Of a stretch of 64,000 nucleotides of DNA, positions 1 to 64,000 are shown piece after piece (within the stretch, counting starts at the first letter, position 1; every line of letters starts with the position of its first letter). The translations under genes were made by a program, and so were the position numbers. The DNA is from Beijerinckiaceae bacterium (GTDB lineage: Bacteria; Pseudomonadota; Alphaproteobacteria; Rhizobiales; Beijerinckiaceae), in the NCBI GenBank assembly GCA_030684835.1, contig JAUXWZ010000036.1, positions 62,001-126,000 on the forward strand, in the 5' to 3' direction. The notes beneath the pieces are model-generated. The model did not search any database, was not told where the DNA came from, and worked only from the letters and a program-made list of their open reading frames with translations.

Positions 1-1
1 C

Positions 2-124
2 AAAGCTGCGGCGCTCGGTTGCGCACAGGCGGCGCGATGGGAGGAGAACGTCATGCGGGTCAGCACGCTTCGCCGTGGAATCGCGTTTCTTTCAGTATTG
101 GCTGCCGAGCTAGCAAGCAAATGA
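2..124 (+). CDS. C-terminal end of an unidentified protein cut by the left edge
   Basis: Frame 2 is open from the window edge to a TGA at 122-124, giving about 40 residues that end in ...LAAELASK. The composition (Ala, Leu, Arg rich, amphipathic) looks like the end of a real protein, but I cannot assign a family from this fragment. Frame 1 is also open to 153 and overlaps the next start as ATGA, so it is a rival, though its peptide composition is less protein-like. The following SDR gene starts 26 bases downstream on the same strand, so the two could be co-transcribed. Confidence 0.3.
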   Translation, partial: KAAALGCAQAARWEENVMRVSTLRRGIAFLSVLAAELASK

Positions 125-149
125 CGCGTCGACTGAACGGGATGAGCGC

Positions 150-890
150 ATGAATTCGGGCATTTTGAATGGAAAGGTCGCGCTCGTGACGGGCGCCTCA
201 CGCGGCATTGGACGGGCGGTTGCGGTCGAGCTCGCGCGGCAGGGCGCACAAGTGATCGCAGTGGCCCGGTCGGCGCATGCCCTGTCTGGCCTGGTCGAGG
301 ATATTGGACCCACCTGCTCGCCCGCGCCCTGCGAACTGGGCCGCCGTGAGGATGTGAAGAAGCTCGCAGCGTTCGTTCGCACGAAGTGGGGGCGGCTCGA
401 CATCCTGGTCGCCAACGCAGCCATCATGGGGCCGCGCACGATGCTGGGAAAGCTCGAGGACGACGAATGGCGCGAGGTGATCGACACCAACGTCACCGCG
501 AACTGGCGGCTCATCCGGCATTTCGATGCGCTGCTGCGCGACGCGGACGCAGGGCGCGCGGTGTTCGTGACATCTGGCGCAGGAAGTCGCGGCAAGATGG
601 CGGCGGGGCGCGGCGCGTATGCGATTTCAAAAGCTGCTCTTGATGCGCTCGCGCGCAGCTACGCCACCGAGACGGAGGCTTCGCGAGTGCGCGTCATGCT
701 GTGCAACCCCGGCCCCCTGCGCACGGAATTGCGCGCCTCAATCGCGCCGGATGAAGATCCCATGAGCCTACGTACGCCAGCGGACTTTGCGCCAAAGGTC
801 TTGCAACTCTGCCTGCCTACATGGAGGCAGACGGGCAAGGTTTACGATTTTCCGCAGGATCGCGTTCTTGAGTTCCGCGGACCTGAGTAA
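150..890 (+). CDS. SDR family NAD(P)-dependent oxidoreductase
   Basis: A classical short-chain dehydrogenase/reductase of 246 residues, the usual length, expected in the cytoplasm as an NAD(P)-dependent alcohol dehydrogenase or ketone reductase. Visible hallmarks are the Rossmann glycine motif TGASRGIG near residue 14, the NAA motif in the middle, a catalytic Ser in VTSGAG, and the YAISK active-site Tyr-Lys pair. The C-terminal part carries the NPGPLRT loop seen after strand 6. It is followed after 27 bases by a Bug-type binding protein, so it may act on whatever that protein captures, but the substrate cannot be read from the sequence. Confidence 0.93.
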   Translation: MNSGILNGKVALVTGASRGIGRAVAVELARQGAQVIAVARSAHALSGLVEDIGPTCSPAPCELGRREDVKKLAAFVRTKWGRLDILVANAAIMGPRTMLGKLEDDEWREVIDTNVTANWRLIRHFDALLRDADAGRAVFVTSGAGSRGKMAAGRGAYAISKAALDALARSYATETEASRVRVMLCNPGPLRTELRASIAPDEDPMSLRTPADFAPKVLQLCLPTWRQTGKVYDFPQDRVLEFRGPE

Positions 891-917
891 CCCAGAAAAT
901 AACTTAGGGAGGACACG

Positions 918-1928
918 ATGAAGTTTGTCGTTTGCTCGGCTGCGATCGCAGCGTTCAGCATTCCCGCTTTTGGCCAGACGCCGGAAGAATTCTACAAGGG
1001 ACGCACGGTGGAAGTCGTCGTCGGCACGGCGCCCGGTGGCGGTTATGATCTCTATGGCCGCCTGATTGGCCGCGCCATCGGCAAGCACATTCCTGGTGCG
1101 CCCGTTGTCATCGTGAAGAACATGCCCGGGGCGGGGCATCTTAAGATGGCCAACTGGCTCTACAACGCTGCGCCCAAGGACGGCACCGTGATGGCGACCG
1201 CTCCGCAGGCGGTGGCCATCGAACAGGCGATGGGCACGGACGGCATTCAGTACGACGCCGCAAAATTCACATGGATCGGCCGCGTCGCGCCGGTGGTTGA
1301 AGTCACGTACACATGGCACACGTCGCCAACCAAAACGCTGGAGGACGCGCGCCAGCGCGAGACAATAATGGGTGGATCAGGCGCTGCGTCGCCAACCGTC
1401 TTTTATCTGAAGGCGCTCAATCAGCTTGCCGGCACGAAGTTCAAGATCATTGCGTCCTACCCCAGCAACAACGACACCAACCTCGCCATGCAGCGCGGAG
1501 AGGTGGAGGGCGGCAGCAAGGCGTGGGCGTCGATGAAAGTCGATAACGCAGACTGGCTGCGCGATAAGCACGTCAATATTCTCGTTCAATATGCAGATCA
1601 ACGATCTCCCGATCTGCCCGACGTTCCGCTGATGATGGAGCTTGGACGCAATGACGACGAGCGCAAGGCGCTCCAGATGTTCGCGCTTGGCAACGCCATG
1701 GGGCGCTCGATCATGGCCACGCCCGGCATTCCCGCAGATCGTGTTGCGGCGCTGCGCAAGGCATTCTCCGACACGATGGAGGACGCTGACCTTGTCGCTT
1801 TCACCAAAGAGCGCAAGATCGACTTCGGACCTACGCTTTCCGGCGCTGACCTCGAAAAACTTGTGCAGCAAACATTGTCGGTCAGCCCCAACGTGGTCAA
1901 ACTCGCCAAGGAAGCGCGCGGCGGTTAA
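918..1928 (+). CDS. Bug/TctC-family periplasmic solute-binding protein (copy 1)
   Basis: A 336-residue extracytoplasmic binding protein of the tripartite tricarboxylate transporter family. A short Sec signal peptide ends near AFG-Q at residue 20. The mature start (EEFYKGRTV), the GGGYDLYGR loop, the NMPGAG loop and the AAPKDGT segment define a subfamily that recurs in this window. A later conserved block reads GGSGAASPT and then KFKII, followed by a line near 200 with RGEVEGG. The start is supported by GGGAGG just upstream (906-912). Known Bug proteins bind carboxylates, amides or related small molecules; the ligand here is unknown. No TctA or TctB lies nearby. It is followed by an aldo/keto reductase. 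Confidence 0.92.
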   Translation: MKFVVCSAAIAAFSIPAFGQTPEEFYKGRTVEVVVGTAPGGGYDLYGRLIGRAIGKHIPGAPVVIVKNMPGAGHLKMANWLYNAAPKDGTVMATAPQAVAIEQAMGTDGIQYDAAKFTWIGRVAPVVEVTYTWHTSPTKTLEDARQRETIMGGSGAASPTVFYLKALNQLAGTKFKIIASYPSNNDTNLAMQRGEVEGGSKAWASMKVDNADWLRDKHVNILVQYADQRSPDLPDVPLMMELGRNDDERKALQMFALGNAMGRSIMATPGIPADRVAALRKAFSDTMEDADLVAFTKERKIDFGPTLSGADLEKLVQQTLSVSPNVVKLAKEARGG

Positions 1929-1963
1929 GCAGGCGGAGCGCGGTCAATCTTATGGGGGCACAC

Positions 1964-2965
1964 ATGGCTGAAGAGGCAAAGGCGCAGAAGTCCGGCGGAG
2001 CGCGCAAGATGGGCAGCGCCGATTTACCGGCAAGCCGCATCGGCTACGGCGCTATGGAACTGGCGGGCCCGCCGAAGGCGCGCGATCTGACCGAGGCGGA
2101 GGCTGTCCGATTCATCAATCAGGTGGTCGACTCCGGGATCACCTACATCGACACGTCCATCGACTACGGCCGAAGCGAAATGCTCATCGGCAAGGCGATA
2201 TCGCATCGGAGAGCCGAGTATCTTCTCGCATCCAAATGCGCCTGCGAGGTGGGGATTGACCCCTACCACGTGAAGGGCGCCGACAAGCACGAGAAGCATA
2301 CCTACTCGGGCGAGAACGTCATCGCCGGCGTCGAACAAAGCCTTACCCGGTTGAAAACCGATTACCTCGATCTTGTGCAGGTGCATGGCAATCCGACCCG
2401 GCAAGAGCTTGAGGACGGCGGCGTCGTGGACGCGCTGCTGAAGCTGAAAAAGGACGGCAAGATTCGCGAGGCCGGAATATCGACGCGACTGCCTTTGCTC
2501 GCCGAGTTCGTCGACGTCGATTACTTCTCTGTCGTGCAGGTTCCCTATTCGGCGCTGCAACGCACCAACGAGGATGCGATTGCGGATCTGCGCGCTGCCG
2601 GAAAGGTTGTTGTGACGCGCGGCGTGACCGGTCGCGGCGCACCGGCCAAAGGATGGGCGACGCGCCCTATCGGCACGGCGGAAGGTGAAGTGCGCGACGT
2701 TTGGGAACGCGCAAAACTGGATGAATTGCTCGACGGCATGTCGCGCATCGAATTCATGATCCGCTTTGTTCTTGCCAACGACGACGTCGACGTGGCGCTG
2801 GTGGCGACGACGAATCATGAGCACCTGCTCCTTGATATCGCCTACGCGGCGAAGGGCCCGCTGCCGCAGCCGACGCTTGAAGAGGCCAAGCGGCGTCTTC
2901 TGGCGGCAGGCTGCGGGCCTGGTCTCGGCAAATACAAGGGCGGCGGCCCAAGCGCCGTTCTCTAA
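1964..2965 (+). CDS. Aldo/keto reductase family protein
   Basis: An NADPH-type aldo/keto reductase of 333 residues with the TIM-barrel pattern. The catalytic tetrad can be traced: Asp and Tyr in DTSIDYG, Lys in ASKCAC and His in VQVHGN. A C-terminal segment with VATTNHEHL corresponds to the region that closes the cofactor site. An in-frame ATG at 1952 would add four residues, but the ATG at 1964 sits about 5 bases after a GGGGG stretch and is preferred. The gene follows a Bug gene by 35 bases and is probably in the same transcript, pointing to reduction of a captured carbonyl compound. The substrate is unknown. Confidence 0.88.
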   Translation: MAEEAKAQKSGGARKMGSADLPASRIGYGAMELAGPPKARDLTEAEAVRFINQVVDSGITYIDTSIDYGRSEMLIGKAISHRRAEYLLASKCACEVGIDPYHVKGADKHEKHTYSGENVIAGVEQSLTRLKTDYLDLVQVHGNPTRQELEDGGVVDALLKLKKDGKIREAGISTRLPLLAEFVDVDYFSVVQVPYSALQRTNEDAIADLRAAGKVVVTRGVTGRGAPAKGWATRPIGTAEGEVRDVWERAKLDELLDGMSRIEFMIRFVLANDDVDVALVATTNHEHLLLDIAYAAKGPLPQPTLEEAKRRLLAAGCGPGLGKYKGGGPSAVL

Positions 2966-3147
2966 GGGACGTCGCCCCGCCGCTGCGCTCCAAGCCCTTC
3001 CCGGAGCCATCGACCCTGACCATATGACTCGTCTCATACGCCCAAACATGCAGGGGTGCGATTGACCGAGGAGCCCCAAAGCCCTTAGATCGCGCGCCCC
3101 GGGCTAAGCCCTCAAGAGCTTGGCAGGGGCAAAGGAGGGAGACTTCT

Positions 3148-4176
3148 ATGCATAACAAGCGGATGTTCCGAGCCACGGCTGTCATGTTCGGGAGCGCGAT
3201 TGCTACGCTTGCGCCTTTTGCGGCTGCGAACGCGCAGGATTTCTACGCGGGCAAGACGATCTCGATGCTGGCAAGCAGCGATCCCGGCGGCGGGTTCGAC
3301 ACCTATTCAAGGCTGTTGGCGCGGCATTATCCCAAGCACATCGCCGGCACGCCGACGATTGTCGTGCAAAATCAGCCCGGCGGCGGTGGCCTGCGCGCCG
3401 CACAGCAGATATTCACCGCTCCGCCTGACGGACTGCGCATCGGCAACCTGCGCGCCAGCAATCTGCTTGACTCCATCCTCGGCATCCGTGGCGCCGAAAT
3501 CAATCCGACCGCCTATGAGTGGATCGGGAACATGGCGAGCGACACCGATCTGTGCAGCTATTGGCACACGGCCGGGGTGAAGACCTTCGAGGATCTGAAA
3601 TCCAAGGAAATTCTGGTGGGCGGCTCAGGCAAGGGCGCGCAGAATTATTCATTCCCGAGCGCCATCAACAGCGTGCTCGGCACGAAGATGAAGATCATCA
3701 TTGGCTACAAGGGAATGGGCGACCGCGTTCTGGCGCTTGAGCGCGGGGAACTTCAGGGCAATTGCGGCATCAACTCATCCAGCATGATGGCGCTGCACCC
3801 GCAATTGATCGCGGAGGGGAAACTCATTCCCATCATGCAATCTGGCCTTCGGCCCTATTCAGCGTTCCCGAACGTGCCGCTAACGCAATCCTTCGCGAAA
3901 ACGGAGCGCGAAAAGCAGATTCTCGTGACAATCTTCAGCCAGATGGACATCGCCCGCATTTTTGCAGCGCCGCCGAAGACGCCAGCCGACCGCATGACGA
4001 TTCTGCGGGATGGCTTCATGAAGGCCATGGCTGATCCAGAATTGATTGCAGAAGCCAAGAAACTGCGCCTCGACCTCGACCCGATGAACCATACGGAGGT
4101 CGCCAAGATCGTGGCGGACATGGCGAATGTTCCTGACGAATTGAAAAAGGAAGTGCGCGCCGCAATCGGCGACTGA
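3148..4176 (+). CDS. Bug/TctC-family periplasmic solute-binding protein (copy 2)
   Basis: A 342-residue Bug-type binding protein with a Sec signal peptide ending at ANA-Q around residue 30. It has the subfamily features: DFYAGKTI at the mature N terminus, the GGGFDTYSR loop, NQPGGGG in place of the usual NMPGAG, and a TDLCSYWHT segment in domain 2. The ATG is well placed after AAAGGAGGGAG. A 182-base gap separates it from the aldo/keto reductase, so it may have its own promoter. Downstream is a strong hairpin at 4251-4280 that ends the unit. The ligand cannot be inferred. Confidence 0.92.
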   Translation: MHNKRMFRATAVMFGSAIATLAPFAAANAQDFYAGKTISMLASSDPGGGFDTYSRLLARHYPKHIAGTPTIVVQNQPGGGGLRAAQQIFTAPPDGLRIGNLRASNLLDSILGIRGAEINPTAYEWIGNMASDTDLCSYWHTAGVKTFEDLKSKEILVGGSGKGAQNYSFPSAINSVLGTKMKIIIGYKGMGDRVLALERGELQGNCGINSSSMMALHPQLIAEGKLIPIMQSGLRPYSAFPNVPLTQSFAKTEREKQILVTIFSQMDIARIFAAPPKTPADRMTILRDGFMKAMADPELIAEAKKLRLDLDPMNHTEVAKIVADMANVPDELKKEVRAAIGD

Positions 4177-4250
4177 TCGTCCGAGAGGCGGCTGCAGCGC
4201 ATGTTGCAACCGCCGCGCTCGCGCGCTTAAAAAGAAACCTAGTAAAAAAG

Positions 4251-4280
4251 CGCCCGCGCCGGGCATTCCTGGCGCGGGCG
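4251..4280. terminator. Bidirectional intrinsic terminator
   Basis: A perfect 10-bp GC stem (CGCCCGCGCC at 4251-4260 with GGCGCGGGCG at 4271-4280) encloses a 10-base loop. It is flanked by an A-run on the left (about 4244-4249) and TTTAT on the right, so it can terminate transcription from both sides. It lies between the convergent Bug gene (+) and the GST gene (-). Confidence 0.85.
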
Positions 4281-4310
4281 TTTATCTGTCAGGGCGTGCC
4301 AGCAGGCAGG

Positions 4311-4898
4311 TTAACCGAACTTGCATTCCATCGCCCGTCGCACAGCGGGGCGGTCTGACACACGCTGCAACCAGGCCGCAACATTGGAAAAGTCGGACAC
4401 TTTCACACGCTCGTGGTTGACCCCGTTGATACGCGTGAACGGGATGATATCGGCGATCGAGAATTCGGCCGCGAACCATTCGCGCCCCGCGAGATGCTGG
4501 TTCATCGTGTCGAATTGCTTCAGCGCGTTTTTCTCAAACGAGGGATGGTCGATGCGACCCAGACTGCCCATGGTGCACAGCACATTGGTGGCATGGAACA
4601 TGGACCATTTGAGCACATCCGGATGGTCAGAAGCGGAACCGAGGAAGCGCCCGCATTTCTCAGCTAGATAAAAGCAGATAGCGACGGATTCGAAGACGGT
4701 TGCGGGCTTGCCGCCCGGGCCTTCGCTGTCGACGAGAGCGGGAATTTTGCGGAAGGGATTGATCTTGCCGTATTCCTGCGTCTTCTGATCGCCTTTCTGG
4801 ATATTGATCTGATGCAGGGCGAACGGGAGCCCGGATTCTTCCGCCATGACAAGCGCGCGCCGACCGTTGGTAGTGCCCCATGCGTACAGATCAATCAT
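4311..4898 (-). CDS. Glutathione S-transferase family protein
   Basis: A 195-residue cytosolic GST. The N-terminal thioredoxin-like domain begins MIDLYAWGTTNGRR and carries the NPFRKIPAL cis-proline motif near residue 50 and a VFESVAIC segment (the Glu-Ser pair that contacts glutathione) near 67. The all-helical C-terminal domain has FSIADI, the usual N-capping box region. A longer frame starting at 5015 adds an Arg/Cys-rich extension with no GST character; the ATG at 4898 has a GGAGG-type site upstream and fits the family start. It is transcribed alone, facing the Bug gene. The class resembles bacterial YfcG/Nu-type GSTs, but the substrate is not evident. Confidence 0.9.
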   Translation of the reverse strand: MIDLYAWGTTNGRRALVMAEESGLPFALHQINIQKGDQKTQEYGKINPFRKIPALVDSEGPGGKPATVFESVAICFYLAEKCGRFLGSASDHPDVLKWSMFHATNVLCTMGSLGRIDHPSFEKNALKQFDTMNQHLAGREWFAAEFSIADIIPFTRINGVNHERVKVSDFSNVAAWLQRVSDRPAVRRAMECKFG

Positions 4899-5066
4899 CG
4901 TTTCATTCCTCCGTCGCTGCGCGCCACGCTTGAGCGCGCTTCTGTCTGCGTTTTTCGCAGGAAGAGCCGCTGCTTGGCAAGCGCTTGAACACCACGACGG
5001 CCCTCCCCTTCCCATCGGGCGCTCGATCCCCTAGCCTCGTTTCAAAATGAACCCCGGGAGGCAACC

Positions 5067-6047
5067 ATGCGCGCCATGATGCGCTTTACGGCAGCGTCAC
5101 TGCTGTCTGTCTGGACTGCTAATGTCGCGTGTGCGCAGACGCCAGCGGGCCAATACCCGCAACGCGCGGTGAAATTCGTGCTGCCGTTCGGCCCGGGGTC
5201 CGGTTCCGACATCGCCGCGCGCCTGATTGCGGACAAGCTGCAGGCCAAATGGGGCAAGCCAGTCATCGTGGAACCGAGACCGGGCGGCGACGGATTGATC
5301 GCGATCAACGCGTTCACCGGCGCGCGGGACGATCATACGCTGCTCTTTGCTTCAACGGCGTCCTTCATAGTGCATCCCTACACACTGCAATCAAAACCAC
5401 CGTACGACCTGGATCGGGACCTCGTTCCCATCGTGCGAGCAGTCGATTCAGGGCTGGCGGTCGCGCTTTCGACCGGATCTGGCGCAAGCACCCTGAAAGA
5501 ATTCGTCGATCTGGCGCGCAAGAACCCCGGCAAACTCAATGTCGCGGGCGGCGCTGGCCTGGCTGAACTCACCGTTCGGGCCTTCATCGTTGAGCAAAAA
5601 CTCGACGTGACCGTTGTCCCCTACCGGGACATCATCCAGGCTGGCGTCGATCTTGCGGAAAACCGCATTCAACTTGTTTCAGCCTCTCTGAGCATGCCGA
5701 TGCCCCACGTGCAGGCCGGCAAGGTGAAAGTCGCCGCCATCGCCGCGCCGCGCAGAACTCCGCTCGCGCCCGAAATTCCCAGCGCCCCGGAAGCCGGATT
5801 TTCAACGCTGGGTTATGAATCAACCATCGGGCTCTATGGCCCGCCCGGCATGACGCTTGAGCTTCGCAAACGCATAGCCGCGGACGTGATAGAAGCGTTA
5901 AATGATCCTGTGGTGACAAAGCGATTGTTCAGCGCGGGGATGGCCGTCAATGCGCAAGGGCCGGAAGAGCTGGCCGAGACTGTGACCCGACAGAAAGCCG
6001 CAACCGCGCGCCTTGCCGACATTCTTGGCGTGAAAGCGAAAAACTAA
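5067..6047 (+). CDS. Classical Bug-type solute-binding protein (copy 3, different subfamily)
   Basis: A 326-residue TctC-family protein that belongs to the classical Bug branch rather than the branch of the other nine copies here. The mature start QYPQRAVKFVLPFGPGSGSD and the VIVEPRPGGDG loop are typical, and the second domain has the usual LNVAGGAG and VVPYRDI elements. The signal peptide ends at ACA-Q near residue 24. A good GGGAGG site lies 7 bases before the ATG. The next gene is an LLM flavoenzyme 51 bases downstream, so the binding protein probably feeds that oxidative step. The ligand is unknown. Confidence 0.92.
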   Translation: MRAMMRFTAASLLSVWTANVACAQTPAGQYPQRAVKFVLPFGPGSGSDIAARLIADKLQAKWGKPVIVEPRPGGDGLIAINAFTGARDDHTLLFASTASFIVHPYTLQSKPPYDLDRDLVPIVRAVDSGLAVALSTGSGASTLKEFVDLARKNPGKLNVAGGAGLAELTVRAFIVEQKLDVTVVPYRDIIQAGVDLAENRIQLVSASLSMPMPHVQAGKVKVAAIAAPRRTPLAPEIPSAPEAGFSTLGYESTIGLYGPPGMTLELRKRIAADVIEALNDPVVTKRLFSAGMAVNAQGPEELAETVTRQKAATARLADILGVKAKN

Positions 6048-6098
6048 ACCGCCCCCGTGAAGGCCGCGCCGTACGCCAAATAGAAAGTGGAGAGAGAA

Positions 6099-7220
6099 AT
6101 GACCCCGGGCCGCTACCAGATGTACAACGACAATTCCTTCAAGCTGGGGCTGTTCGGCGCCAATTGCTCTTCGGGCCGCGCCATCAATATGACGCCCGAG
6201 CGCTGGCTGGCGGACTGGGCAAGTTGTTCGAAAATGGCCAAGATTGCCGACGAAGGCGGGATCGATTTCATTCTGCCGATTGGTCGGTGGAAGGGTTACG
6301 GCGGACCAACAAACTTCCAGGGCTCAACCTACGAGACGGTAACATGGGCGAGCGGCCTGCTTGCGCAGACAAAGAACATCACGGTGTTTGGCACCGTGCA
6401 TGCGCCGATGTTCAACCCGCTTGTCGCGGCCAAGCAAATGGTGACGGCAGACCATATCGGTAACGGACGGTTTGCTCTGAACGTTGTCGTTGGGTGGAAC
6501 GGGCCGGAATTCGACATGTTCGGCGCCGAGCAGCGCGAACATTCCGAACGCTACCTCTACGCGGAAGAATGGATTTCCGCGATCAAGGAGATGTGGCGCA
6601 ACCCCGAGCCGTTCGACTACGACAACAAATATTTGCACATGCACAACGTGGTGTCCGAGCCAAAGCCGTTCGGCGGGAGCCACCCTTTCATCATGAATGC
6701 GGCGGCGTCTGACGTCGGGCGCGATTTCGCGCTGCGGCACTGCCATGGCTTTTTCACCAGCTTCCGCGAATTCGACGTTCAAAGAGCAAAAGGCATTGTT
6801 CAGGGCATCAAGGAACAGGCGCGCGGCATCGGCCGCGAGATGGACGTCTACACACAGGGGCACATCGTGTGCCGTCCTACCCGCAAGGAGGCCGAAGACT
6901 ATTTCCATTACTTCACCACCGAGGCGGCGGACTTCGAAGCGATAGACACGATCCTGGCGTTGAAGGGCGTTACGCCCGAAAATACGCCTGATTTTGACGC
7001 TCGCCGCAAGGCGATTCCGCTGATGAATATCGGCTACCCCATCATCGGGACGCCGGATGACGTCGCCGAGAAGCTCGGTCGCATACATGGCGCGGGGATT
7101 TCCGGGATTGCGTTTTCGCTGGTGAATTACGTCACCGAACTGCCTCTTCTCACGGAGGAATTGCTCCCGCGCCTTGAGCGCATGGGCATGCGGGCGCCAC
7201 AGGCGGCCATGGCGAGCTAA
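6099..7220 (+). CDS. LLM-class flavin-dependent oxidoreductase
   Basis: A 373-residue luciferase-like monooxygenase of the bacterial luciferase / alkanesulfonate monooxygenase fold, which uses reduced FMN supplied by a separate reductase. Visible features are the FGTVHAPMFNPL strand, the DHIGNGRFALNVVVGW segment and a C-terminal GTPDDVAEKL, all standard for the family. It resembles the RutA/SfnG/DszA-like group more than SsuD. A GTG at 6087 would add four residues, but the ATG at 6099 follows GGAGAGA and is preferred. It sits between a Bug gene and a class II aldolase fold gene. The substrate is unknown. Confidence 0.9.
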   Translation: MTPGRYQMYNDNSFKLGLFGANCSSGRAINMTPERWLADWASCSKMAKIADEGGIDFILPIGRWKGYGGPTNFQGSTYETVTWASGLLAQTKNITVFGTVHAPMFNPLVAAKQMVTADHIGNGRFALNVVVGWNGPEFDMFGAEQREHSERYLYAEEWISAIKEMWRNPEPFDYDNKYLHMHNVVSEPKPFGGSHPFIMNAAASDVGRDFALRHCHGFFTSFREFDVQRAKGIVQGIKEQARGIGREMDVYTQGHIVCRPTRKEAEDYFHYFTTEAADFEAIDTILALKGVTPENTPDFDARRKAIPLMNIGYPIIGTPDDVAEKLGRIHGAGISGIAFSLVNYVTELPLLTEELLPRLERMGMRAPQAAMAS

Positions 7221-7231
7221 GTTCGGTCCAC

Positions 7232-7277
7232 CTGACCTTGCCGCCGCGCGCTTGCAAGGGCGCGGCGGCAAGGTCAG
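7232..7277 (+). promoter_or_regulatory. Very stable intercistronic hairpin
   Basis: Seventeen bases at 7232-7248 pair perfectly with 7261-7277, extended by one pair (7249-7260), around a loop that is itself partly self-complementary (CTTGCAAG). No T-tract follows, so it is not a standard intrinsic terminator. It lies 12 bases after the LLM stop and 39 bases before the next start, a position typical of mRNA-stabilising or processing hairpins within operons. Confidence 0.6.
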
Positions 7278-7316
7278 TATGCCCGCAATTGTCAGATGCT
7301 GACCCGGAGAATTTGA

Positions 7317-8021
7317 ATGAGTTTCGCCTCGTCCCTGGAGCTTCGCTCCGAGATCGTGCTCGCCTGCAAGGTGCTTTCGTATTTCGGCATCGTCGAAGGA
7401 TTCGGGCACGTCAGCGCGCGCGTCCCCGGAAGCGACCGCGTCATCATCACCCCTCGCATCGCGTTGGGGCTGGTGGAAGAAAACGATCTTTGCGAATTCG
7501 ATCCCTCGGGCAAGCAAGTTGCAGGCGACGCGCGCCCGCCGCTTGAAACAGCAATGCATCTTGGGGTTTACAAGGCCCGCCCCGATGCGAAGTCCATCGT
7601 GCGCGGCCATCCGCGTAACGTCGCTGCCTACGCCTGCGCGGGCGAACCGCTCAAGATCGCGCACGGCTTTGGCGCCAATCTCGGCCATGTCGTGCCGGTG
7701 TTCGACCAGCCGTTCCTTGTTACCCATGACGACATGGGCGGAGGCGTGGCCAAGGCGATTGGCGACAATGTCGGGGTCATTTTGCAATCGAACGGCATGC
7801 TCGCCGTAGGCCAGTCCGTGCCGCATGCAAGCGTGATGGCGCTGTTCATGGAAGAGGCCGCGCAATTGCAATTGATGGCGCACGCCGCCAGCCTGACGCC
7901 GAAGTTCTATTCACCGGAAGGCGCCGCGCGCCGTCACGGCGACGACCGCGAACACGAACCGATCCGCGCGTGGGATTATTACGTCGCTGTCACTGAAGGT
8001 CGCATCCGCATCGCGCGCTGA
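7317..8021 (+). CDS. Class II aldolase/adducin-fold protein with altered metal site
   Basis: A 234-residue protein of the class II aldolase/adducin superfamily. GHVSAR near residue 31 and the acidic residue E77 (PPLETAMH) match the family. The zinc triad does not: where canonical members have HxH it reads R96-G-H98, and where they have the third His in NHG it reads SNG with N159. Only one of the three usual His ligands remains. It may therefore be a decarboxylase, dehydratase or binding member without the normal zinc site, or use another metal geometry. The start follows GGAGA. It is followed after 32 bases by the GS-like ligase, probably in the same operon. Confidence 0.85.
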   Translation: MSFASSLELRSEIVLACKVLSYFGIVEGFGHVSARVPGSDRVIITPRIALGLVEENDLCEFDPSGKQVAGDARPPLETAMHLGVYKARPDAKSIVRGHPRNVAAYACAGEPLKIAHGFGANLGHVVPVFDQPFLVTHDDMGGGVAKAIGDNVGVILQSNGMLAVGQSVPHASVMALFMEEAAQLQLMAHAASLTPKFYSPEGAARRHGDDREHEPIRAWDYYVAVTEGRIRIAR

Positions 8022-8053
8022 AGACGCCCGCTGCTTTCACGTCAGGATTGTCG

Positions 8054-9538
8054 ATGTCGTATGGATCAGGATTTATCGCCCGCCACGGCTTGTGGAGCGA
8101 CGATGATCGTCGGCTGGCTGAAGACATCATGCGCCGCGTTGAAGCGGAGAATTTAAATCTGATCCGCCTCGTCTGGGCCGATCCGCATGGCTATTCACGC
8201 GCAAAATCCCTGACAGTCGCGGGCATCAAAAGCGCCCTGGAAAGCGGCTACAACATCAACGTCGCCACGACGACGCTCGATTCCGCAGGCGCGCGGACAT
8301 TCTCATCCTTTGTGCGCGGCGGCGGCATGGGGCTGGACGAGATGACGGGTTCGCCGAACCTCACCATCGTTCCAGATCCCACGACCTTTCGCATTCTGCC
8401 ATGGGCGCCGCGCACAGGGTGGATTCTCTGCGACGAATATTTCAATGACGGGCACCCGTTTCATTTCTCGCCGCGTCAATTGTTGCGCAAGGCGCTGAAG
8501 CCCCTTGAAGCGCGCGGCCTGAAGCATGTCGTCGGGCTCGAGATCGAATGGTATCTGCTGCGCGTGGCGGGCGAACTGGGCCCAGACAATATCGGCGCGC
8601 CAGGCGTGCGCGGAAAGCCTATCGCCACCGCCCCCATCGAGCCCGGTTATCATTATCATTCTGAAACCAACATGGACCTTATGCAACCGGTGTTGAGCGC
8701 GCTCACCGATGGCTACGAGGCGCTTGGCCTGCCGCTGCGCTCGATCGAAAACGAATGGGGACCGGGGCAGGTGGAATGCACCTTCGCGCCGCGCGACGCG
8801 CTCACCGCCGCCGACAACGTGCTCATCTTCCGCACCGCGACGCGGCAAATCTGCCGGCGCATGGGCCATTTCGCAACTTTCATGACGCGGCCGGGCATCA
8901 AAGGCCTCTATTCGAGCGGCTGGCATTTGCATCAATCGCTGGTTGACGCGCGCTCGGGGCGTAACGTCTTCATGCCGGACACAGAGGGCGCATGTTTGTC
9001 GCCGACCGGCTTTAATTATCTGGGCGGGCTGCTTGAGCACGCCGTGCCTTCGGCGGTGTTTGCGACGCCAACGGTGAACGGATATCGCCGTTTCAAGCCC
9101 AATTCGCTTGCGCCTGATCGCGCATCGTGGGGGTACGACCATCGCGGCGCCATGGTGCGCGTACTGGGCGGGCCCGGCGATCCGGCGACGCGAATGGAAA
9201 ACCGCATGGGGGAGCCGGCGGCAAACCCTTATCTCTTCATCCTTTCGCAAATCGTCTGCGGCCTTGCGGGCATTGACGCAAAAAGCGATCCGGGCGCGCA
9301 GGACGATGAACCCTACGCCGCCAAGCGCACGCCGCTGCCCACTAATTTACTTGGCGCGCTCGCGGCGCTTGAAGAATCGAAGCTTTATCGCGACGCGCTC
9401 GGCGACGTGTTCATCGAGTACTATCTCAAGCTGAAACGCAACGAGGCAGGGCGCCATCAACGCTTCATGGAAACGAACGGGGGAGACCACGACGAGGTTT
9501 CCGAATGGGAACAGAACGAGTATTTCGACTTTTTCTAG
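8054..9538 (+). CDS. Glutamine synthetase-like gamma-glutamyl ligase
   Basis: A 494-residue glutamine synthetase superfamily member. The beta-grasp N terminus is followed by the catalytic core: LEIEW (metal-binding Glu pair), ENEWGPGQVE, SGWHLHQSL (equivalent to the GxHxHxS ammonia/ATP loop), a VNGYRRF loop and RMENRMGEPAANPYL. All key acidic residues look intact, so the enzyme should activate a gamma-carboxylate with ATP. Relatives include PuuA, isopropylamine ligase IpuC and the aniline ligase AtdA1; the sequence lacks the adenylylation-loop features expected for assimilatory GlnA. It is immediately upstream of a Rieske oxygenase, which suggests that an amine substrate is glutamylated first. 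The TTG at 8048 is an alternative start. Confidence 0.88.
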   Translation: MSYGSGFIARHGLWSDDDRRLAEDIMRRVEAENLNLIRLVWADPHGYSRAKSLTVAGIKSALESGYNINVATTTLDSAGARTFSSFVRGGGMGLDEMTGSPNLTIVPDPTTFRILPWAPRTGWILCDEYFNDGHPFHFSPRQLLRKALKPLEARGLKHVVGLEIEWYLLRVAGELGPDNIGAPGVRGKPIATAPIEPGYHYHSETNMDLMQPVLSALTDGYEALGLPLRSIENEWGPGQVECTFAPRDALTAADNVLIFRTATRQICRRMGHFATFMTRPGIKGLYSSGWHLHQSLVDARSGRNVFMPDTEGACLSPTGFNYLGGLLEHAVPSAVFATPTVNGYRRFKPNSLAPDRASWGYDHRGAMVRVLGGPGDPATRMENRMGEPAANPYLFILSQIVCGLAGIDAKSDPGAQDDEPYAAKRTPLPTNLLGALAALEESKLYRDALGDVFIEYYLKLKRNEAGRHQRFMETNGGDHDEVSEWEQNEYFDFF

Positions 9539-9562
9539 AGCCGCCCGATGGAGCCTACGCAT

Positions 9563-10939
9563 ATGTCAGGATTCGAAACCCGCGAGGCGCAGACGCCCGG
9601 TCACACGACCACCTCGTACGACTGGGATTTCCTCGTTCAGGACGACCGCGTCCACCGCTCGATCTATGCGGACCCGGAGATTTTCGCTGCCGAGATGACG
9701 CACATCTTCGGCAAGACGTGGGTCTACATCGCCCACGAAAGCGAGATCGCCAACCCCAACGATTTTGTGACGCGCAAACTGGGACTGAGACCCGTAATCG
9801 TCGTGCGCGATAGCGACGGGCGACTGCGTGTTCTCTACAACCGCTGCACCCACCGCGGAACGACATTGTGCCGGCAGGAGCGCGGCTCGGCGCGCAATTT
9901 TCAATGCCCCTACCACGGCTGGAATTTCGGCAACAACGGCAAGCTGCGCGGCGTGCCGTGGCCGGATGGCTATACGCAGGATATTCGTGACGAGCGTTTC
10001 AATCTGGCGCAGGTTCCTCGGGTGCAATCCTACCGCGGCTTCATCTTTGCAACGCTTAATATGGATGCGCCCGATCTACTTCACTGGCTTGGGCCCATCA
10101 CGCGGCCCATCGATGAATGGCTGGACAGAAATCCCGGCGGCAAGATTGTCGTGTGTGAGGCGAACCGCTTCAAGTACAAGGGAAATTGGAAACTTGCCTA
10201 CGACAATTCGTCCGACGGCTATCACGTCATTTATTCTCACCGCTCGCTCATCGAGACCGAGAACCGGATGACGGACGAGCCCAACAAGGGCATGGCGTAT
10301 TACAAGAACTCGCCGGACTCGCTGGCCATGTATGTGCAGTACATGGGCAACGGCCATCACTTCAAGGACAAGCGGCCGAACCTGCAACCACGCCCGGGCG
10401 GCCTCTGGGCGCTTGAATCGCTGCATCCGGGCATGGAATATTATGAAAGCGAATTCCGTAGCCGCTATGGCGAGCGCGCGGATTCGCTGCTCGACCTTGC
10501 GGGATCAGAGCCCGTGAACATCAACATTTTCCCAAACCTGTCCCTGCTTGGAAATCACATCCAGGTTTTTGAACCCGTCAGCGTCAACGAGACGAATGCG
10601 GTCTGGTACGGGACGCGTATCGAGGATGTAAACGGCGACATTGGCGACGCGCTTGAGGGCATCAACGCGCTGCGCATGCGCACGCAGGAAGGGTTTCCGA
10701 ATTTCGGTGAAGTCGATGACCTCGCCAATTTCGAACAGATCCAGCGCGGGCTCGATTGCCTTGAGGACGAGTGGATTTACATGAACCGCGGCTATGGCCT
10801 GCCCGACCGCATCAAGCACAATGCAGACGGCACAATATCAGGCCCCGCCACGGATGAAGTGTTCATGCGCGAATACATCAAGGAATGGAAGCGACTGATG
10901 AGCGGCCCGGCTCACTTGACCATCCAGCGGGAGCCATGA
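9563..10939 (+). CDS. Rieske non-heme iron oxygenase, alpha (large) subunit
   Basis: A 458-residue ring-hydroxylating dioxygenase large subunit. Counting from the ATG at 9563, the Rieske [2Fe-2S] ligands are C95-x-H97 and C115-x2-H118. The mononuclear iron motif is D218-x2-H221-x4-H226, matching D205/H208/H213 of naphthalene dioxygenase. An ATG at 9548 is possible, but GGAG at 9550-9553 favours 9563. The stop is 1 base from the start of the beta subunit. No ferredoxin or reductase gene is in the window, so electrons must come from elsewhere. The substrate is inferred only from context: an aromatic or amine-linked compound. Confidence 0.92.
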   Translation: MSGFETREAQTPGHTTTSYDWDFLVQDDRVHRSIYADPEIFAAEMTHIFGKTWVYIAHESEIANPNDFVTRKLGLRPVIVVRDSDGRLRVLYNRCTHRGTTLCRQERGSARNFQCPYHGWNFGNNGKLRGVPWPDGYTQDIRDERFNLAQVPRVQSYRGFIFATLNMDAPDLLHWLGPITRPIDEWLDRNPGGKIVVCEANRFKYKGNWKLAYDNSSDGYHVIYSHRSLIETENRMTDEPNKGMAYYKNSPDSLAMYVQYMGNGHHFKDKRPNLQPRPGGLWALESLHPGMEYYESEFRSRYGERADSLLDLAGSEPVNINIFPNLSLLGNHIQVFEPVSVNETNAVWYGTRIEDVNGDIGDALEGINALRMRTQEGFPNFGEVDDLANFEQIQRGLDCLEDEWIYMNRGYGLPDRIKHNADGTISGPATDEVFMREYIKEWKRLMSGPAHLTIQREP

Positions 10940-10940
10940 C

Positions 10941-11531
10941 ATGAGCGCGGAAATCAAGGACCCTTCACGCTCATCGTACTACGTCGATGGAGATTTCTAT
11001 CGCACGCTCATCGAGCGCTTTGACGACTGGCAGGACGACGCGCGCATCGTGAACGATCATATCGAGCGCGACATGTTTCGCGGCCTGCTGGAACGCGAGG
11101 CGCGTTTGCTCGATCAGCACCGATACGAAAGCTGGTTGAAAATGTTTACGCCCGAGTGCGTCTATTGGGCGCCGGGCCGTCCGGGCGGAGGCGACCCGCG
11201 CACCGAAATCGCGGTCATTTTCGACGATCGGCGTCGACTTGAGGATCGCATCTTTCGACTCTGCACCGGCTATGCATGGTCGCAGGCGCCGCGCTCACGC
11301 ACAGTGCGCCTCGTCACCAATGTTGAAGTTTTCTCGACGGAGGAAGCGAACCGCCGCATGGTGCGCGCCAATTTCATCATCAACGAATTCTGGGACAACG
11401 AGACGCGGCTTCTAACAGGATGGTGCGGCTACAACTTGCAGAATACGGTGGAGGGCTGGCTGATTCAGGCCAAGCAGATCAACCTAATCGACTGCGACCA
11501 GTGCATTCGTAACCCCAGCATCATTCTTTAA
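10941..11531 (+). CDS. Ring-hydroxylating dioxygenase, beta (small) subunit
   Basis: A 196-residue SnoaL-like/cystatin-fold small subunit of a two-component oxygenase. The central block LLDQHRYESWLKMF followed by YWAP is the signature of the AntB/BenB type beta subunits, and RTVRLVTNVEV follows the usual pattern. A GGGAG site lies inside the end of the alpha gene, so translation is probably coupled. Subunits of this type stabilise an alpha3beta3 hexamer. The next gene, an amidohydrolase, starts 42 bases later after GGGAGG. Confidence 0.92.
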   Translation: MSAEIKDPSRSSYYVDGDFYRTLIERFDDWQDDARIVNDHIERDMFRGLLEREARLLDQHRYESWLKMFTPECVYWAPGRPGGGDPRTEIAVIFDDRRRLEDRIFRLCTGYAWSQAPRSRTVRLVTNVEVFSTEEANRRMVRANFIINEFWDNETRLLTGWCGYNLQNTVEGWLIQAKQINLIDCDQCIRNPSIIL

Positions 11532-11573
11532 GCGACGCGAAAAGCGCGCAAATAAAACACGGGAGGCTCCACG

Positions 11574-12431
11574 ATGCGCAAGCCAAAATTCACACCGCCG
11601 CCAGGCGCCTGCGACACGCACTTGCACATCTATGGCCCATTTGACCGCTTTCCCCTGTCGAGCGACCGCGTCTACAATATCCAGCGCAGCGGAACGCTCG
11701 AAGATTATACTGCGCTCATGGATCAGCTTGGTCTCGAAAGGGCGGTCGTCGTCAATGGCGGCGGGAACGGCTACAACAACGCCGTGACTCTCGACGCCAT
11801 CGCCCGCTCGAACGGCAGGCTCAAGGGGCTTGCGCTCATCAAACCCGAGACCACAGACAACGAATTGCTTGCGCTCCATCAAGGCGGAATGACGGGCTTT
11901 CGCACGCGCGCCACCGGCCGGGGCGCACCCACCCTTGCAGAGGCCGCGCTCATCGCGGAGCGTGTGCGCGAATTCGGGTGGCACGTGGAGTTTCATGTGC
12001 GCTCGGTCGAAGACGCGCACGATGCGCTGCCGAACCTTCAGAGCATGGGTCTGCCTTATGTGCTCGACCACGTTTCCTATTTGGGACCGGAGCGCCCACT
12101 CAGCGACCCGCTTGCGCAAACCATTCTGCGAACTTTGCGGGAGGACGAGAAGTGCTGGGTGAATCTCTACAGTTTCTACCAGCGCTCGCACACCGGCGCT
12201 CCGGGCTATGCAGACATGATTCCCATCGTCCGCGCCCTCGTCGAGGCGGCACCTGATCGGGTGGTCTGGGGCACGAACTGGCCTCATGTCGTGATCGAGG
12301 TGGCTGATCCCGACAACGTGGACCTGATCGACTTCGTCTTCGACGCCCTGCCCGAAGACGATTTGCGCACACGCGTTCTGGCAACCAATCCCGCCCGCCT
12401 GTACGGTTGGCCCGCGTCTACGAGCGGCTAA
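11574..12431 (+). CDS. Amidohydrolase family 2 protein, LigI (2-pyrone-4,6-dicarboxylate hydrolase)-like
   Basis: A 285-residue TIM-barrel amidohydrolase. Visible elements are CDTHLH at the N terminus (first two metal or substrate His), a central EFHV, LDHVSY, and WGTNWPH near residue 238 with the catalytic Asp region further on (ADPDNVD). This pattern fits the LigI/predicted-TIM-barrel hydrolase group, which opens lactone rings such as 2-pyrone-4,6-dicarboxylate and often works without tight metal binding. It follows the Rieske subunits by 42 bases, consistent with a hydrolytic step after ring attack. The exact substrate is unproven. Confidence 0.82.
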   Translation: MRKPKFTPPPGACDTHLHIYGPFDRFPLSSDRVYNIQRSGTLEDYTALMDQLGLERAVVVNGGGNGYNNAVTLDAIARSNGRLKGLALIKPETTDNELLALHQGGMTGFRTRATGRGAPTLAEAALIAERVREFGWHVEFHVRSVEDAHDALPNLQSMGLPYVLDHVSYLGPERPLSDPLAQTILRTLREDEKCWVNLYSFYQRSHTGAPGYADMIPIVRALVEAAPDRVVWGTNWPHVVIEVADPDNVDLIDFVFDALPEDDLRTRVLATNPARLYGWPASTSG

Positions 12432-12550
12432 TCTTCGGTGCGCTCCATCTTTCAGTCCAGCTATTGCGCGACCGGCGCATTTTGCTAGGCTGCAATTCAA
12501 TCACATGCGCCGAACGCAGGTCGTCAGCGGCGCTGAAGGGGAGGAACAAC

Positions 12551-13603
12551 ATGTCTGACAAGAATCCGATGACATTTTCGCGTCGCAGCCTTGGAGGCGC
12601 CGCGCTTGGCGCCGCGGCCCTTGTGACGTTTGGCCGATCCGCCGTCGCGCAGCAGCCTTCGTGGCTCGATCCGACCTTGCTTGCGGCCGCAAAAAAAGAG
12701 GGGAAGGTTACCTTCTACTCCTCGATCAATGAGCAGGAGGGCCTGCCCCTCATGAAGATTTTCGAAGAGGCGACGGGCGTCACAGTCGAATATGTTCGCA
12801 ATTCTGACTCGGGCTTGCTGTCGCGCATTCTTGTCGAGGCGCGGGCCGGTAAGCAGAGCTGGGACGTCATCCAGACAACCGCCGTCAACAAGATGTCGCA
12901 GGATTTGCTGGCCGCTTTTGACGTGCCTGAAGCCAAGGCCATTCCGGCGGAAGCGAAAGATCCGGCGCGCAAGTGGTATGGCGTTTACGCCAATTACAAT
13001 GCGCCTGCCTACAACACAAACAAGATCAAGCCTGAAGATTTACCCAAGACGCTTGAAGAATTTGCGCAGAAGAAGGAATGGGCCGGCCGCGTCGCAATCG
13101 ACTTCAGCGACAACGAATGGCTTATGGCCGTTTATGAGATGTATGGCGAAGCCAAGGGCAAGAAGATTGTCCAGGACATCATAACGAATCTGAAGCCCGT
13201 TGTGGTGAAGGGACATCTGGCGCTTGCGCGTTCCGTCGGGGCTGGCGAGTACGACATCGCGCTGAACAATTATCTCAACCTGACGCTCAACGTGAAAATG
13301 AACAAGGGTCCGACCGATTACTGGCTGATGGATCCGGTCGCTGTGTTCTATGGACAGATCGGCGTGAACGCCAAGGCGCCGAGCCCCAACGCGGCGCGGC
13401 TTATGGCTAACTTCCTCATGAGCGTTGAGGGCCAACAGGCGCTCACCTCGCGCGGGCGCTTTCCGACACGCCCGGGCATCGATACAAACCCGCCTGGAAT
13501 CCTTCCCCAGATCGCCAAGCACAAGGTCGTCGCCGCCACGCTGGACCCAGCCGCCGAAGCTCGGTGGCAGAAGGAATTCCGTACGCTGTTCAACATACGC
13601 TAA
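12551..13603 (+). CDS. ABC transporter substrate-binding protein (Fe3+/AfuA-like family) with Tat signal
   Basis: A 350-residue family 1-type extracellular binding protein. The start at 12551 gives a twin-arginine signal (FSRRSLGGAALG) ending near AVAQQ. A longer frame from 12407 only adds unrelated residues. The mature part shows KEGKVTFYSSIN, the typical first strand of iron-type binding proteins, and GFPTRPGI-like sequence near the C terminus (GRFPTRPGID). Many homologues bind organic anions rather than Fe3+. It is separated from its permease by 81 bases that include a hairpin at 13636-13657. Confidence 0.88.
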   Translation: MSDKNPMTFSRRSLGGAALGAAALVTFGRSAVAQQPSWLDPTLLAAAKKEGKVTFYSSINEQEGLPLMKIFEEATGVTVEYVRNSDSGLLSRILVEARAGKQSWDVIQTTAVNKMSQDLLAAFDVPEAKAIPAEAKDPARKWYGVYANYNAPAYNTNKIKPEDLPKTLEEFAQKKEWAGRVAIDFSDNEWLMAVYEMYGEAKGKKIVQDIITNLKPVVVKGHLALARSVGAGEYDIALNNYLNLTLNVKMNKGPTDYWLMDPVAVFYGQIGVNAKAPSPNAARLMANFLMSVEGQQALTSRGRFPTRPGIDTNPPGILPQIAKHKVVAATLDPAAEARWQKEFRTLFNIR

Positions 13604-13635
13604 GCGTTTAGCAGCGTATGCGATGATCAAGACAC

Positions 13636-13657
13636 GCGCGCGACCTCGGTCGCGCGC
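13636..13657 (+). terminator. Hairpin between binding protein and permease, likely attenuator
   Basis: A perfect 9-bp stem (GCGCGCGAC with GTCGCGCGC) closes a CTCG loop and is followed by TTCCCTTTCGTC, a loose pyrimidine tail. Such partial terminators often lower expression of a permease relative to its binding protein. It may also be a simple mRNA 3' end. Confidence 0.6.
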
Positions 13658-13684
13658 TTCCCTTTCGTCTCACTGAGCGGATAA

Positions 13685-15457
13685 ATGACGATTCAAAACA
13701 CCGTTCAGCATCCTGCGGGCGACGCGCCCGAGCGCAAGGGCGTGTTCGCCGCGCTAAGAGGTCTGCTGAATCCGACCACAATTCTGCTGATCTTGAGCGC
13801 GCTGTTCGCAGGTTGGCTAGTAATCGTTCCCGTCGCGGCCCTGCTATACACGGCGTTCGCCGAAGACACGCCGATGGGGCCCGGCGCTTTCACGTTACAA
13901 AATTTTGTGGACGTCCTGACGAGTCCACACCTTGGCGAACTGTTCGCCACGACGATGATTTTTGCAATTGGGACTGCGGCGCTGACATTTCTGATGGGCG
14001 CCTTCGTCGCCTGGATCGTGGAGCGCACGGATACGCCGGGACGTGAATGGTTTCACCGGATGGCGCTGCTCACGTTCGCCATTCCCGGTCTGCTCACCAC
14101 CATGTCGTGGATTCTGATCGCAAGCCCCAATATTGGCTGGCTCAACCAGCTTTTGCAAAACGTCTTCGGACTGTCAGCCGCCCCATTCAATATCTATACG
14201 ATGAGCGGGATGATCTGGGCGCTCTCGAGCCATTATTTTCCACTGGCTTATCTGTTGATGGGACCGGCCTTTCGCGTGCTCGATACACGCATGGAAGAGG
14301 CGGCCGTCATGTCGGGCGCGGGGAAGCTTGATGTTGCGCGGCGCGTCACCTTGCCCCTGCTCCGCCCGGCGATCTACGCAACGTGCCTGCTGCTTTTCAT
14401 CCGCGGGATAGAATCTTTCGAGGTGCCGCGCCTTCTGGGCATGCCCGCGCGTATCTTTGTGTTCACGACCGAGATCCAGACGGCGACCAGCAACGTGCCG
14501 CCGCAGTTCGGTCTGGCTGGCGCGCATGGCCTTCTCCTCCTGCTGTTGTGCATCCTCGGCGTCTATTTCTACCGCCGCGTCACGCGTAACGCAGACGCTT
14601 TTGCGACCATCACCGGCAAAGGCTACAAGCCGACCCAGGTTGAACTGGCGGCGTGGCGCTGGCCGATTTTCATCGCCGTGTCATTTCTTTTCCTTGTCGC
14701 TCTTGGCCTGCCGCTCTTCACGCTTGTATGGCAATCGCTTTTTTCGAATGTCACCGCGCCCCGGCTCGCCGCCGTTGGTCAGATGACGCTGCAGAACTAC
14801 GATCTCATCCTGCACTATCCGATCTTTCTTGGCGCGGTGAAGAACAGCCTACTTCTGGGTGCGATGGCCGCAACAATCGTTGTCGGCACCACGTTCATCA
14901 TGGCGTGGATTTCGCACCGTGCTTCCCCCAAGTACGGCTGGACGCTCGACCTGCTCGCGTTCGCGCCTATCGCCATCCCGAGCGTCATCGTCGGCGCCAG
15001 CATATTGTTCGCGTATCTGATTATCCCGATTGGCGTTTACAACACGATCTGGATATTGCTCATCGCCTACGTCACGATGAATCTGCCATACGGGATGCGC
15101 TTTGCATCGAGCGGAATCGTTCAGATCCATCGCGAACTCGAAGAGGTCGCATCTACCAGTGGCGCCAACCTTATCCAGACCTTCCGCCGGGTGCTGCTTC
15201 CGCTGCTTACCCCAGTGCTGCTGGCGGCGTGGCTCTTTGTTTTCGTTCTGGCCGTGCGCGAACTCTCTGCATCCATCTTCCTCTCCGGCCCCGGCACGCA
15301 TGTGCTGGGAACCATAAGCCTGACCATGTGGGAAGAAGGGGGCAGCTTTGGCGCCGTATGCGCGCTCGGCGTTATTCAGATCATGCCGCTTATTCTCATT
15401 GTCAGCCTGATGCGCTGGATCGAAAACCGCATGGGAGCGCTCCGGACGCAGTCTTGA
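13685..15457 (+). CDS. ABC transporter permease with two fused membrane domains (FbpB-like)
   Basis: A 590-residue inner-membrane permease made of two tandem BPD_transp_1 units with about twelve hydrophobic helices in total. Each half has an EAA-type cytoplasmic loop: EEAAVMSGAGKLDVARRVTLPLLRP-like sequence around residue 205 and EEVASTSGANLIQTFRRVLLPLLTP-like sequence around 485. This fused arrangement is normal for iron-type and related importers. The partner binding protein is directly upstream. No ATPase gene is next to it or anywhere in the window, so the energising subunit must be encoded elsewhere. Confidence 0.9.
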   Translation: MTIQNTVQHPAGDAPERKGVFAALRGLLNPTTILLILSALFAGWLVIVPVAALLYTAFAEDTPMGPGAFTLQNFVDVLTSPHLGELFATTMIFAIGTAALTFLMGAFVAWIVERTDTPGREWFHRMALLTFAIPGLLTTMSWILIASPNIGWLNQLLQNVFGLSAAPFNIYTMSGMIWALSSHYFPLAYLLMGPAFRVLDTRMEEAAVMSGAGKLDVARRVTLPLLRPAIYATCLLLFIRGIESFEVPRLLGMPARIFVFTTEIQTATSNVPPQFGLAGAHGLLLLLLCILGVYFYRRVTRNADAFATITGKGYKPTQVELAAWRWPIFIAVSFLFLVALGLPLFTLVWQSLFSNVTAPRLAAVGQMTLQNYDLILHYPIFLGAVKNSLLLGAMAATIVVGTTFIMAWISHRASPKYGWTLDLLAFAPIAIPSVIVGASILFAYLIIPIGVYNTIWILLIAYVTMNLPYGMRFASSGIVQIHRELEEVASTSGANLIQTFRRVLLPLLTPVLLAAWLFVFVLAVRELSASIFLSGPGTHVLGTISLTMWEEGGSFGAVCALGVIQIMPLILIVSLMRWIENRMGALRTQS

Positions 15458-15552
15458 GGCTGGTCTTGACGTCGGCGGGACTCAATCGCAATCTTGGAAC
15501 CAAAGAGCGCCGGCACACCTCAAGGCGCCTTTCACCGAAGGGAAAACGTCGC

Positions 15553-16605
15553 ATGCAATTTTATATGGCAAACTCTTCAAGGACTTTAGCTGGCATTTTA
15601 GCGGGATGCGCAGCCTTGACCTTCATGGCGGCAGCCAGCACAGCGCAGGCTCAGGACATGTATGCCGGCAAGACCGTCAATCTGGTGGTCGGCAGCGCGC
15701 CCGGCGGAGGCTACGATACCTATGCTCGTCTATTCGCCCGGCACCTGGGCGACCATCTCCCGGGCAAACCCAACGTGGTCGTGCAGAACATGCCAGGCGC
15801 GGGAAGCGCGCGGGCGGCGGGGCACGTCTACGCGTCGGCGCCCAAGGACGGCATGACGCTCGCCCTGATCCAGCCGGGCGCCGTGGTCGGCCCGCTGTTC
15901 GACAAAGACGTCAAGCCGACTTACGACGCCAACAAGCTGATCTATCTCGCAAGCGCAGATTCAGGCACGCGCGTCTGCGTGACGCTGCCAAATTCGCGCA
16001 TCAAGACCTTCAAGCAAGCGCAGACAGAAAAGGTTGTCGCGGGCGCCGCTGGTCGCGGCGCGTCTTCTTTTGACTACGCAAATCTGCATAAAAATATGTC
16101 GGGCGCGATGTTTGCGGTTGTGCCCGGGTACAAGGGCATGGCCGACATTCTCCTCGCGATGGAGCGCACCGAGGTGGACACGGTCTGCGGGTTCGACTGG
16201 TCTAGCGTCAAGGCGCAGAGACCGAACCTCGTGCGTGACCGCACGATCAATGTTCTAGTTCAGGCAAGCGTGGAAAAGAACGAGGAACTCGACGCGCTCG
16301 GCGTTCCCAACATCATGGATTTCACCACGGGAGATGACAATCGCGCTGTGGTGGAGCTGATCGTGGCGCAGCAATTCTTCGGCAGGCCTTTCGTGATGGG
16401 GCCCGGCAATCCACCCGAAGCCGTCAAGCTTATGCGCGCTGCGCTGGACTCCGTCATGAAAGACCCAAAACTGCTTGCGGAAGCCGAGAAGATGGGCGTC
16501 GACATCACACCCGCGACAGGCGTGCGCGTGCAGGAAGTCGTCGAGAAAATGTACAAGACGCCGCAGAGAATTCTCGATCTCGCAGCCAAAGCGATACGCG
16601 ACTAG
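15553..16605 (+). CDS. Bug/TctC-family periplasmic solute-binding protein (copy 4)
   Basis: A 350-residue Bug-type binding protein. The frame is open for 300 residues further upstream, but that part only shadows the permease gene; the ATG at 15553 follows GAAGGG and opens a signal peptide ending at AQA-Q. LAGC inside the signal resembles a lipobox, but hydrophobic residues continue past it and an AxA site follows, so a soluble periplasmic form is more likely. Subfamily motifs GGGYDTYAR, NMPGAGS and SAPKDGM are all present, as is RVCVTLPNSRIKTF in place of the usual WHT region. The ligand is unknown. Confidence 0.9.
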   Translation: MQFYMANSSRTLAGILAGCAALTFMAAASTAQAQDMYAGKTVNLVVGSAPGGGYDTYARLFARHLGDHLPGKPNVVVQNMPGAGSARAAGHVYASAPKDGMTLALIQPGAVVGPLFDKDVKPTYDANKLIYLASADSGTRVCVTLPNSRIKTFKQAQTEKVVAGAAGRGASSFDYANLHKNMSGAMFAVVPGYKGMADILLAMERTEVDTVCGFDWSSVKAQRPNLVRDRTINVLVQASVEKNEELDALGVPNIMDFTTGDDNRAVVELIVAQQFFGRPFVMGPGNPPEAVKLMRAALDSVMKDPKLLAEAEKMGVDITPATGVRVQEVVEKMYKTPQRILDLAAKAIRD

Positions 16606-16614
16606 AAGACTATT

Positions 16615-16638
16615 GGCGGCCGGGCGTTTCCGGCCGCC
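16615..16638. terminator. Hairpin between convergent genes
   Basis: A 9-bp GC stem (GGCGGCCGG with CCGGCCGCC) around a 6-base loop lies in the 48-base gap between two convergent Bug genes. No T-tract follows on either strand, so termination strength is uncertain. Confidence 0.5.
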
Positions 16639-16653
16639 GCCCCGTGCTCGACG

Positions 16654-17682
16654 TTACTTGGGAACGATGATCGCGCGAATGCGCTGCACGGTTTCTGCCG
16701 GCGTGTCATAGATGCGCGCAATCAGCGCCTGTACGTCCTCACCGCTCATGGGACTTACTTCCAGACCGAGCTTGGTCGCTTCCGCTTGCACGCCTGAGTC
16801 CGCCATCATCGTCATGAAACTCTCGCGAAGAAGTTTGACGCGGTCCTGCGGGACTTCGGCGGGAACCACAAACGGACGACCCATCAATTGCCAGCTAAAT
16901 GCGAAATCGAGCTGCGCGCGCTTTACGGGATCACTGATAAATTCAGTGACCAGCGGAACTTTGGGGAAAGCTGCGTGCTTTTCCACCGCCAGCTGAAGCA
17001 ACACATCGATCTTGCCTTCGTCCAGCCACTGCTTTTTCGCCGAGAGCATGCTTGAGACATACCACCCGGTACGCCCCTGAACTTCATTTCGCTCCAAAGC
17101 CAGATCAATAGCCGCTGGCGTATTGTAACCGGTGATGACCTTGAATTTTGTACCTGCAAGCTCGTTCAGAAGATTTGCGTAGACGGAACTTGAAGTGGCC
17201 ACACCCGGGGAGCCAACCAGCATAGGGCGATCCTGCAGATCCTTGAACGTCTTGAAGCCGCTGTTGTGCCAGGCGATGACAACCGCAACTTCCTTGGCGG
17301 CGCTGCCGATCCAGTTCAACTTGCGCGAGTCATAACGCGCATTTTCAGGCGAACCCGTGATGCCCATGATGGGCTCAACGCCAATATGATTTTGCACCGC
17401 GCCGATGTGCGTTCCATCCTTCGGCGCCGAATTTGCGATCATGTTCATTGCAACAAGACTACCCGCCGCCGGCAAATTCTGAATGACGAATGTGGGAGAG
17501 CCAGGAATGAATTTGGGCCAATGGCGGCCAACCAATCGGGCGTATATATCGTAGCCGCCACCGACGCCTGAGCCGACCACGATCGTCATCTGCTTTTCAG
17601 CGAAGTAACTCTGCGCGAACGCGCAGGGAGTCATCAAAAGGCCAATCGCCGCCGACAGCCACGCGCATGATCTGTTCGCCAT
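16654..17682 (-). CDS. Bug/TctC-family periplasmic solute-binding protein (copy 5)
   Basis: A 342-residue binding protein read leftwards, with a signal peptide ending at AFA-Q near residue 24. It shows the subfamily pattern: GGGYDIYARL, then NLPAAGS in the loop that is NMPGAGS in other copies, then NSAPKDGT, and a WHNSGFKTF segment. It is the only copy on the minus strand and faces copy 4 tail to tail. It is divergent from the metallo-beta-lactamase-fold pair, and the shared 176-base upstream region holds the palindrome at 17742-17759, so it may be co-regulated with them. Confidence 0.92.
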   Translation of the reverse strand: MANRSCAWLSAAIGLLMTPCAFAQSYFAEKQMTIVVGSGVGGGYDIYARLVGRHWPKFIPGSPTFVIQNLPAAGSLVAMNMIANSAPKDGTHIGAVQNHIGVEPIMGITGSPENARYDSRKLNWIGSAAKEVAVVIAWHNSGFKTFKDLQDRPMLVGSPGVATSSSVYANLLNELAGTKFKVITGYNTPAAIDLALERNEVQGRTGWYVSSMLSAKKQWLDEGKIDVLLQLAVEKHAAFPKVPLVTEFISDPVKRAQLDFAFSWQLMGRPFVVPAEVPQDRVKLLRESFMTMMADSGVQAEATKLGLEVSPMSGEDVQALIARIYDTPAETVQRIRAIIVPK

Positions 17683-17741
17683 TTTCGTACTCCCGCCGCT
17701 TGTGAGTTACATTTTCCGCATCCGTTCTTCATTTGAACGAA

Positions 17742-17759
17742 TGATACTCATTTGTATCA
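17742..17759. promoter_or_regulatory. Palindrome TGATAC-N6-GTATCA, candidate operator
   Basis: A perfect inverted repeat with 6-bp arms sits in the divergent promoter region between a Bug gene (-) and a metallo-beta-lactamase-fold gene (+). Its core GATAC-N6-GTATC recurs at 44391-44406 upstream of putA. The right half with its flank, TTTGTATCAG, is repeated exactly at 20510-20519 just before another Bug gene. This looks like the site of a dimeric repressor, for example of the GntR or TetR type, but the regulator is not identifiable. Confidence 0.55.
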
Positions 17760-17858
17760 GCGAAGAAAAGCAAGTTCCGCGCCATTGACGAAGGGGCTAG
17801 AGATGATAGCATTTTGCCATGCCCCCCGGCTGATCATTCGCGATACAGGAGAAACGGC

Positions 17859-18644
17859 ATGGCCAGAGACGGTGAGGCCCGACCCAGTTTTCCACGCGAG
17901 ATCGCGCCGAACACGTTCTGGTTCAGCACTTGTCTTCCATTTTCCGTCAACGGTCGCGAGGTGCACAATCACAACTCATGTTTTCTTGTGATCGGCCGCG
18001 ATCGCGTTGCGCTTGTGGACACCGGCCTGCCATTCTCCTGGGACGAACTCAAGGGTCAGCTACTTGATGTTCTTGCAGGAAGAGACATCGACTATGTGTT
18101 TGCGACACATCCGGAATCGCCCCATATGGGAAACGCGGGCCCGCTGATGGACATGTTTCCGCAAGCGCAGCTTGTCGGCGACTTGCGTAATTATCATCTC
18201 TACTATCCAAAGCTGACGCATCGTTTTTCGCACAAGCGAGAGGGCGATGTCCTGGACCTCGGCGACCGTCAGCTCATCATGGTCCCAGCCGCAGTGCATG
18301 ATCTCAAGAACACATTATGGGGTTATGACACTTTGCATCACGTTCTTTTTGTCAGTGACGGCTATCCCTACACGCATGAGCATGAAGCCGGTCAATGCGC
18401 CCTGACGTCGGAGGAATTACCCTATGCGCCAGCGCCGGAAGACACTGGCCCGGTCATCGAAGGCGCGCTGGGCTGGACGCGGCATGTCGATGCGGAGCTT
18501 GTCATCGCCGATGTGCTGGAGGTGCTCCGACGTTATCCGCCAAGCATCATCGCGCCCGCGCATGGCGGTGTCGTCACCAATCCCGAACAGTTGACGGAAG
18601 TCTTCAAGGGTGGGTTGCGGCGCGTGAGCGGAGCGGACGCATGA
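17859..18644 (+). CDS. MBL-fold metallohydrolase/oxidoreductase-like protein, flavodiiron-type ligand set
   Basis: A 261-residue metallo-beta-lactamase fold protein. Instead of HxHxDH it reads H84-P-E86-S-P-H89, close to the HxExDH of flavodiiron proteins with Asp replaced by Pro. Further ligands are H147 (AAVHD), D167 (FVSDG) and H235 (APAHGG), so a di-metal site is plausible with five or six ligands. It has no flavodoxin domain. The frame is open from 17814, but AGGAGA lies just before the ATG at 17859. The stop overlaps the start of the next MBL gene by four bases (ATGA). Confidence 0.85.
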   Translation: MARDGEARPSFPREIAPNTFWFSTCLPFSVNGREVHNHNSCFLVIGRDRVALVDTGLPFSWDELKGQLLDVLAGRDIDYVFATHPESPHMGNAGPLMDMFPQAQLVGDLRNYHLYYPKLTHRFSHKREGDVLDLGDRQLIMVPAAVHDLKNTLWGYDTLHHVLFVSDGYPYTHEHEAGQCALTSEELPYAPAPEDTGPVIEGALGWTRHVDAELVIADVLEVLRRYPPSIIAPAHGGVVTNPEQLTEVFKGGLRRVSGADA

Positions 18645-19438
18645 GCAGGGTCGAGCAGTTATCAGACAACATCTACGTCCTTAGCGATCTCGAGCCTGCT
18701 GACCCCGCACGAAGCTGGCTGCCGTCAGATACATCCGGCTTCGAACCGTTCAACAAGTATGTTTTTCTCGAAGACGATTGCGCATTGTTGATTGAAACGG
18801 GCGCCGCCGCCCATGACGAATCCATACAAGAGAGCCTGCGCGAGATTGTGAAAGACCGTTTGCTGGTCATCTTGCCGACGCGCAGCGAACTGGAATCCAT
18901 CGGCAACATGGGTTCCATCATCGACAATTTCCCGCGCGTGGAACTGATCACGACGACGCGCGCGCTGCCGCCCCTGGGTCTCGCCCATATGCGGCCTGAT
19001 CGGCGGGAAAGCGTAAAGGCGCGCCGCATCGTGCGTGGCGAAAAGCTTGCCGGCGCTGGCTTTCCGACGCTCGACACTGTGACGCCAATCATCCGCATCC
19101 TCAACACGATCTGGATACACGACCGCAGATCCGGAATATTGTTCACCTCGGACACCTTCTCGAATGAACTGTTGCCAGACCAGGAGACGCCGACGATCCG
19201 GCGAGACTCATTCGGCCTCCCAGACGTGGCGGCGGTGCGCCGCTCCATTATTGCCCGGTTCGATTGGGTAGAGCGGGCGCGAACGCAGGCGCTGCAAAGG
19301 CAATGGGCCGATTTGTTCAAACGCATCAAGCCAACCGGAATTGCGCCAAGCCTGGGGCGTGTCACCATGGGCGCGGATGCTGCCGCCGACGTGATCAATC
19401 TTTACAGCCGCGCTTTGTTTGAGTTCAGCGAAGGCTAA
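18641..19438 (+). CDS. MBL-fold protein with degenerate metal site
   Basis: A 265-residue paralogue of the preceding protein, translationally coupled through an ATGA overlap. The start is set by alignment with its neighbour; the open frame upstream is only a shadow of the first gene. The motif aligned with HPESPH is R81-S-E83-L-E-S86, so two His are lost while the Glu and the following GNMG are kept. The Asp of FTSDT remains, but the final APAH is APSL. It is therefore unlikely to hold two metals in the usual way and may serve as a regulatory or structural partner of the first protein, or bind a cofactor differently. Confidence 0.8.
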   Translation: MSRVEQLSDNIYVLSDLEPADPARSWLPSDTSGFEPFNKYVFLEDDCALLIETGAAAHDESIQESLREIVKDRLLVILPTRSELESIGNMGSIIDNFPRVELITTTRALPPLGLAHMRPDRRESVKARRIVRGEKLAGAGFPTLDTVTPIIRILNTIWIHDRRSGILFTSDTFSNELLPDQETPTIRRDSFGLPDVAAVRRSIIARFDWVERARTQALQRQWADLFKRIKPTGIAPSLGRVTMGADAAADVINLYSRALFEFSEG

Positions 19439-19474
19439 ACTTTTCTATTTGCCCCACGCCGACGATTGGGGCGG

Positions 19475-19503
19475 TTGACACTCCAGCCTCCGAGGGGTGA
19501 GAT
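19475..19503 (+). promoter_or_regulatory. Candidate sigma-70-type promoter of the aldolase gene
   Basis: A consensus TTGACA (19475-19480) is followed after 17 bases by TGAGAT (19498-19503), a weak -10. Transcription would start near 19510, about 20 bases before the ATG at 19530. The weak -10 and the overlapping inverted repeat suggest an activated or repressed promoter. Confidence 0.4.
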
Positions 19504-19521
19504 GAAAAAAATCCTCGGAGG
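19487..19521 (+). promoter_or_regulatory. Inverted repeat containing the Shine-Dalgarno sequence
   Basis: CCTCCGAGG (19487-19495) and CCTCGGAGG (19513-19521) are perfect 9-bp complements separated by 17 bases. The right arm contains GGAGG, the ribosome-binding site of the gene at 19530. In a transcript that includes both arms this hairpin would hide the site; at the DNA level the repeat brackets the -10 element and could be an operator. Confidence 0.55.
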
Positions 19522-19529
19522 AAACGTTT

Positions 19530-20486
19530 ATGCTGTCAGCGAAAGATATTTCCGGCCTGATGGCCATGATGCCGGCGTTTGCAACAGACGACGCCGCTGA
19601 TTATCGTAAGACATCAACAATCGGTATCGAAAAGATGCGGGTCGGGCTTGACCGGATGATCCGTGACGGCGCCAACGTGATCTCGACCACGGGAAGCTTC
19701 GGTGAATTTCACACGCTTCTGATCGATGAATTTCGCACCCTCGCGCATGAAGCGGCGAGCATTGTCGACAAGCGCGTTCCACTATTCATCGGCGCAACTT
19801 CCATCAACACACGCGAGGTGATGGAGAAGTGCCGCATCGTCAGCGAAACGCGCGCGGACGGCGTACTTATTGGCGTACCATTCTATTTCCCGTCGAGCGT
19901 CGAAAACGCCGTTCGTTTCTTCAAGGACGTGGGCGAGGCGTTCCCCAAGCTGAACATCATGATTTATCACAACCCGGCGCTTCACAACGTGAAGCTCCCC
20001 GTTGAAGCGTTCAAACAAATCACGAAAAATCCAGCCGTCGTGGCGATGAAGGACAGCCATCGCAGCGCGGATGAGTTCAAGGACCTGATGAATGTCATCA
20101 GCGGCAAGATGAACGTGATGGTGAACCAGAACCAGTATGCGGAATACGCAGGCTACGGAGCCACGGGCTTCTGGTCCATCGACGCCTGGATGGGCCCCTG
20201 GCCCCAATTGGCGCTACGCGACGCAATCCGCGCCGGAGACCTCGCGCGGGCCGAAGCGATTACGGCTGACCTACGAGCACAACGAGAGGGCGGTGCGCCG
20301 AATTTGAGCTGGCGCGAAACAGCCTCCAAGATCGCGGTTCGCATGGCGGGCTATGTCGATCCGGGTCCACTCCGTCCGCCGTTCGTCGAAATTCCCGACG
20401 ACATCGTCGCAAAGCAGAGCGCGCGCGTCGCCTATTGGAAAACGATCTGCGACAAGTATCGGCCAAAAGCCGTCGCTGCTGAATAG
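19530..20486 (+). CDS. DapA/NahE-family aldolase (hydratase-aldolase-like)
   Basis: A 318-residue Schiff-base TIM-barrel aldolase. The catalytic Lys is K174 (VAMKDSH) and the proton-relay Tyr is Y146 (IMIYHNP). The substrate loop reads TTGSFGE near residue 53, closer to the GTFGE of trans-o-hydroxybenzylidenepyruvate hydratase-aldolases (NahE/PhdJ) than to the GTTGE of DapA. The length of about 320 also fits that group, which cleaves aryl-pyruvate side chains during polycyclic or substituted aromatic degradation. The context of LLM flavoenzymes and an alpha/beta hydrolase agrees with a catabolic rather than a lysine role. Confidence 0.85.
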   Translation: MLSAKDISGLMAMMPAFATDDAADYRKTSTIGIEKMRVGLDRMIRDGANVISTTGSFGEFHTLLIDEFRTLAHEAASIVDKRVPLFIGATSINTREVMEKCRIVSETRADGVLIGVPFYFPSSVENAVRFFKDVGEAFPKLNIMIYHNPALHNVKLPVEAFKQITKNPAVVAMKDSHRSADEFKDLMNVISGKMNVMVNQNQYAEYAGYGATGFWSIDAWMGPWPQLALRDAIRAGDLARAEAITADLRAQREGGAPNLSWRETASKIAVRMAGYVDPGPLRPPFVEIPDDIVAKQSARVAYWKTICDKYRPKAVAAE

Positions 20487-20533
20487 ATTTTGAAAGAGTC
20501 CTCTTAGTTTTTGTATCAGTGGAGACCATTTCA

Positions 20534-21568
20534 ATGAAAATAAGCGTCTGGGCCTGTCTCATCACCATCGCGTTTGGCTCGCTTTCAAGCGGGATGTCGT
20601 TTGCGCAGGACTCCGTCGAAGACTTTTATCGTGGGCGCACGATGAAGCTGACTGTCGGTTCGGCGGCGGGCAGCGGCTTCACACTTTACGCGCGGGTGCT
20701 TTCCCGGCATATGCCGCAACATGTTCCCGGCTCGCCCGCCATCGTGATTGAGAATCTACCTGGGGCAAGCGGCCTGCGGCATATGGACCATCTCGTCACG
20801 ATTGCGGCGAAAGACGGCAGCGTGTTCGGGCTGCTGAATCCATCCGTCACGACCGCGCCGCTCATGACGCCTGACTCCGCCAAGCACACATCGGAGAAGC
20901 TTGCGTGGATCGGCAGCGCGAATTCTGAAGTGAGCACCTGTCACGTCTATCCGCACGCAAAGGTGAAGAGCGCTGAAGACTTGCGCTCGCGCGAACTCGT
21001 TTTTGGCGGCTCGGGAGCAGCTGGCAGCTCGGGCGTTGGCGCACAACTCCTACGGTCCATGTTCGGCTTTAAGTTCCGCATCGTCTCCGGCTATCAGGGA
21101 TCGGCGGATATCATGCTGGCCGGCGCGCGCGGCGAGGTCGACGGAGCTTGCATCCTGCTTTCATCAGCCCTGAAGGCGCAATACTGGAGCAATTTTCAGC
21201 GCGGCGAATTCAGCGTGATCCTGCAAATGCCGCCGGGCAATGACCCAGACCTGCCGGGCGTCGCCAATACGATGGATTTTGCAACGACCGAGGAGCAGCG
21301 GCAGGCTCTTGAGTTTGTGTATGGCTTTTGGGCGTACGGTCGGCCCTTCGCCGCACCCGCACAAATACCAGCAGACCGCCTTGCCGCGCTCCGCGCCGGC
21401 TTTAAGGCGACTCTCGAAGATCAAGGCTTTCTCACAGAGGCCAAGAAGGTTGGTCTCGATGTCGCCTACATGGCGCCCGATGAGATCGAACGGCGCGTCA
21501 AAGCGATCGAGCGCACCCCAAAGGCTGTTGTCGACAAGGTTCTTGCGCTCATCCCGGCCAGCAGATGA
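20534..21568 (+). CDS. Bug/TctC-family periplasmic solute-binding protein (copy 6)
   Basis: A 344-residue Bug-type binding protein with a signal peptide ending at SFA-Q near residue 25. The domain 1 loop reads GSGFTLYAR rather than GGGYDxYxR, so the Asp of the usual loop is replaced. NLPGASG and AAKDGS follow, and the WHT segment of other copies is CHVYPHAKV. These changes suggest a different ligand. The ATG at 20534 is preferred over a GTG at 20519; GGAG lies 8-11 bases upstream. It follows the aldolase by 47 bases, a gap that contains the half-site TTTGTATCAG. Confidence 0.9.
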   Translation: MKISVWACLITIAFGSLSSGMSFAQDSVEDFYRGRTMKLTVGSAAGSGFTLYARVLSRHMPQHVPGSPAIVIENLPGASGLRHMDHLVTIAAKDGSVFGLLNPSVTTAPLMTPDSAKHTSEKLAWIGSANSEVSTCHVYPHAKVKSAEDLRSRELVFGGSGAAGSSGVGAQLLRSMFGFKFRIVSGYQGSADIMLAGARGEVDGACILLSSALKAQYWSNFQRGEFSVILQMPPGNDPDLPGVANTMDFATTEEQRQALEFVYGFWAYGRPFAAPAQIPADRLAALRAGFKATLEDQGFLTEAKKVGLDVAYMAPDEIERRVKAIERTPKAVVDKVLALIPASR

Positions 21569-21730
21569 CCGGGGATGGGCGGCCCTAACCCCAGATGATT
21601 TTGTGTCAGGGGTCCGAACATTCGCGGACGATCTGCTCGTTTGACTTGGCGCCTATGTTCGGTCCATCCTTTTCGTAATAATAAACGCTCGGATTGGGCG
21701 TGGAGGAAATCGCTGGCGAGGGATCGCACA

Positions 21731-22759
21731 ATGTCAGACCGCATCATTGCAGCATGCGCATGTACTGCCCTGTCGATATTTCATACGCAGCCATTGCTGG
21801 CGCAGGACGCCAGCGCACACTTCAAGGCCAGCCGCACGATTAACCTCTATATCGGCTACGCGCCCGGCGGGAGCTATGACCTGTATGGCCGGATGGTCGC
21901 GAGGCATCTTGGCCGGCACATACCGGGCGAGCCAGCGATTGTTGCTTCCAACATGCCGGGCGCTGGTTCGCTTCAGGCCGCCAACTTTATCTATAGCGTC
22001 GCGCCGAAAGACGGCACGGCGCTTGGCGCACTAGGCGAAACGCTTGCGATGGAACAGGCGCTGCGCAATCCAGGCGTCAAATACGACGCCTCGAAACTGA
22101 CGTGGATCGGCCGCATCGCCTCGTCGAACAATATTCATCTCGTCTGGCATACCGCCAAAGCGCAATCGGTTGAGGATGCGAAGAAGTTCGAGATGACGGT
22201 GGCCGGAACGGGCCCCGCCAATCTGGCAGAAACTGTACCCAAACTTCTGAATGCGCTTATCGGCACGAAGTTCAAGGTCATCAGTGGTTACGCGTCGTCT
22301 GGTCCGGGCATGCTCGCCATGGAGCGCGGCGAAGTTGACGGCTCCGGCACGTCTTGGGCTGCGCTAAAATCAACAAAACAGGACTGGCTGCGGGACAAAA
22401 AGGTCAAGGTTATCCTGCAGAACTTACCAGAGCGCGATCCCGAATTGCCGGACGTTCCTGCTCTCCTCGAATTTGCCAAGACCGACGACGACAAGCAACT
22501 CCTGAATCTCTATGCGTCCGGCGGCGCTATCGGACGTTCGATCTCCGCACCGCCGGGAATACCTGCGCATATCACAGCCGCCTTGCGTGAGGCTTTTCAG
22601 GCCATGGTGAAAGACCCGCAACTCAAGGCCGATCTCGACAAGGCGAAACTTGATCTCGAACCTGCGGACCATGTGGCGCTCGAGGCGATCGTGAACAAAA
22701 CCGTCAACGTGTCTGACGCGATCAGAGAGCGGGTGCGCTCGATCTTCGGCAGTCGATAG
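21731..22759 (+). CDS. Bug/TctC-family periplasmic solute-binding protein (copy 7)
   Basis: A 342-residue binding protein with a signal peptide ending at LLA-Q near residue 25. It keeps the complete subfamily set: GGSYDLYGRM, NMPGAGS, SVAPKDGT, a LVWHTAKAQS segment and ERGEVDGSG. It is most like copy 1 in these motifs. The frame is open from 21641, but the signal peptide begins at the ATG at 21731. A 162-base gap separates it from copy 6, enough for a separate promoter. It is followed after 48 bases by an LLM flavoenzyme. Confidence 0.91.
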   Translation: MSDRIIAACACTALSIFHTQPLLAQDASAHFKASRTINLYIGYAPGGSYDLYGRMVARHLGRHIPGEPAIVASNMPGAGSLQAANFIYSVAPKDGTALGALGETLAMEQALRNPGVKYDASKLTWIGRIASSNNIHLVWHTAKAQSVEDAKKFEMTVAGTGPANLAETVPKLLNALIGTKFKVISGYASSGPGMLAMERGEVDGSGTSWAALKSTKQDWLRDKKVKVILQNLPERDPELPDVPALLEFAKTDDDKQLLNLYASGGAIGRSISAPPGIPAHITAALREAFQAMVKDPQLKADLDKAKLDLEPADHVALEAIVNKTVNVSDAIRERVRSIFGSR

Positions 22760-22807
22760 ATTGCGCGATGAGGTAATCATGATCGCTCATCGTGGAAGGA
22801 AAAAAAC

Positions 22808-24052
22808 ATGATCGACCCCGTTCAACTTTATGCATGGCACTTCATGTCCTATCCGTACTTGCCTGCGGATTTTGACGAAAAGTATGATTCCGGCTGGGTG
22901 ACTGTGCCCAACAAGCTTTGGGACAAGGACCGCTCTCGCGGCCTGCTCAACACCTACATCGACCAATTAGCCTACGCGGACGAGCTGGGCTTCGACGGCA
23001 TGGTGCTGAACGAGCATCACCAGAACATTTACGGGCTCATGCCCTCCCCTAACATCATCGCCGCTGCGCTGACGCAAAGGACAAAGCGCGGCAAGATTGT
23101 CGTGCTTGGCAATCTGCTTCCGCTGCACGCCAATCCGCTGCGCGTCGCGGAAGAATACGCGATGATCGACAACATGAGCGATGGCCGACTCATTGCAGGG
23201 TTTGCGCCAGGGTCCGGCCCCGAGACGTTCAACTACAATGTTGCTTCAGCGCCTTCGCGCGATCAATTCTGGGAGGCGGTTGAGCTCATCCGTCAGGCTT
23301 GGACGCGCGAAGGCCCTTTCATGTTTGAGGGACATCATTATCCCCTCCGCTATGTGAACCCGTGGCCGCAACCCACGCAACGCCCTCATCCAGACATCTG
23401 GATTCCCGGCGCTCGCTCGCGCGACACGCTCACGCAGATCGCCAAGAACGGATACTGCTATTTCTTATCCTCGCGCAGTCACGGCAAGGACACTGCGAAG
23501 GCGGTCGATCGTTTCGCCGATACTTTGAAGGCGCATGGCGACCGGTATATGCCCAAGCGCATGGGCATCCTCATGTCGACATACGTGGCGGAAACAGACG
23601 CGATCGCGCAGGAAGAGTCGCGAGAGGGCATCTGGTACTTTTTGCGCAATTGCCTGAAGGGACATCAGCGCCGCGAAGGACGACAGCTCACCTTCGGCCC
23701 GGGCGTGCCATACATCCCGCCGAACGAGTTCCGCGATTATCTCGCGCAGTCCGACCCAACGACGCCACTTCTGGGCGACACACAAGACTGGGGCGATCTT
23801 CAGCGCGCGCAATCGATCATCGTCGGTTCACCGGATACAGTTTTTGAGCGCTTCATGAGCGTTCTGGAACACGCACCGGTCGGGCACCTACTGATTCAAT
23901 TCCACATGGGCAACATGTCTGACGAATGTGCGCGCAAGAGCATGCGCCTATTCTGGGACGAAGTGGCGCCGCGCCTGAAGAGGGAGACAGGCCGAATGTT
24001 CAACGAACGCTTCGGCCGCGACGAAGCCGCCCTTGAAGCAGTGAAGGCCTGA
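22808..24052 (+). CDS. LLM-class flavin-dependent oxidoreductase
   Basis: A 414-residue luciferase-like flavoenzyme, longer than the SsuD norm. It has GFDGMVLNEHH near residue 60, a typical bacterial luciferase-like active-site strand, DNMSDGRLIAGFAPG near residue 120, and a C-terminal VGSPDTVFERF segment followed by an extension rich in charged residues. It would need reduced FMN from an unlinked reductase. Eleven bases separate it from an alpha/beta hydrolase, so they are surely one operon. The pair could carry out oxygenation followed by C-C or ester hydrolysis. The start follows GGAAGG. Confidence 0.9.
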   Translation: MIDPVQLYAWHFMSYPYLPADFDEKYDSGWVTVPNKLWDKDRSRGLLNTYIDQLAYADELGFDGMVLNEHHQNIYGLMPSPNIIAAALTQRTKRGKIVVLGNLLPLHANPLRVAEEYAMIDNMSDGRLIAGFAPGSGPETFNYNVASAPSRDQFWEAVELIRQAWTREGPFMFEGHHYPLRYVNPWPQPTQRPHPDIWIPGARSRDTLTQIAKNGYCYFLSSRSHGKDTAKAVDRFADTLKAHGDRYMPKRMGILMSTYVAETDAIAQEESREGIWYFLRNCLKGHQRREGRQLTFGPGVPYIPPNEFRDYLAQSDPTTPLLGDTQDWGDLQRAQSIIVGSPDTVFERFMSVLEHAPVGHLLIQFHMGNMSDECARKSMRLFWDEVAPRLKRETGRMFNERFGRDEAALEAVKA

Positions 24053-24063
24053 GGAAACTGAAA

Positions 24064-24879
24064 ATGTCCGCACAATTGATTCAAGTTTCTGGCCGCATGG
24101 TTTCGCTAATTGAGTCGGGAGGCGGCGAGCCCACCGTCTATCTACACGGGTTCGCCGACGTTCATGGCGTGGCTGGTGACTTGATGCCGTTCCATGCGGC
24201 CCTTGCTGAACGCACGCGCCTTATCGCGCCCGCTCATCCCGGCTGCAACGGATCAGACGATCTGCCCGGACCCCATTCTATTGAGGACGCGGTTTTTCAC
24301 TATCTGGAAGTGTTCGACGCGTTGGGTTTGAAGGAATTCAACCTGGTCGGGCATAGCGTGGGCGGATGGATTGCCGCAGAGATCGCGGTTCGTCACCCGG
24401 ACATGATTCGCAAGCTTGTTCTGATCGGCGCGACGGGCCTTTTTGTAAGCAACGAGCCGATCGGCGATGTCTTCATGCACACCCAGCCAGAACGTGGCGT
24501 AGATTATTCGACGCTGCGGCGGATGTATTTTTCAGCAGCTGATGAGCCGCTCGCGCTGCGTTACTATCCAGATGGCCGCGGTGATCTCGACGAGGAAACA
24601 CGCCGCTATCAGATGATCCGGTTCTGCTCGTTTGTGGGTTTCAAGCCGCCCTATCTATACAACCGCAGCCTGATTGATCGTCTGCATCGCGCGAAAATGC
24701 CTTCCCTGGTCGTTTGGGGAGAGAAGGACGGGCTCACCCCGATAGCGCACGGACACGCCTATGCGCGGGGACTGCCCGGCTCCGGCCCACTGAAGATTAT
24801 CCATGGGGCTGGTCACGCGGCGCATGTCGAGGCTCGAGGCGAAACCTGCGAGGCTATCGCGGACTTTCTGCGCCGCTGA
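24064..24879 (+). CDS. Alpha/beta hydrolase, meta-cleavage hydrolase-like
   Basis: A 271-residue serine hydrolase of the size of MhpC/BphD C-C hydrolases. The nucleophile elbow is GHSVGGW near residue 97. The acid is probably the Asp in WGEKDGLTP and the base the His in GAGHAAHVE near residue 239. An HGF oxyanion motif is found in YLHGFADVH near residue 29. Its place between two LLM flavoenzymes suggests it hydrolyses a product of one of them. Ester or haloalkane chemistry cannot be excluded. Confidence 0.88.
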   Translation: MSAQLIQVSGRMVSLIESGGGEPTVYLHGFADVHGVAGDLMPFHAALAERTRLIAPAHPGCNGSDDLPGPHSIEDAVFHYLEVFDALGLKEFNLVGHSVGGWIAAEIAVRHPDMIRKLVLIGATGLFVSNEPIGDVFMHTQPERGVDYSTLRRMYFSAADEPLALRYYPDGRGDLDEETRRYQMIRFCSFVGFKPPYLYNRSLIDRLHRAKMPSLVVWGEKDGLTPIAHGHAYARGLPGSGPLKIIHGAGHAAHVEARGETCEAIADFLRR

Positions 24880-24942
24880 TGCAGATTGTCGGCGTCTGAT
24901 CGGCAAGCTGAGAAGCAAAATAAGACTCCGGAAGGAAAGTTT

Positions 24943-25947
24943 ATGTCACGCCTGAGTTTCGGAGTTTGGACTCCAGCTCCGCAAGCAATCCGTCCCGATC
25001 CCCCGGTGCGGCCCTCCTTCGCCGCACTAACGCAATATGGCGGCGGCGTTGATGAATCCTATCTCTACGCTGTCGACGTTCTGCAGCGCGCCGAGGCGCT
25101 TGGATTCGAGATTACTCTTATAGCGCAACGCTATCTGGGCCCAGACCTCGACTCGTGGATACTTGCGACGGCGCTGGCGACGCAGACGAAGAAAATGAAA
25201 ATTATGGCGGCGCTCCATCCAGGTATTGCTGATCCGCGCATGGCAGCAAAGATGGGCGCGTCTATCGATCGGATCAGCGGTGGACGTTTCTGCATCAATA
25301 TCGTCAACGGACTGCGCAAGGACGAGTTCGCGATTTATGGTGACTGGCTTGATCAGGATCAGCCCCGCTATCGACGCATGAATGAGTTTATCCAGGTGAT
25401 GAAGGGATTGTGGACGCAGGACGACTACAGCTTCGATGGCGAATATTATGCAGTCAAAAACGGCCGACTGCCGACAAAGCCTGTGCAAAATCCGCATCCG
25501 CCATTTTATGCTGCAAGCCGCGTGGACGACGGCATGGATGTTGTCGCGCGTGAATGCAGCACATGGTTTGTCAATTACGACAAGGATAGGCGAAACTACG
25601 CTGCGAGCCTGAAGCGTATTGAATCCGAAATCGCTGTGATGCAAAGCCGGGTTGATGCGCTTGGCCGAACCATGACCTACGGCATCAATGCTCTTGTTTT
25701 GATCGGCGACACTGATGAGCAGGCTGAAGCGATGGCGGATGACCATGTTCGAGCTGTCGCCAGTGATCCCCTGACTGCAGTGGGCACATCGGGCGTCGGC
25801 GCAGCCCTCATTGGCACGCCGGCGACGATTGCCGAGCGCATCAGGATTTATCAATCGTTAGGCATCAGCCTCTTCATGTTGCACTTTTATCCGATGCGCG
25901 AAGGCATGGAGGAATTTGCCGAACGCGTTTTGCCGCTTGTGCGATAG
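24943..25947 (+). CDS. LLM-class flavin-dependent oxidoreductase (SsuD/SfnG-like)
   Basis: A 334-residue member of the alkanesulfonate/sulfone monooxygenase branch. Typical segments are SFGVWTP at the N terminus, HPGIADPRMAAKM near residue 87, SGGRFCINIVNG near 112 and the C-terminal LIGTPATIAERI. SfnG- and SsuD-type enzymes break C-S bonds with reduced FMN and oxygen, but family membership does not prove this here. A longer frame begins at 24886; the ATG at 24943 follows GAAGGAAAG and fits the family start. It precedes a Bug gene by 49 bases. Confidence 0.9.
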   Translation: MSRLSFGVWTPAPQAIRPDPPVRPSFAALTQYGGGVDESYLYAVDVLQRAEALGFEITLIAQRYLGPDLDSWILATALATQTKKMKIMAALHPGIADPRMAAKMGASIDRISGGRFCINIVNGLRKDEFAIYGDWLDQDQPRYRRMNEFIQVMKGLWTQDDYSFDGEYYAVKNGRLPTKPVQNPHPPFYAASRVDDGMDVVARECSTWFVNYDKDRRNYAASLKRIESEIAVMQSRVDALGRTMTYGINALVLIGDTDEQAEAMADDHVRAVASDPLTAVGTSGVGAALIGTPATIAERIRIYQSLGISLFMLHFYPMREGMEEFAERVLPLVR

Positions 25948-25996
25948 CGGCGGAGCAACTGCCCATTTAGAAGAAAATGAATTGCGGGGACGCGTA

Positions 25997-27049
25997 ATGC
26001 AAAAGCTCTTGTCTGCAACCTATCTTGCTCTGGGCGTCGCAATAGGCGTAGCGTCAGGCACGTCTAACGCGATTGGATCCGACGGCGCCGAATTCTACAA
26101 GGGCAAGTCCGTCACCGTCGTGATCGGTTATCCCGTTGGGGGCGGATATGATCTCTACGCGCGAGCGTTAGCGCGTCACATCGGCGCGCATATTCCCGGC
26201 AAGCCCCCGGTCGTCGTGCAGAACATGCCCGGCGCCGCAAGTCTGACTGCAACGAATTACCTGTTCAACGTGGCGCCGCGCGATGGTACTGTGTTTGGCG
26301 CCTTTGACCGTTACATGGCGCTACTGGCTCTGCTGGGCGGCAATACAAACATTCGATTCAAACCCGAGCAATTCACCTGGCTCGGCTCGCTCTCAGCCAC
26401 CAAGGACGACGCTTTTGTGCTGTGGGCGCGCAAGGGTGCGAAGGTTAACTCTGTCGAAGACCTCAGACGCAAGGGCGGCCCGGACCTTACGATTGGCACG
26501 ACAGCGGCTGGCGCCACCGACAATGATATTGGCGTCATGCTGCGTGACGCGTTGAGTCTCAACATCAAAGTCATATCCGGCTATCCAAGCACAAGCGCGA
26601 TTGCGCTTGCTGTTGAACGTGGTGAACTGGACGGACAGTTGATCGGTTTCGTTAGTACAAGGGTTGTTAAGCCGGAGTGGATCAAGCCAGATAGCGACAT
26701 GCGCGTCCTGTTGCAGTTTGCGCGCACAGCGCGTCTACCTGAATTGCCGGACGCGCCAACGGTGCGCGAGCTTGCGCGCAACGACAAAGATCTGCGGCTG
26801 CTTGACGCGGCGGAATTGCCGTATCAACTCGCCCGCCCATTTGCGGCGCCGCCAAATGTGCCTACCGATCGCGCCGCCGATCTTCAGCAAGCATTTGTCC
26901 GCACCACCAAGGACCCTGCGTTCTTGGTTGAGGCAGAAAAAATGAAACTGGAGATCAGCCCCGTCTATGCGGCGGAAGCATTGAAGCTCATCGCTCAACT
27001 TGCGGCGACGCCTGAAGACGTATTGCAACAGCTTCGAAATCTGAGATAG
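25997..27049 (+). CDS. Bug/TctC-family periplasmic solute-binding protein (copy 8)
   Basis: A 350-residue binding protein. The Sec signal (MQKLLSATYLALGVAIG...) probably ends near SNA. The mature protein begins EFYKGKSV and carries GGGYDLYARAL, NMPGAAS, NVAPRDGT, and an unusual FVLWARKGAKV where other copies have WHT. The region RGELDGQ is conserved. The frame is open from 25916, overlapping the previous gene, but the signal peptide and a GGGGA site place the start at 25997. It closes the LLM-hydrolase-LLM cassette. Confidence 0.91.
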   Translation: MQKLLSATYLALGVAIGVASGTSNAIGSDGAEFYKGKSVTVVIGYPVGGGYDLYARALARHIGAHIPGKPPVVVQNMPGAASLTATNYLFNVAPRDGTVFGAFDRYMALLALLGGNTNIRFKPEQFTWLGSLSATKDDAFVLWARKGAKVNSVEDLRRKGGPDLTIGTTAAGATDNDIGVMLRDALSLNIKVISGYPSTSAIALAVERGELDGQLIGFVSTRVVKPEWIKPDSDMRVLLQFARTARLPELPDAPTVRELARNDKDLRLLDAAELPYQLARPFAAPPNVPTDRAADLQQAFVRTTKDPAFLVEAEKMKLEISPVYAAEALKLIAQLAATPEDVLQQLRNLR

Positions 27050-27398
27050 GCTGTACTCTCAAGTATGAATGACCGGCATCATACACCCGGGATACTAGAG
27101 GCATGACGGATAAATAACCCGCTAATTTGACGTCTGTCCGCTCCGCACGACGCTCGCATTAACGGCTGAGCCGCTTTTGCGCCAGCTCGTGGTACGGAGC
27201 GGATCACCAAAGGCTATCTGGTCGTTGATTAGTCCGAGTTGAAACCGGGCAAAATATAATCTCGAGGACGGTCTCTCGGATCGTTGGTGCAAGTTCCATC
27301 ACGGCTCGTGCTGAGATCTCCGAGGGGTCGCCGCTCACAAATTTGGCGCCAAAAGAAATAGGCGCCATGATGCGTTCAAAGACTTCAAGGGGGTGGAA
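27050..27398. other. Intergenic stretch before the MoCo hydroxylase operon
   Basis: This gap has no convincing gene. A small hairpin (GTATGA 27063-27068 with TCATAC 27079-27084) follows the Bug stop and could be a weak 3' end. On the minus strand 27204-27368 is a 54-codon ATG frame with a normal-looking composition, but it has no recognised family and might be a remnant. Confidence 0.4.
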
Positions 27399-28271
27399 AT
27401 GTCCGATGTTCGATTCGAAGCGCCGAGTTCATTATCGGAGGCTGTCAAAATTCTGGCAGGAGCCAAGGGCCCCAGCCGCGCCTTGGCTGGCGGAACAGAC
27501 CTTATCGTTCAAATGGAAAACGATCTCCTTGAGCCCGACCTGATCGTCGACATCAAGAAAATTCCGGAGCTGCGCGCAATCAAGCCGGAAGGCGGCGGCT
27601 TCCGCATCGGAGCGACCGTCACCAGCATGGAGATGATCGAGGATGCAAGCCTTTGCGCGAAATGGCCGGGTGTCATCGACGGCGTCAAGCTGATCGGCTC
27701 GATTCAGGTCAAAGGCCGCGCCACGATGGCCGGTAACCTGTGCAACGCCTCGCCCGGAGCAGACAGCGTGCCCCCGTTGGTGGCCGCCGGCGCTCTAGCC
27801 CGGATCGTCGGGCCGAACGGGACGCGCGAGAGCCCCGTCGAGAAAATCCCGGTGGGCCCGGGCAAGACATCGCTGGCTCCCGGCGAAATAATCGAGTCCT
27901 TTTTCCTGCCTGAGAGACCGCGCAATTCCGGCGACGCCTACCTGCGGTTCACGCCGCGCACGGAAATGGACATCGCTGTTGTTGGTGTTGCGATCAATCT
28001 AACGCTCGACTCTGCCGGCGTATGCACGCAGGCGCGTGTGGCGCTCGGCGCAGTCGCGCCAACTGTCCTCCTGGTGGACGAATGCGCCAACGCGCTCATC
28101 GGGACGCGCGTCGACGAGGCTGCAATCGACAAGATGGCGGCGGCCGCCGCCGCCGCATGCAAGCCGATCGACGACAAGCGCGGCACGCGCGAATTCAGAA
28201 TCAAGATAACGAGCGTCCTCGCGAAGCGGGTCGCACAGAAGGCGCTCGAGCGCGCGAGGCACACGGCATGA
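27399..28271 (+). CDS. Xanthine dehydrogenase family FAD-binding (medium) subunit
   Basis: A 290-residue CoxM-type flavoprotein subunit that passes electrons from the [2Fe-2S] subunit to an acceptor. The FAD-binding motif LAGGTDL lies near residue 31, and the second motif, TMAGNLCNASPGAD, near residue 110. The C-terminal CO_deh_flav_C domain covers roughly residues 180-288. A GTG at 27393 would add two residues; the ATG at 27399 follows AGGGGG. It overlaps the small-subunit gene by ATGA, so the three subunits form a tightly coupled operon. Confidence 0.93.
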   Translation: MSDVRFEAPSSLSEAVKILAGAKGPSRALAGGTDLIVQMENDLLEPDLIVDIKKIPELRAIKPEGGGFRIGATVTSMEMIEDASLCAKWPGVIDGVKLIGSIQVKGRATMAGNLCNASPGADSVPPLVAAGALARIVGPNGTRESPVEKIPVGPGKTSLAPGEIIESFFLPERPRNSGDAYLRFTPRTEMDIAVVGVAINLTLDSAGVCTQARVALGAVAPTVLLVDECANALIGTRVDEAAIDKMAAAAAAACKPIDDKRGTREFRIKITSVLAKRVAQKALERARHTA

Positions 28272-28747
28272 GCAAGAAACATCACATCACGACTATTGTG
28301 AACGGCGATGAGTACGAAGCGCTCTGCGAAACGCGGCATACGCTGCTGGACGTATTGCGCGACGAATTGCGGCTGACTGGAACAAAGGAAGGCTGCGCGA
28401 CGGGCGATTGTGGCGCGTGCAGCGTCATGATGGATGGTCGGCTAGTCTGCTCCTGCCTCGTGCTTGCCGTCGAGGCGGACGGCAAGTCGATCGATACAAT
28501 CGAGGGCATGGCGAGCGGCAATGAATTGCATCCACTTCAAACAAAGTTTCTCGAATTGAATGGATTGCAGTGTGGCATTTGCACGCCCGGCTTTCTGATC
28601 GCTGCGCGTGCTCTTCTCGAGCGCAACCCGGACCCGACGGAATCTGAAGCGCGTTACTGGCTAGCCGGCAATCTTTGCCGATGCACGGGCTACGACAAGA
28701 TCATCCGCGCAGTCCTTTCCGCGGCAGCCGAAATGCGAGGAGCATGA
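28268..28747 (+). CDS. Xanthine dehydrogenase family [2Fe-2S] (small) subunit
   Basis: A 159-residue CoxS-type iron-sulfur subunit. The N-terminal plant-type ferredoxin domain has its cluster Cys in GCATGDCGACS and a later Cys in VCSCL. The helical domain has CGICTPGF and NLCRCTGY, giving all eight expected cysteines. The start overlaps the FAD subunit stop by four bases. The frame runs open upstream only as a shadow of the preceding gene. The large-subunit gene begins 3 bases after the stop. Confidence 0.94.
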   Translation: MSKKHHITTIVNGDEYEALCETRHTLLDVLRDELRLTGTKEGCATGDCGACSVMMDGRLVCSCLVLAVEADGKSIDTIEGMASGNELHPLQTKFLELNGLQCGICTPGFLIAARALLERNPDPTESEARYWLAGNLCRCTGYDKIIRAVLSAAAEMRGA

Positions 28748-28750
28748 GTT

Positions 28751-31045
28751 ATGACGACCATTCTCAAGAAGCCCGGCTTCAATCCGGATCGCAAGTATAA
28801 GATCATCGGCACTTCGCCGGTGAAGCATGACGGGTTCGACAAGGTTACTGGGCGCGCAAAATTCGCGGCCGACGCTTTCCTGCCAGGAATGCTGGTTGGC
28901 AAGGTTCTGCGAAGCCCCCACCCCCACGCCATCCTGAAACGTATCGACACGACGCAAGCTTCGAAGGTTCCGGGCGTGAAGGCGATCATCACCCGCGATG
29001 ATTTTCCCGAGATCAAGCAGGGCACGGGCGGCGGCGACATGACGCGCTTGGCCATGGCCAGAGAGAAGGTTTACTGGGAAGGTCATCCTGTGGCGGCAGT
29101 GGCCGCTACCAGCGAATCCGCGGCAAAAAAAGCGCTGAAGTTAATTGAGGTCGAGTATGAGGTGCTGCCTCACGTGATCGATCCGGTCGAAGCGATGAGT
29201 CCGGACGCGCCCATCCTGCACGACTACATGCGCACAAAGGGCGCAAAAGGACCGGACGCGGAGAAACCCACAAACGTCGTCGAGCGGCATGCGCTCGGCA
29301 TCGGAGACGTGGACAAGGGCTTTGCGGAAGCCGACGTCATTGTGGAGGGTACGTTCGATACGAAGCCTATGCATCAGGGGTATATCGAGCTTCAATCTTG
29401 CGTCGCCAATTACTCCGATGACGGCCAGGTCGACCTGTGGTGCTGCACGCAAGCGCCTTGGGTCTATCGTGATCGCCTGACGGAAATCTTGAAAATCGAA
29501 TCCTCGAAAATCAGGATCCAGCAATCTGAGCTTGGCGGCGGATTTGGCGGCAAGACGACTTTCTATCTTGAGCCGCTCTCCGTTGTTCTTTCGCGAAAGG
29601 CGAAGTGCCCGGTCAAGATGACCTTGACGCGCGTCGAAGTCATGCGCGCGACGGGTCCGGTGTCCGGCACCCAGTCGACCATCAAAATGGGATGCAAGAA
29701 GGATGGCACAATCGTCGCCGTCGACTCGACGCTTGTTTTCCAGACCGGTCCTTATACTGGCTCAGCCTTCACGAACGCCCCGCAGGCGATGTTAACGCGC
29801 TACGATCTGAAGAACGTGCGCACCGTCTCCTACGAAGTGGTCTCGAACAGACCGAAGGTCAGCTCGTTTCGCGCTCCATGCGTGCCGCAAGTTGTGTTTG
29901 GCGTGGAGGGCCTGATCGATGAGCTTGCGACCAAGATCGGCATGGATCCAATCGAGATGCGTCTCAAGAACGCAATCGTCGAAGGACACAAGACGATCTA
30001 CGGCGAGACCTTCAATCGCATCGGTTTTGTCGAAACGCTTGAGGCGGCGAAGGCTTGCGATCACTATCGTGCGCCCGTTCCCAAAGGTCAGGCGAGAGGC
30101 ATCGCCTGCGGATTCTGGTTCAATCGTGGCGGTGAAACGACTGGCTCGATGAATCTGGCGCCAGACGGCACTGTGACGATTACGCTCGGGACCGCAGATG
30201 TTGCGGGTTCACGTATGTCCATGGCGATGATGGCCGCAGAAGAATTGGGGATCCCCGTCGATCGCGTGCGCGCGGTGCTCGCGGACACGCACTCGTTGGG
30301 CTACAACCGCGTCACAGCAGGAAGCCGCACGACCTTCTCGAGCGGCATCATCGTGGTCGATTCCGCTCGGAAAATCATCACCGAGTTGTGCCGCCGCGCG
30401 GCGAAGATCTGGAACGTGCCCGAGGAAGGCGTCGTCTTCGAAGATGGCGTCTGTCGCCCGGCAAGTTCCAACGTCGGCGAATTCGAGCCGCTGTCGATCA
30501 AGGACATCGCCCATAAGACGACGTACACGATGGGCTCCATCTCCGGCCATTCGGAAATGAACGTGACTGGCGCCGGACCCGGCTTCGCTGTTCACATTGT
30601 CGATGTCGAGGTGGACAAGGAAACCGGCCTCACGTCAGTCAAGCGCTACACGATTATTGAGGACGCCGGAAAAGCGATCAGTCCCGCACAAGTGGAAGGT
30701 CAGTTCCAGGGCGCCGCAGTGCAAGGGATCGGCTGGGCGCTTAACGAGGAATATGTGTACGGATCGGACGGGCGTCTTCAAAACCCGGGTTTCCTCGACT
30801 ACCGGATGCCCGTCGCCTCCGATGTGCCCATGATCGACACTGTTATTGTCGAGGTGCCAAATCCCAAGCACCCCTTTGGCCTGCGCGGAGTCGGCGAAGT
30901 GCCGCTGACGCCAGCGATGGCGGCGATCGGTAACGCCATTGGGCATGCAATCGGAATTCGTCCCCGATCTCTGCCGATGTCGCCACCGAAAGTGCTCGCT
31001 ATCATCGAGGAAGCTCGCGCACGCGGCGTTTTGCCGGCGGGCTGA
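28751..31045 (+). CDS. Xanthine dehydrogenase family molybdopterin-binding (large) subunit
   Basis: A 764-residue molybdenum hydroxylase catalytic subunit. GGGFGGK near residue 260 is the first Mo-pterin loop. The loop that reads AYRCSFR in form I CO dehydrogenase, AYRGAGR in form II and AFRGFGGPQ in xanthine dehydrogenase is SFRAPCVPQ here (near residue 373). The catalytic Glu is present in GVGEVPLTP near residue 716. It therefore catalyses hydroxylation of an unknown organic substrate, not CO oxidation by the known pattern. The M-S-L gene order and tight spacing show one operon. No XdhC-type maturation gene is seen in the window. Confidence 0.92.
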   Translation: MTTILKKPGFNPDRKYKIIGTSPVKHDGFDKVTGRAKFAADAFLPGMLVGKVLRSPHPHAILKRIDTTQASKVPGVKAIITRDDFPEIKQGTGGGDMTRLAMAREKVYWEGHPVAAVAATSESAAKKALKLIEVEYEVLPHVIDPVEAMSPDAPILHDYMRTKGAKGPDAEKPTNVVERHALGIGDVDKGFAEADVIVEGTFDTKPMHQGYIELQSCVANYSDDGQVDLWCCTQAPWVYRDRLTEILKIESSKIRIQQSELGGGFGGKTTFYLEPLSVVLSRKAKCPVKMTLTRVEVMRATGPVSGTQSTIKMGCKKDGTIVAVDSTLVFQTGPYTGSAFTNAPQAMLTRYDLKNVRTVSYEVVSNRPKVSSFRAPCVPQVVFGVEGLIDELATKIGMDPIEMRLKNAIVEGHKTIYGETFNRIGFVETLEAAKACDHYRAPVPKGQARGIACGFWFNRGGETTGSMNLAPDGTVTITLGTADVAGSRMSMAMMAAEELGIPVDRVRAVLADTHSLGYNRVTAGSRTTFSSGIIVVDSARKIITELCRRAAKIWNVPEEGVVFEDGVCRPASSNVGEFEPLSIKDIAHKTTYTMGSISGHSEMNVTGAGPGFAVHIVDVEVDKETGLTSVKRYTIIEDAGKAISPAQVEGQFQGAAVQGIGWALNEEYVYGSDGRLQNPGFLDYRMPVASDVPMIDTVIVEVPNPKHPFGLRGVGEVPLTPAMAAIGNAIGHAIGIRPRSLPMSPPKVLAIIEEARARGVLPAG

Positions 31046-31057
31046 TCTGACACAGAT

Positions 31058-31096
31058 CGACACAGACGACCTGCATGAAGGAGGTCGCCTGTGTCG
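31058..31096 (+). terminator. Strong hairpin after the MoCo hydroxylase operon
   Basis: Two stacked complementary blocks, CGACACAG with CTGTGTCG and CGACCT with AGGTCG, interrupted by one A/C mismatch, form a long stem starting 12 bases after the large-subunit stop. There is no T-run, so it may act with Rho or as a 3' stabiliser. Confidence 0.55.
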
Positions 31097-31248
31097 TCGT
31101 TAACGTCGCCCATGGCGACGCCCGGACGCCACGGCATGTCTCGAGTAAGCTTGGCCGTTTGCTGCGGCTGTAAAGGCGATGCGGCAAAAAAATCGCGCAC
31201 ATCACCCCTGCGGCTGTCACACTGCACGAAGGCTTTATTTGCGGTCCG

Positions 31249-31473
31249 TCACTTCTTCACCCGGCTCATTTTCTTGATCTTGCGGGGTGGCTGGCCGGAT
31301 TGACTGGCGATCTCCTTGTCTTGATCCTCGATCGCGCGCCGCGCCGGTTCATCTCCATCTAGGCCGCCAAGCAAAGCCTTGGGCGCGCGACGGTTAGAGC
31401 TTCGTGTTCCGTCCTCATACTCAACGTCGAATAACACGTATCCCGTTTCGACTTTTTCTTTCTTGCGAGCCAA
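31249..31473 (-). CDS. Small lysine-rich conserved hypothetical protein
   Basis: A 74-residue protein starting MARKKEKVETGYVLFDVEYEDG and ending KKMSRVKK. The middle has the pattern SSNRRAPKALLGGLDGDEPAR, which I associate with a family of unnamed small proteins in Rhizobiales. It is basic at both ends with an acidic centre, with no signal peptide or membrane helix. It stands alone on the minus strand between two + strand operons. The function is unknown. The ordered composition and recognisable motif make it more likely real than a chance frame. Confidence 0.6.
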   Translation of the reverse strand: MARKKEKVETGYVLFDVEYEDGTRSSNRRAPKALLGGLDGDEPARRAIEDQDKEIASQSGQPPRKIKKMSRVKK

Positions 31474-31789
31474 TTCACAACTCCGTCAGAGGCGTTTGTA
31501 GTTCGGTTCTTGATGTCCGCCCGATGGTTGTCAAGCGAAGTGAGCAATTGGCCGCTTTGGCGAAGCGACGCGATCATCCTTTCATGTCTATCGCTACCTA
31601 GCTGTTCTTGAGCGGTAGCTTTTTGCAGGCCCCCCGAACTCCCCACCCGTCCGCCAAAAAGCGATGGGATGTGATTAAGGATTCAGGCAAGCCGGGGGCC
31701 GGCTCAGCCACGATCAATTTTGACGCCGGGAAACGCCGCCGCTAGACTTTCGAAAACCCCCAAAAAGTCGAAGCGGGGCCATTGGGAGG
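31474..31789. other. Intergenic region with a weak terminator-like hairpin
   Basis: No gene is convincing here. GCTACC (31593-31598) pairs with GGTAGC (31614-31619) and is followed by five T, giving a weak intrinsic terminator on the + strand. The stretch also contains the upstream region of the Bug gene at 31796 and that of the small minus-strand gene. Confidence 0.4.
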
Positions 31790-31795
31790 ATGCCG

Positions 31796-32836
31796 ATGCG
31801 GGCGACACACTTGGTTCTATGCGGGCTTTTGAGCGCCGGAGGGCTGGGAAACTCCGCCACGGCCAGCGCGGTAGAGAGCTTCTACAAGGGTGCGACGGTT
31901 TCGATCAACGTCGGCTCTGATGCGGGCGGAGGCTTCGATCTGGTTGCACGCGTGGTTGCTCGTCACCTGGGGCAACACATACCGGGCAAGCCTGCCATCA
32001 TTGTTCGCAACATGCCGGGAGCGGGCGGCCTCGTAAACGCCAATTATCTTTACAATTCGGCGCCACGGGACGGGACCGCGCTGGCAGCCCCCTTCAACAC
32101 CGTTTTTCTGTTGCCGCTATTGGGCGATCCCGCAGCCAAATTCGATCCCCGCGAGTTCACCTGGATTGGCAGCACGGACAAGCAGCAGGGCATTTGCCTC
32201 ACCTGGCATACGACTCCTTTTAAGACATTTGACGACCTCAAGACACGTGAGGTCGTAACCGGAACAACCGCGCCAAACGCCACTCCGGCGACCTATCCCT
32301 TCCTGCTGAATTCGGTTCTTGGGACGAAATTCAAGATCGTCGGCGGCTATTCGACAGGGGGTGTTCGGCTTGCGCTGGAACAGGGCGAAGTCGACAGCAT
32401 ATGCGGAATGGCGATCCAGACGCACATGGCGGTCAGTCCACAATGGTTCGAAAAGAAGCTGGTGAATGTACTGGTTCAGTTTGGCCTCGAAAAACATAAG
32501 GACCTCCCCGACGTTCCCTTGGCCATCGATCTTCTGAAAGGTGAAGATCGCGAGGTTCTGGAGCTTATTTTAATCCCCCATGAGTTTGGTCGGCCTTTCG
32601 TGGCTCCGCCGCAGATTCCCGCGGATCGGCGCGACGCGCTTCGCACGGCGTTTGAAGCAGTTCTCAAGGATCCTGCATTTCTTAACGATTCCGGAAAAGC
32701 CAAACAGTCGCTCGATCCACTTAGCGGACAGCAGATCGAGGCGCTTATCCAGCGCGCCTACAATGCGTCTCCGTCCTCAATTCAACGGGCCGCGCGCATC
32801 CTTCGGGGACCAGAATCCGTTGATCAGAAGCGTTAA
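31796..32836 (+). CDS. Bug/TctC-family periplasmic solute-binding protein (copy 9)
   Basis: A 346-residue binding protein with a signal peptide ending near ATASA. The mature part has ESFYKGATV, GGGFDLVARV, NMPGAGG, NSAPRDGT and a CLTWHTTPFKTF segment. An ATG at 31790 abuts the GGGAGG with no spacing; the ATG at 31796 lies 6 bases from it and is preferred. No enzyme gene is linked to it. It and copy 10 form a pair of lone binding-protein genes. Confidence 0.9.
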   Translation: MRATHLVLCGLLSAGGLGNSATASAVESFYKGATVSINVGSDAGGGFDLVARVVARHLGQHIPGKPAIIVRNMPGAGGLVNANYLYNSAPRDGTALAAPFNTVFLLPLLGDPAAKFDPREFTWIGSTDKQQGICLTWHTTPFKTFDDLKTREVVTGTTAPNATPATYPFLLNSVLGTKFKIVGGYSTGGVRLALEQGEVDSICGMAIQTHMAVSPQWFEKKLVNVLVQFGLEKHKDLPDVPLAIDLLKGEDREVLELILIPHEFGRPFVAPPQIPADRRDALRTAFEAVLKDPAFLNDSGKAKQSLDPLSGQQIEALIQRAYNASPSSIQRAARILRGPESVDQKR

Positions 32837-33199
32837 TTAGCTACCGCACGACCTGGATCTATTCAGACCTTTGGCTAGGGATTTCCTTTCTGCGGACGTC
32901 GACTTGGGGCGACCTAATCTCGTTAGGGGCCTTCTGCAATTGAACGACAGAGTCATTTAAGAATGAGACTGATTGAAAGCACAGTTCAAATGTAGACATG
33001 AATGGGGAAGGCTGGCGACTTGCCAAAGGGAACGCCACCGTCACTGTTCCATATGCTCAATGCAGCGTACTGGGCGCTGCGCAAGCTATGCTTTTGATCG
33101 ACGGCGCTTGCCGCTGCGAACACCATCTGTACTATTCAAGTCGAAAAATGAGCGCGAAGCGCGCTGAGGCTTCATAAGGAAACGCGCGAGGAGAATTTG
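32837..33199. other. Intergenic region without a recognisable gene
   Basis: The 363 bases between copies 9 and 10 contain no frame with protein-like composition. A short hairpin CCTAA-N5-TTAGG lies near 32911-32925. Nothing else was recognised. Confidence 0.4.
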
Positions 33200-34225
33200 A
33201 TGTTTTCATGGAAAACTCTCCCGGTTGCTTTGCTGTGCTCATACGCTGGTGGCGTCCCGTCCGTTGGGCTGGCGCAAACCCCGGATCAGTTCTTCAAGGG
33301 AAAGACTTTGAACCTACTGATACCGACCAGCCAGGGCGGCGAGTACGATACACAGGCGAGGCTCGTTAGCCGGCACATCAGCCGCAGCCTGCCCGGAGGA
33401 CCACTAGTAATTGCACAAAACATGCCCGGCGCAGGTGGCGTGGTTATGGCAAATCATTTTTACAATCTTGCCCCCCGCGACGGAACAACGTTTGGGATCG
33501 TCTACAATGGCCTGCCCACGGTTCAGGCGCTCGGCGTGCAGAAAGTGCAGTTCAATGTGGGCGAGTTTAATTGGCTTGGAGCCATTTCGCCGACAGTCGA
33601 AACGATGGCGTTTTGGGGAACGTCGGGCATTCGTAGAGTCGAGGACGCCAGAGGGCGGGACGACGTCGTCGTCGGATCCGCAGGCACAAGCGGAATCACC
33701 TACTCGTTTCCGATGCTCCTGAACGAGTTTGCCGGAACGCGAATGAGGGTTGTAACCGGATACAAAGGTGGGAATGAAATTAACCTCGCGATGGAGCGAG
33801 GAGAAATCATGGGTCGCAGCAACACGCTTTCCAGTTGGCGGACCACACGTCCGGAATGGCTGGCGAACAACGACATTGTAATCGTCGCCTATGCGGGGCC
33901 GAGGCCGAAAGGTTTTGAGAAAATTCCGTCACTCGAGGACTTCGCGAAATCGGAAGACGATCGTGCGCTAATCCGCCTCGTGGCCTCTGCAGGCTCGCGA
34001 TTGGGTCGGCCATTCGCAACCCCGCCCGGTGTGCCCGGGCCTCGAGTGGAGGCTTTCCGGGCAGCCTTTGCCGCCGTGATGGCTGATCCCGAATTTCTCA
34101 AGGAAGCCGAAAAGCTTCGGGTTGAGGTGGATCCCGTGTCAGGTTTGGAACTCGAGAGAGTTGTGACCGAAGTCCTGGCGACGCCGGACCGCGTTCGCGA
34201 ACGCGGCAAACCATTCTTCAAGTGA
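33200..34225 (+). CDS. Bug/TctC-family periplasmic solute-binding protein (copy 10)
   Basis: A 341-residue binding protein with a signal peptide ending at LA-Q near residue 25. It is the most divergent of the subfamily in its first loop (SQGGEYDTQARL instead of GGGYDxYxR), while NMPGAGG, NLAPRDGT and ERGEIMGR remain. The expected WHT segment reads ETMAFWGTSG. A TTG at 33197 is adjacent, but the ATG at 33200 after GAGGAG is the better start. It has long gaps on both sides and is probably monocistronic. Confidence 0.9.
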   Translation: MFSWKTLPVALLCSYAGGVPSVGLAQTPDQFFKGKTLNLLIPTSQGGEYDTQARLVSRHISRSLPGGPLVIAQNMPGAGGVVMANHFYNLAPRDGTTFGIVYNGLPTVQALGVQKVQFNVGEFNWLGAISPTVETMAFWGTSGIRRVEDARGRDDVVVGSAGTSGITYSFPMLLNEFAGTRMRVVTGYKGGNEINLAMERGEIMGRSNTLSSWRTTRPEWLANNDIVIVAYAGPRPKGFEKIPSLEDFAKSEDDRALIRLVASAGSRLGRPFATPPGVPGPRVEAFRAAFAAVMADPEFLKEAEKLRVEVDPVSGLELERVVTEVLATPDRVRERGKPFFK

Positions 34226-34600
34226 GGGAAACCGAAAATCGCGGAAGCGACGATGCGAGATGCAAAGCGATTTGAAGAGCAGAACATCACCAAAGTAAGG
34301 GCGCGGACCGATTGCCTGCTTGCGAATTAAGTCTGGAGAGACTGTCCGGTTAGTAAGTCAGGACCTGTCCCGACAAATTCCTTGTGTAGCTGAGCCAGTA
34401 AACACCCTTGGGGAAATTGCTGCTGGCCCGATCGTCGTTCAAGAAGTTCACGAATGCGAGCGATCTGAGCCGAAACTTTCCTGTTCGAGTTCATTCGTCT
34501 GGCTTTGCAAGGCTTTCAGCTCAGCGAGGGACATGCTTTGGTATCGATAAGCGTACCATTATCGACGATACCTCTAAAGTAGCTGGAGAGACCTGACGAA
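34226..34600. other. Intergenic region upstream of the LhgO-like gene
   Basis: The 375-base gap shows no gene. Its notable element is the inverted repeat GGTATCG (34540-34546) / CGATACC (34566-34572), separated by 19 bases and ending 28 bases before the next ATG, which could be an operator of the downstream gene. Confidence 0.45.
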
Positions 34601-35716
34601 ATGATGGACACCGACGTGATCGTGGTGGGAGCCGGTGTTGTTGGCCTGGCCGTGGCCCGAGAATGCGCAATACACGGGCTGTCCGTCATCGTCTTGGAAC
34701 AAGCATCGCACATCGGCTCTGAGACATCCTCGCGTAATAGCGAGGTCATTCATTCCGGAATTTACTACCCGACCGGCAGCCTAAAGGCTCGCTTGTGCAT
34801 CGAGGGCCGGCGCCTGCTCTATCCGTACCTTGATAGCCACAACGTGCCACACAGGCAGATCGGCAAGCTTATCGTGGCGACCGATGAAGGCGAACTCGAG
34901 GGCCTGGGGCGCCTATTACGGCAGGGCGAAATCAACGGTTGCGATGATCTGCGGATCATCGAAGGGCCGGCTGTGCGCAGACTCGAACCCATGCTCGCTT
35001 CAGTCGGGGGAATGTTGTCGCCCTGCACCGGGATTCTCGATAGCCATTCCTACATGCTCGCGCTGCAGGGAGACGCCGAGGACCATGGAGCGGCCATCGC
35101 TTTCCAAACCCCCTTTCTCAGCGCACGCGTGGGTAACGGATACTTCGCCGTAAGAACGGGCGGGAGGGAGCTAGCGGAGCTAAGGACCCGTTTCCTGATC
35201 AACGCCGGGGCTCTCCATGCGTCTTGCATTGCACGCGCCATTGAGGGACTCGATCCGAGCCTCGTACCTGAAACCCTCTATGCGAAAGGCAATTATTTTA
35301 GGTTAGCTGGCCGTGCGCCGTTCTCAAGGCTCATATATCCGGCTCCCCAGACGCATGGCCTGGGAATTCATCTCACTCTGGATATGGCGGGGTCGGCTCG
35401 GTTCGGGCCCGATGTTCAGTGGATAGAGAAGATCGATTACAAGGTCGATGAAACGCGCATACCTTTGTTCCAAAGAGCAATCCGACGCTACTGGCCAGCC
35501 CTGCCCGACGACGCGTTAGTTCCTGGCTACTCGGGAATCCGGCCCAAGATTTCGGGGCCCGGCAATTCGGCTCCTGACTTCCGCATAGACGGGCCGGAGG
35601 TCCATGGATTGGACGGCCTCGTCAATCTGTTCGGTATCGAGAGTCCCGGTCTAACATCCTCTCTCGCGATCGCCACCGAAACACTGCGCCGGCTCACGGG
35701 CAGCGCGATCCACTAA
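34601..35716 (+). CDS. NAD(P)/FAD-dependent oxidoreductase, L-2-hydroxyglutarate dehydrogenase (LhgO)-like
   Basis: A 371-residue DAO-family flavoprotein. The dinucleotide-binding motif VVGAGVVGLAVAREC is at the N terminus. NSEVIHSGIYY near residue 48 and GKLIVAT near 88 are typical of the LhgO/L2HGDH group, and the C terminus has GYSGIRPKISGPG. The LhgO family oxidises L-2-hydroxyglutarate to 2-oxoglutarate with electrons going to quinone. The length is a little under the E. coli enzyme (422), so a related alpha-hydroxyacid substrate is possible. GGAGAG precedes the ATG. Confidence 0.85.
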   Translation: MMDTDVIVVGAGVVGLAVARECAIHGLSVIVLEQASHIGSETSSRNSEVIHSGIYYPTGSLKARLCIEGRRLLYPYLDSHNVPHRQIGKLIVATDEGELEGLGRLLRQGEINGCDDLRIIEGPAVRRLEPMLASVGGMLSPCTGILDSHSYMLALQGDAEDHGAAIAFQTPFLSARVGNGYFAVRTGGRELAELRTRFLINAGALHASCIARAIEGLDPSLVPETLYAKGNYFRLAGRAPFSRLIYPAPQTHGLGIHLTLDMAGSARFGPDVQWIEKIDYKVDETRIPLFQRAIRRYWPALPDDALVPGYSGIRPKISGPGNSAPDFRIDGPEVHGLDGLVNLFGIESPGLTSSLAIATETLRRLTGSAIH

Positions 35717-35775
35717 GGAGCAACCATGGGTCACGTCTTGCGATTTCGTCGACGGCTAAAGCTCTGGAGGGCAAG

Positions 35776-36810
35776 TCAGCTCACTTCCGTCCAGTACAGG
35801 TCTGGGGTCAACTGGCCCGACCCCTGTAGGTACTTAAGCTCCGCCAGTCTTGTGAACGGCGAATAATTGAACATCTGCTCCGTTAGACCAACTCGCTTGA
35901 AAATGGAGCGTAGCTGAGAAGCGCCACGCGCTGCATCCCACTGACACCGGAAGTCCGGCATCACGCGATGGATCTTTCCAAATGACACTCGATAACTTCG
36001 ATTATCGCCACCCAGGTCGCCCATCATCAAATCACAACCCGGGAAAGCGGCGGCGACGATCGCGGCGATCTCGCGAACTTGATAGTTTTGCGCATCGCTT
36101 CCAACATTGAAGGCCTCGCCCGCAACATCCTGGGGAGGCGCCTTTATAGAGCAGGCAATTGCCTGACAAATGTCTTCGATATGGACAAGGGGACGCCAGG
36201 GCGAGCCATCGCTCACCATGCGGATTTGTTTGGTCGTCCATGCCCACCCTGCGAGGTTATTCAGGACGAGATCGAACCTTTGACGCGGACTGGCTCCGAA
36301 CGCCGTCGCGTTGCGCAGGATGACGGGTGTGAAAGTCTTCGACGCGAGCGCACGCAGCGCTTTCTCCACCAGGGTCTTACACTGCGCATAGGCCGTCTGT
36401 GGATCGACTGCGGATTCCTCATCCTTTTCTGCAGAGCCGCCAGCGCCGTAGATGCTGCAGGAGGAGGCATAGATGAAGCGAGAGACGCCCGCCGCCTTGC
36501 AATTCTCTGCAAGCCGGGCAGACCCTTCGTAGTTGATTTGCATGGTCAAAGAAGGGTCATTCTCGCCAAGTGGGTCGTTTGATAGTTCAGCGAGATGAAC
36601 CACCACGTCATATCCGCTGAGGTCAGCAATCTCTATCCGCCGCAAATCCCGGTGGATGACTCTGGGACGGCTCCGCCCATCCTCAAAAAGCCAACCCCGC
36701 CGATACAGGCCAGTGTCAATTGCGGTAACGTCAAAGCCCCGCTCCATGAGGTTTGGCCCGAGGATGGCGCCGATATACCCGTCGGCTCCCGTGATCAGCA
36801 CTTTAGTCAT
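35776..36810 (-). CDS. NAD-dependent epimerase/dehydratase family protein
   Basis: An extended SDR of 344 residues acting on nucleotide sugars. The N-terminal motif is GADGYIGAIL, the active-site Ser lies in SSCSIYG, and the Tyr-Lys pair is YAQCK. RPLVHIEDICQA near residue 208 is the standard substrate-domain motif. It may be a 4-epimerase or 4,6-dehydratase; the exact reaction is not clear. It is followed leftwards by a long gap and preceded by a glycosyltransferase-like gene on the same strand, so the two probably form a unit divergent from the cytidylyltransferase operon. Confidence 0.88.
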   Translation of the reverse strand: MTKVLITGADGYIGAILGPNLMERGFDVTAIDTGLYRRGWLFEDGRSRPRVIHRDLRRIEIADLSGYDVVVHLAELSNDPLGENDPSLTMQINYEGSARLAENCKAAGVSRFIYASSCSIYGAGGSAEKDEESAVDPQTAYAQCKTLVEKALRALASKTFTPVILRNATAFGASPRQRFDLVLNNLAGWAWTTKQIRMVSDGSPWRPLVHIEDICQAIACSIKAPPQDVAGEAFNVGSDAQNYQVREIAAIVAAAFPGCDLMMGDLGGDNRSYRVSFGKIHRVMPDFRCQWDAARGASQLRSIFKRVGLTEQMFNYSPFTRLAELKYLQGSGQLTPDLYWTEVS

Positions 36811-36904
36811 ATCTGCTCGCTTGATTGGTGATGCGGTTAGATGACGTTTTTCCTGCAGAGGCTTGGCTCACGCTAATGGTCAGATGTTCTCTCATTGGGC
36901 AACT

Positions 36905-38104
36905 TCAGGGGCTTCGCGCAGCGGTATCTTTCTGCATGCTGTTCGCCCACCCCGTCAAAAGACTTTGTCTTTCGGCAATTGCCGACGTGGAAGGAAGGCC
37001 GCAGACCTCCAAGACCTCCTGCCACCGATGAGACCAATCGTGACGTAAGTGGCTCTCCATTACGTTGGTGCGCCTGATCCCGTTCAGGCGCTCCGCGTCG
37101 CTGTCGAACTCCTTAAGAATTTCGATAATATCCTCGGGATGCTCTGGAATTTCCAACACTGAATCTGGCCAATCGAAGCACTCTCTGAATTCTGCACACT
37201 TCGGCTTTGATCCAATCATCACAGCGCCGCCTGCAGCGCCTTCGAAATAGCGCATGGAAAGGGCGACCTCTCCGGAAGCTTCCCTCGCCTTCAACGCGCT
37301 GCCAATTGTGTGGTCGAAGGTAACAAAGTATTTGCTGCGTTTGATCAGATCGGCAGTCATCTGGCGGCTTTCCGCCCAATCGATCACGACGCCGCTATGG
37401 GTAGTGTCAAACAGATAAAGGAGATCATTCTTCTGCATCGCTTCAGACAGCTGACGATGGACGGCAGGAGCTCGTCGGCCCATGCTGTAGACGTCAATGC
37501 TGCGAGCCGGAAGGTGCGGGAAGGGAGAAGCGGCGACGCAATCCGCAGCCAATGGAAGAAATGTGCAGGGAGCGCGCGTCATCTTCTGTAGATTTGGTAT
37601 ACTGCTCGCGTTCAACAAGAACAGGTGATCGAAACGATCAAGATACTTCATGTATCCTTTTTGATCTTTTAGCAGATTCGACCAGCTCTCCATGATGAAA
37701 GCCACACGGAACCTTGAGCATTCTTCCCAGCCGTGAATATTATCAAGATTTGAAAGGTCGTGGACGAAGGAACAGGCATAAAAGAAAAGATCATACTTCT
37801 CCTTCAAGCGAACCGGCTGCGCCACTGGCAGTCGAACCATGCCAAGTTGGTTTCTAAACTTCGCGTACGCTCGCCGTAGTTCACGCCCCGCCTTATCGCG
37901 GATCGGTTCGGCCGAACGATATAGTTGGCTTGGCTCCTGCAAAGGCGGCGGAGCTAGTAGAGTGCAATCCGACAGCCCGTATGCAACCTTACAGAATTCA
38001 TACATTATCCCATTATAGGATTGCATGTATGTGTTGTACGGGGAACAAAGCAGGACTTTCGCGTCGGCCATTGGGCTCAGAACCATTGTTAGCTTTAGGT
38101 TCAT
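36905..38104 (-). CDS. Glycosyltransferase-like protein (GT-B fold, CgeB-like)
   Basis: A 399-residue protein with features of CgeB/spore-maturation-type GT-B glycosyltransferases: a C-terminal segment with SMRYFEGAAGGAVMIG (a nucleotide-sugar contact region) near residue 286, then IPEHPEDIIEIL and a MESHLRHDWSHRWQEVL tail. The N-terminal half has LLCSPYNTYMQSYNGIMYEF. Several in-frame ATGs (38104, 38086, 38071) lack a clear ribosome site, so the true start is uncertain. Base composition is slightly lower in GC than its neighbours, common for surface-polysaccharide genes. Donor and acceptor are unknown. Confidence 0.7.
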   Translation of the reverse strand: MNLKLTMVLSPMADAKVLLCSPYNTYMQSYNGIMYEFCKVAYGLSDCTLLAPPPLQEPSQLYRSAEPIRDKAGRELRRAYAKFRNQLGMVRLPVAQPVRLKEKYDLFFYACSFVHDLSNLDNIHGWEECSRFRVAFIMESWSNLLKDQKGYMKYLDRFDHLFLLNASSIPNLQKMTRAPCTFLPLAADCVAASPFPHLPARSIDVYSMGRRAPAVHRQLSEAMQKNDLLYLFDTTHSGVVIDWAESRQMTADLIKRSKYFVTFDHTIGSALKAREASGEVALSMRYFEGAAGGAVMIGSKPKCAEFRECFDWPDSVLEIPEHPEDIIEILKEFDSDAERLNGIRRTNVMESHLRHDWSHRWQEVLEVCGLPSTSAIAERQSLLTGWANSMQKDTAARSP

Positions 38105-38221
38105 TATGGAGGGAACCTTCAGCGCGGCAAGAAGTTTTCATCTCCGGCGAAGCTTTTTTTTAGAGTAAGAGTGCCCCGGGGGGGTTAGTATGTAAATCCC
38201 GGGCTTTCAGATGGAGCGATC

Positions 38222-39061
38222 ATGAAGCTCGTGATCTTGGCTGGCGGTCTTGGGACACGCATCTCGGAAGAAACGGCGATCAGGCCGAAACCGATGGTTG
38301 AAATCGGGGAGCACCCGATCATCTGGCACATTATTCAGCTCTATTCCGCCTACGGGATCAATGACATCATCATTTGCTTGGGATATCGCGGATCCGTCAT
38401 CAAGGAATATTTCTCCAACTACTTCCTCCAGAATTGCGACGTCACTATTGATATGCGCAATGACCGGCGAACGATACATAGCCATTGCGCAGAGCCGTGG
38501 CGGATCACGCTTGTGGATACCGGGCTAGAAACAATGACCGGAGGGCGGTTACGTCGAGTCCGTAATTTTCTCGATGCCGACGAGCCGTTCTGCTTTACCT
38601 ACGGCGACGGCCTTGCTGACATAAATATAGATCAGCTCGCCGCGTTTCATCGCGCCCAGGGCCGCCTTGCGACGCTCACCGCTGTGCGTCCGCCCGGGCG
38701 CTTTGGGGCGCTTACGTTGCAGGCGGGCAGCAATTTGGTGGAAGGTTTTCGCGAAAAACCGCAGGGTGACGGAGTTTGGGTGAACGGCGGTTTCTTTGTC
38801 CTCCAGCCGCAGGTGATCGACTACATCAAGGGCGATACGTGCATCTGGGAAGCCGAGCCGCTTGAGCAGATTGCTCAAGACGGACAACTCGCAGCCTTCC
38901 GTCATGAAGGTTTCTGGCAACCGATGGATACGCTTCGCGACAAGAAATTGCTCAACGATCTGTGGGCGAGCGGGAAAGCGCCGTGGAAAATCTGCCGAGA
39001 TACGCGGTCGGAAGTCCCCAAATATCGACGAGCCGTTGAACCGGCCACAGGCGGGCGTTGA
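38222..39061 (+). CDS. rfbF: Glucose-1-phosphate cytidylyltransferase
   Basis: A 279-residue nucleotidyltransferase. [13 protein letters not shown] followed by RPKPMVEIG is the RfbF-type nucleotide-binding motif. [10 protein letters not shown] near residue 121 and GGFFVL near 198 are also typical. It makes CDP-glucose from CTP and glucose-1-phosphate for deoxysugar or branched-sugar synthesis. It is about 20 residues longer than common RfbF, with the extra length at the C terminus. GGAG precedes the ATG. The 4,6-dehydratase (RfbG) partner is not in the window, unless the epimerase at 35776 substitutes. Confidence 0.88.
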
Positions 39062-39141
39062 TCCTGAACGGAGACGCTGCTGTCGCCGTTGCAATTTGTT
39101 TTTCGCGCCTGTTTCTCGCCAGAAAAATCGGTAGGATCAGC

Positions 39142-39684
39142 ATGCACTTTCATGAGACGCCTCTTGCGGGGGCCTTCGCCATCGACCTTGACGAGAAGCC
39201 CGACGCGCGCGGCTTTTTCGCACGCAGCTTCTGCGCTGCCGAATTCAAGGCGCACGGCCTCACGACCGTGATCGTCCAAAGCAATCTTTCTTTCAATCAC
39301 CTGCGCGGCACACTGCGCGGCATGCACTATCAGAGCGAACCCGCTACTGAGGCCAAGCTCGTGCGCTGCCTGCGCGGTGCTATTTACGATGTAATCGTCG
39401 ACATGCGGCCGGCCTCGCTGACCTATCTCCAGCACTTTGGGATCGAGTTGAACGAAGCCAACCGTCGTATGCTTTACGTGCCGGAGATGTTTGCTCACGG
39501 CTACCAGGCGCTTACCGACGGCGCGGAGGTGTCGTATCAGGTGAGCGCCTTCTATGCGCCCGAATGTGAACGTGGATTGCGGCATGACGACCCTGGCCTG
39601 GGCATCGTCTGGCCGATACCTGTCACTGCGATTTCCGAGAAGGACACCGCCTGGCCGCTGATCGCGAGCAAAACAGGCAAGTAA
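39142..39684 (+). CDS. rfbC: dTDP-4-dehydrorhamnose 3,5-epimerase (RfbC)-like protein
   Basis: A 180-residue cupin-fold epimerase matching the RfbC length. The catalytic His is in LRGMHYQ near residue 63, the base-assisting Asp region in VIVDMRPAS, and the Tyr in VSAFYAPECERGLRHDDP. The long frame is open from 39058, but the TAGGA site and family start favour the ATG at 39142. Next to a cytidylyltransferase, it may act on a CDP-sugar rather than dTDP-rhamnose precursors, so the specific name is tentative. Confidence 0.82.
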   Translation: MHFHETPLAGAFAIDLDEKPDARGFFARSFCAAEFKAHGLTTVIVQSNLSFNHLRGTLRGMHYQSEPATEAKLVRCLRGAIYDVIVDMRPASLTYLQHFGIELNEANRRMLYVPEMFAHGYQALTDGAEVSYQVSAFYAPECERGLRHDDPGLGIVWPIPVTAISEKDTAWPLIASKTGK

Positions 39685-39715
39685 AGCCGCAGCATGACTT
39701 GAAGAGGATGCATTT

Positions 39716-41035
39716 ATGATCATTGTCGACTCGGCTCTCCGAAGGCGCGCGGCCGAAGGCAAACCCGTACGGGTCGCGATGATCGGCGCGGGCTTCCAGG
39801 CCCGCGGGATCGCCAACCAGATCGTCAACTTTGTGCCGGGCATGCGCCTCGTCGGGATCGCCAACCGCACGCTTTCATCGGCGCGGCGATGCTACGCGGA
39901 GGCGGGTCTGACGGAGGACGCCATCGTCGAGGCCCAAACACGGGACCAGGCAGATAAGGCCATCTTGGACGGAAGGGCGGTGATTACCGAAGACCCCTGC
40001 GTCCTTTGCGCCGCCGATGGAGTCGACGTCATCATCGAGGTAACCGGAGCGATCGAGCATGGCGCACGCGTGACGCTGGAGGCCATCGCCAACGGGAAGC
40101 ACGTAGTGCTCATGAACGCCGAAGTTGACGGCGCGGTTGGCCCCATCCTGAAGGTCCGCGCCGACCGCGCCGGCGTGATCGTGAGCGGTTGCGACGGGGA
40201 CCAGCCGGCTGTGCAGATGAACCTCTATCGATTCGTCCGCAGCATTGGCCTCACCCCGCTGCTGTGCGGCAACGTGAAGGGTCTGCAGGACGTCAATCGG
40301 ACGCCAACCACACAGAAAGCCTTTGCGGAGAAGTGGGGTCAGGACCCGTATATGGTTACGAGTTTCGCTGACGGCACAAAAATCAGCTTCGAGCAGGCGA
40401 TTGTCGCCAACGCTACCGGTATGCGCGTCGCCCGCCGGGGAATGCTTGGCTACGATCATAGCGGACACATTGACGAATTAACGACGCGTTATGACATCGA
40501 CGAATTGCGAGAACTCGGCGGGATCGTGGACTATGTGGTCGGCGCCAAACCGGGGCCCGGCGTCTTCGTGCTCGCGACGCACGACGATCCAAAACAGCGT
40601 CAGTATCTCAATCTCTACAAGCTGGGCGAAGGCCCCTTGTATAATTTTTACACGCCGTATCACCTCTGTCATTTCGAGGCGCCTCTCACGGCAGCGCGTG
40701 TCGCGCTTTTCGCGGATGCGGCCATCGCACCTATCGCCGGGCCGAAGGTGGAAGTTGTCACGATCGCCAAGCGCGATCTGGCCGGGGGCGAGATGATAGA
40801 CCGTCTCGGCGGCTACATGACCTACGGCGAGGCTGAGAACGCGGAGGTCTGCGCTGCCGAAGACCTTCTGCCGGTTGCCGTGGCGGAGGGATGTCGTCTC
40901 CTTCGGAGCGTCGCGAAAGGCGCCTCGATCACCTATGCCGATGTCGAACTTCCGCCCGGACGCTTGATCGATCGCCTCCGCGACGAGCAGGCAAAGCTCT
41001 TCGGATTGGAGCGCCCGGCGAGGCGTCTGCCCTGA
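39716..41035 (+). CDS. SAF-domain NAD(P)-dependent dehydrogenase (homoserine dehydrogenase-like)
   Basis: A 439-residue protein with an N-terminal Rossmann domain (VAMIGAGFQARGIANQI near residue 20), a homoserine dehydrogenase-like catalytic middle (IEVTGAIEHG and KHVVLMNAEVDG), and a C-terminal SAF-type region (VAEGCRLLRSVAKGASITYADVELP) like that of antifreeze/sialic acid enzymes. Proteins of this composite are found beside surface-sugar clusters, and here it follows RfbC by 31 bases after AGAGGA. The substrate is not known; a branched-sugar synthesis role is a guess from neighbours. Confidence 0.8.
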   Translation: MIIVDSALRRRAAEGKPVRVAMIGAGFQARGIANQIVNFVPGMRLVGIANRTLSSARRCYAEAGLTEDAIVEAQTRDQADKAILDGRAVITEDPCVLCAADGVDVIIEVTGAIEHGARVTLEAIANGKHVVLMNAEVDGAVGPILKVRADRAGVIVSGCDGDQPAVQMNLYRFVRSIGLTPLLCGNVKGLQDVNRTPTTQKAFAEKWGQDPYMVTSFADGTKISFEQAIVANATGMRVARRGMLGYDHSGHIDELTTRYDIDELRELGGIVDYVVGAKPGPGVFVLATHDDPKQRQYLNLYKLGEGPLYNFYTPYHLCHFEAPLTAARVALFADAAIAPIAGPKVEVVTIAKRDLAGGEMIDRLGGYMTYGEAENAEVCAAEDLLPVAVAEGCRLLRSVAKGASITYADVELPPGRLIDRLRDEQAKLFGLERPARRLP

Positions 41036-41146
41036 CACCTCAGATTTTTGCGTGGAAGGCTCCAGAGGTGCAGACGCCGGTGGCGAGGAGAAAACCCCTT
41101 CGGTCTGTTGCAGCTTGTCGGCCAGGCCGCGCCTTTGGAACGCTTG

Positions 41147-44100
41147 CTATTCGCCACTCGCGAGCAACGCGGCGTTGCCTCCCGCGGCCGCCGAGTTCGT
41201 CGAGATTGTCTGCTCGATCGAGAATCGCCGCAGGTAATCTGGCCCGCCCGCCTTCGGACCCGTGCCTGACAATCCGCTGCCGCCAAAAGGCTGGCTGCCG
41301 ACGACCGCACCGATCATGCTGCGGTTGACGTACACATTCCCTGCGCTCATGCGCGCGCGCACCTTCTGGATGGTTTCCTGAATACGGCTATGAACGCCCA
41401 ACGTCAGCCCGTAACCATTGGCCGCGATGCTGTCGAGCGTCGCGTCCAGATCCGGCAGATCTGCGGCGTTGGGCGACCAGCGCGCGACATGCAACACAGG
41501 CCCGAAAATCTCTTGCGTCATGTCGCCAGCCCGGTCGATTGTGACGATGTGCGGGGCTACGTAGAGACCCTCGGGCGCGTCCTTCGTGAAAAAGATGCGG
41601 CCCTGCGCACGCATCGCGTCGATGTGGTTTTCCAGCGCCGCCTTGGCCTGCTCATCGATGACAGGTCCCACATGAGTGGACGGATCGCGCGGATCGCCGA
41701 TCTTCAATTGCGCCGCGGCGCCTGCAATCATTGCGAGGAGGTCGTCGGCGATGTCGTCCTGAACGCACAAAAGGCGAAGCGCGGAGCAGCGCTGCCCCGC
41801 TGAACGGAAGGCGGACGTTATCACGTCGTCGGTTACCTGCTCCTGCAGCGCGCTCGCATCCACGATCATTGCGTTTAGGCCGCCCGTCTCCGCAATCAAC
41901 GGGGAGATGGCGCCGTCGCGGTTCGCGAGCGTCCGGTTTATGGAGCGTGCTACTGCGGTCGAGCCAGTGAACGCAACGCCCGCACAGGCTGGATGGGCGA
42001 CGAGGGCCGCTCCGATGTCACCGGCGCCAAGTACGAGCTGGAGCGTTGCCGAGTGCGCGCCAGCTTCATGCATCAGCCGCACCGTTTCGAATGCGACCAG
42101 GGGCGTCTGCTCCGCCGGCTTCGCCACGACGGGGTTTCCCGCCACTAGCGCTGCTGCAATCTGCCCTACGAAGATCGCCAGCGGGAAATTCCATGGCGAG
42201 ATGCACACGAAGACGCCACGTCCTCGCCTCACAAGCTCATTCTCTTCCCCACGGGGCCGGGCATGCGCTGGGGCGTGAAAAGCTGCTCGGCCTGCGCCGC
42301 GTAATAGCGGCAATAATCCACCGCCTCACGCACTTCGGCCAGCGCGTCGTCTAAAGTTTTGCCCCCCTCCGCCTGCAGAAGCGCGATGAAGCGCCCACGC
42401 CTTGTCTCGATGAGATCAGCCGCGCGGCGCAAAATGTTTGCGCGGCTGCTTATCGGCGCCGACGACCATTCGAAGGCATATTCTGACGCGGCGGCCATGG
42501 CCATCTCCGCATCCTCCCTTGTGGCCAGCTGAGCCTCCCCAATCACGGCGCCCCCAATTGGGGAGCGGCGCGCCTCGACGCCGCCACTTCCCGCTGCCGC
42601 ATGCATCAGCGGCATTGCTCTCACGAAACCGGCGCCGCCTGCCGCCTCACGCATCAGTGCTTGCAAACTCGCTTCGTGCCCGAATTCGACGCCGCATGAA
42701 TTCATCCTTTCAGGCATGAAGAGATGCGCGGGCAACGCAATGCGGCGACTGCGGGCAGGCTTTTGGCGCAGAAGCGCTTCGGGCCGGATAAGAAGGTCAT
42801 CGATCGACGTGGAGGGGTCGAGGACGCGCGCCACAAACGACGAGTTCGCACCGTTTTCAAGCAGGCGACGCACGAGATACGCAAGAAGATCGCGGTGCGT
42901 CCCGACCGGCGCATAAATGCGAACCGCTACGTCCTCCTCCTCCAGCACAGCGCGATAGAGATCCTCGCCCATCCCGTGAAGGCGCTGAAACTCATAGCCG
43001 CCAACGCGGCCGGCGCGCTCAATGATGGAAGCGACGGTCAGGGCGTTGTGCGTGGCGAATTGCGGAAGGAGCTTTGGACGAAGGCTGAGCAGCTTTTCGA
43101 CGCAAGCCATGTAGTTGAGGTCAGTCATCGCCTTGCGCGTGAAGACCGGAAAATCGTCGAGCCCACGCTCCTGTGCGCGTTTGATCTCGGTGTCCCAATA
43201 TGCGCCCTTGACCAGGCGCACATGCAAGCGCTTGCCAGCAGCACGCTCGGCCAGCCAGTCGATCAACGCGGGTGCGCGCTTTTGATAGGCCTGGACCGCC
43301 AGTCCAAGCGCCCCGCCCTTCGCTTCGCGTAAGGCGACATCGAACATGTCGAGCGTGAGTTCGAGACGATCAGCCTCCTCCGCGTCGACAGTGAGCGCGA
43401 GCCCTTTGTCGCGCGCGCGGCGAACGAGTTCTATGAGGCGCCCGCCTGCGTCTCGCAGGACGCTGGGGCGCGAGATAGCTTCGAAGCGAGGGTGAAGCGC
43501 GGACAGTTTGACCGAGATCGCGCTGCTGACGTCTGAGGAGCCGGCGGCGGCGTCGCCAATGGCTTCGATTGCTTGCGCGTAAGCGTCAAAGTGCCGGTCT
43601 GCGTCGGCTTCGGTTCGCGCGCCTTCGCCCAGCATGTCAAACGAATAGCGCCAGCGGCGCCCCTCCCCCCTCGCGCGAGAAAGGGCATCGCCGATCGTTT
43701 CCCCGATAACAAAATGCGAGCCCAGGACGCGCATCGCCTGGCGCACGGCAATCCGCACCGCTGGAACGCCTATCCGGCGCACGAGGGCGGCCAACGACCC
43801 GCCAGGCGTATCCTGCGCGCCCACGATGCGCTGAGCTAGGGCAAGCGCCCAGACAGATGCGCCAGCGACTAAGCTTTCGCCGCGCAACACATGGTGCGCC
43901 CAGTCGCCTTGTCCTATCTTGTCCTCGATGAAGAGGTCCGCCGTCCTGTCATCGGGTATCCGCAAAAGGGCTTCGGCAAGCATCATCAACGCGACGCCTT
44001 CGGCGGTCGATAAGGAGAACTCGTGAAGGAGGTCTTCAATGCCGCCGATGCGGGATCGCTGCCGAATCGCAGTGATCAGAGTGCGTGCGCGCGCATCAAT

Positions 44101-44214
44101 GCGCGTCTCCGCCTCGTGCGGAAGCGTTGCACGCGCGACGAGGTCTTCCGCAATCACGTCGTCGTTCCCGCCCCACGGGGCCCGGAACGGGGCGCCACCA
44201 TCTGCTAAGGCCAT
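41147..44214 (-). pseudogene. putA: Bifunctional proline dehydrogenase / P5C dehydrogenase with a single frameshift
   Basis: Two frames together encode a complete short PutA. The first (44214 to 42229) carries the proline dehydrogenase barrel (LTVDAEEADRLEL, RLVKGAYWDTEIKRA, FATHNALTV) and the start of the aldehyde dehydrogenase domain, then stops at MSL. The second continues from EENELVRRG through the ALDH core: SPWNFPLAIF, FTGSTAVAR, ETGGLNA and the catalytic Cys in SAGQRCSAL. One extra G in the run at 42247-42250 (read on the minus strand as GTGGGGAAG) joins them: 3,068 bases plus one is 1,023 codons, or 1,022 residues, the size of rhizobial PutA. It is either a recent mutation or a sequencing error. 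A good GGAGG precedes the ATG. Confidence 0.88.
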
Positions 44215-44605
44215 CGATGCCTCCTTCCGACAGGAACGAGCGGGCTGTGGCTCCCTTGCGCCGCCATTCTAAGCAATACTCGCCGAGAGAGTTGACCGAA
44301 TAGTGGCGCGCTGGTCCAGCCAGCGGGCGAACGAAATCAGTGCGCTCGAAACGGACCCGAAATCGTCGCGCCTGCCAACTCCTGCCCGTCGATACGAAAT
44401 CGTATCCCGGAACCGAAGTCCACGACGCCTTGAACATATCGAAGAAAACCGGGATTTCATTTGGCCCGGCAAGCGCGTGATTACTGTCGCTCCTGACCCA
44501 TAAACGAACTGCGAAAGGTTCGCTTGCGCGTCATGGACCAGATCGCCGCAGCTCTCCACAGGTTAGCGCCCGTGACCCCAATACCCGTTCAGAAATCATT
44601 GTGGA
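44215..44605. other. Intergenic region upstream of putA
   Basis: The 391-base gap has short overlapping frames on both strands without protein-like features and no recognisable PutR-type regulator. It contains the palindrome at 44391-44406 described separately. Confidence 0.4.
44391..44406. promoter_or_regulatory. Palindrome GATAC-N6-GTATC, candidate operator of putA
   Basis: GATACGA and TCGTATC are 7-bp complementary arms around two bases, 177 bases upstream of the putA ATG. The outer core GATAC-N6-GTATC is identical in arms and spacing to the palindrome at 17743-17758, suggesting one regulator for both places. Confidence 0.45.
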
Positions 44606-46096
44606 TCACTGACTATGTAGTTCAGAAAACGCATCGATCCGCTCCAGCATGTAACTAAAGAATGGATTCGATGACATACGCATTAATGTATCCATACCTA
44701 TTACAAGGACGCCCCGCTCACCTCGCGTAGCAATGGCCCCGAGGTTAACGCCAAAATTTTCTTCAGGATCGGGATGCATTCCATAGAGAGAATCGCTCAG
44801 TGGAAAGGGCAAAGCGATATGCGACAATGAGTAAACTTCACGGGGGTAGGCTAACCCTAGCCTGCGCTCACTCGGAGTTGACGAACCGGAAGATGTTACG
44901 CGCTCAACCATTTCGAGACTTGTGGCGGAAGCGTTCGTGACAAGCCTGTTCGTGAAGTCACGGGCTCCTGGCGCAATGACCCGATCGAACGTTGCTGCCG
45001 CCCCTGCACTTACAAGTGGTCCGAATCTTGTACTTCTGTTAATGTCAAATATAACCAGTTCACTGCCGTTTATCGGAAGATGATTGTATAGCATATCGAC
45101 AATTGCCAGCGAGCTAACTGTAAAGTCCGCCACAGACTGGAATGTCTGTATGGGAGCAAGGTCTCTGATGCGGCCATTGACACTTAAACGTCGAATCTTA
45201 TCCTGTAGCATACGGGTCAAAAGATATGACTGACGTGCGGCGTTGACTGGAAAAGAATTGTACTTAAATGGATTGAACTCAGGCACAATACTCAGCCACG
45301 CAGCCTTTGCAAACGGCGGGAACAAGGCTGGCAAGCCTGCCACCCCCGCGAAGCGAGCAAACCTCGTGACGCCAATCATCGGAGAGAAGAGTATAATTTT
45401 GTCTGGGCGTGTGATGGAATTGTTCTCAAGGGCGTCAAGCGCATAGTTAAGAGCTAGCGCGCCGCCATTTGAGTATCCGATAAGATGCAATGGCGCATCG
45501 TCACCAACCAACCTGCGGCCTTCTTGCACCGCCAAATTAGCAGCCTGAGCCCAGTCCTCCCATGTCGCCTTCGTAAGTCCCGCCGGCACAGTACCGTGGC
45601 CAGGCAAGCGAATTGCGAGGGCGACAAATCCCGCATCGCTATAATGCCGTGCGATGTGCCTTAAGCTATATGGTGAATCCGTGAGGCCATGAAATAGTAC
45701 GGCGACGCCTCGTACTGGACGAGATGGGTGAAACACAAACGACCTGTTCCAGTCATGAACGAAGTTACTCGGATTGACGGGACTGCCCTCAAAATAGCGA
45801 TTTGATGAAGTCTTCGATTCAGGGGTCAGTTTCCCTGATAGTTCGCGGCGCACATCCGTGAAGACTTTTTGCTCACGGGCAAGATGGTCGGTCCACGTTG
45901 CATGAACCAGTTCGCTACGCTTCAGCTCTACCGGAACGTATGTATGCCAGGCTTCGAGTGGCGGTCCTCTCTGTGAATCATAAATCCGAAAAACGAAGAG
46001 CGACAAAGCGGAGACCGCAATGATCATGGCAATCTTCTTGAGCAACCTGATCACTGGCGTCCCAAGGCCCTTTGCATGAGTTATGGCTCCCGTCAT
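44606..46096 (-). CDS. Membrane-anchored alpha/beta hydrolase
   Basis: A 496-residue hydrolase with one N-terminal membrane segment (about residues 22-42) and a large periplasmic catalytic domain. HGLTDSPYSLRHIA near residue 139 holds the oxyanion motif, RLPGHGTVP follows, and the nucleophile elbow is GYSNGG near residue 207. The family resembles carboxylesterases and lysophospholipases. Codon and base composition is more AT-rich than in the surrounding genes, which may mark recent acquisition. The catalytic His is probably in LSHIALPF near residue 425. No operon partner is obvious: it is followed by a 391-base gap and lies 118 bases from the GntP gene. Confidence 0.8.
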   Translation of the reverse strand: MTGAITHAKGLGTPVIRLLKKIAMIIAVSALSLFVFRIYDSQRGPPLEAWHTYVPVELKRSELVHATWTDHLAREQKVFTDVRRELSGKLTPESKTSSNRYFEGSPVNPSNFVHDWNRSFVFHPSRPVRGVAVLFHGLTDSPYSLRHIARHYSDAGFVALAIRLPGHGTVPAGLTKATWEDWAQAANLAVQEGRRLVGDDAPLHLIGYSNGGALALNYALDALENNSITRPDKIILFSPMIGVTRFARFAGVAGLPALFPPFAKAAWLSIVPEFNPFKYNSFPVNAARQSYLLTRMLQDKIRRLSVNGRIRDLAPIQTFQSVADFTVSSLAIVDMLYNHLPINGSELVIFDINRSTRFGPLVSAGAAATFDRVIAPGARDFTNRLVTNASATSLEMVERVTSSGSSTPSERRLGLAYPREVYSLSHIALPFPLSDSLYGMHPDPEENFGVNLGAIATRGERGVLVIGMDTLMRMSSNPFFSYMLERIDAFSELHSQ

Positions 46097-46213
46097 GGAC
46101 GACTGTACTCAACGCCCTCAGCAAACAGGACCCTCAAGCAGGATGCTCGAAATCATCTTGGATATCCGGATTATGCAGCCGGGACTTTTACACCAGTTGT
46201 GACAAACGCGCCG

Positions 46214-47662
46214 CTAGAACGATCCAAAGATCGACCCCAATGTGAGGACAGCTATCAGTGCGATGATGACGCTGACAATGACCGTCATCACCATATCCAT
46301 GTAGCTTTCGCGATGAGTGAGGCCGCTGATGCTCAGCAACAACAGAACGGTTCCGTTGTGCGGCAGCGCGTCCAGCGTTCCGGCGCTGATTGTCGTGACG
46401 CGATGCATGAGCGCGGGATCAATGCCGTACTGATGCGCGAGCTGCAAATAATGGTCGCCAAGCGCGTTGAGCGCAATGGCCATTCCACCGGACGCGGTTC
46501 CCGTGAGCGCGGCTAGCGCATTCATTGCGATGGTCAGTGAAATTAGCGGTCCGCCGCCTACGTTCAGCACGGCCTCACTGACCGCCGTGAAAGCTGGCAA
46601 AGCTGCCACGACCGCGCCGAAGCCCACCAAACTGGAGATCATGAGAATTGGCAAACCGGCGGATGCGGCGCCCGAATCAAGGCTCTCACGAAGGTCCGGC
46701 AGGCGAGCGTAATTCAAAACCACGAGCGCTACATTCGCCGCTGCCAGCGCGATGATAACCGACCACACGCCCGCCACGGCGCCGAGCGACGTTCCGCCCC
46801 ACGCTTCGCTTGCCAAGAACGGGAACGAGAGACGGGGAAATACGATGAGAGACATCATGAAATTAACGGTGATGACGACGACAAGTGGAAGGACCGCTAT
46901 CAAGAAAGGCGGCAGATTGGAGGAATGCCTACCGTGGTGAGCCTCAGCCGGATCGAAATGCCCCGAAGCGCTGGCCTGCATGCGGGTGGGTTCGTCGATC
47001 ACGGCAATTGTGTCGAGCGGACCTCCATACCCCTCCCCCGCGCGCCGCGCGGCAGCCTCCGCGCGGGCCAGCCACCACAGGCCGAAGGCAAGAATGATCG
47101 CGGAGGCGATAATGCCGAGGCCGGGCGCGGCAAAAGTGGTCGTCCCGAAATACGGCATCGGGATCGCGTTATTCACTGACGGAGAGCCAGGAAGAACGGA
47201 CATCGTAAATGTGAAGGCGCCAAGGCCGATGGTGGCGGGAAGTAGCCGCTTTGGAATATCAGCAGCGTGGAACATGGCCTGCGCCATCGGCACCAGGACA
47301 AAGAACGCGACGAACACGCTGACGCCGCCGTAGGTGACCACCGACGACGCGATGACGACAGAGAGAATCGTATTTTGCGTTCCCAGACGTTCACTCAGGA
47401 ATTTGGCGATCGACTTGATGGACCCGCTATCGTCCATCAGTTTGCCAAAGAGTCCGCCGAGTAAGAACATCGGAAACCACCGGGTGAAGAAACCGGCCGC
47501 GCCCTCCATGAACGTGATCGTCCAGTGCGCCAGCAGCGGTTCGCTTGAAACCGCGGCGGCGACCAGAGCCGCAAGCGGCGCAACAAGCAAAATGCTCCAG
47601 CCCCGGAACGCAAGCCACATCAGGACGGCCAGCGCGAGGATAATCCCGAATAAACCCAACAT
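46214..47662 (-). CDS. GntP-family permease
   Basis: A 482-residue multi-pass transporter with about twelve hydrophobic segments. FLLGGLFGKLMDDSGS near residue 70, then IVASSVVTYGGVSVFVAFFV-type sequence and VLPGSPSVNNAIP, are typical GntP/ion-transporter superfamily re-entrant motifs. Members carry gluconate, lactate or other hydroxyacids. A GTG at 47671 would add three residues; the ATG at 47662 follows AGGTGGGGG. It lies 59 bases downstream of the urea transporter, so it may be the last gene of the urease operon, which would be unusual. Confidence 0.82.
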   Translation of the reverse strand: MLGLFGIILALAVLMWLAFRGWSILLVAPLAALVAAAVSSEPLLAHWTITFMEGAAGFFTRWFPMFLLGGLFGKLMDDSGSIKSIAKFLSERLGTQNTILSVVIASSVVTYGGVSVFVAFFVLVPMAQAMFHAADIPKRLLPATIGLGAFTFTMSVLPGSPSVNNAIPMPYFGTTTFAAPGLGIIASAIILAFGLWWLARAEAAARRAGEGYGGPLDTIAVIDEPTRMQASASGHFDPAEAHHGRHSSNLPPFLIAVLPLVVVITVNFMMSLIVFPRLSFPFLASEAWGGTSLGAVAGVWSVIIALAAANVALVVLNYARLPDLRESLDSGAASAGLPILMISSLVGFGAVVAALPAFTAVSEAVLNVGGGPLISLTIAMNALAALTGTASGGMAIALNALGDHYLQLAHQYGIDPALMHRVTTISAGTLDALPHNGTVLLLLSISGLTHRESYMDMVMTVIVSVIIALIAVLTLGSIFGSF

Positions 47663-47721
47663 CGCCCCCACCTTTCATTTCATGCGCTGCGATTTCACAT
47701 CGCGCGCGGCAACACTTAGTT

Positions 47722-48753
47722 TTATGCAGTGTGATGGCTCGCGTCATCGCTCGAAGCAACAACGCCGGGCTCACCCTGTCGACTCTCAAGGCATTGCCGC
47801 GGCAAAAGGAACAGCCAGGAAACGATCACGAACGGCGCAGTCAGGGCTGGAATAGCGAAAGGTGTAAGTGCGACATTCAATGCCGCTTGCGCGATCACCG
47901 TGAAAACGACTCCGATTGCCGCGTAGGTCGCCACACGGAGACTTGGGCTGTAGGCGACCGTACCAAGCAAGATCGCCGTCAGTACCGGGCTGAATCCGAG
48001 AAGGCCGCCGGTGATCAGGTCGCTCTCGGCTCCGAGAACATGAGCTGTGAGGACGGCCAGAACAGCGCCACCAAGAGCGAAGAGCGCAGTTGGCAGGGAA
48101 CTCACGGCCAATCCGATGAGGAAGAGTAATGCGGAGACGCCGCTGGCTTTGAGAAACACTTGGGAAAGACTGAGAACGACACCCCTACCCAAGTCGATGA
48201 TATTAAGCGGATCGACTGCGAACGGCTCAAACGCCGCCACCATGTTGCCGGTGGGCAATGCGACGCCCTTCAGGCCCGCGAAGCCGTAGGTGGCGAGCAG
48301 AAGCAACCATGTCGTCAGGACGAACGGGAATGTGAGGGCCGTAAGGCCCCAGTCTTTTACAGCGTTGCTGACGCCCAGCATCACGATGACAGACACCACC
48401 GCGCCAAGCACCACATAAACCCACAGAAGAGGACCGGGCGCGAGAAACGTCGCCAATGCTAGGCCGACAAGAACGCCATTGTATCCGCAAAGTCCGGCGT
48501 TCAATTTCTCCTGCGGAACGCGCAACCACATTGCGGCGAGCGACGACACGACCAGCGCGAGAAGACCACCGAAGAAAATGTGCGGTGCCCCGGCGGCAAA
48601 CGACCCCCAGGCAACCGCAGCGAGAAACAATGCCCCTGTTAGCGGGTTGTTCTGAAACATGACCTGCCCGACGCCGCGAAGATTGACGTCGACAAACCGC
48701 AAGGCGTGAGATGAGCGGCACGCTTTGTCCCATTCCATTAACAAGGCAGTCAT
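47722..48753 (-). CDS. Urea transporter (UT family)
   Basis: A 343-residue membrane protein of the urea channel family. The two homologous halves each contain the signature region: LNAGLCGYNGVLVGLALA near residue 82 and ITGGLLGFSPVLTAILLG-type sequence near 241. Such channels let urea move down its gradient at high rate. It is downstream of ureD by 47 bases and in the same direction, which fits uptake for the urease. GGAGGG precedes the ATG. Confidence 0.9.
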   Translation of the reverse strand: MTALLMEWDKACRSSHALRFVDVNLRGVGQVMFQNNPLTGALFLAAVAWGSFAAGAPHIFFGGLLALVVSSLAAMWLRVPQEKLNAGLCGYNGVLVGLALATFLAPGPLLWVYVVLGAVVSVIVMLGVSNAVKDWGLTALTFPFVLTTWLLLLATYGFAGLKGVALPTGNMVAAFEPFAVDPLNIIDLGRGVVLSLSQVFLKASGVSALLFLIGLAVSSLPTALFALGGAVLAVLTAHVLGAESDLITGGLLGFSPVLTAILLGTVAYSPSLRVATYAAIGVVFTVIAQAALNVALTPFAIPALTAPFVIVSWLFLLPRQCLESRQGEPGVVASSDDASHHTA

Positions 48754-48800
48754 GTCGCCCTCCGACGAACGTAAGCCTCACCGTCCAGCCTCCGACGCAG

Positions 48801-49751
48801 TCAGCGCCAGAAAAACTTGGGCCGCAGATCGCGACCCGTCACTTCCTTACGCACAATGCCCGCGAATTCGCGCACCTTCGTTTTCACAGCCTCTGTCTCG
48901 CGGCCAGCGACCTTAAAAATAAGACCCGCGCCGTTTGGCATCCTAGAAACACCGAACGCGAGGCCATTCACGAGATCGATGCTGTTGCCGACTTTCTCGT
49001 AGATAGATTCCGCCTTGTCGGGCGGTGTGCAAAGCATGACGTTGCCGAATACGTCAAACGACCCCATCACCCCTGCCCGTCGCAACGCATACTGACCAGG
49101 CTTGATGACGAGTTTCTCCGTGAATAGCAGGCTCTCGTCAGGGCGGTACGCCGACGTCGCAATCGACAGAAGAGTTGCGCCGAACCACTCGTCGTCGCGA
49201 TGGTGCATTCGACCGGGCTGAATGATGTCCGCCATTAAAAATGTCGCGGAGTGTGCGACGGAGACTTGCGTATCGCTGATAAACCGCGCTGCGCGATGAG
49301 GAATCAACGGGTCCGGCAAAAATTCCAGATAAGCGCCTTCAGCGAGTGAAAAACGCTGTGTCTGGGCCGCGTAATTTGCGTCCATGCTGTGAATCTTGGT
49401 CGCCGATTGCGTCGTCACGTGGGCACAGGCGCCGGCGGCAACGGACACGTCGAGCGCCAGACGATCGCCCTGCAGCACGCATCCAGTGGTGGTGATCACA
49501 AACACATGCGCGAGTTCTGGCATTGCTTCGTCACAATAGATGACGCGCTGCGCCATATAGGGAATGCGTCGATCGTTTTCCGCCAGGATCGTTCGCCCAT
49601 TTCGTTGCTCGAAGCCGAGACGAAGGTAGCCCGATTTGCCAACGGCGCCGCTTCTCATTTGTTGCGGTTCATCTTGGAAACTTGCGAACTCCGGCGCTGT
49701 CGCTCCGATCGTGTGGACGTCAGAAGGCAGCGCTTGCCACGCAGGCATCAT
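48801..49751 (-). CDS. ureD: Urease accessory protein UreD
   Basis: A 316-residue UreD/UreH. Recognisable segments are [24 protein letters not shown] with [20 protein letters not shown] (the core UreD motif near residue 100), and [12 protein letters not shown]. UreD is the scaffold that, with UreF and UreG, opens apo-urease for CO2 and nickel delivery. Its ATG overlaps the ureG stop by four bases. In this operon ureD is last of the accessory genes, after ureG, as in several rhizobial operons. The N-terminal 35 residues are more variable. Confidence 0.92.
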
Positions 49752-50392
49752 GCACGCTCCGGTGCGTTGAGCTTGAGATCGAAAAGGAACTCGCGTTCGA
49801 TCAATTCAATGAGAGCCGATATTCCCTCGCCTGTCTTGCAGTTTGTGAACACGAACGGCTTGTCCCCGCGCATAAAACGCGAGTCTGTATCCATTCTTTC
49901 CAGACTTGCGCCGACGTAAGGAGCAAGATCCGTCTTATTAATCACGAGAATGTCCGAATGTGTGATCCCCGGGCCATTCTTGCTTGGTATCTTGTCGCCG
50001 GCCGCTACGTCGATGACATAAATGAAATAGTCAACTAACGCTGGCGAGAAGGTGAGCGTGAGGTTGTCTCCGCCACTTTCGATCAATACGACGTCGCCAT
50101 CTGGAAAGCGGCGCTCCATGTCCTCCACAGCGGCGAGATTCATACTAGGATCCTCGCGAACCGCTGTATGCGGACAAGCCCCTGTCTCAACGCCGAGAAT
50201 GCGCTCTTCCAGAAGGATTCCCTTGAGCGTCCGCTGAACGTGCTTTGCGTCCGCAGTCGTCACCACATCGTTGGTGATGATTAGCACCTTGACGCCGAGA
50301 TCAAGGAGGCGCGGCGTTATTGTCTCGACCAGCGCCGTTTTACCCGAACCGACTGGTCCGCCAATACCAATTCGCGTGACCTTTTTCGCCAT
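49748..50392 (-). CDS. ureG: Urease accessory GTPase UreG
   Basis: A 214-residue SIMIBI GTPase. The P-loop is [13 protein letters not shown] at residues 9-21. [16 protein letters not shown] carries the CPH nickel-binding motif, [12 protein letters not shown] is next, and [11 protein letters not shown] gives the guanine-specificity motif. UreG dimerises with nickel and GTP and delivers the metal to urease through UreF and UreD. It lies 16 bases after ureF, with ureD starting inside its stop. Confidence 0.95.
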
Positions 50393-50408
50393 TCCCGAAC
50401 CCCGCGCT

Positions 50409-51125
50409 CTAGCTCATGAACAAACGCACATGCGCCTTCGTATGATAGGCTAACAGAATATCTGTTTCCGGCGAAAAACCAGCCATGTCGGACAAGTGCG
50501 CGTTAGATGCTTCCAAAAACGCGTCTTCAGAAAGCTCATTTACCTCGTAAAGGACTTTTTGCGTGTCAACATGACTGACCTTCAGTAGCCGGAGCGCGGC
50601 GCTCAGAATTGTGGCAGTGACTCCATACTGATGAACAACGAACGCGGTACGCGCTGGCAAGCGCTGGACGGCGAAGGTTATTCCGAGCGCCACCGGAAAA
50701 CACCCCGGCGTCGCGCTTGTCTCTATGCAGTTACGCCATTGCGCAAGAAGATCGTTCTTAATAAGCTCACAATTGAGCTCTACAAACTTACGACCCATCC
50801 GTGTCGTCATCGTGCGCGCTTCTTCGGACATCTTTCGCGCGTGAACATGCCTGTCTATAGTCAAAAGCTGGTCGATATCAGCTAAAGTTGCTGCTTGGTG
50901 AGCGCACAACATGGCAATAGCGTCGCCGCGTGCGGACTGCTCGACCGCCGTGAGAACAAACTCACGCAAAGTATCGATGCACCGCACAAGCTTCGTCTGA
51001 ATAGCCGACTCAAGACCGCACGAAAAAGAAAAGCCGCCGATTGGAAACGTAGAATCACCGAACTGGAGCAAGCGCATGAGAGCGACTGCGCTCAGACCAC
51101 TTTCCATCTGATTTAAGTTTATCAT
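50409..51125 (-). CDS. ureF: Urease accessory protein UreF
   Basis: A 238-residue all-helical UreF. The N-terminal block [21 protein letters not shown] is the family signature, and the C terminus ends in [20 protein letters not shown], close to the usual conserved end. The frame is open from 51386, but that is a shadow of ureE; the ATG at 51125 overlaps the ureE stop as ATGA and gives the normal UreF length. It forms the UreD-UreF-UreG complex. Confidence 0.92.
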
Positions 51126-51697
51126 TTTCTGATTTGACCATGCGAATCCGCGTGGGCATGAGCAATACCTTCTGCGCCGCCGAATAGACGTCTCGTTTCG
51201 TGCGGCGCCAGGTAGGGGATCACCTCGCGTCCCGGCACAAACTCGTAGGCGATATTTTCGAAGGCATGCGTTCGCATCACCGAGTCCATAACCTTGCGAG
51301 CTAGGACCAGCGGCACATACACCTTGTTGTTCTTTACTAGCGCGGGCCAATGCTGATTGCCCATCGCGTGACCAATTTCGATGCACGTACGCATCGCTAA
51401 CACCGGATCAAGACGTGAAAGCTCGGTAAGATCGACAACCATGACCTCGCGAACATCGATCCGCGCAACCACTGCACAGTAGCTATCGGCTTGCCAGTGG
51501 AGGACATCGCCATCGTGAATATGCATCCCGCGTTCTAGAGAAATCGCCAGTTCCTGGTCACTGACTGTCCGCTTTCGCAGGCGGCTTTTTTGCGATTCCC
51601 ATTGATCGAGTTCAAGAAAATCGATCTTGGCAGACGCAAGAAGCGCCTGCCACTTCGGTTCGTTACGATTGCCAAGAACCGCCTCTACCAGAATCAC
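51122..51697 (-). CDS. ureE: Urease accessory nickel chaperone UreE
   Basis: A 191-residue UreE. The peptide-binding domain covers roughly residues 20-90, and the metal-binding domain contains CIEIGHAMGNQHWP near residue 120, where His residues bind nickel. The C-terminal tail is only modestly His-rich (AHAHADSHG), unlike the poly-His tail of Klebsiella. It sits directly downstream of ureC by 10 bases and overlaps ureF by four bases. This copy should hand nickel to UreG. Confidence 0.9.
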   Translation of the reverse strand: MILVEAVLGNRNEPKWQALLASAKIDFLELDQWESQKSRLRKRTVSDQELAISLERGMHIHDGDVLHWQADSYCAVVARIDVREVMVVDLTELSRLDPVLAMRTCIEIGHAMGNQHWPALVKNNKVYVPLVLARKVMDSVMRTHAFENIAYEFVPGREVIPYLAPHETRRLFGGAEGIAHAHADSHGQIRK

Positions 51698-51707
51698 AGC
51701 GCACCCC

Positions 51708-53429
51708 TCAGCTGAAGAAGTATTTTTGATTGAGCGAAACAGTTTTCAGTGGCGCAACCGTTGCGTGAGCCCCGTCCACCGTGACGGCGAACGTTTCCGG
51801 ATTCACCTTAATGTCAGGCGTTCCAGTGTTTCGAACCATGTCCTTCTTGCCAATGTTGCGCATGTTGCTAACAGGCAGCACATGGCGTCGTAATCCAAGT
51901 TTCTGTTTGATGCCGGACTGGAACGCTGCGTTCGACACAAATGTTAAGCAGGTATCGGAGAGCGCGTCTCCATAAGCGCCAAACATCGGACGGTAATAGG
52001 TCGGCTGGGGTGTCGGCAATGATGCGTTCGGATCGCCCATCACCGCCCAAGAGATCATGCCGTTCTTGATCACAATCTTTGGTTTGGCGCCAAAAAAACC
52101 AGGCTCCCAGAGGACCAGATCGGCAATTTTTCCAACCTCCACGGAGCCGAGAACATCTGATATCCCATGAGAGATCGCCGGATTGATCGTGATCTTCGCG
52201 ACATACCGCAGGACGCGAAAATTGTCGTTTCCGGGGGCGTCCTCAGGCAGCTTTCCCCGTCCGGTTTTCATCGCGTCCGCGGTTTGAATGCAACGCAACC
52301 AACATTCCCCGATCCGGCCCATCGCCTGCGAGTCGCTCGAGAACATGGAGATGACGCCGAGATCCTGAAGAACGTTCTCCGCCGCGATTGTTTCGCCGCG
52401 GATCCTGCTTTCGGTGAAGGCGACGTCGGACGGAATATCGGGGCTAAGATGGTGGCACACCATGATCATGTCATAGAGTTCAGCCTGCGAGTTCACACCG
52501 TATGGCAGCGTCGGATTTGTCGAGGACGGCAGGACGTTCTCCAGCCCAGCAATCTTGATAATATCGGGCGCGTGCCCGCCACCGGACCCCTCGGTGTGAA
52601 ACGAGTGAATGGTCCGGCCTTCGAACGCATCTATCGTCTCATCGACAAAGCCAGATTCATTCAATGTATCTGTGTGAATACAGACCTGGACGTCCATCTC
52701 GTCTGCGACCGTCAAAGCCGACCGCAATACGGCTGGAGTAGTGCCCCAATCTTCATGGCACTTGAAACCCACGGCGCCCGCTTCGATCTGCTCTACGAGT
52801 GCAGCCTTGCCATGCCCGTGACCCTTGCCAAGTATGCCCACGTTGATTGGCCAGCCTTCAAAAGCGCGAAGCATCCGCGTGATGTTGCCGGGTCCGGGCG
52901 TCACTGTCGTAGCGTTCGATCCATCGGAAGGCCCAGTGCCGCCACCGATCAACGTGGTAGTTCCGTTTGACAAAGCTGCCTGCGCCTGCTGCGGCGAGAT
53001 AAAGTGAATATGCGTGTCGATGCCAGCAGCCGTCAGGATGAGATGTGCGCCTGAGATCGTATCTGTTGCGAGGCCAACTTCGAGCCCCGGGGTGACGCGA
53101 TCCATCGTATTCGGATTCCCAGACTTGCCGATCGCGCAAATCCGCCCATCCTTTACACCCACGTCCGCTTTTACGACGCCGAGCATTGCATCAATGATTG
53201 TGACGTTTGTGATAACCAGATCGGGCGCCCCCTGCCCACGCGTGATCTGATTGTCCATGCCCATGCCTTCGCGCATGCTTTTCCCACCGCCGAAGACGAT
53301 TTCGTCCCCTGGGCCGCCACGTAGATCGCGCTCTATCTCTACATAGAGATTGGTGTCGCCCAAACGGATGCGATCGCCCGTAGTGGGGCCGAACAAACCG
53401 ACATACTCCTGTCGGGAGATTGTAGGCAT
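51708..53429 (-). CDS. ureC: Urease subunit alpha (catalytic)
   Basis: A 573-residue nickel amidohydrolase. All active-site residues are present at positions shifted six from Klebsiella UreC: H140 and H142, carbamylated K223, H225, H252, H278, catalytic H326 after C325, and D366. MVCHHLSPD replaces the more common flap sequence only slightly. The [16 protein letters not shown] segment is more divergent than in many UreC proteins. It hydrolyses urea to ammonia and carbamate. AAGGAGAGG precedes the ATG. It is the third gene of the operon after ureA and ureB. Confidence 0.96.
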
Positions 53430-53474
53430 TGAACCTCTCCTTGGCGGATGATCGTTCGAGGCGCGACGACGCTG

Positions 53475-53924
53475 TTACTCAGCCTTGCTGGATGTACGAA
53501 AGCCGCGGCTGTTCGCCAAAGCGACAGCGGCGGCCTTGTTTGCTTCACCATCCGGCCCGGCGGTTGCGCCGTCGACGAGATTGTTGAAGCCGTAGGCCGC
53601 GCGCTTGCCGCCGTAGCGAACAAGCTCGACCGGACGTTCGTCGCCAGGCTCAAATCTGATGGCGGTAGACGAGGGAATGTTGAGATGAAGACCGAAGGCA
53701 GCTGCCCTGTCGAACTCCAGCGCAGAATTCACTTCGAAAAAATGGAAATGCGAGCCCGCCTGAATGGGTCGATCACCAGTGTTGCGAACATTCATGCGCG
53801 TTATGGGCCGGTCCATGTCGAAAGCGACCGGCGACTTGCTGCATACGTAGCCCCCCACCGGCACATCGACGCCAGCGGGGTCCTGATCGGGTTCGACGGA
53901 TGAAACCATTTTGGAGCCGGCCAT
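53475..53924 (-). CDS. ureB: Urease subunit beta
   Basis: A 149-residue urease beta subunit. The core spans about residues 20-118, with [25 protein letters not shown] and [18 protein letters not shown], both standard. It is longer than the usual 101-110 residues because of about 20 extra N-terminal residues and a 35-residue Ala-rich tail. Some rhizobial UreB proteins have comparable extensions. An internal start would shorten the N terminus. It is separated from ureC by 45 bases and from ureA by 21 bases. Confidence 0.94.
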
Positions 53925-53945
53925 GAACGCCTCCTTCGAAAATGC

Positions 53946-54248
53946 CTATTGGATTGGCGAATGGACGGTCACCAGGCGGCTCCCGTCCGTAAAAACCGCT
54001 TCGACTTGCACAATGGGAATGAGGTCGGCGACGCCGTCCATCACATCTTGTTTTGTCAGGACGCTTCCGGCCTCCTTCGCAACTTCCTCAATGATCTTGC
54101 CCTCACGCGCCCCGTCCAGCGCGGCTGCCGATATAACAGCAACGGCCTCCGGATAATTGAGTTTTAGGCCTTTGGCCTTTCTCTTCAGCGCGACTTCGGC
54201 CACCATGTAAATGAGAAGTTTATCGAATTCTCGGGGTGTCAGTTGCAT
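53946..54248 (-). CDS. ureA: Urease subunit gamma
   Basis: A 100-residue urease gamma subunit, the exact family length. [20 protein letters not shown] at the start, [21 protein letters not shown] in the middle and [22 protein letters not shown] at the end are textbook. It is the first gene of the urease operon, so the promoter should lie in the 263-base gap to the divergent DUF3300 gene, but I see no clear -35/-10 pair there. NtrC/sigma-54-type control cannot be confirmed. Confidence 0.96.
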
Positions 54249-54423
54249 TTTCTGAAGCCCTTAGTTTCATGTTGGTGGGAGATTGCCATACTTATTCGAG
54301 GCCGACAATAGTATCTTTGGGCCACGTATTTGAAAGCTCTAATACCTAGTTGTTTCGCCAATGAACCAAATACATCATTTCGATGATGCGACATCTTTAG
54401 GACTTTTGACATAGCTCAAAAAC

Positions 54424-54448
54424 ACGTTACCCTGACTCGGGATAACGT
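54424..54448. promoter_or_regulatory. Imperfect inverted repeat between ureA and the DUF3300 gene
   Basis: ACGTTACCC (54424-54432) and GGG-A-TAACGT (54439-54448) are complementary except for one extra A, around the loop TGACTC. It lies in the divergent promoter region, with TTGACA at 54406-54411 just before it. It may be an operator or the 5' leader hairpin of the gene at 54512. Confidence 0.4.
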
Positions 54449-54511
54449 CTGTGTAGTATTACATTTTATTATGATATGGCTGCGATCGGCCTTTGAACTG
54501 CGGGGCGAAAC

Positions 54512-55825
54512 ATGAGGCAGCGACACCTTGCTCTACACCTTGGTAGTTCCGTTCTCCTCGGATTGTATTTAATTGCTGGCCCGGCCGGCGCCGAGAATTT
54601 TAATCCCGCATTTCACAGGTTTGCACAGGCCGAGACTGCCGTAGTTCCCGAACAAAAATTGAAAGAAACCGCCGCAACAAACGCTGCTTACAGTCTGGAG
54701 GACTTGTCATATTTGCTCGCGCCAATCGCGCTGTATCCTGATCCATTGCTCGCCCTGGTGCTGGCAGCCAGCACGTTTCCAGTGCAGGTGGTCGAAGCCG
54801 ACGAGTGGATAAAGCAAAATAGACAGGCCGTAACTGATCGGGATTTCTCCAAGGTCGACGCAACGCCGTGGGACAGTTCCATCCAGGCGCTCGCGCGATT
54901 TCCGGACGAGATTGCGATGCTCGCTGAACATCTCGATTGGAGTCAATCCGTCGGGATGGCTTTCGCGCAGCAGCCATCAGATGTTTCCAACGCGATACAA
55001 TTACTGCGTGCAAAGGCGGAAAAGACCGGCAATCTTCGCTCAACGCCTGAGCAGAACGTCCAAATCCGCGAAGATGCCGGCTCTCGAGTGATTTATATCG
55101 CTCCGACAAATCCGGACCGCATCTATGTACCGCGCTATGACACCGCCACCGTATTCGAAACGTTCCTCCCCGGCGCCGTCATTTTCGCCAGCGCCGTGAT
55201 CGTTGGTTCGGCATGGAATAGCCGATGGGGTTGGAACAATAGGGGCTGGAACCAGGTGTGGGTGACCCCTCCTGCATGGAATCCGCCGCCGCCAAACTGG
55301 CGCCCGCGGCCTGACCGGCCCGGAGCTGTCAGACCGCCGACAGCATTGCGTCCTGACAGGCCGGGTACGCGACCAGACCGTCCAAACCTGCGACCTGATC
55401 GTCCTGGTGTTGGACGTCCGGATCGCCCCGGCGCCAATCGTCCTGAACGTCCGCCAGTCACACGACCCGACGGACCAGGCGCAAACCGCCCCGAGCGGCC
55501 GCCAGTCACGAGACCCGACCGGCCAAGCGCAAACCGCCCCGAGCGTCCTGCAGCGCGTCCGCAGCAGCCTTCTACAGGCGCGAACCGGCCAGGCTCCCAA
55601 AGGCCGGGGACAACGCGCCCTGGGCAAGGCGCACGGCCTGGGCAAGCAACGCGACCTGGGCAAGCAACGCGACCAAACCGGCCAGCGGCCCAGCAACGCC
55701 CGCAGCAGGGGGCGCGCCCTCAACCTCAGCGCGTCCGTCCGCAAGCGCGACCGAACCAGCAGCGTGTCAGACCGCAGCAGCAACGCGCTCGACCGCAAGC
55801 GTCGCGTCCCCGCCCGCAACGATAA
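54512..55825 (+). CDS. DUF3300 domain-containing protein with long Pro/Arg-rich tail
   Basis: A 437-residue exported protein with a signal peptide ending near AGAEN (residue 29). The DUF3300 domain (about residues 60-240) is recognised by LLAPIALYPDPLLALVLAASTFP followed by QVVEADEWIKQN, and by YIAPTNPDRIYVPRYD. From about residue 265 the chain becomes a low-complexity tail built from RPDRPG and NRPERPPVTRPD units, then Gln/Arg-rich sequence. The function of DUF3300 is unknown; such proteins are usually envelope-associated, and the highly basic tail could bind nucleic acid, polysaccharide or the outer-membrane surface. It is monocistronic. Confidence 0.85.
   Translation: MRQRHLALHLGSSVLLGLYLIAGPAGAENFNPAFHRFAQAETAVVPEQKLKETAATNAAYSLEDLSYLLAPIALYPDPLLALVLAASTFPVQVVEADEWIKQNRQAVTDRDFSKVDATPWDSSIQALARFPDEIAMLAEHLDWSQSVGMAFAQQPSDVSNAIQLLRAKAEKTGNLRSTPEQNVQIREDAGSRVIYIAPTNPDRIYVPRYDTATVFETFLPGAVIFASAVIVGSAWNSRWGWNNRGWNQVWVTPPAWNPPPPNWRPRPDRPGAVRPPTALRPDRPGTRPDRPNLRPDRPGVGRPDRPGANRPERPPVTRPDGPGANRPERPPVTRPDRPSANRPERPAARPQQPSTGANRPGSQRPGTTRPGQGARPGQATRPGQATRPNRPAAQQRPQQGARPQPQRVRPQARPNQQRVRPQQQRARPQASRPRPQR
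55300..55822 (+). repeat. Degenerate repeat encoding a Pro/Arg-rich tail
   Basis: Short imperfect repeats of codons for Arg-Pro-Asp-Arg-Pro and Arg-Pro-Glu-Arg-Pro run through this part of the DUF3300 gene. The composition keeps long stretches open in other frames on both strands (for example 55407-55904 + and 55040-55891 -), which I treat as artefacts. Confidence 0.7.
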
Positions 55826-55947
55826 AAAAATCGCCGCTACGCAGCTGAACAGACAAGCGCGCGTCAATCTACAACGCGCGACATTCGGCATACAGGAGTT
55901 CTAGATGATCAAAGCGATCACGCTCCCGATCAGCCAGCTCGCACCAC

Positions 55948-57006
55948 CTACAGGACGCTTTCGAAATCGAAGGTCGATTCGACGCCAATTCGAGTTGCGT
56001 GACGAGCGATGAATTCGCTGGCGGCGCGCCGCCCCTCATCACGCAGCATCGTCAGGAAAGCCCATTCGGCGTTCAGCTTCGATGACGCGCCGAGGTCGCG
56101 CATCATGTCGCTATTGATGAGATGCAGTCGCATTTGCGCCCATTGCCAGCCCTCACCATCGCTGGCGTCGCAAACCTGACGCAGAAGGGAGATCATCTTG
56201 AGCTCTTTCAGCAGCGTCGCGTTGAAGGAGACCTCATTAATCCTGTTGTGGATGTCAGCGGCGCTCTCCGGAATCTCGTCACGGACAACGGGATTGATTT
56301 GCACGATTAAAGTATCGTGAGATTGACACTCCTGCACCAGCGGCGTGATCGTCGGATTTCCGGAGTAACCGCCGTCCCAATAGCCTTCCCCGTCTATCAT
56401 CACAGCTTTAAACATCGTCGGGAGGCAGGCTGAGGCCAGTAGAACGTCGGGCGTTATCTCGCCGTTCCTGAATATGCGGCCACGGCCCGTGCGAACATTG
56501 GTTGCTGTGATGAAAATTCGGATGCGACTTTCCGCAAGTCGATCAAAATCAACGCAATCGATCAGGATGTCTCGCAGAGGATTAGCCCCTCCTCCGCCAA
56601 GCGAATAGGGCGACACGAGGCGAGCCATTAGATTTGCGGCGACATAGTTTGGCGAATAATCGAGCGACCATCGCCCCAGCATCATATCGAGCGGTGTGCG
56701 TTGAAACGGACTGAATGCGGCTGCGGCCGAGACCTTTCGCCAGAAGGATTCCAACGCCGCCTTTGCTGCGAGGGGACCACCCGTCAACATTCCGTATGCG
56801 AAGACGGCGGCGTTCATGGCGCCAGCGGAGGTGCCAGAGACGCCGTCCACTTCCAGCCATGGCTCCTCAAGAAGCCTATCGAGGACGCCCCATGTAAATG
56901 CGCCGTGGGAGCCCCCGCCCTGAAGCGCAAGGTCAACCAGCAGCGGCTCGCGCGCGCCTGATCCGGGAATGCTCTGTCCATCAACTACGTCTGACTGTCC
57001 GGGCAT
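55948..57006 (-). CDS. Patatin-like phospholipase family protein
   Basis: A 352-residue Ser-Asp dyad hydrolase. The oxyanion-hole motif is LQGGGSHGAF near residue 29, the nucleophile is in GTSAG near residue 58, and the Asp is in DGGYSGNP near 210. It should cleave acyl esters of phospholipids. There is no signal peptide, so it is probably cytosolic or secreted by another route. The ATG at 57006 follows AGGAG, better than a TTG at 57024. It is 90 bases downstream of the MFS gene and may be in the same transcript. Confidence 0.9.
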   Translation of the reverse strand: MPGQSDVVDGQSIPGSGAREPLLVDLALQGGGSHGAFTWGVLDRLLEEPWLEVDGVSGTSAGAMNAAVFAYGMLTGGPLAAKAALESFWRKVSAAAAFSPFQRTPLDMMLGRWSLDYSPNYVAANLMARLVSPYSLGGGGANPLRDILIDCVDFDRLAESRIRIFITATNVRTGRGRIFRNGEITPDVLLASACLPTMFKAVMIDGEGYWDGGYSGNPTITPLVQECQSHDTLIVQINPVVRDEIPESAADIHNRINEVSFNATLLKELKMISLLRQVCDASDGEGWQWAQMRLHLINSDMMRDLGASSKLNAEWAFLTMLRDEGRRAASEFIARHATRIGVESTFDFESVL

Positions 57007-57096
57007 CAAAGGCTCCTGACCCAACGACCATTATTGTCTCAAGGCGCGCAACCTCCACCAACATATCGTTCAGCCGAGATTTTCCTGGCTTTGCAA

Positions 57097-58296
57097 TTAA
57101 CGTTCGTTGGCCCTGCCCGAGGTTGTCGATGACCAGGCAAATGCCGCGAGCAAGACCGTGACGGCGGCAAAGGCGCCAAGTGCAAGGAATGCGGTCTCCA
57201 GACCAAGTTCGGCGCCAATCCATCCAGCGAGCAAGTAGGCGATGAAAAGAAGCGAGTAGTCGAATGCATAATGCGCCGCATAAAGGCCAGTCCTGTCGTC
57301 GTTTTCGCTCATCCGGCGAAGCAGAAGTTGAATTGGCAAGTGGCAAAGGGTCGAGCTCACGCCAAGGCCGAACCAAAGGGCGAGCAACATCGGATACGTC
57401 TCCATCTGTATGCCGATGAAGAGAAACGCAGCCATGGCGGAGCAGGCGCCGAGCATGATGAACTTTACGCCCCATGCAGCGACGCGTCCTGGCAGTCCAA
57501 ACGCGGCGACAACCCCGCCGGCGCCAAAGGCTGCAAGCGCAAAAGCTGCGGCGCGGTCATCCAGGCCGAAAAATCCGCGCACAAGCACAATTGTATTCAC
57601 GAGCACAGCTGCGTTGATCACGATGGACGCGACGCTCAGAATCAGAGCGCCGCGCGTGTCTGGGCTGAGAAGCAGTCGGCGTAGATTATAAATTGTGCGA
57701 GCGAACATTCCGCGCAAGGCGTTGTCCCCACGCGGGATGCTGATGAAGGAATTGATCGCCGCAGAGACGATAAACGCGATCACCGCGACAATAAATATTC
57801 CGCGGAAATTCATAACACCGAGCAACAGGGCGGCGAGCAACGGACTAAACACAGCCTCGACATCATATGCTATTCGGGCTTTCGCGGCCGCTTCCGCGTA
57901 TTGCGCTTCATCAGTGACCATGTCCGCGACAATAGCGAGATATGCGGCGCGGAAGCATGCGGCGGCAGATTCGAATACAATGATAAGAACAAATATTTGC
58001 CAGACGGCTGATATCCACGGAAGCACCAAGAGGCAAAGCGCTCGGATGACGCACATCGCGACCAACCAGACGCGCCGGGAAAAGAATGAAGAGATGCTCG
58101 GCGCGAGGAACGGAATAAAAATGTTGATGATCATTTTGAGCGAAAGCGCGGATCCGACGACCGCGCCCGACTCGTCGCCCGCGAGCTCGTAGGCGAGAAG
58201 CGCCAAAGCCACTGTCGCTACGCCTGTCGCCACGATAGTCAGGGCATTCGCAAGGAATAACCTGTGATATTGCGTGGACGAAAAGGCGCTGCTCAT
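57097..58296 (-). CDS. MFS transporter
   Basis: A 399-residue permease with about twelve membrane segments. The N terminus begins MSSAFSSTQYHRLFLANALTIV. It resembles the EntS-type or DHA-type exporters rather than sugar importers, for example ATGVATVALALLAYELAG in helix 1 and NDDRTGLYAAHYAFDYS in the late loop. The ATG at 58296 overlaps the RND stop by four bases (ATGA), so it is translated with the pump. The alternative start at 58341 would overlap much more. The substrate is unknown. Confidence 0.85.
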   Translation of the reverse strand: MSSAFSSTQYHRLFLANALTIVATGVATVALALLAYELAGDESGAVVGSALSLKMIINIFIPFLAPSISSFFSRRVWLVAMCVIRALCLLVLPWISAVWQIFVLIIVFESAAACFRAAYLAIVADMVTDEAQYAEAAAKARIAYDVEAVFSPLLAALLLGVMNFRGIFIVAVIAFIVSAAINSFISIPRGDNALRGMFARTIYNLRRLLLSPDTRGALILSVASIVINAAVLVNTIVLVRGFFGLDDRAAAFALAAFGAGGVVAAFGLPGRVAAWGVKFIMLGACSAMAAFLFIGIQMETYPMLLALWFGLGVSSTLCHLPIQLLLRRMSENDDRTGLYAAHYAFDYSLLFIAYLLAGWIGAELGLETAFLALGAFAAVTVLLAAFAWSSTTSGRANER

Positions 58297-61200
58297 TTTG
58301 ATAGCGCAAGGCGGTTTGCTGGCGCAAATCGCTCGAACCACGTTACATAGAGGACCGGCAGGAAGACAAGCGTGAGAAGGGTTGCGACCATTAGCCCCCC
58401 CATGATGGCGAAGGCCATAGGGCCCCAGAATACGGTGGGCGCAATTGGCGCAAGGCCAAGCACGGTCGACAATGCGGTGAGCATGAGAGGACGAAACCGT
58501 GACAGCGCCGCCGTCTCGACCGCGTCACGCACATTCGCGCCCTGCGCCCTCTCCTCCTCGATTTGCGAGATAAGAATGACAGCGTTTTTGGCGATCATGC
58601 CGAATAGGGCAAGCACGCCAAGGATAGCCACGAACCCGAGCGGTTTCTGTACGACGAGAAGAATCCCGACAACACCAATCATGCCCAACGGAATGATTGT
58701 AATCACCATTGCGAGACGCTGGAAGCTTTGAAGCTGCAGCATCAGAAATGTCAGCATCAGAAGCAACATGACAGGGACGACGGCGAGAACCGATGCACGG
58801 CTCGCCGCGCTTTCCTCCGCAATGCCCCCTGTTTCGAGCCGATACCCGGCAGGCAGTTTCGCGTTAAACGCAGCGATCCCGGGAGCGAGATCGCGAACAA
58901 TCGTATCGGGCAAGGCGCCAGGCGCAATTTCCGACTGAATGGTAAGCGTCGGCACGCGGTCGCGCCGCCAAACAATTGGCTGCTCCTGTTCAGCTGAGAA
59001 TGTAGCGAACTGGCTGAGTGCTACAGTTCGTCCATTTGGCAGAGGGACTTGCAGTGTTCGCAACGTATCGAGGGCGACACGGCCTTCCTGCTGCGCGCGT
59101 GCAACAACATTGACAAGGTAAATGCCATCGCGCAATTGCGTAACGGGCGTTCCACTTATTGCTGTATTTAGCACAGCCGAGAGCGCTTCGCTGGAGTAAC
59201 CGATACGCCGCGCTTCATTCTGATCGACGACAATCCGCAGTTGCCGCGCAGGTTCAAGCCAGTCGAAGCTCGTTCTGCGCGTTGACGGATGCGCGGCGAC
59301 AATATCCGCGAGCTGCGGCGCCAGAGCGCGCAGTCGCTCAACATCCGGGCCCGCGAGCCGATACTGGATCGGCCATCCCACGGGCGGACCAAGCTCAAGA
59401 GGATAGACGCGAGTCACCAGGCTCGGGAACTCCTCAACCAGAAGCTTTTCCAACTTGGTTCTAAGACGCTCGCGCCCAGCCAGATCCCTAGCGACGATCA
59501 CCTGCTGCGCAAAGAAGTCGTTCGGCATCTGCACGTTAAGTGGCAGATAAAACCTTATGGCGCCACGACCGACATAAGTGCTCCAGCGGGCGACGTCCGG
59601 ATCGGCGGCTAGTACTTCATCAAGCTTTGCCGCGACAGATTCGCTTGCACGTATGGATGAATTTTGTGGAAGAGTAAGGTCCACCAGTATCTCGGTGCGG
59701 TCGGACGATGGAAAGAATTGCTGCGGAACAAAGCGCAGCCCCCAGACAGCAATACCGAAGAGCGCAATCGTGCCAAGCAGGGTGATGGCTGGAAACTTTA
59801 GTCCATTTGCAAGAAGCGCCTTGTAGTTCCGCATCACAATATCAGGACGCGCATCCGCAATTGTTCTAGGCTTCTTGAGGAGCAAACTGGCTACGACCGG
59901 CGCAAAGATGACAGCTACGATCCATGAAACCAGCAAAGCTATCGTGACGACGGAAAATATAGAGAACGTGTACTCTCCCGCCGAACTTTGTGCGAATCCA
60001 ATCGGCACAAAGCCGGATATCGTCACAAGAGTGCCTATAAGCATTGGCGCCGCCAGATTTACGTAAGCAAACTTGGCCGCTGCCGGAGGATCGTCACCAG
60101 CTTCAAGTCGCCGGATCATGGCGTCGACGGTGGTCATCGCATCATCGACCAACAGACATAGCGCTATGATCAGTGCGCCAAGTGAGATCCGGTGAAGGTC
60201 GATGTTTAAGACGTTCATCAGCATCATTACGATTGCAAGCGTCAATGGTATCGCGACCGCCACGACCGCGCCCGGGCGAAAGCCAAGGCTCAGGATGCTG
60301 ATAGCGAGGATTATGAGGACTGCTTGCCAGAGCGAGGTCGTGAACTCACCAATCGCAACATCAACCGTTACTGCCTGATCTGAAATAAGGACAGGCTCAA
60401 CGCCGATCGGCAAATCGCGTATGATGGTCGCCATCGCAGCCTTTATGTTTCTCCCCAGGGCGAGAATATCGCCCTGGTCACGCATGGCGACGCCGAGCCC
60501 GATGGCCGGTTGACCGTTGACCCGAAACGTTGGCCGCGGCGGATCCGAATAGCCGCGCACGACTTCTGCAATATCGCCAAGCCGGACGATCCGCTCTCCG
60601 ATGCGAATGTTTACATCCAGAATGTCGCTTTCCCGCTCGAAAGATCCGGAAACCTGCAATGCGACGTTCTCAGCACCGGTTCGGATTACGCCTGCGGGCG
60701 AGACAACGTTTTGAGCAGCGATCGCATTGAAGATAGCGGGATAATCGAGACCGAGGGCGGCTACTCTGTCGTGCTGAAATTCTATCGAAATCTCTTCGTC
60801 CTGAGCGCCAATGATTTCAATTTTTGCAACATCATTGACTGACAGCAACTTGGATCGAATATCTTCGACATAATCCCGCAATTCCCGATGCGTGAAGCCG
60901 TCGGCGCTGAATCCATAAATAAAGCCGAAGGTATCGCCAAAATCATCGTTGAAGAACGGTCCGAGCACGCCACGAGGCATCGTATGGCGGATATCGCCGA
61001 CCTTGTTGCGGATGTCGCGCCAGACGTTGTTGACCTCGCTGGCGCGCACCGTATCCTTGAGATCAATGAAAATGGTCGCTTCACCTGGGCGCGTAAAGCT
61101 GCGGATGGCGTCGACACTCGAGACTTCCTGAACTTTCCGCTCAATGCGCTCGGTCACCTGGTTGGTCGTGTCGAGCAATGCGCCGCCCGGCCAGACTGCG

Positions 61201-61352
61201 CGAATGAGCATCGTGCGAATTGTGAAGACGGGATCCTCCGCGCGGCCCAGCTTCACAAACGCCGCCGCGCCCGCAACCAATGCAACAATCATAAAGTAGA
61301 AGACCAGCGATCTACGCGTGACCGCCCATGCCGATAAATTGGGTCCTAACAT
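58293..61352 (-). CDS. RND efflux pump, inner-membrane permease subunit
   Basis: A 1019-residue RND transporter with twelve membrane helices and two large periplasmic loops. The proton-relay helix 4 reads LCLLVDDAMT, with the paired Asp. Typical flanking motifs include FVPIGFAQSSAGEYTF and the C-terminal GLAPIAPTVFWGPMAFAIMGG segment. Its substrate class follows from family only: small organic molecules, detergents or solvents. It starts one base inside the adaptor stop (61352), and MFS translation is coupled to its stop. An outer-membrane factor is not encoded nearby. Confidence 0.93.
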   Translation of the reverse strand: MLGPNLSAWAVTRRSLVFYFMIVALVAGAAAFVKLGRAEDPVFTIRTMLIRAVWPGGALLDTTNQVTERIERKVQEVSSVDAIRSFTRPGEATIFIDLKDTVRASEVNNVWRDIRNKVGDIRHTMPRGVLGPFFNDDFGDTFGFIYGFSADGFTHRELRDYVEDIRSKLLSVNDVAKIEIIGAQDEEISIEFQHDRVAALGLDYPAIFNAIAAQNVVSPAGVIRTGAENVALQVSGSFERESDILDVNIRIGERIVRLGDIAEVVRGYSDPPRPTFRVNGQPAIGLGVAMRDQGDILALGRNIKAAMATIIRDLPIGVEPVLISDQAVTVDVAIGEFTTSLWQAVLIILAISILSLGFRPGAVVAVAIPLTLAIVMMLMNVLNIDLHRISLGALIIALCLLVDDAMTTVDAMIRRLEAGDDPPAAAKFAYVNLAAPMLIGTLVTISGFVPIGFAQSSAGEYTFSIFSVVTIALLVSWIVAVIFAPVVASLLLKKPRTIADARPDIVMRNYKALLANGLKFPAITLLGTIALFGIAVWGLRFVPQQFFPSSDRTEILVDLTLPQNSSIRASESVAAKLDEVLAADPDVARWSTYVGRGAIRFYLPLNVQMPNDFFAQQVIVARDLAGRERLRTKLEKLLVEEFPSLVTRVYPLELGPPVGWPIQYRLAGPDVERLRALAPQLADIVAAHPSTRRTSFDWLEPARQLRIVVDQNEARRIGYSSEALSAVLNTAISGTPVTQLRDGIYLVNVVARAQQEGRVALDTLRTLQVPLPNGRTVALSQFATFSAEQEQPIVWRRDRVPTLTIQSEIAPGALPDTIVRDLAPGIAAFNAKLPAGYRLETGGIAEESAASRASVLAVVPVMLLLMLTFLMLQLQSFQRLAMVITIIPLGMIGVVGILLVVQKPLGFVAILGVLALFGMIAKNAVILISQIEEERAQGANVRDAVETAALSRFRPLMLTALSTVLGLAPIAPTVFWGPMAFAIMGGLMVATLLTLVFLPVLYVTWFERFAPANRLALSK

Positions 61353-62464
61353 CAGTTCTGTCCCAGGAGGCGGACACGCTGGCCGGGACGCAGCGTCTGC
61401 ACGCCCGCCGTGACAACGATCTCGCCAGGAGAGACGCCGCTCAAGAGCACCACCTCTGACGTCCGATGAAGGGCTACCTGCACATTTCTCTTGCTGACGG
61501 TGTTTGCTGCAGCATCGAAAATCCAGACGGCGGGCTGGCCCTCCAATCGCGCAAGGGCGCTCGGCGGGATGGAAATGCCGTCCGAGCCCTCAAGACGCAT
61601 CCGTCCGACTACGGTCGATCCAAGACGCATCTCAGGAGGCGAGTCGGACAGGCCGACGCGAATGCGGAACGCTCCGGTCGTTGGGTCTGCCTGGGGCGAT
61701 ACCTCGCGAACGCGACCGACCGTATTTACAGCTGGATCAATCGAAAGGGCGACTGTGACGGAAGCATCCCGACGACCACGAGAGAGTAGAGAGGCCGGAA
61801 CGTCGAAAACAGCGTCGCGACCTTCCTTGCGCGCAAGCCGCACGACCATCTGCCCCGGAGTAACGACTTGCCCAGCCTCCACGGCCCGGGAAGTGACCTC
61901 GCCCGGAGCATCAGCGAAGAGCGACGTATCATCAAGACGATTTTGCGCGATCAGGACCTGCGCATTGGCGGCGTCAACCTGCGAGCGCAGCGTGCGAACC
62001 ATCTGAACGACTTCATCATAGCGCATTCGTGTCGTAAATCCGCGATCGAGAAGCTGCCTCTGGCGAGCGTAATTGGCCTCGGCTTCCACAAGTTGGCCTT
62101 CGGCCGCAGACAAGGAGGCCTTCGCAGCGCGTAATGAGTTCCCTTCGTCCTGCGCGTCGAGTCTAGCAATAATTTGGCCAGGCTTCACGCGGTCGCCAAC
62201 ATTCACGAACCTCTCGACGACACGCCCGCCGATCCGGAAGCCTAGATCAACTTCAGTCTGGGCTTCAACCGTTCCCGAGAGGGTGATGACCTCTCCGCCT
62301 GCCCTTTCCTCCACAACAACGACACGTACAGGCCGGATTTCAGGCGCGACCTCACCGTCATTGCGATCACAACCACCCAACACCGACGTAGCGGCCAGCA
62401 CAGAAATGAAGAGCAAAGTTATCGAAATCCGCCTCGCGCCAGTTGCGCGAACAAAAACGTTCAT
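61352..62464 (-). CDS. RND efflux periplasmic adaptor (membrane fusion) lipoprotein
   Basis: A 370-residue HlyD/AcrA-type adaptor. The signal peptide ends in a lipobox (VLGGC, Cys at about 31), so it should be lipid-anchored. The lipoyl halves lie around VDLGFRIGGRV and VTSRAVEAGQVVTPGQMVVRL, separated by a coiled-coil hairpin (residues about 105-165). The beta-barrel and membrane-proximal domains follow. It is the first gene of the adaptor-pump-MFS operon. No regulator gene is adjacent. Confidence 0.92.
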   Translation of the reverse strand: MNVFVRATGARRISITLLFISVLAATSVLGGCDRNDGEVAPEIRPVRVVVVEERAGGEVITLSGTVEAQTEVDLGFRIGGRVVERFVNVGDRVKPGQIIARLDAQDEGNSLRAAKASLSAAEGQLVEAEANYARQRQLLDRGFTTRMRYDEVVQMVRTLRSQVDAANAQVLIAQNRLDDTSLFADAPGEVTSRAVEAGQVVTPGQMVVRLARKEGRDAVFDVPASLLSRGRRDASVTVALSIDPAVNTVGRVREVSPQADPTTGAFRIRVGLSDSPPEMRLGSTVVGRMRLEGSDGISIPPSALARLEGQPAVWIFDAAANTVSKRNVQVALHRTSEVVLLSGVSPGEIVVTAGVQTLRPGQRVRLLGQN

Positions 62465-62524
62465 GACCAGCCTTCCGTAAGTTACCGACGCGTTTCAACA
62501 AAGAAACCGCAGCTAAAAATTTAA

Positions 62525-63091
62525 CTATGCGGGCGCTCGACCGGCCAGGATAATGTAAGCCCATCCCTCCATTATGAGTTTGACGCCTACGAGTACACCG
62601 ATCGTCCACGCGGCTGTCGACGGCAGGCCGGAAATGATCATCCCGCCTACGATGAGAGCAGCAACGCCGGAAAATAGAATCCAACCCCAACCGGGCGCAG
62701 GGCGAACTGTCAGGCCAATCGCAATTTCCATAACCCCCTGGATAATCACGAATATCGCGACGAAGATCGTCAACGTCAGAATGCCCGAAACGGGAAAGAA
62801 TGCGAGCCAAAAACCGGCAATGAGATAGAGCACGCCCTCAAGCGCTTCCAGAAAGAAGGCGCCCCAGGTCCTTGTCCGAAACGCATGAACCAGATGCGCG
62901 ACCCCGCCAATGATAAACAGCCAGCCAATCAAAACCTTAGTGGCCATCGTCGTCAATAACGGGAAGGTGATGGCGAGGCTCCCAAGGATCAAAAATACGA
63001 CCCCGAGAGCGATGAACCAAATACGGTGTTCCGCTACTATTGCATTTAACGCTTCGCCCGGGCGGGCCGCTTGTTCCCCGGTAGACGTCAT
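62525..63091 (-). CDS. HdeD-family (DUF308) membrane protein
   Basis: A 188-residue protein with six hydrophobic helices, matching the HdeD family. The first helix block is IWFIALGVVFLILGSLAITFP, then IGWLFIIGGVAHLVHAF and EGVLYLIAGFWLAF. HdeD is tied to acid resistance in enterobacteria, but in other bacteria its role is unclear. The frame is open from 63241; the ATG at 63091 is the expected start, leaving a 150-base upstream gap. It is 60 bases upstream of the adaptor gene on the same strand, so it may lead that operon. Confidence 0.87.
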   Translation of the reverse strand: MTSTGEQAARPGEALNAIVAEHRIWFIALGVVFLILGSLAITFPLLTTMATKVLIGWLFIIGGVAHLVHAFRTRTWGAFFLEALEGVLYLIAGFWLAFFPVSGILTLTIFVAIFVIIQGVMEIAIGLTVRPAPGWGWILFSGVAALIVGGMIISGLPSTAAWTIGVLVGVKLIMEGWAYIILAGRAPA

Positions 63092-63241
63092 TTTCAACGC
63101 TCCCGTAATAGCGTCATGGTAACATCGAATAGAATGACACGAAAGATGTATGGATCCAAACTTCGGAAGATTAAAAAAAATGACACACTCTAGCGGACTG
63201 GTCGGCCGACCCATCGGCGCCGGAACCAACAAGGGGAGCAT

Positions 63242-64000
63242 ATGCCATTCCTAATAGACCCGCGGGCCGGGGACTGCGAGGACGACGCCTCAAGCACCGA
63301 TCAGCGTCCGCTTCTTGCGATTGCAGGCACGATGCTGGCGGAACTGAGTCTCATCAAATTAGCCGTCACCTGGCTTCTCGTGGTGGCGATGCCAGCACTG
63401 GTTATCGGGCTCACGATTCCGTTATTGAGCGCATGGCTGACCAAAGTCTCCGATCGCGCAGCCGCCTTCACCGGAATTGGATCAGTCATTGTCCTCAGCG
63501 TACTAGCGGCCGTCGCCTGGTTCGGCCTGCGTCCGCTTCTGCGACTCGCTGAAAGTAATTTCTGGGCTCTTCATTCAATCGTCGTACAGCCGTTCTACAC
63601 TCTAGCGCGGGAAGGCATTAGACATGTCGCCGAATTGAGTTTGTTCGCAAAAGCGAATGAAATCACGCGGGCGAAAGCTCGATCCGCCATATCACTTTTC
63701 GCCGCTGCTATTTGTGTCGCATTGGCGTGGATGATCGTTAGCATTACTTGGCCTTATACTCGCTGGGACGCGAACGTCGGCGATCTGGCCTCCATCACTA
63801 CCTGGATCAAGCCGGCCATCGCCAACGCTATCGTCGTAATCACTGCCTATTTCGGCATGTTTTCCCTCATCTCCGGGCTTAGCGACGCGCTTATGGACCA
63901 GCCGGTGCGCCTTGCGGCTTTCGACGGACCGGGGTTTGGAGACAAGGTGTTTCGCGTCGCCCATCTCTCAGACCTGCACATGATCAGCGATCCATATGGA
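63242..64000 (+). CDS. Membrane-anchored metallophosphoesterase, N-terminal part
   Basis: An open frame of 253 codons running off the right edge. Four or more hydrophobic segments cover residues about 28-225, after which a soluble domain begins with VAHLSDLHMISDPYG. H241, D244 and H246 of HLSDLH match the first metal motif (DxH) of calcineurin-like phosphoesterases. It should hydrolyse phosphoesters at the inner-membrane surface. A GGGGAG site lies 6-7 bases before the ATG. It is divergent from HdeD. The rest of the catalytic domain is outside the window. Confidence 0.8.
   Translation, partial: MPFLIDPRAGDCEDDASSTDQRPLLAIAGTMLAELSLIKLAVTWLLVVAMPALVIGLTIPLLSAWLTKVSDRAAAFTGIGSVIVLSVLAAVAWFGLRPLLRLAESNFWALHSIVVQPFYTLAREGIRHVAELSLFAKANEITRAKARSAISLFAAAICVALAWMIVSITWPYTRWDANVGDLASITTWIKPAIANAIVVITAYFGMFSLISGLSDALMDQPVRLAAFDGPGFGDKVFRVAHLSDLHMISDPYG

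Follow-up and report, generated by a model that had tools for sequence, protein, structure and literature searches.

The literature surveyed describes glutamylation ahead of ring dioxygenation in a small number of systems linked to pollutants, and several of these are on plasmids. Closest to the locus considered here are the aniline dioxygenase AtdA1-A5, TdnQTA1A2B, Dca and 1-naphthylamine NpaA1-A5 clusters, among which NpaA1 is a proven arylamine gamma-glutamyl ligase. A second arrangement is the 4-aminobenzenesulfonate 3,4-dioxygenase Sad (SadA/SadB/SadD) of Hydrogenophaga, where the sad genes, encoding the Rieske protein SadA and the GS-like SadB, are reported to perform the step on 4-aminobenzenesulfonate and may, according to the same source, have an unknown natural substrate (PMC5632844). 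A like pair occurs in Novosphingobium SA1; we treat it as sad on the basis of organism and gene pair.

The window (the whole stretch of 64,000 nucleotides analysed), from an uncultured alphaproteobacterium, contains a run of five genes on one strand. We read it, with a probability of roughly 0.55, as a chromosomal system that would glutamylate and then dioxygenate an aromatic amine, most likely a carboxylated one of the aminobenzoate or aminophthalate type.

Organisation of the gene run

The five open reading frames are separated by gaps of 26, 9, 1 and 42 bases, in the order aldolase, ligase, alpha, beta, hydrolase:

7232..7277, no strand: hairpin, between a luciferase-like gene and the run
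7317..8021, forward strand: class II aldolase/adducin-family protein (PF00596, Aldolase_II, 100.6 bits)
8048..9538, forward strand: GS-like arylamine gamma-glutamyl ligase, AtdA1/NpaA1/SadB kin (Gln-synt_C, 249.9 bits)
9548..10939, forward strand: Rieske oxygenase alpha subunit, AtdA3 kin (Rieske 74.4 and Ring_hydroxyl_A 51.9 bits)
10941..11531, forward strand: Rieske oxygenase beta subunit, AtdA4 kin (PF00866, Ring_hydroxyl_B, 112.9 bits)
11574..12431, forward strand: LigI / 4-sulfomuconolactone-hydrolase-like amidohydrolase (Amidohydro_2, 125.2 bits)

The preliminary description placed Rieske alpha and beta genes directly after the ligase, and these Pfam-supported frames bear it out; the LigI-like hydrolase and the amidohydrolase that it listed as two items are one gene (11574..12431). 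The ligase starts with TTG and has an additional in-frame ATG at 8054, and alpha has an additional ATG at 9563. The hairpin (inverted repeat I1) lies in a 70-base stretch that folds at -47.2 kcal/mol (z -7.0; 0 of 200 shuffles equally stable), and the related locus L003 has a degenerate version in the same place. It is probably a transcription-unit boundary between the upstream luciferase-like gene and the run.

Ligase and oxygenase are related to the Atd and Npa proteins

The ligase is 45-48% identical to the ligases of five plasmid clusters of the aniline/chloroaniline/naphthylamine dioxygenase type, and NpaA1 is its first match both in sequence (8wwu, 486.6 bits) and in fold. The alpha subunit is 41-45% identical to the five Atd-type alphas, against 24% for the SadA-like SA1 protein, and beta is 34-40% identical to Atd-type betas. 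By identity, alpha and beta thus form a two-component Rieske oxygenase of the AtdA type, and the proposed resemblance to AtdA holds for ligase, alpha and beta alike (AtdA1, AtdA3 and AtdA4 kin). As in the Atd, Tdn, Dca and Npa clusters, the three genes stand in the same relative order, and the chemistry would be the same. Alpha carries the Rieske motif CTH/CPYH and the mononuclear-iron motif D-x2-H-x4-H, a pattern present in 25 of the 27 related loci; it is missing in L024, where the contig ends in the ligase, and in L120, a split copy.

We compared 27 ligase rows of the window group (the window being one) with 5 Atd-type and 24 Sad-like rows, leaving the partial L027, as well as L001 and L034-L040, which duplicate the window or named loci, out of the tree and the pocket counts. 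The window falls within a third lineage (support 100/100), distinct from both the Sad-like lineage and the plasmid-borne Atd/Npa lineage. Among the 183 plasmid records matched, none reaches 60% identity. An alpha tree gave no independent support for this clade: its branches are long, and it does not set the window group apart from Atd as one clade.

Twenty-five charged or Asn ligase positions are invariant across every row of the three groups, the window and NpaA1 included; the amine-pocket glutamates E234 and E236 (E232 and E234 of NpaA1) belong to this set. This agrees with the intact ligase active site noted earlier. Decay of the triad into a non-functional state has some precedent among relatives, where four loci hold broken copies that may be assembly errors: the ligase of L021 and that of L136 have one in-frame stop each, and in L027 and L120 alpha is divided between two frames. 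The window genes are intact, however, and their conserved charged residues are kept, and we consider decay most improbable here.

The ligase-alpha-beta triad is the conserved unit

Among 26 named related loci, all from metagenome-assembled genomes and several on short contigs, the ligase gene has alpha behind it in 25 and beta next in 22, and the loci that deviate lie at contig ends. The triad is also kept in 7 of 7 further genomes, a set that omits L133 (same contig as L022) and includes L134 and L135, close kin of L022. The preliminary description had suggested looking for a conserved neighbourhood of all five genes, and this holds for ligase, alpha and beta only: a class II aldolase gene lies near the triad in 11/26 loci, and the hydrolase is syntenic in L003 alone. 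We thus rejected a five-gene unit conserved throughout; the conserved unit is ligase-alpha-beta, which a class II aldolase gene adjoins in some lineages only. Within the group, ligase distances correlate with those of alpha and beta (r 0.77 and 0.76; 0 of 2000 permutations as high) in the window and 20 of the 26 loci (the partial L004, L008, L013, L019, L024 and L027 being left out), a correlation that can also come from shared ancestry and linkage.

Ligase and oxygenase could instead serve separate pathways, for example polyamine glutamylation beside an unrelated aromatic oxygenase, given that the wider family of GS-like ligases also has members that function in isopropylamine and putrescine utilisation (PMC11335346). 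This seems very unlikely to us, because the adjacency is kept in loci with alpha- and betaproteobacterial titles and both ligase and oxygenase are kin of a proven pair. Their predicted coupling is well supported by these comparisons.

Amidotransferase and reductase

Unlike the Atd, Tdn, Dca and Npa clusters, the run lacks homologues of both AtdA2 and AtdA5, which agrees with the earlier observation that the amidotransferase and the reductase are absent; the idea that either is hidden nearby was rejected. No AtdA2-like amidotransferase was found in the 26 related loci, several of which have short contigs, or in the 7 further genomes, and the best AtdA2-type match in the window's own genome scores only 45 bits. 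The SA1 pair likewise has no annotated amidotransferase beside its ligase, and NpaA2 is reported to be dispensable in JS3066 (PMC11335346). An AtdA5-like reductase was found in none of the 26 related loci and in one of the 7 further genomes, where it has 28% identity and lies more than 4 kb away. The window's own genome has distant AtdA5-like homologues on other contigs (C173 and C9); a search for a link between these and the window oxygenase found none.

The amine-entry loop is polar throughout the window group

In all 27 rows of the window group, Leu stands at position 75, Arg at 81 (the M81 gate of NpaA1) and His at NpaA1 L202, just after the V201 position; these Arg and His positions were assigned by alignment to NpaA1, and the monomer model is poor in the loop (residues 73-102 with pLDDT below 50). 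In the window, the corresponding residues at the amine tunnel are R83 and H204. Genomes outside the original pocket count have Arg in 7/7 and His in 6/7. The 14-residue amine loop holds 4 of the 20 group-diagnostic ligase columns (hypergeometric p 0.0015), and M81 is reported to be decisive for the substrate range of NpaA1 (PMC11335346).

The five Atd-type ligases have a hydrophobic loop (Phe/Val at 75; Ile/Phe/Met at 81), whereas that of the window group is polar. The 24 Sad-like rows carry other basic residues: all of them have Lys at 75 and a basic residue at 80, and 23 have His at 79, where the SA1 ligase itself has Asn. Basic residues are absent from 75 and 80 in the window group. This altered binding pocket suggests another aromatic amine, probably an acidic one, as the natural target, and the group-wide change agrees with the earlier proposal of a variant for another amine.

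Putative decarboxylases beside the triad

The best Foldseek match of the 7317..8021 protein is 2z7b, an aromatic dicarboxylate decarboxylase (HMPD decarboxylase Mlr6791), and its NCBIfam match to PhtC reaches 76.3 bits, below the cut-off of 200. It shares the class II aldolase fold with Mlr6791 and PhtC-type decarboxylases, but at about 25% identity. RGH and (S/A)NG replace HTH and NHG in 7/7 same-strand copies, the window included, so that of the three histidine positions (96, 98 and 159 in the window), which we take to be the canonical metal ligands of class II aldolases, only H98 is kept and R96 and N159 occupy the others. Decarboxylase action during the breakdown of aromatic compounds is reported for DhbB, a class II aldolase (PMC6362003).

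Fifteen of the 26 named loci have no class II aldolase nearby, 4 of them with fewer than 350 bases upstream. Four loci (L005, L006, L010 and L020) have an NMT1-like gene directly 3' of beta; its product, rejected as a candidate reductase, shares 37-41% identity with three plasmid-encoded proteins annotated as 4,5-dihydroxyphthalate decarboxylase, an annotation carried by 3 of the 60 listed plasmid records (196 in all), the others being 'ABC transporter substrate-binding protein' or nameless. Its NCBIfam matches are weak, SsuA-type and under cut-off. In L022, a UbiD-type gene (178.8 against a cut-off of 650 for the best model) lies directly upstream of the triad, and the locus also has a PcaD-like lactonase gene. 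Queries with the class II aldolase, the phthalate-type protein and UbiD matched none of the 14 Atd, Sad-like and other control loci, which are few and mostly plasmid-borne, and none of the decarboxylases looked for was found in 5 of the 7 further genomes. Some lineages thus repeatedly have putative decarboxylases next to the triad.

The same two-step chemistry might act on a neutral aromatic amine, for example aniline, an alkyl- or chloroaniline, or an aryl amine of dissolved organic matter. The closest characterised relatives use aniline, chloroanilines and 1-naphthylamine, and Tyr stands at the V201 position, as in 4 of the 5 Atd-type ligases. However, the polar loop, the Arg at the tunnel gate in every row counted and the decarboxylase-type neighbours in several lineages argue against a neutral substrate, which we regard as a rather doubtful alternative. 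We infer that the substrate is probably a carboxylated aromatic amine.

Predicted pathway

For a carboxylated amine, the ligase would use ATP to attach glutamate, through its gamma-carboxyl, to the ring amine, a step for which the homology is strong. By analogy with Atd and Npa, alpha-beta would then dioxygenate the amide at the carbon bearing the amine and the one next to it, with electrons from a ferredoxin/reductase encoded elsewhere. The adduct would collapse to a catechol with release of the glutamyl group, so that no diol dehydrogenase would be needed. The resulting dihydroxy-aromatic acid could be decarboxylated or ring-cleaved; weakly supported candidates are the class II aldolase-family protein and, for the stage that follows ring cleavage, the LigI-like hydrolase.

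More tentatively, the third lineage may be a probably older, chromosomal one in uncultured alpha- and betaproteobacteria, possibly a natural route for carboxylated amines of the aminobenzoate type, from gamma-glutamyl amide to dihydroxybenzoate and on to decarboxylation, besides the aniline and sulfanilate routes. Literature searches, with subscription papers mostly outside their scope, returned no description of the window lineage or of an aminobenzoate glutamylation route. If true, a chromosomal branch across uncultured bacteria would point to a natural function of glutamylation-dioxygenation chemistry, tie ligase loop residues to substrate charge over three groups, and provide marker genes for environmental aromatic-amine turnover.

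The LigI-like hydrolase

The hydrolase shares the Amidohydro_2 fold and the conserved HxH with LigI (2-pyrone-4,6-dicarboxylate lactonase) and 4-sulfomuconolactone hydrolase, but falls outside both by score and by residue. Its best NCBIfam model, SlmHylase, scores 174.8 bits, far under the cut-off of 500; LigI entries score 156-160 bits, and Asn, as in 4mup, replaces the Asp of 4d8l, which we take to be catalytic.

That SlmHylase is the best model, together with the sad precedent, would fit a sulfonated amine (4-aminobenzenesulfonate) with this gene as the 4-sulfomuconolactone hydrolase. The GS-like ligase does adjoin a Rieske alpha gene in Sad as in the window, but in SA1 alpha precedes the ligase, belongs to another Rieske branch and has no annotated beta; with the SA1 proteins as comparison, the window has neither a SadA-type alpha upstream of SadB nor a ligase in the Sad-like group. 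Given also the low hydrolase score, the lack of basic residues at 75 and 80, and a hydrolase that is not conserved alongside the triad, a sulfonated substrate is very unlikely. The hydrolase is a lineage-specific addition: its one syntenic copy is in L003, a 96%-identical relative (same contig as G041), and L017 has a distant homologue (28%) about 4.6 kb upstream.

A five-gene run and its boundary

Positions 7317-12431 of the window are occupied by five ORFs, all on one strand and separated by 26, 9, 1 and 42 bases (ORF list of the window). The preliminary description counted a LigI-like hydrolase and an amidohydrolase as two genes; a single gene carries both names. Given a hairpin before the run and a degenerate version of it in the closest relative (locus L003, 96% identical), the run probably begins its own transcription unit. 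The gene directly upstream is SfnG/RutA-like and one of three luciferase-like monooxygenases within a 20 kb stretch of the window (6087-7220, 22808-24052 and 24886-25947).

7232-7277, hairpin separating the run from the luciferase-like gene upstream; -47.2 kcal/mol (z -7.0), a stability matched by 0 of 200 shuffles
7317-12431, one strand, in order: class II aldolase-family gene, glutamine-synthetase-like ligase, Rieske alpha, Rieske beta, Amidohydro_2 hydrolase

Phylogenetic placement of the ligase and oxygenase

The plasmid-borne aniline-type (Atd-type) dioxygenase clusters share 45-48% identity with the window ligase, 41-45% with its alpha and 34-40% with its beta subunit. The clusters compared were JS3066 (Npa), pNB8c, pTB30, Hydrogenophaga PBL-H3 and Sphingobium YBL2; we take pNB8c to be Tdn and pTB30 to be Dca, as the plasmid records themselves bear generic product names. 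Unlike these, the SadA-like protein of Novosphingobium SA1 is only 24% identical to the window alpha, over a part; from the organism and gene pair we infer that the SA1 genes are sad. In a ligase tree of 63 rows, all 27 window-type rows fall on one side of a branch with 100/100 support, as do the five Atd-type rows on theirs, and Sad-like rows are placed elsewhere. In the tree of alpha subunits the window group is not resolved as one clade.

Among PDB sequences the ligase scores 486.6 bits against the characterised NpaA1 (8wwu) versus just 175.6 for the next, and the first 13 structural matches to its predicted fold (mean pLDDT 79.4) are all NpaA1 chains. The NpaA1 study gives gamma-glutamyl-1-naphthylamide as the product, and reports that dioxygenase-bearing cells without NpaA1 converted this amide and not the free amine (PMC11335346).

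Conservation and distribution of the triad

One search of genome contigs returned 31 loci, every one titled MAG, of which 26 (L003-L027, L032) are of the window type; the remaining five (L028-L031, L033) carry ligases of 35-41% identity. Alpha immediately follows the ligase in 25 of the 26, and in 22 beta comes next, the four loci without beta (L004, L013, L019, L024) all stopping at a contig edge. Conservation of the five-gene neighbourhood holds for the ligase-alpha-beta triad but not for the outer genes: the hydrolase is syntenic in L003 only, and a class II aldolase-family gene sits no more than 1 kb from the ligase in 11/26 loci, on the same strand in six and divergent in five. Of the 15 others, four have less than 350 bases upstream. 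Genes are interrupted in two of the 26 loci (L021 and L027), and in two further copies.

L021 2473-3951, ligase with one in-frame stop
L136, ligase with one in-frame stop
L027 1087-2351, alpha split over two frames
L120 5418-6836, alpha split over two frames

Pairwise distances within the group (the window plus 20 of the 26 loci) are correlated (ligase-alpha r 0.77, ligase-beta 0.76, alpha-beta 0.84; 0/2000 permutations as high), as linkage and shared descent would also produce. The window type was found in 9 of 51 genomes of the genus, seven on the same contigs as the named loci; six of the 51 have a ligase whose identity, 46-49%, is in the Sad-like range. Two wider samples were scanned at E 1e-170 or better: the class sample (385 genomes) added eight matches, the phylum sample (398) none besides the window's own. 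None of 183 plasmid records with a match reached 60% identity.

SadA-SadB-like pairs are widespread (L042-L049, L051-L061, L031, L033, L067, L093; alpha 48-80% identical to that of SA1) and occur in the window's own genus too (L052-L054, L060). Ligases of about 47-48% identity also lie on Nostoc and Rhodococcus plasmids (L066, L068) with no Rieske gene annotated alongside; the Rhodococcus one adjoins an amidase, an amidotransferase and a transporter.

The amine pocket

In NpaA1, the amine tunnel is lined by a neighbouring-subunit loop (residues 68-81) and W235, and substrate range is governed by M81 and V201 (PMC11335346). This loop region is hydrophobic in the five Atd-type ligases aligned to NpaA1. 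The 24 Sad-like ligases, picked by a neighbouring SadA-like gene, all have Lys 75 and a basic position 80, and 23 have His 79, the lone exception being the SA1 protein itself (Asn). All 27 window-type rows carry Thr 72, Thr 74, Leu 75, Arg 81 and His 202, and the 14 residues of the loop account for 4 of the 20 columns diagnostic of the group (p 0.0015). A sulfonated compound is the known substrate of sad (PMC5632844), and it is plausible that loop charge follows substrate charge.

We re-examined this pattern in seven genomes outside its discovery set (L134-L140; L134 and L135 are closely related to L022, and L133, on the same contig as L022, was left out). The triad is adjacent in all seven, the interrupted L136 included, with Arg 81 and Leu 75 in 7/7, His 202 in 6/7 (Asp in L139) and Thr 72 in 3/7.

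Outer and neighbouring genes

In structure, the window's class II aldolase protein comes closest to the aromatic dicarboxylate decarboxylase 2z7b (TM 0.79), followed by pyruvic oxime dioxygenases. The protein and its six same-strand homologues have Arg and Asn at two of the three positions that we take to be the canonical metal histidines, so any catalytic role of the window protein is only putative. The hydrolase is similar to both LigI and 4-sulfomuconolactone hydrolase, scoring far under the cut-off for the latter; it has Asn, as does 4mup, where LigI (4d8l) has Asp.

Elsewhere, homologues of proteins annotated as 4,5-dihydroxyphthalate decarboxylase lie directly 3' of beta in L005, L006, L010 and L020 and about 4 kb away in L022; that name is borne by only 3 among the 60 of 196 plasmid records listed, and NCBIfam gives weak substrate-binding-protein matches only. 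A UbiD-type gene is directly upstream in L022, L134 and L135 (best NCBIfam model 178.8 bits, cut-off 650), a PcaD-like gene is a further neighbour in L022 (241.6 bits, with the cut-off at 255.85), and a LigB-type gene lies upstream in L023. The 14 control loci (Atd, Sad-like and other) gave no match to the queries for class II aldolase, phthalate-type decarboxylase, UbiD or LigB. Speaking against a general link, genes of these four types are also absent from L136-L140 and from the available flanks of L012, L014-L016, L018, L019, L021, L025, L026 and L032. DhbB, a class II aldolase of another bacterium, reportedly decarboxylates a ring-cleavage product (PMC6362003); thus, a role following ring cleavage is also conceivable for the class II aldolase-family protein.

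A putative pathway

At the sequence level, the core family, gene order, conserved charged residues, conserved triad and altered pocket argue for the proposed gamma-glutamylation-coupled Rieske oxygenase, and the run appears to be a chromosomal third branch of such systems. It would work like the aniline system but without two of that system's cluster genes, and for this reason is a variant of it: neither an AtdA2-type amidotransferase nor an AtdA5-type reductase was found in any of the 26 related loci, several of them on short contigs. The ligase would glutamylate an aromatic amine and the oxygenase would dioxygenate the resulting amide, freeing the glutamyl group and yielding a catechol, with electrons supplied by proteins encoded elsewhere. 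The substrate is probably another aromatic amine, likely an acidic one, and the neighbour protein may decarboxylate. Because the genome itself holds candidates for ring cleavage (two matches of intradiol and seven of LigB type) and distant AtdA5-like reductases, the missing steps could be supplied in trans. On contig C173 of this genome (L117 2-1542), the contig end holds a SadA-like fragment, which adjoins an AtdA5-like reductase on the opposite strand.

Other genes in the window

Ten ORFs in 34 kb (918-34225) resemble by eye tripartite-tricarboxylate-type solute-binding proteins, and seven of them reach E 1e-6 or better against PF03401. By inspection, the ORF lists show no recognisable TctA or TctB partner for them. 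CO-dehydrogenase-type molybdenum hydroxylase genes lie at 27393-31045.
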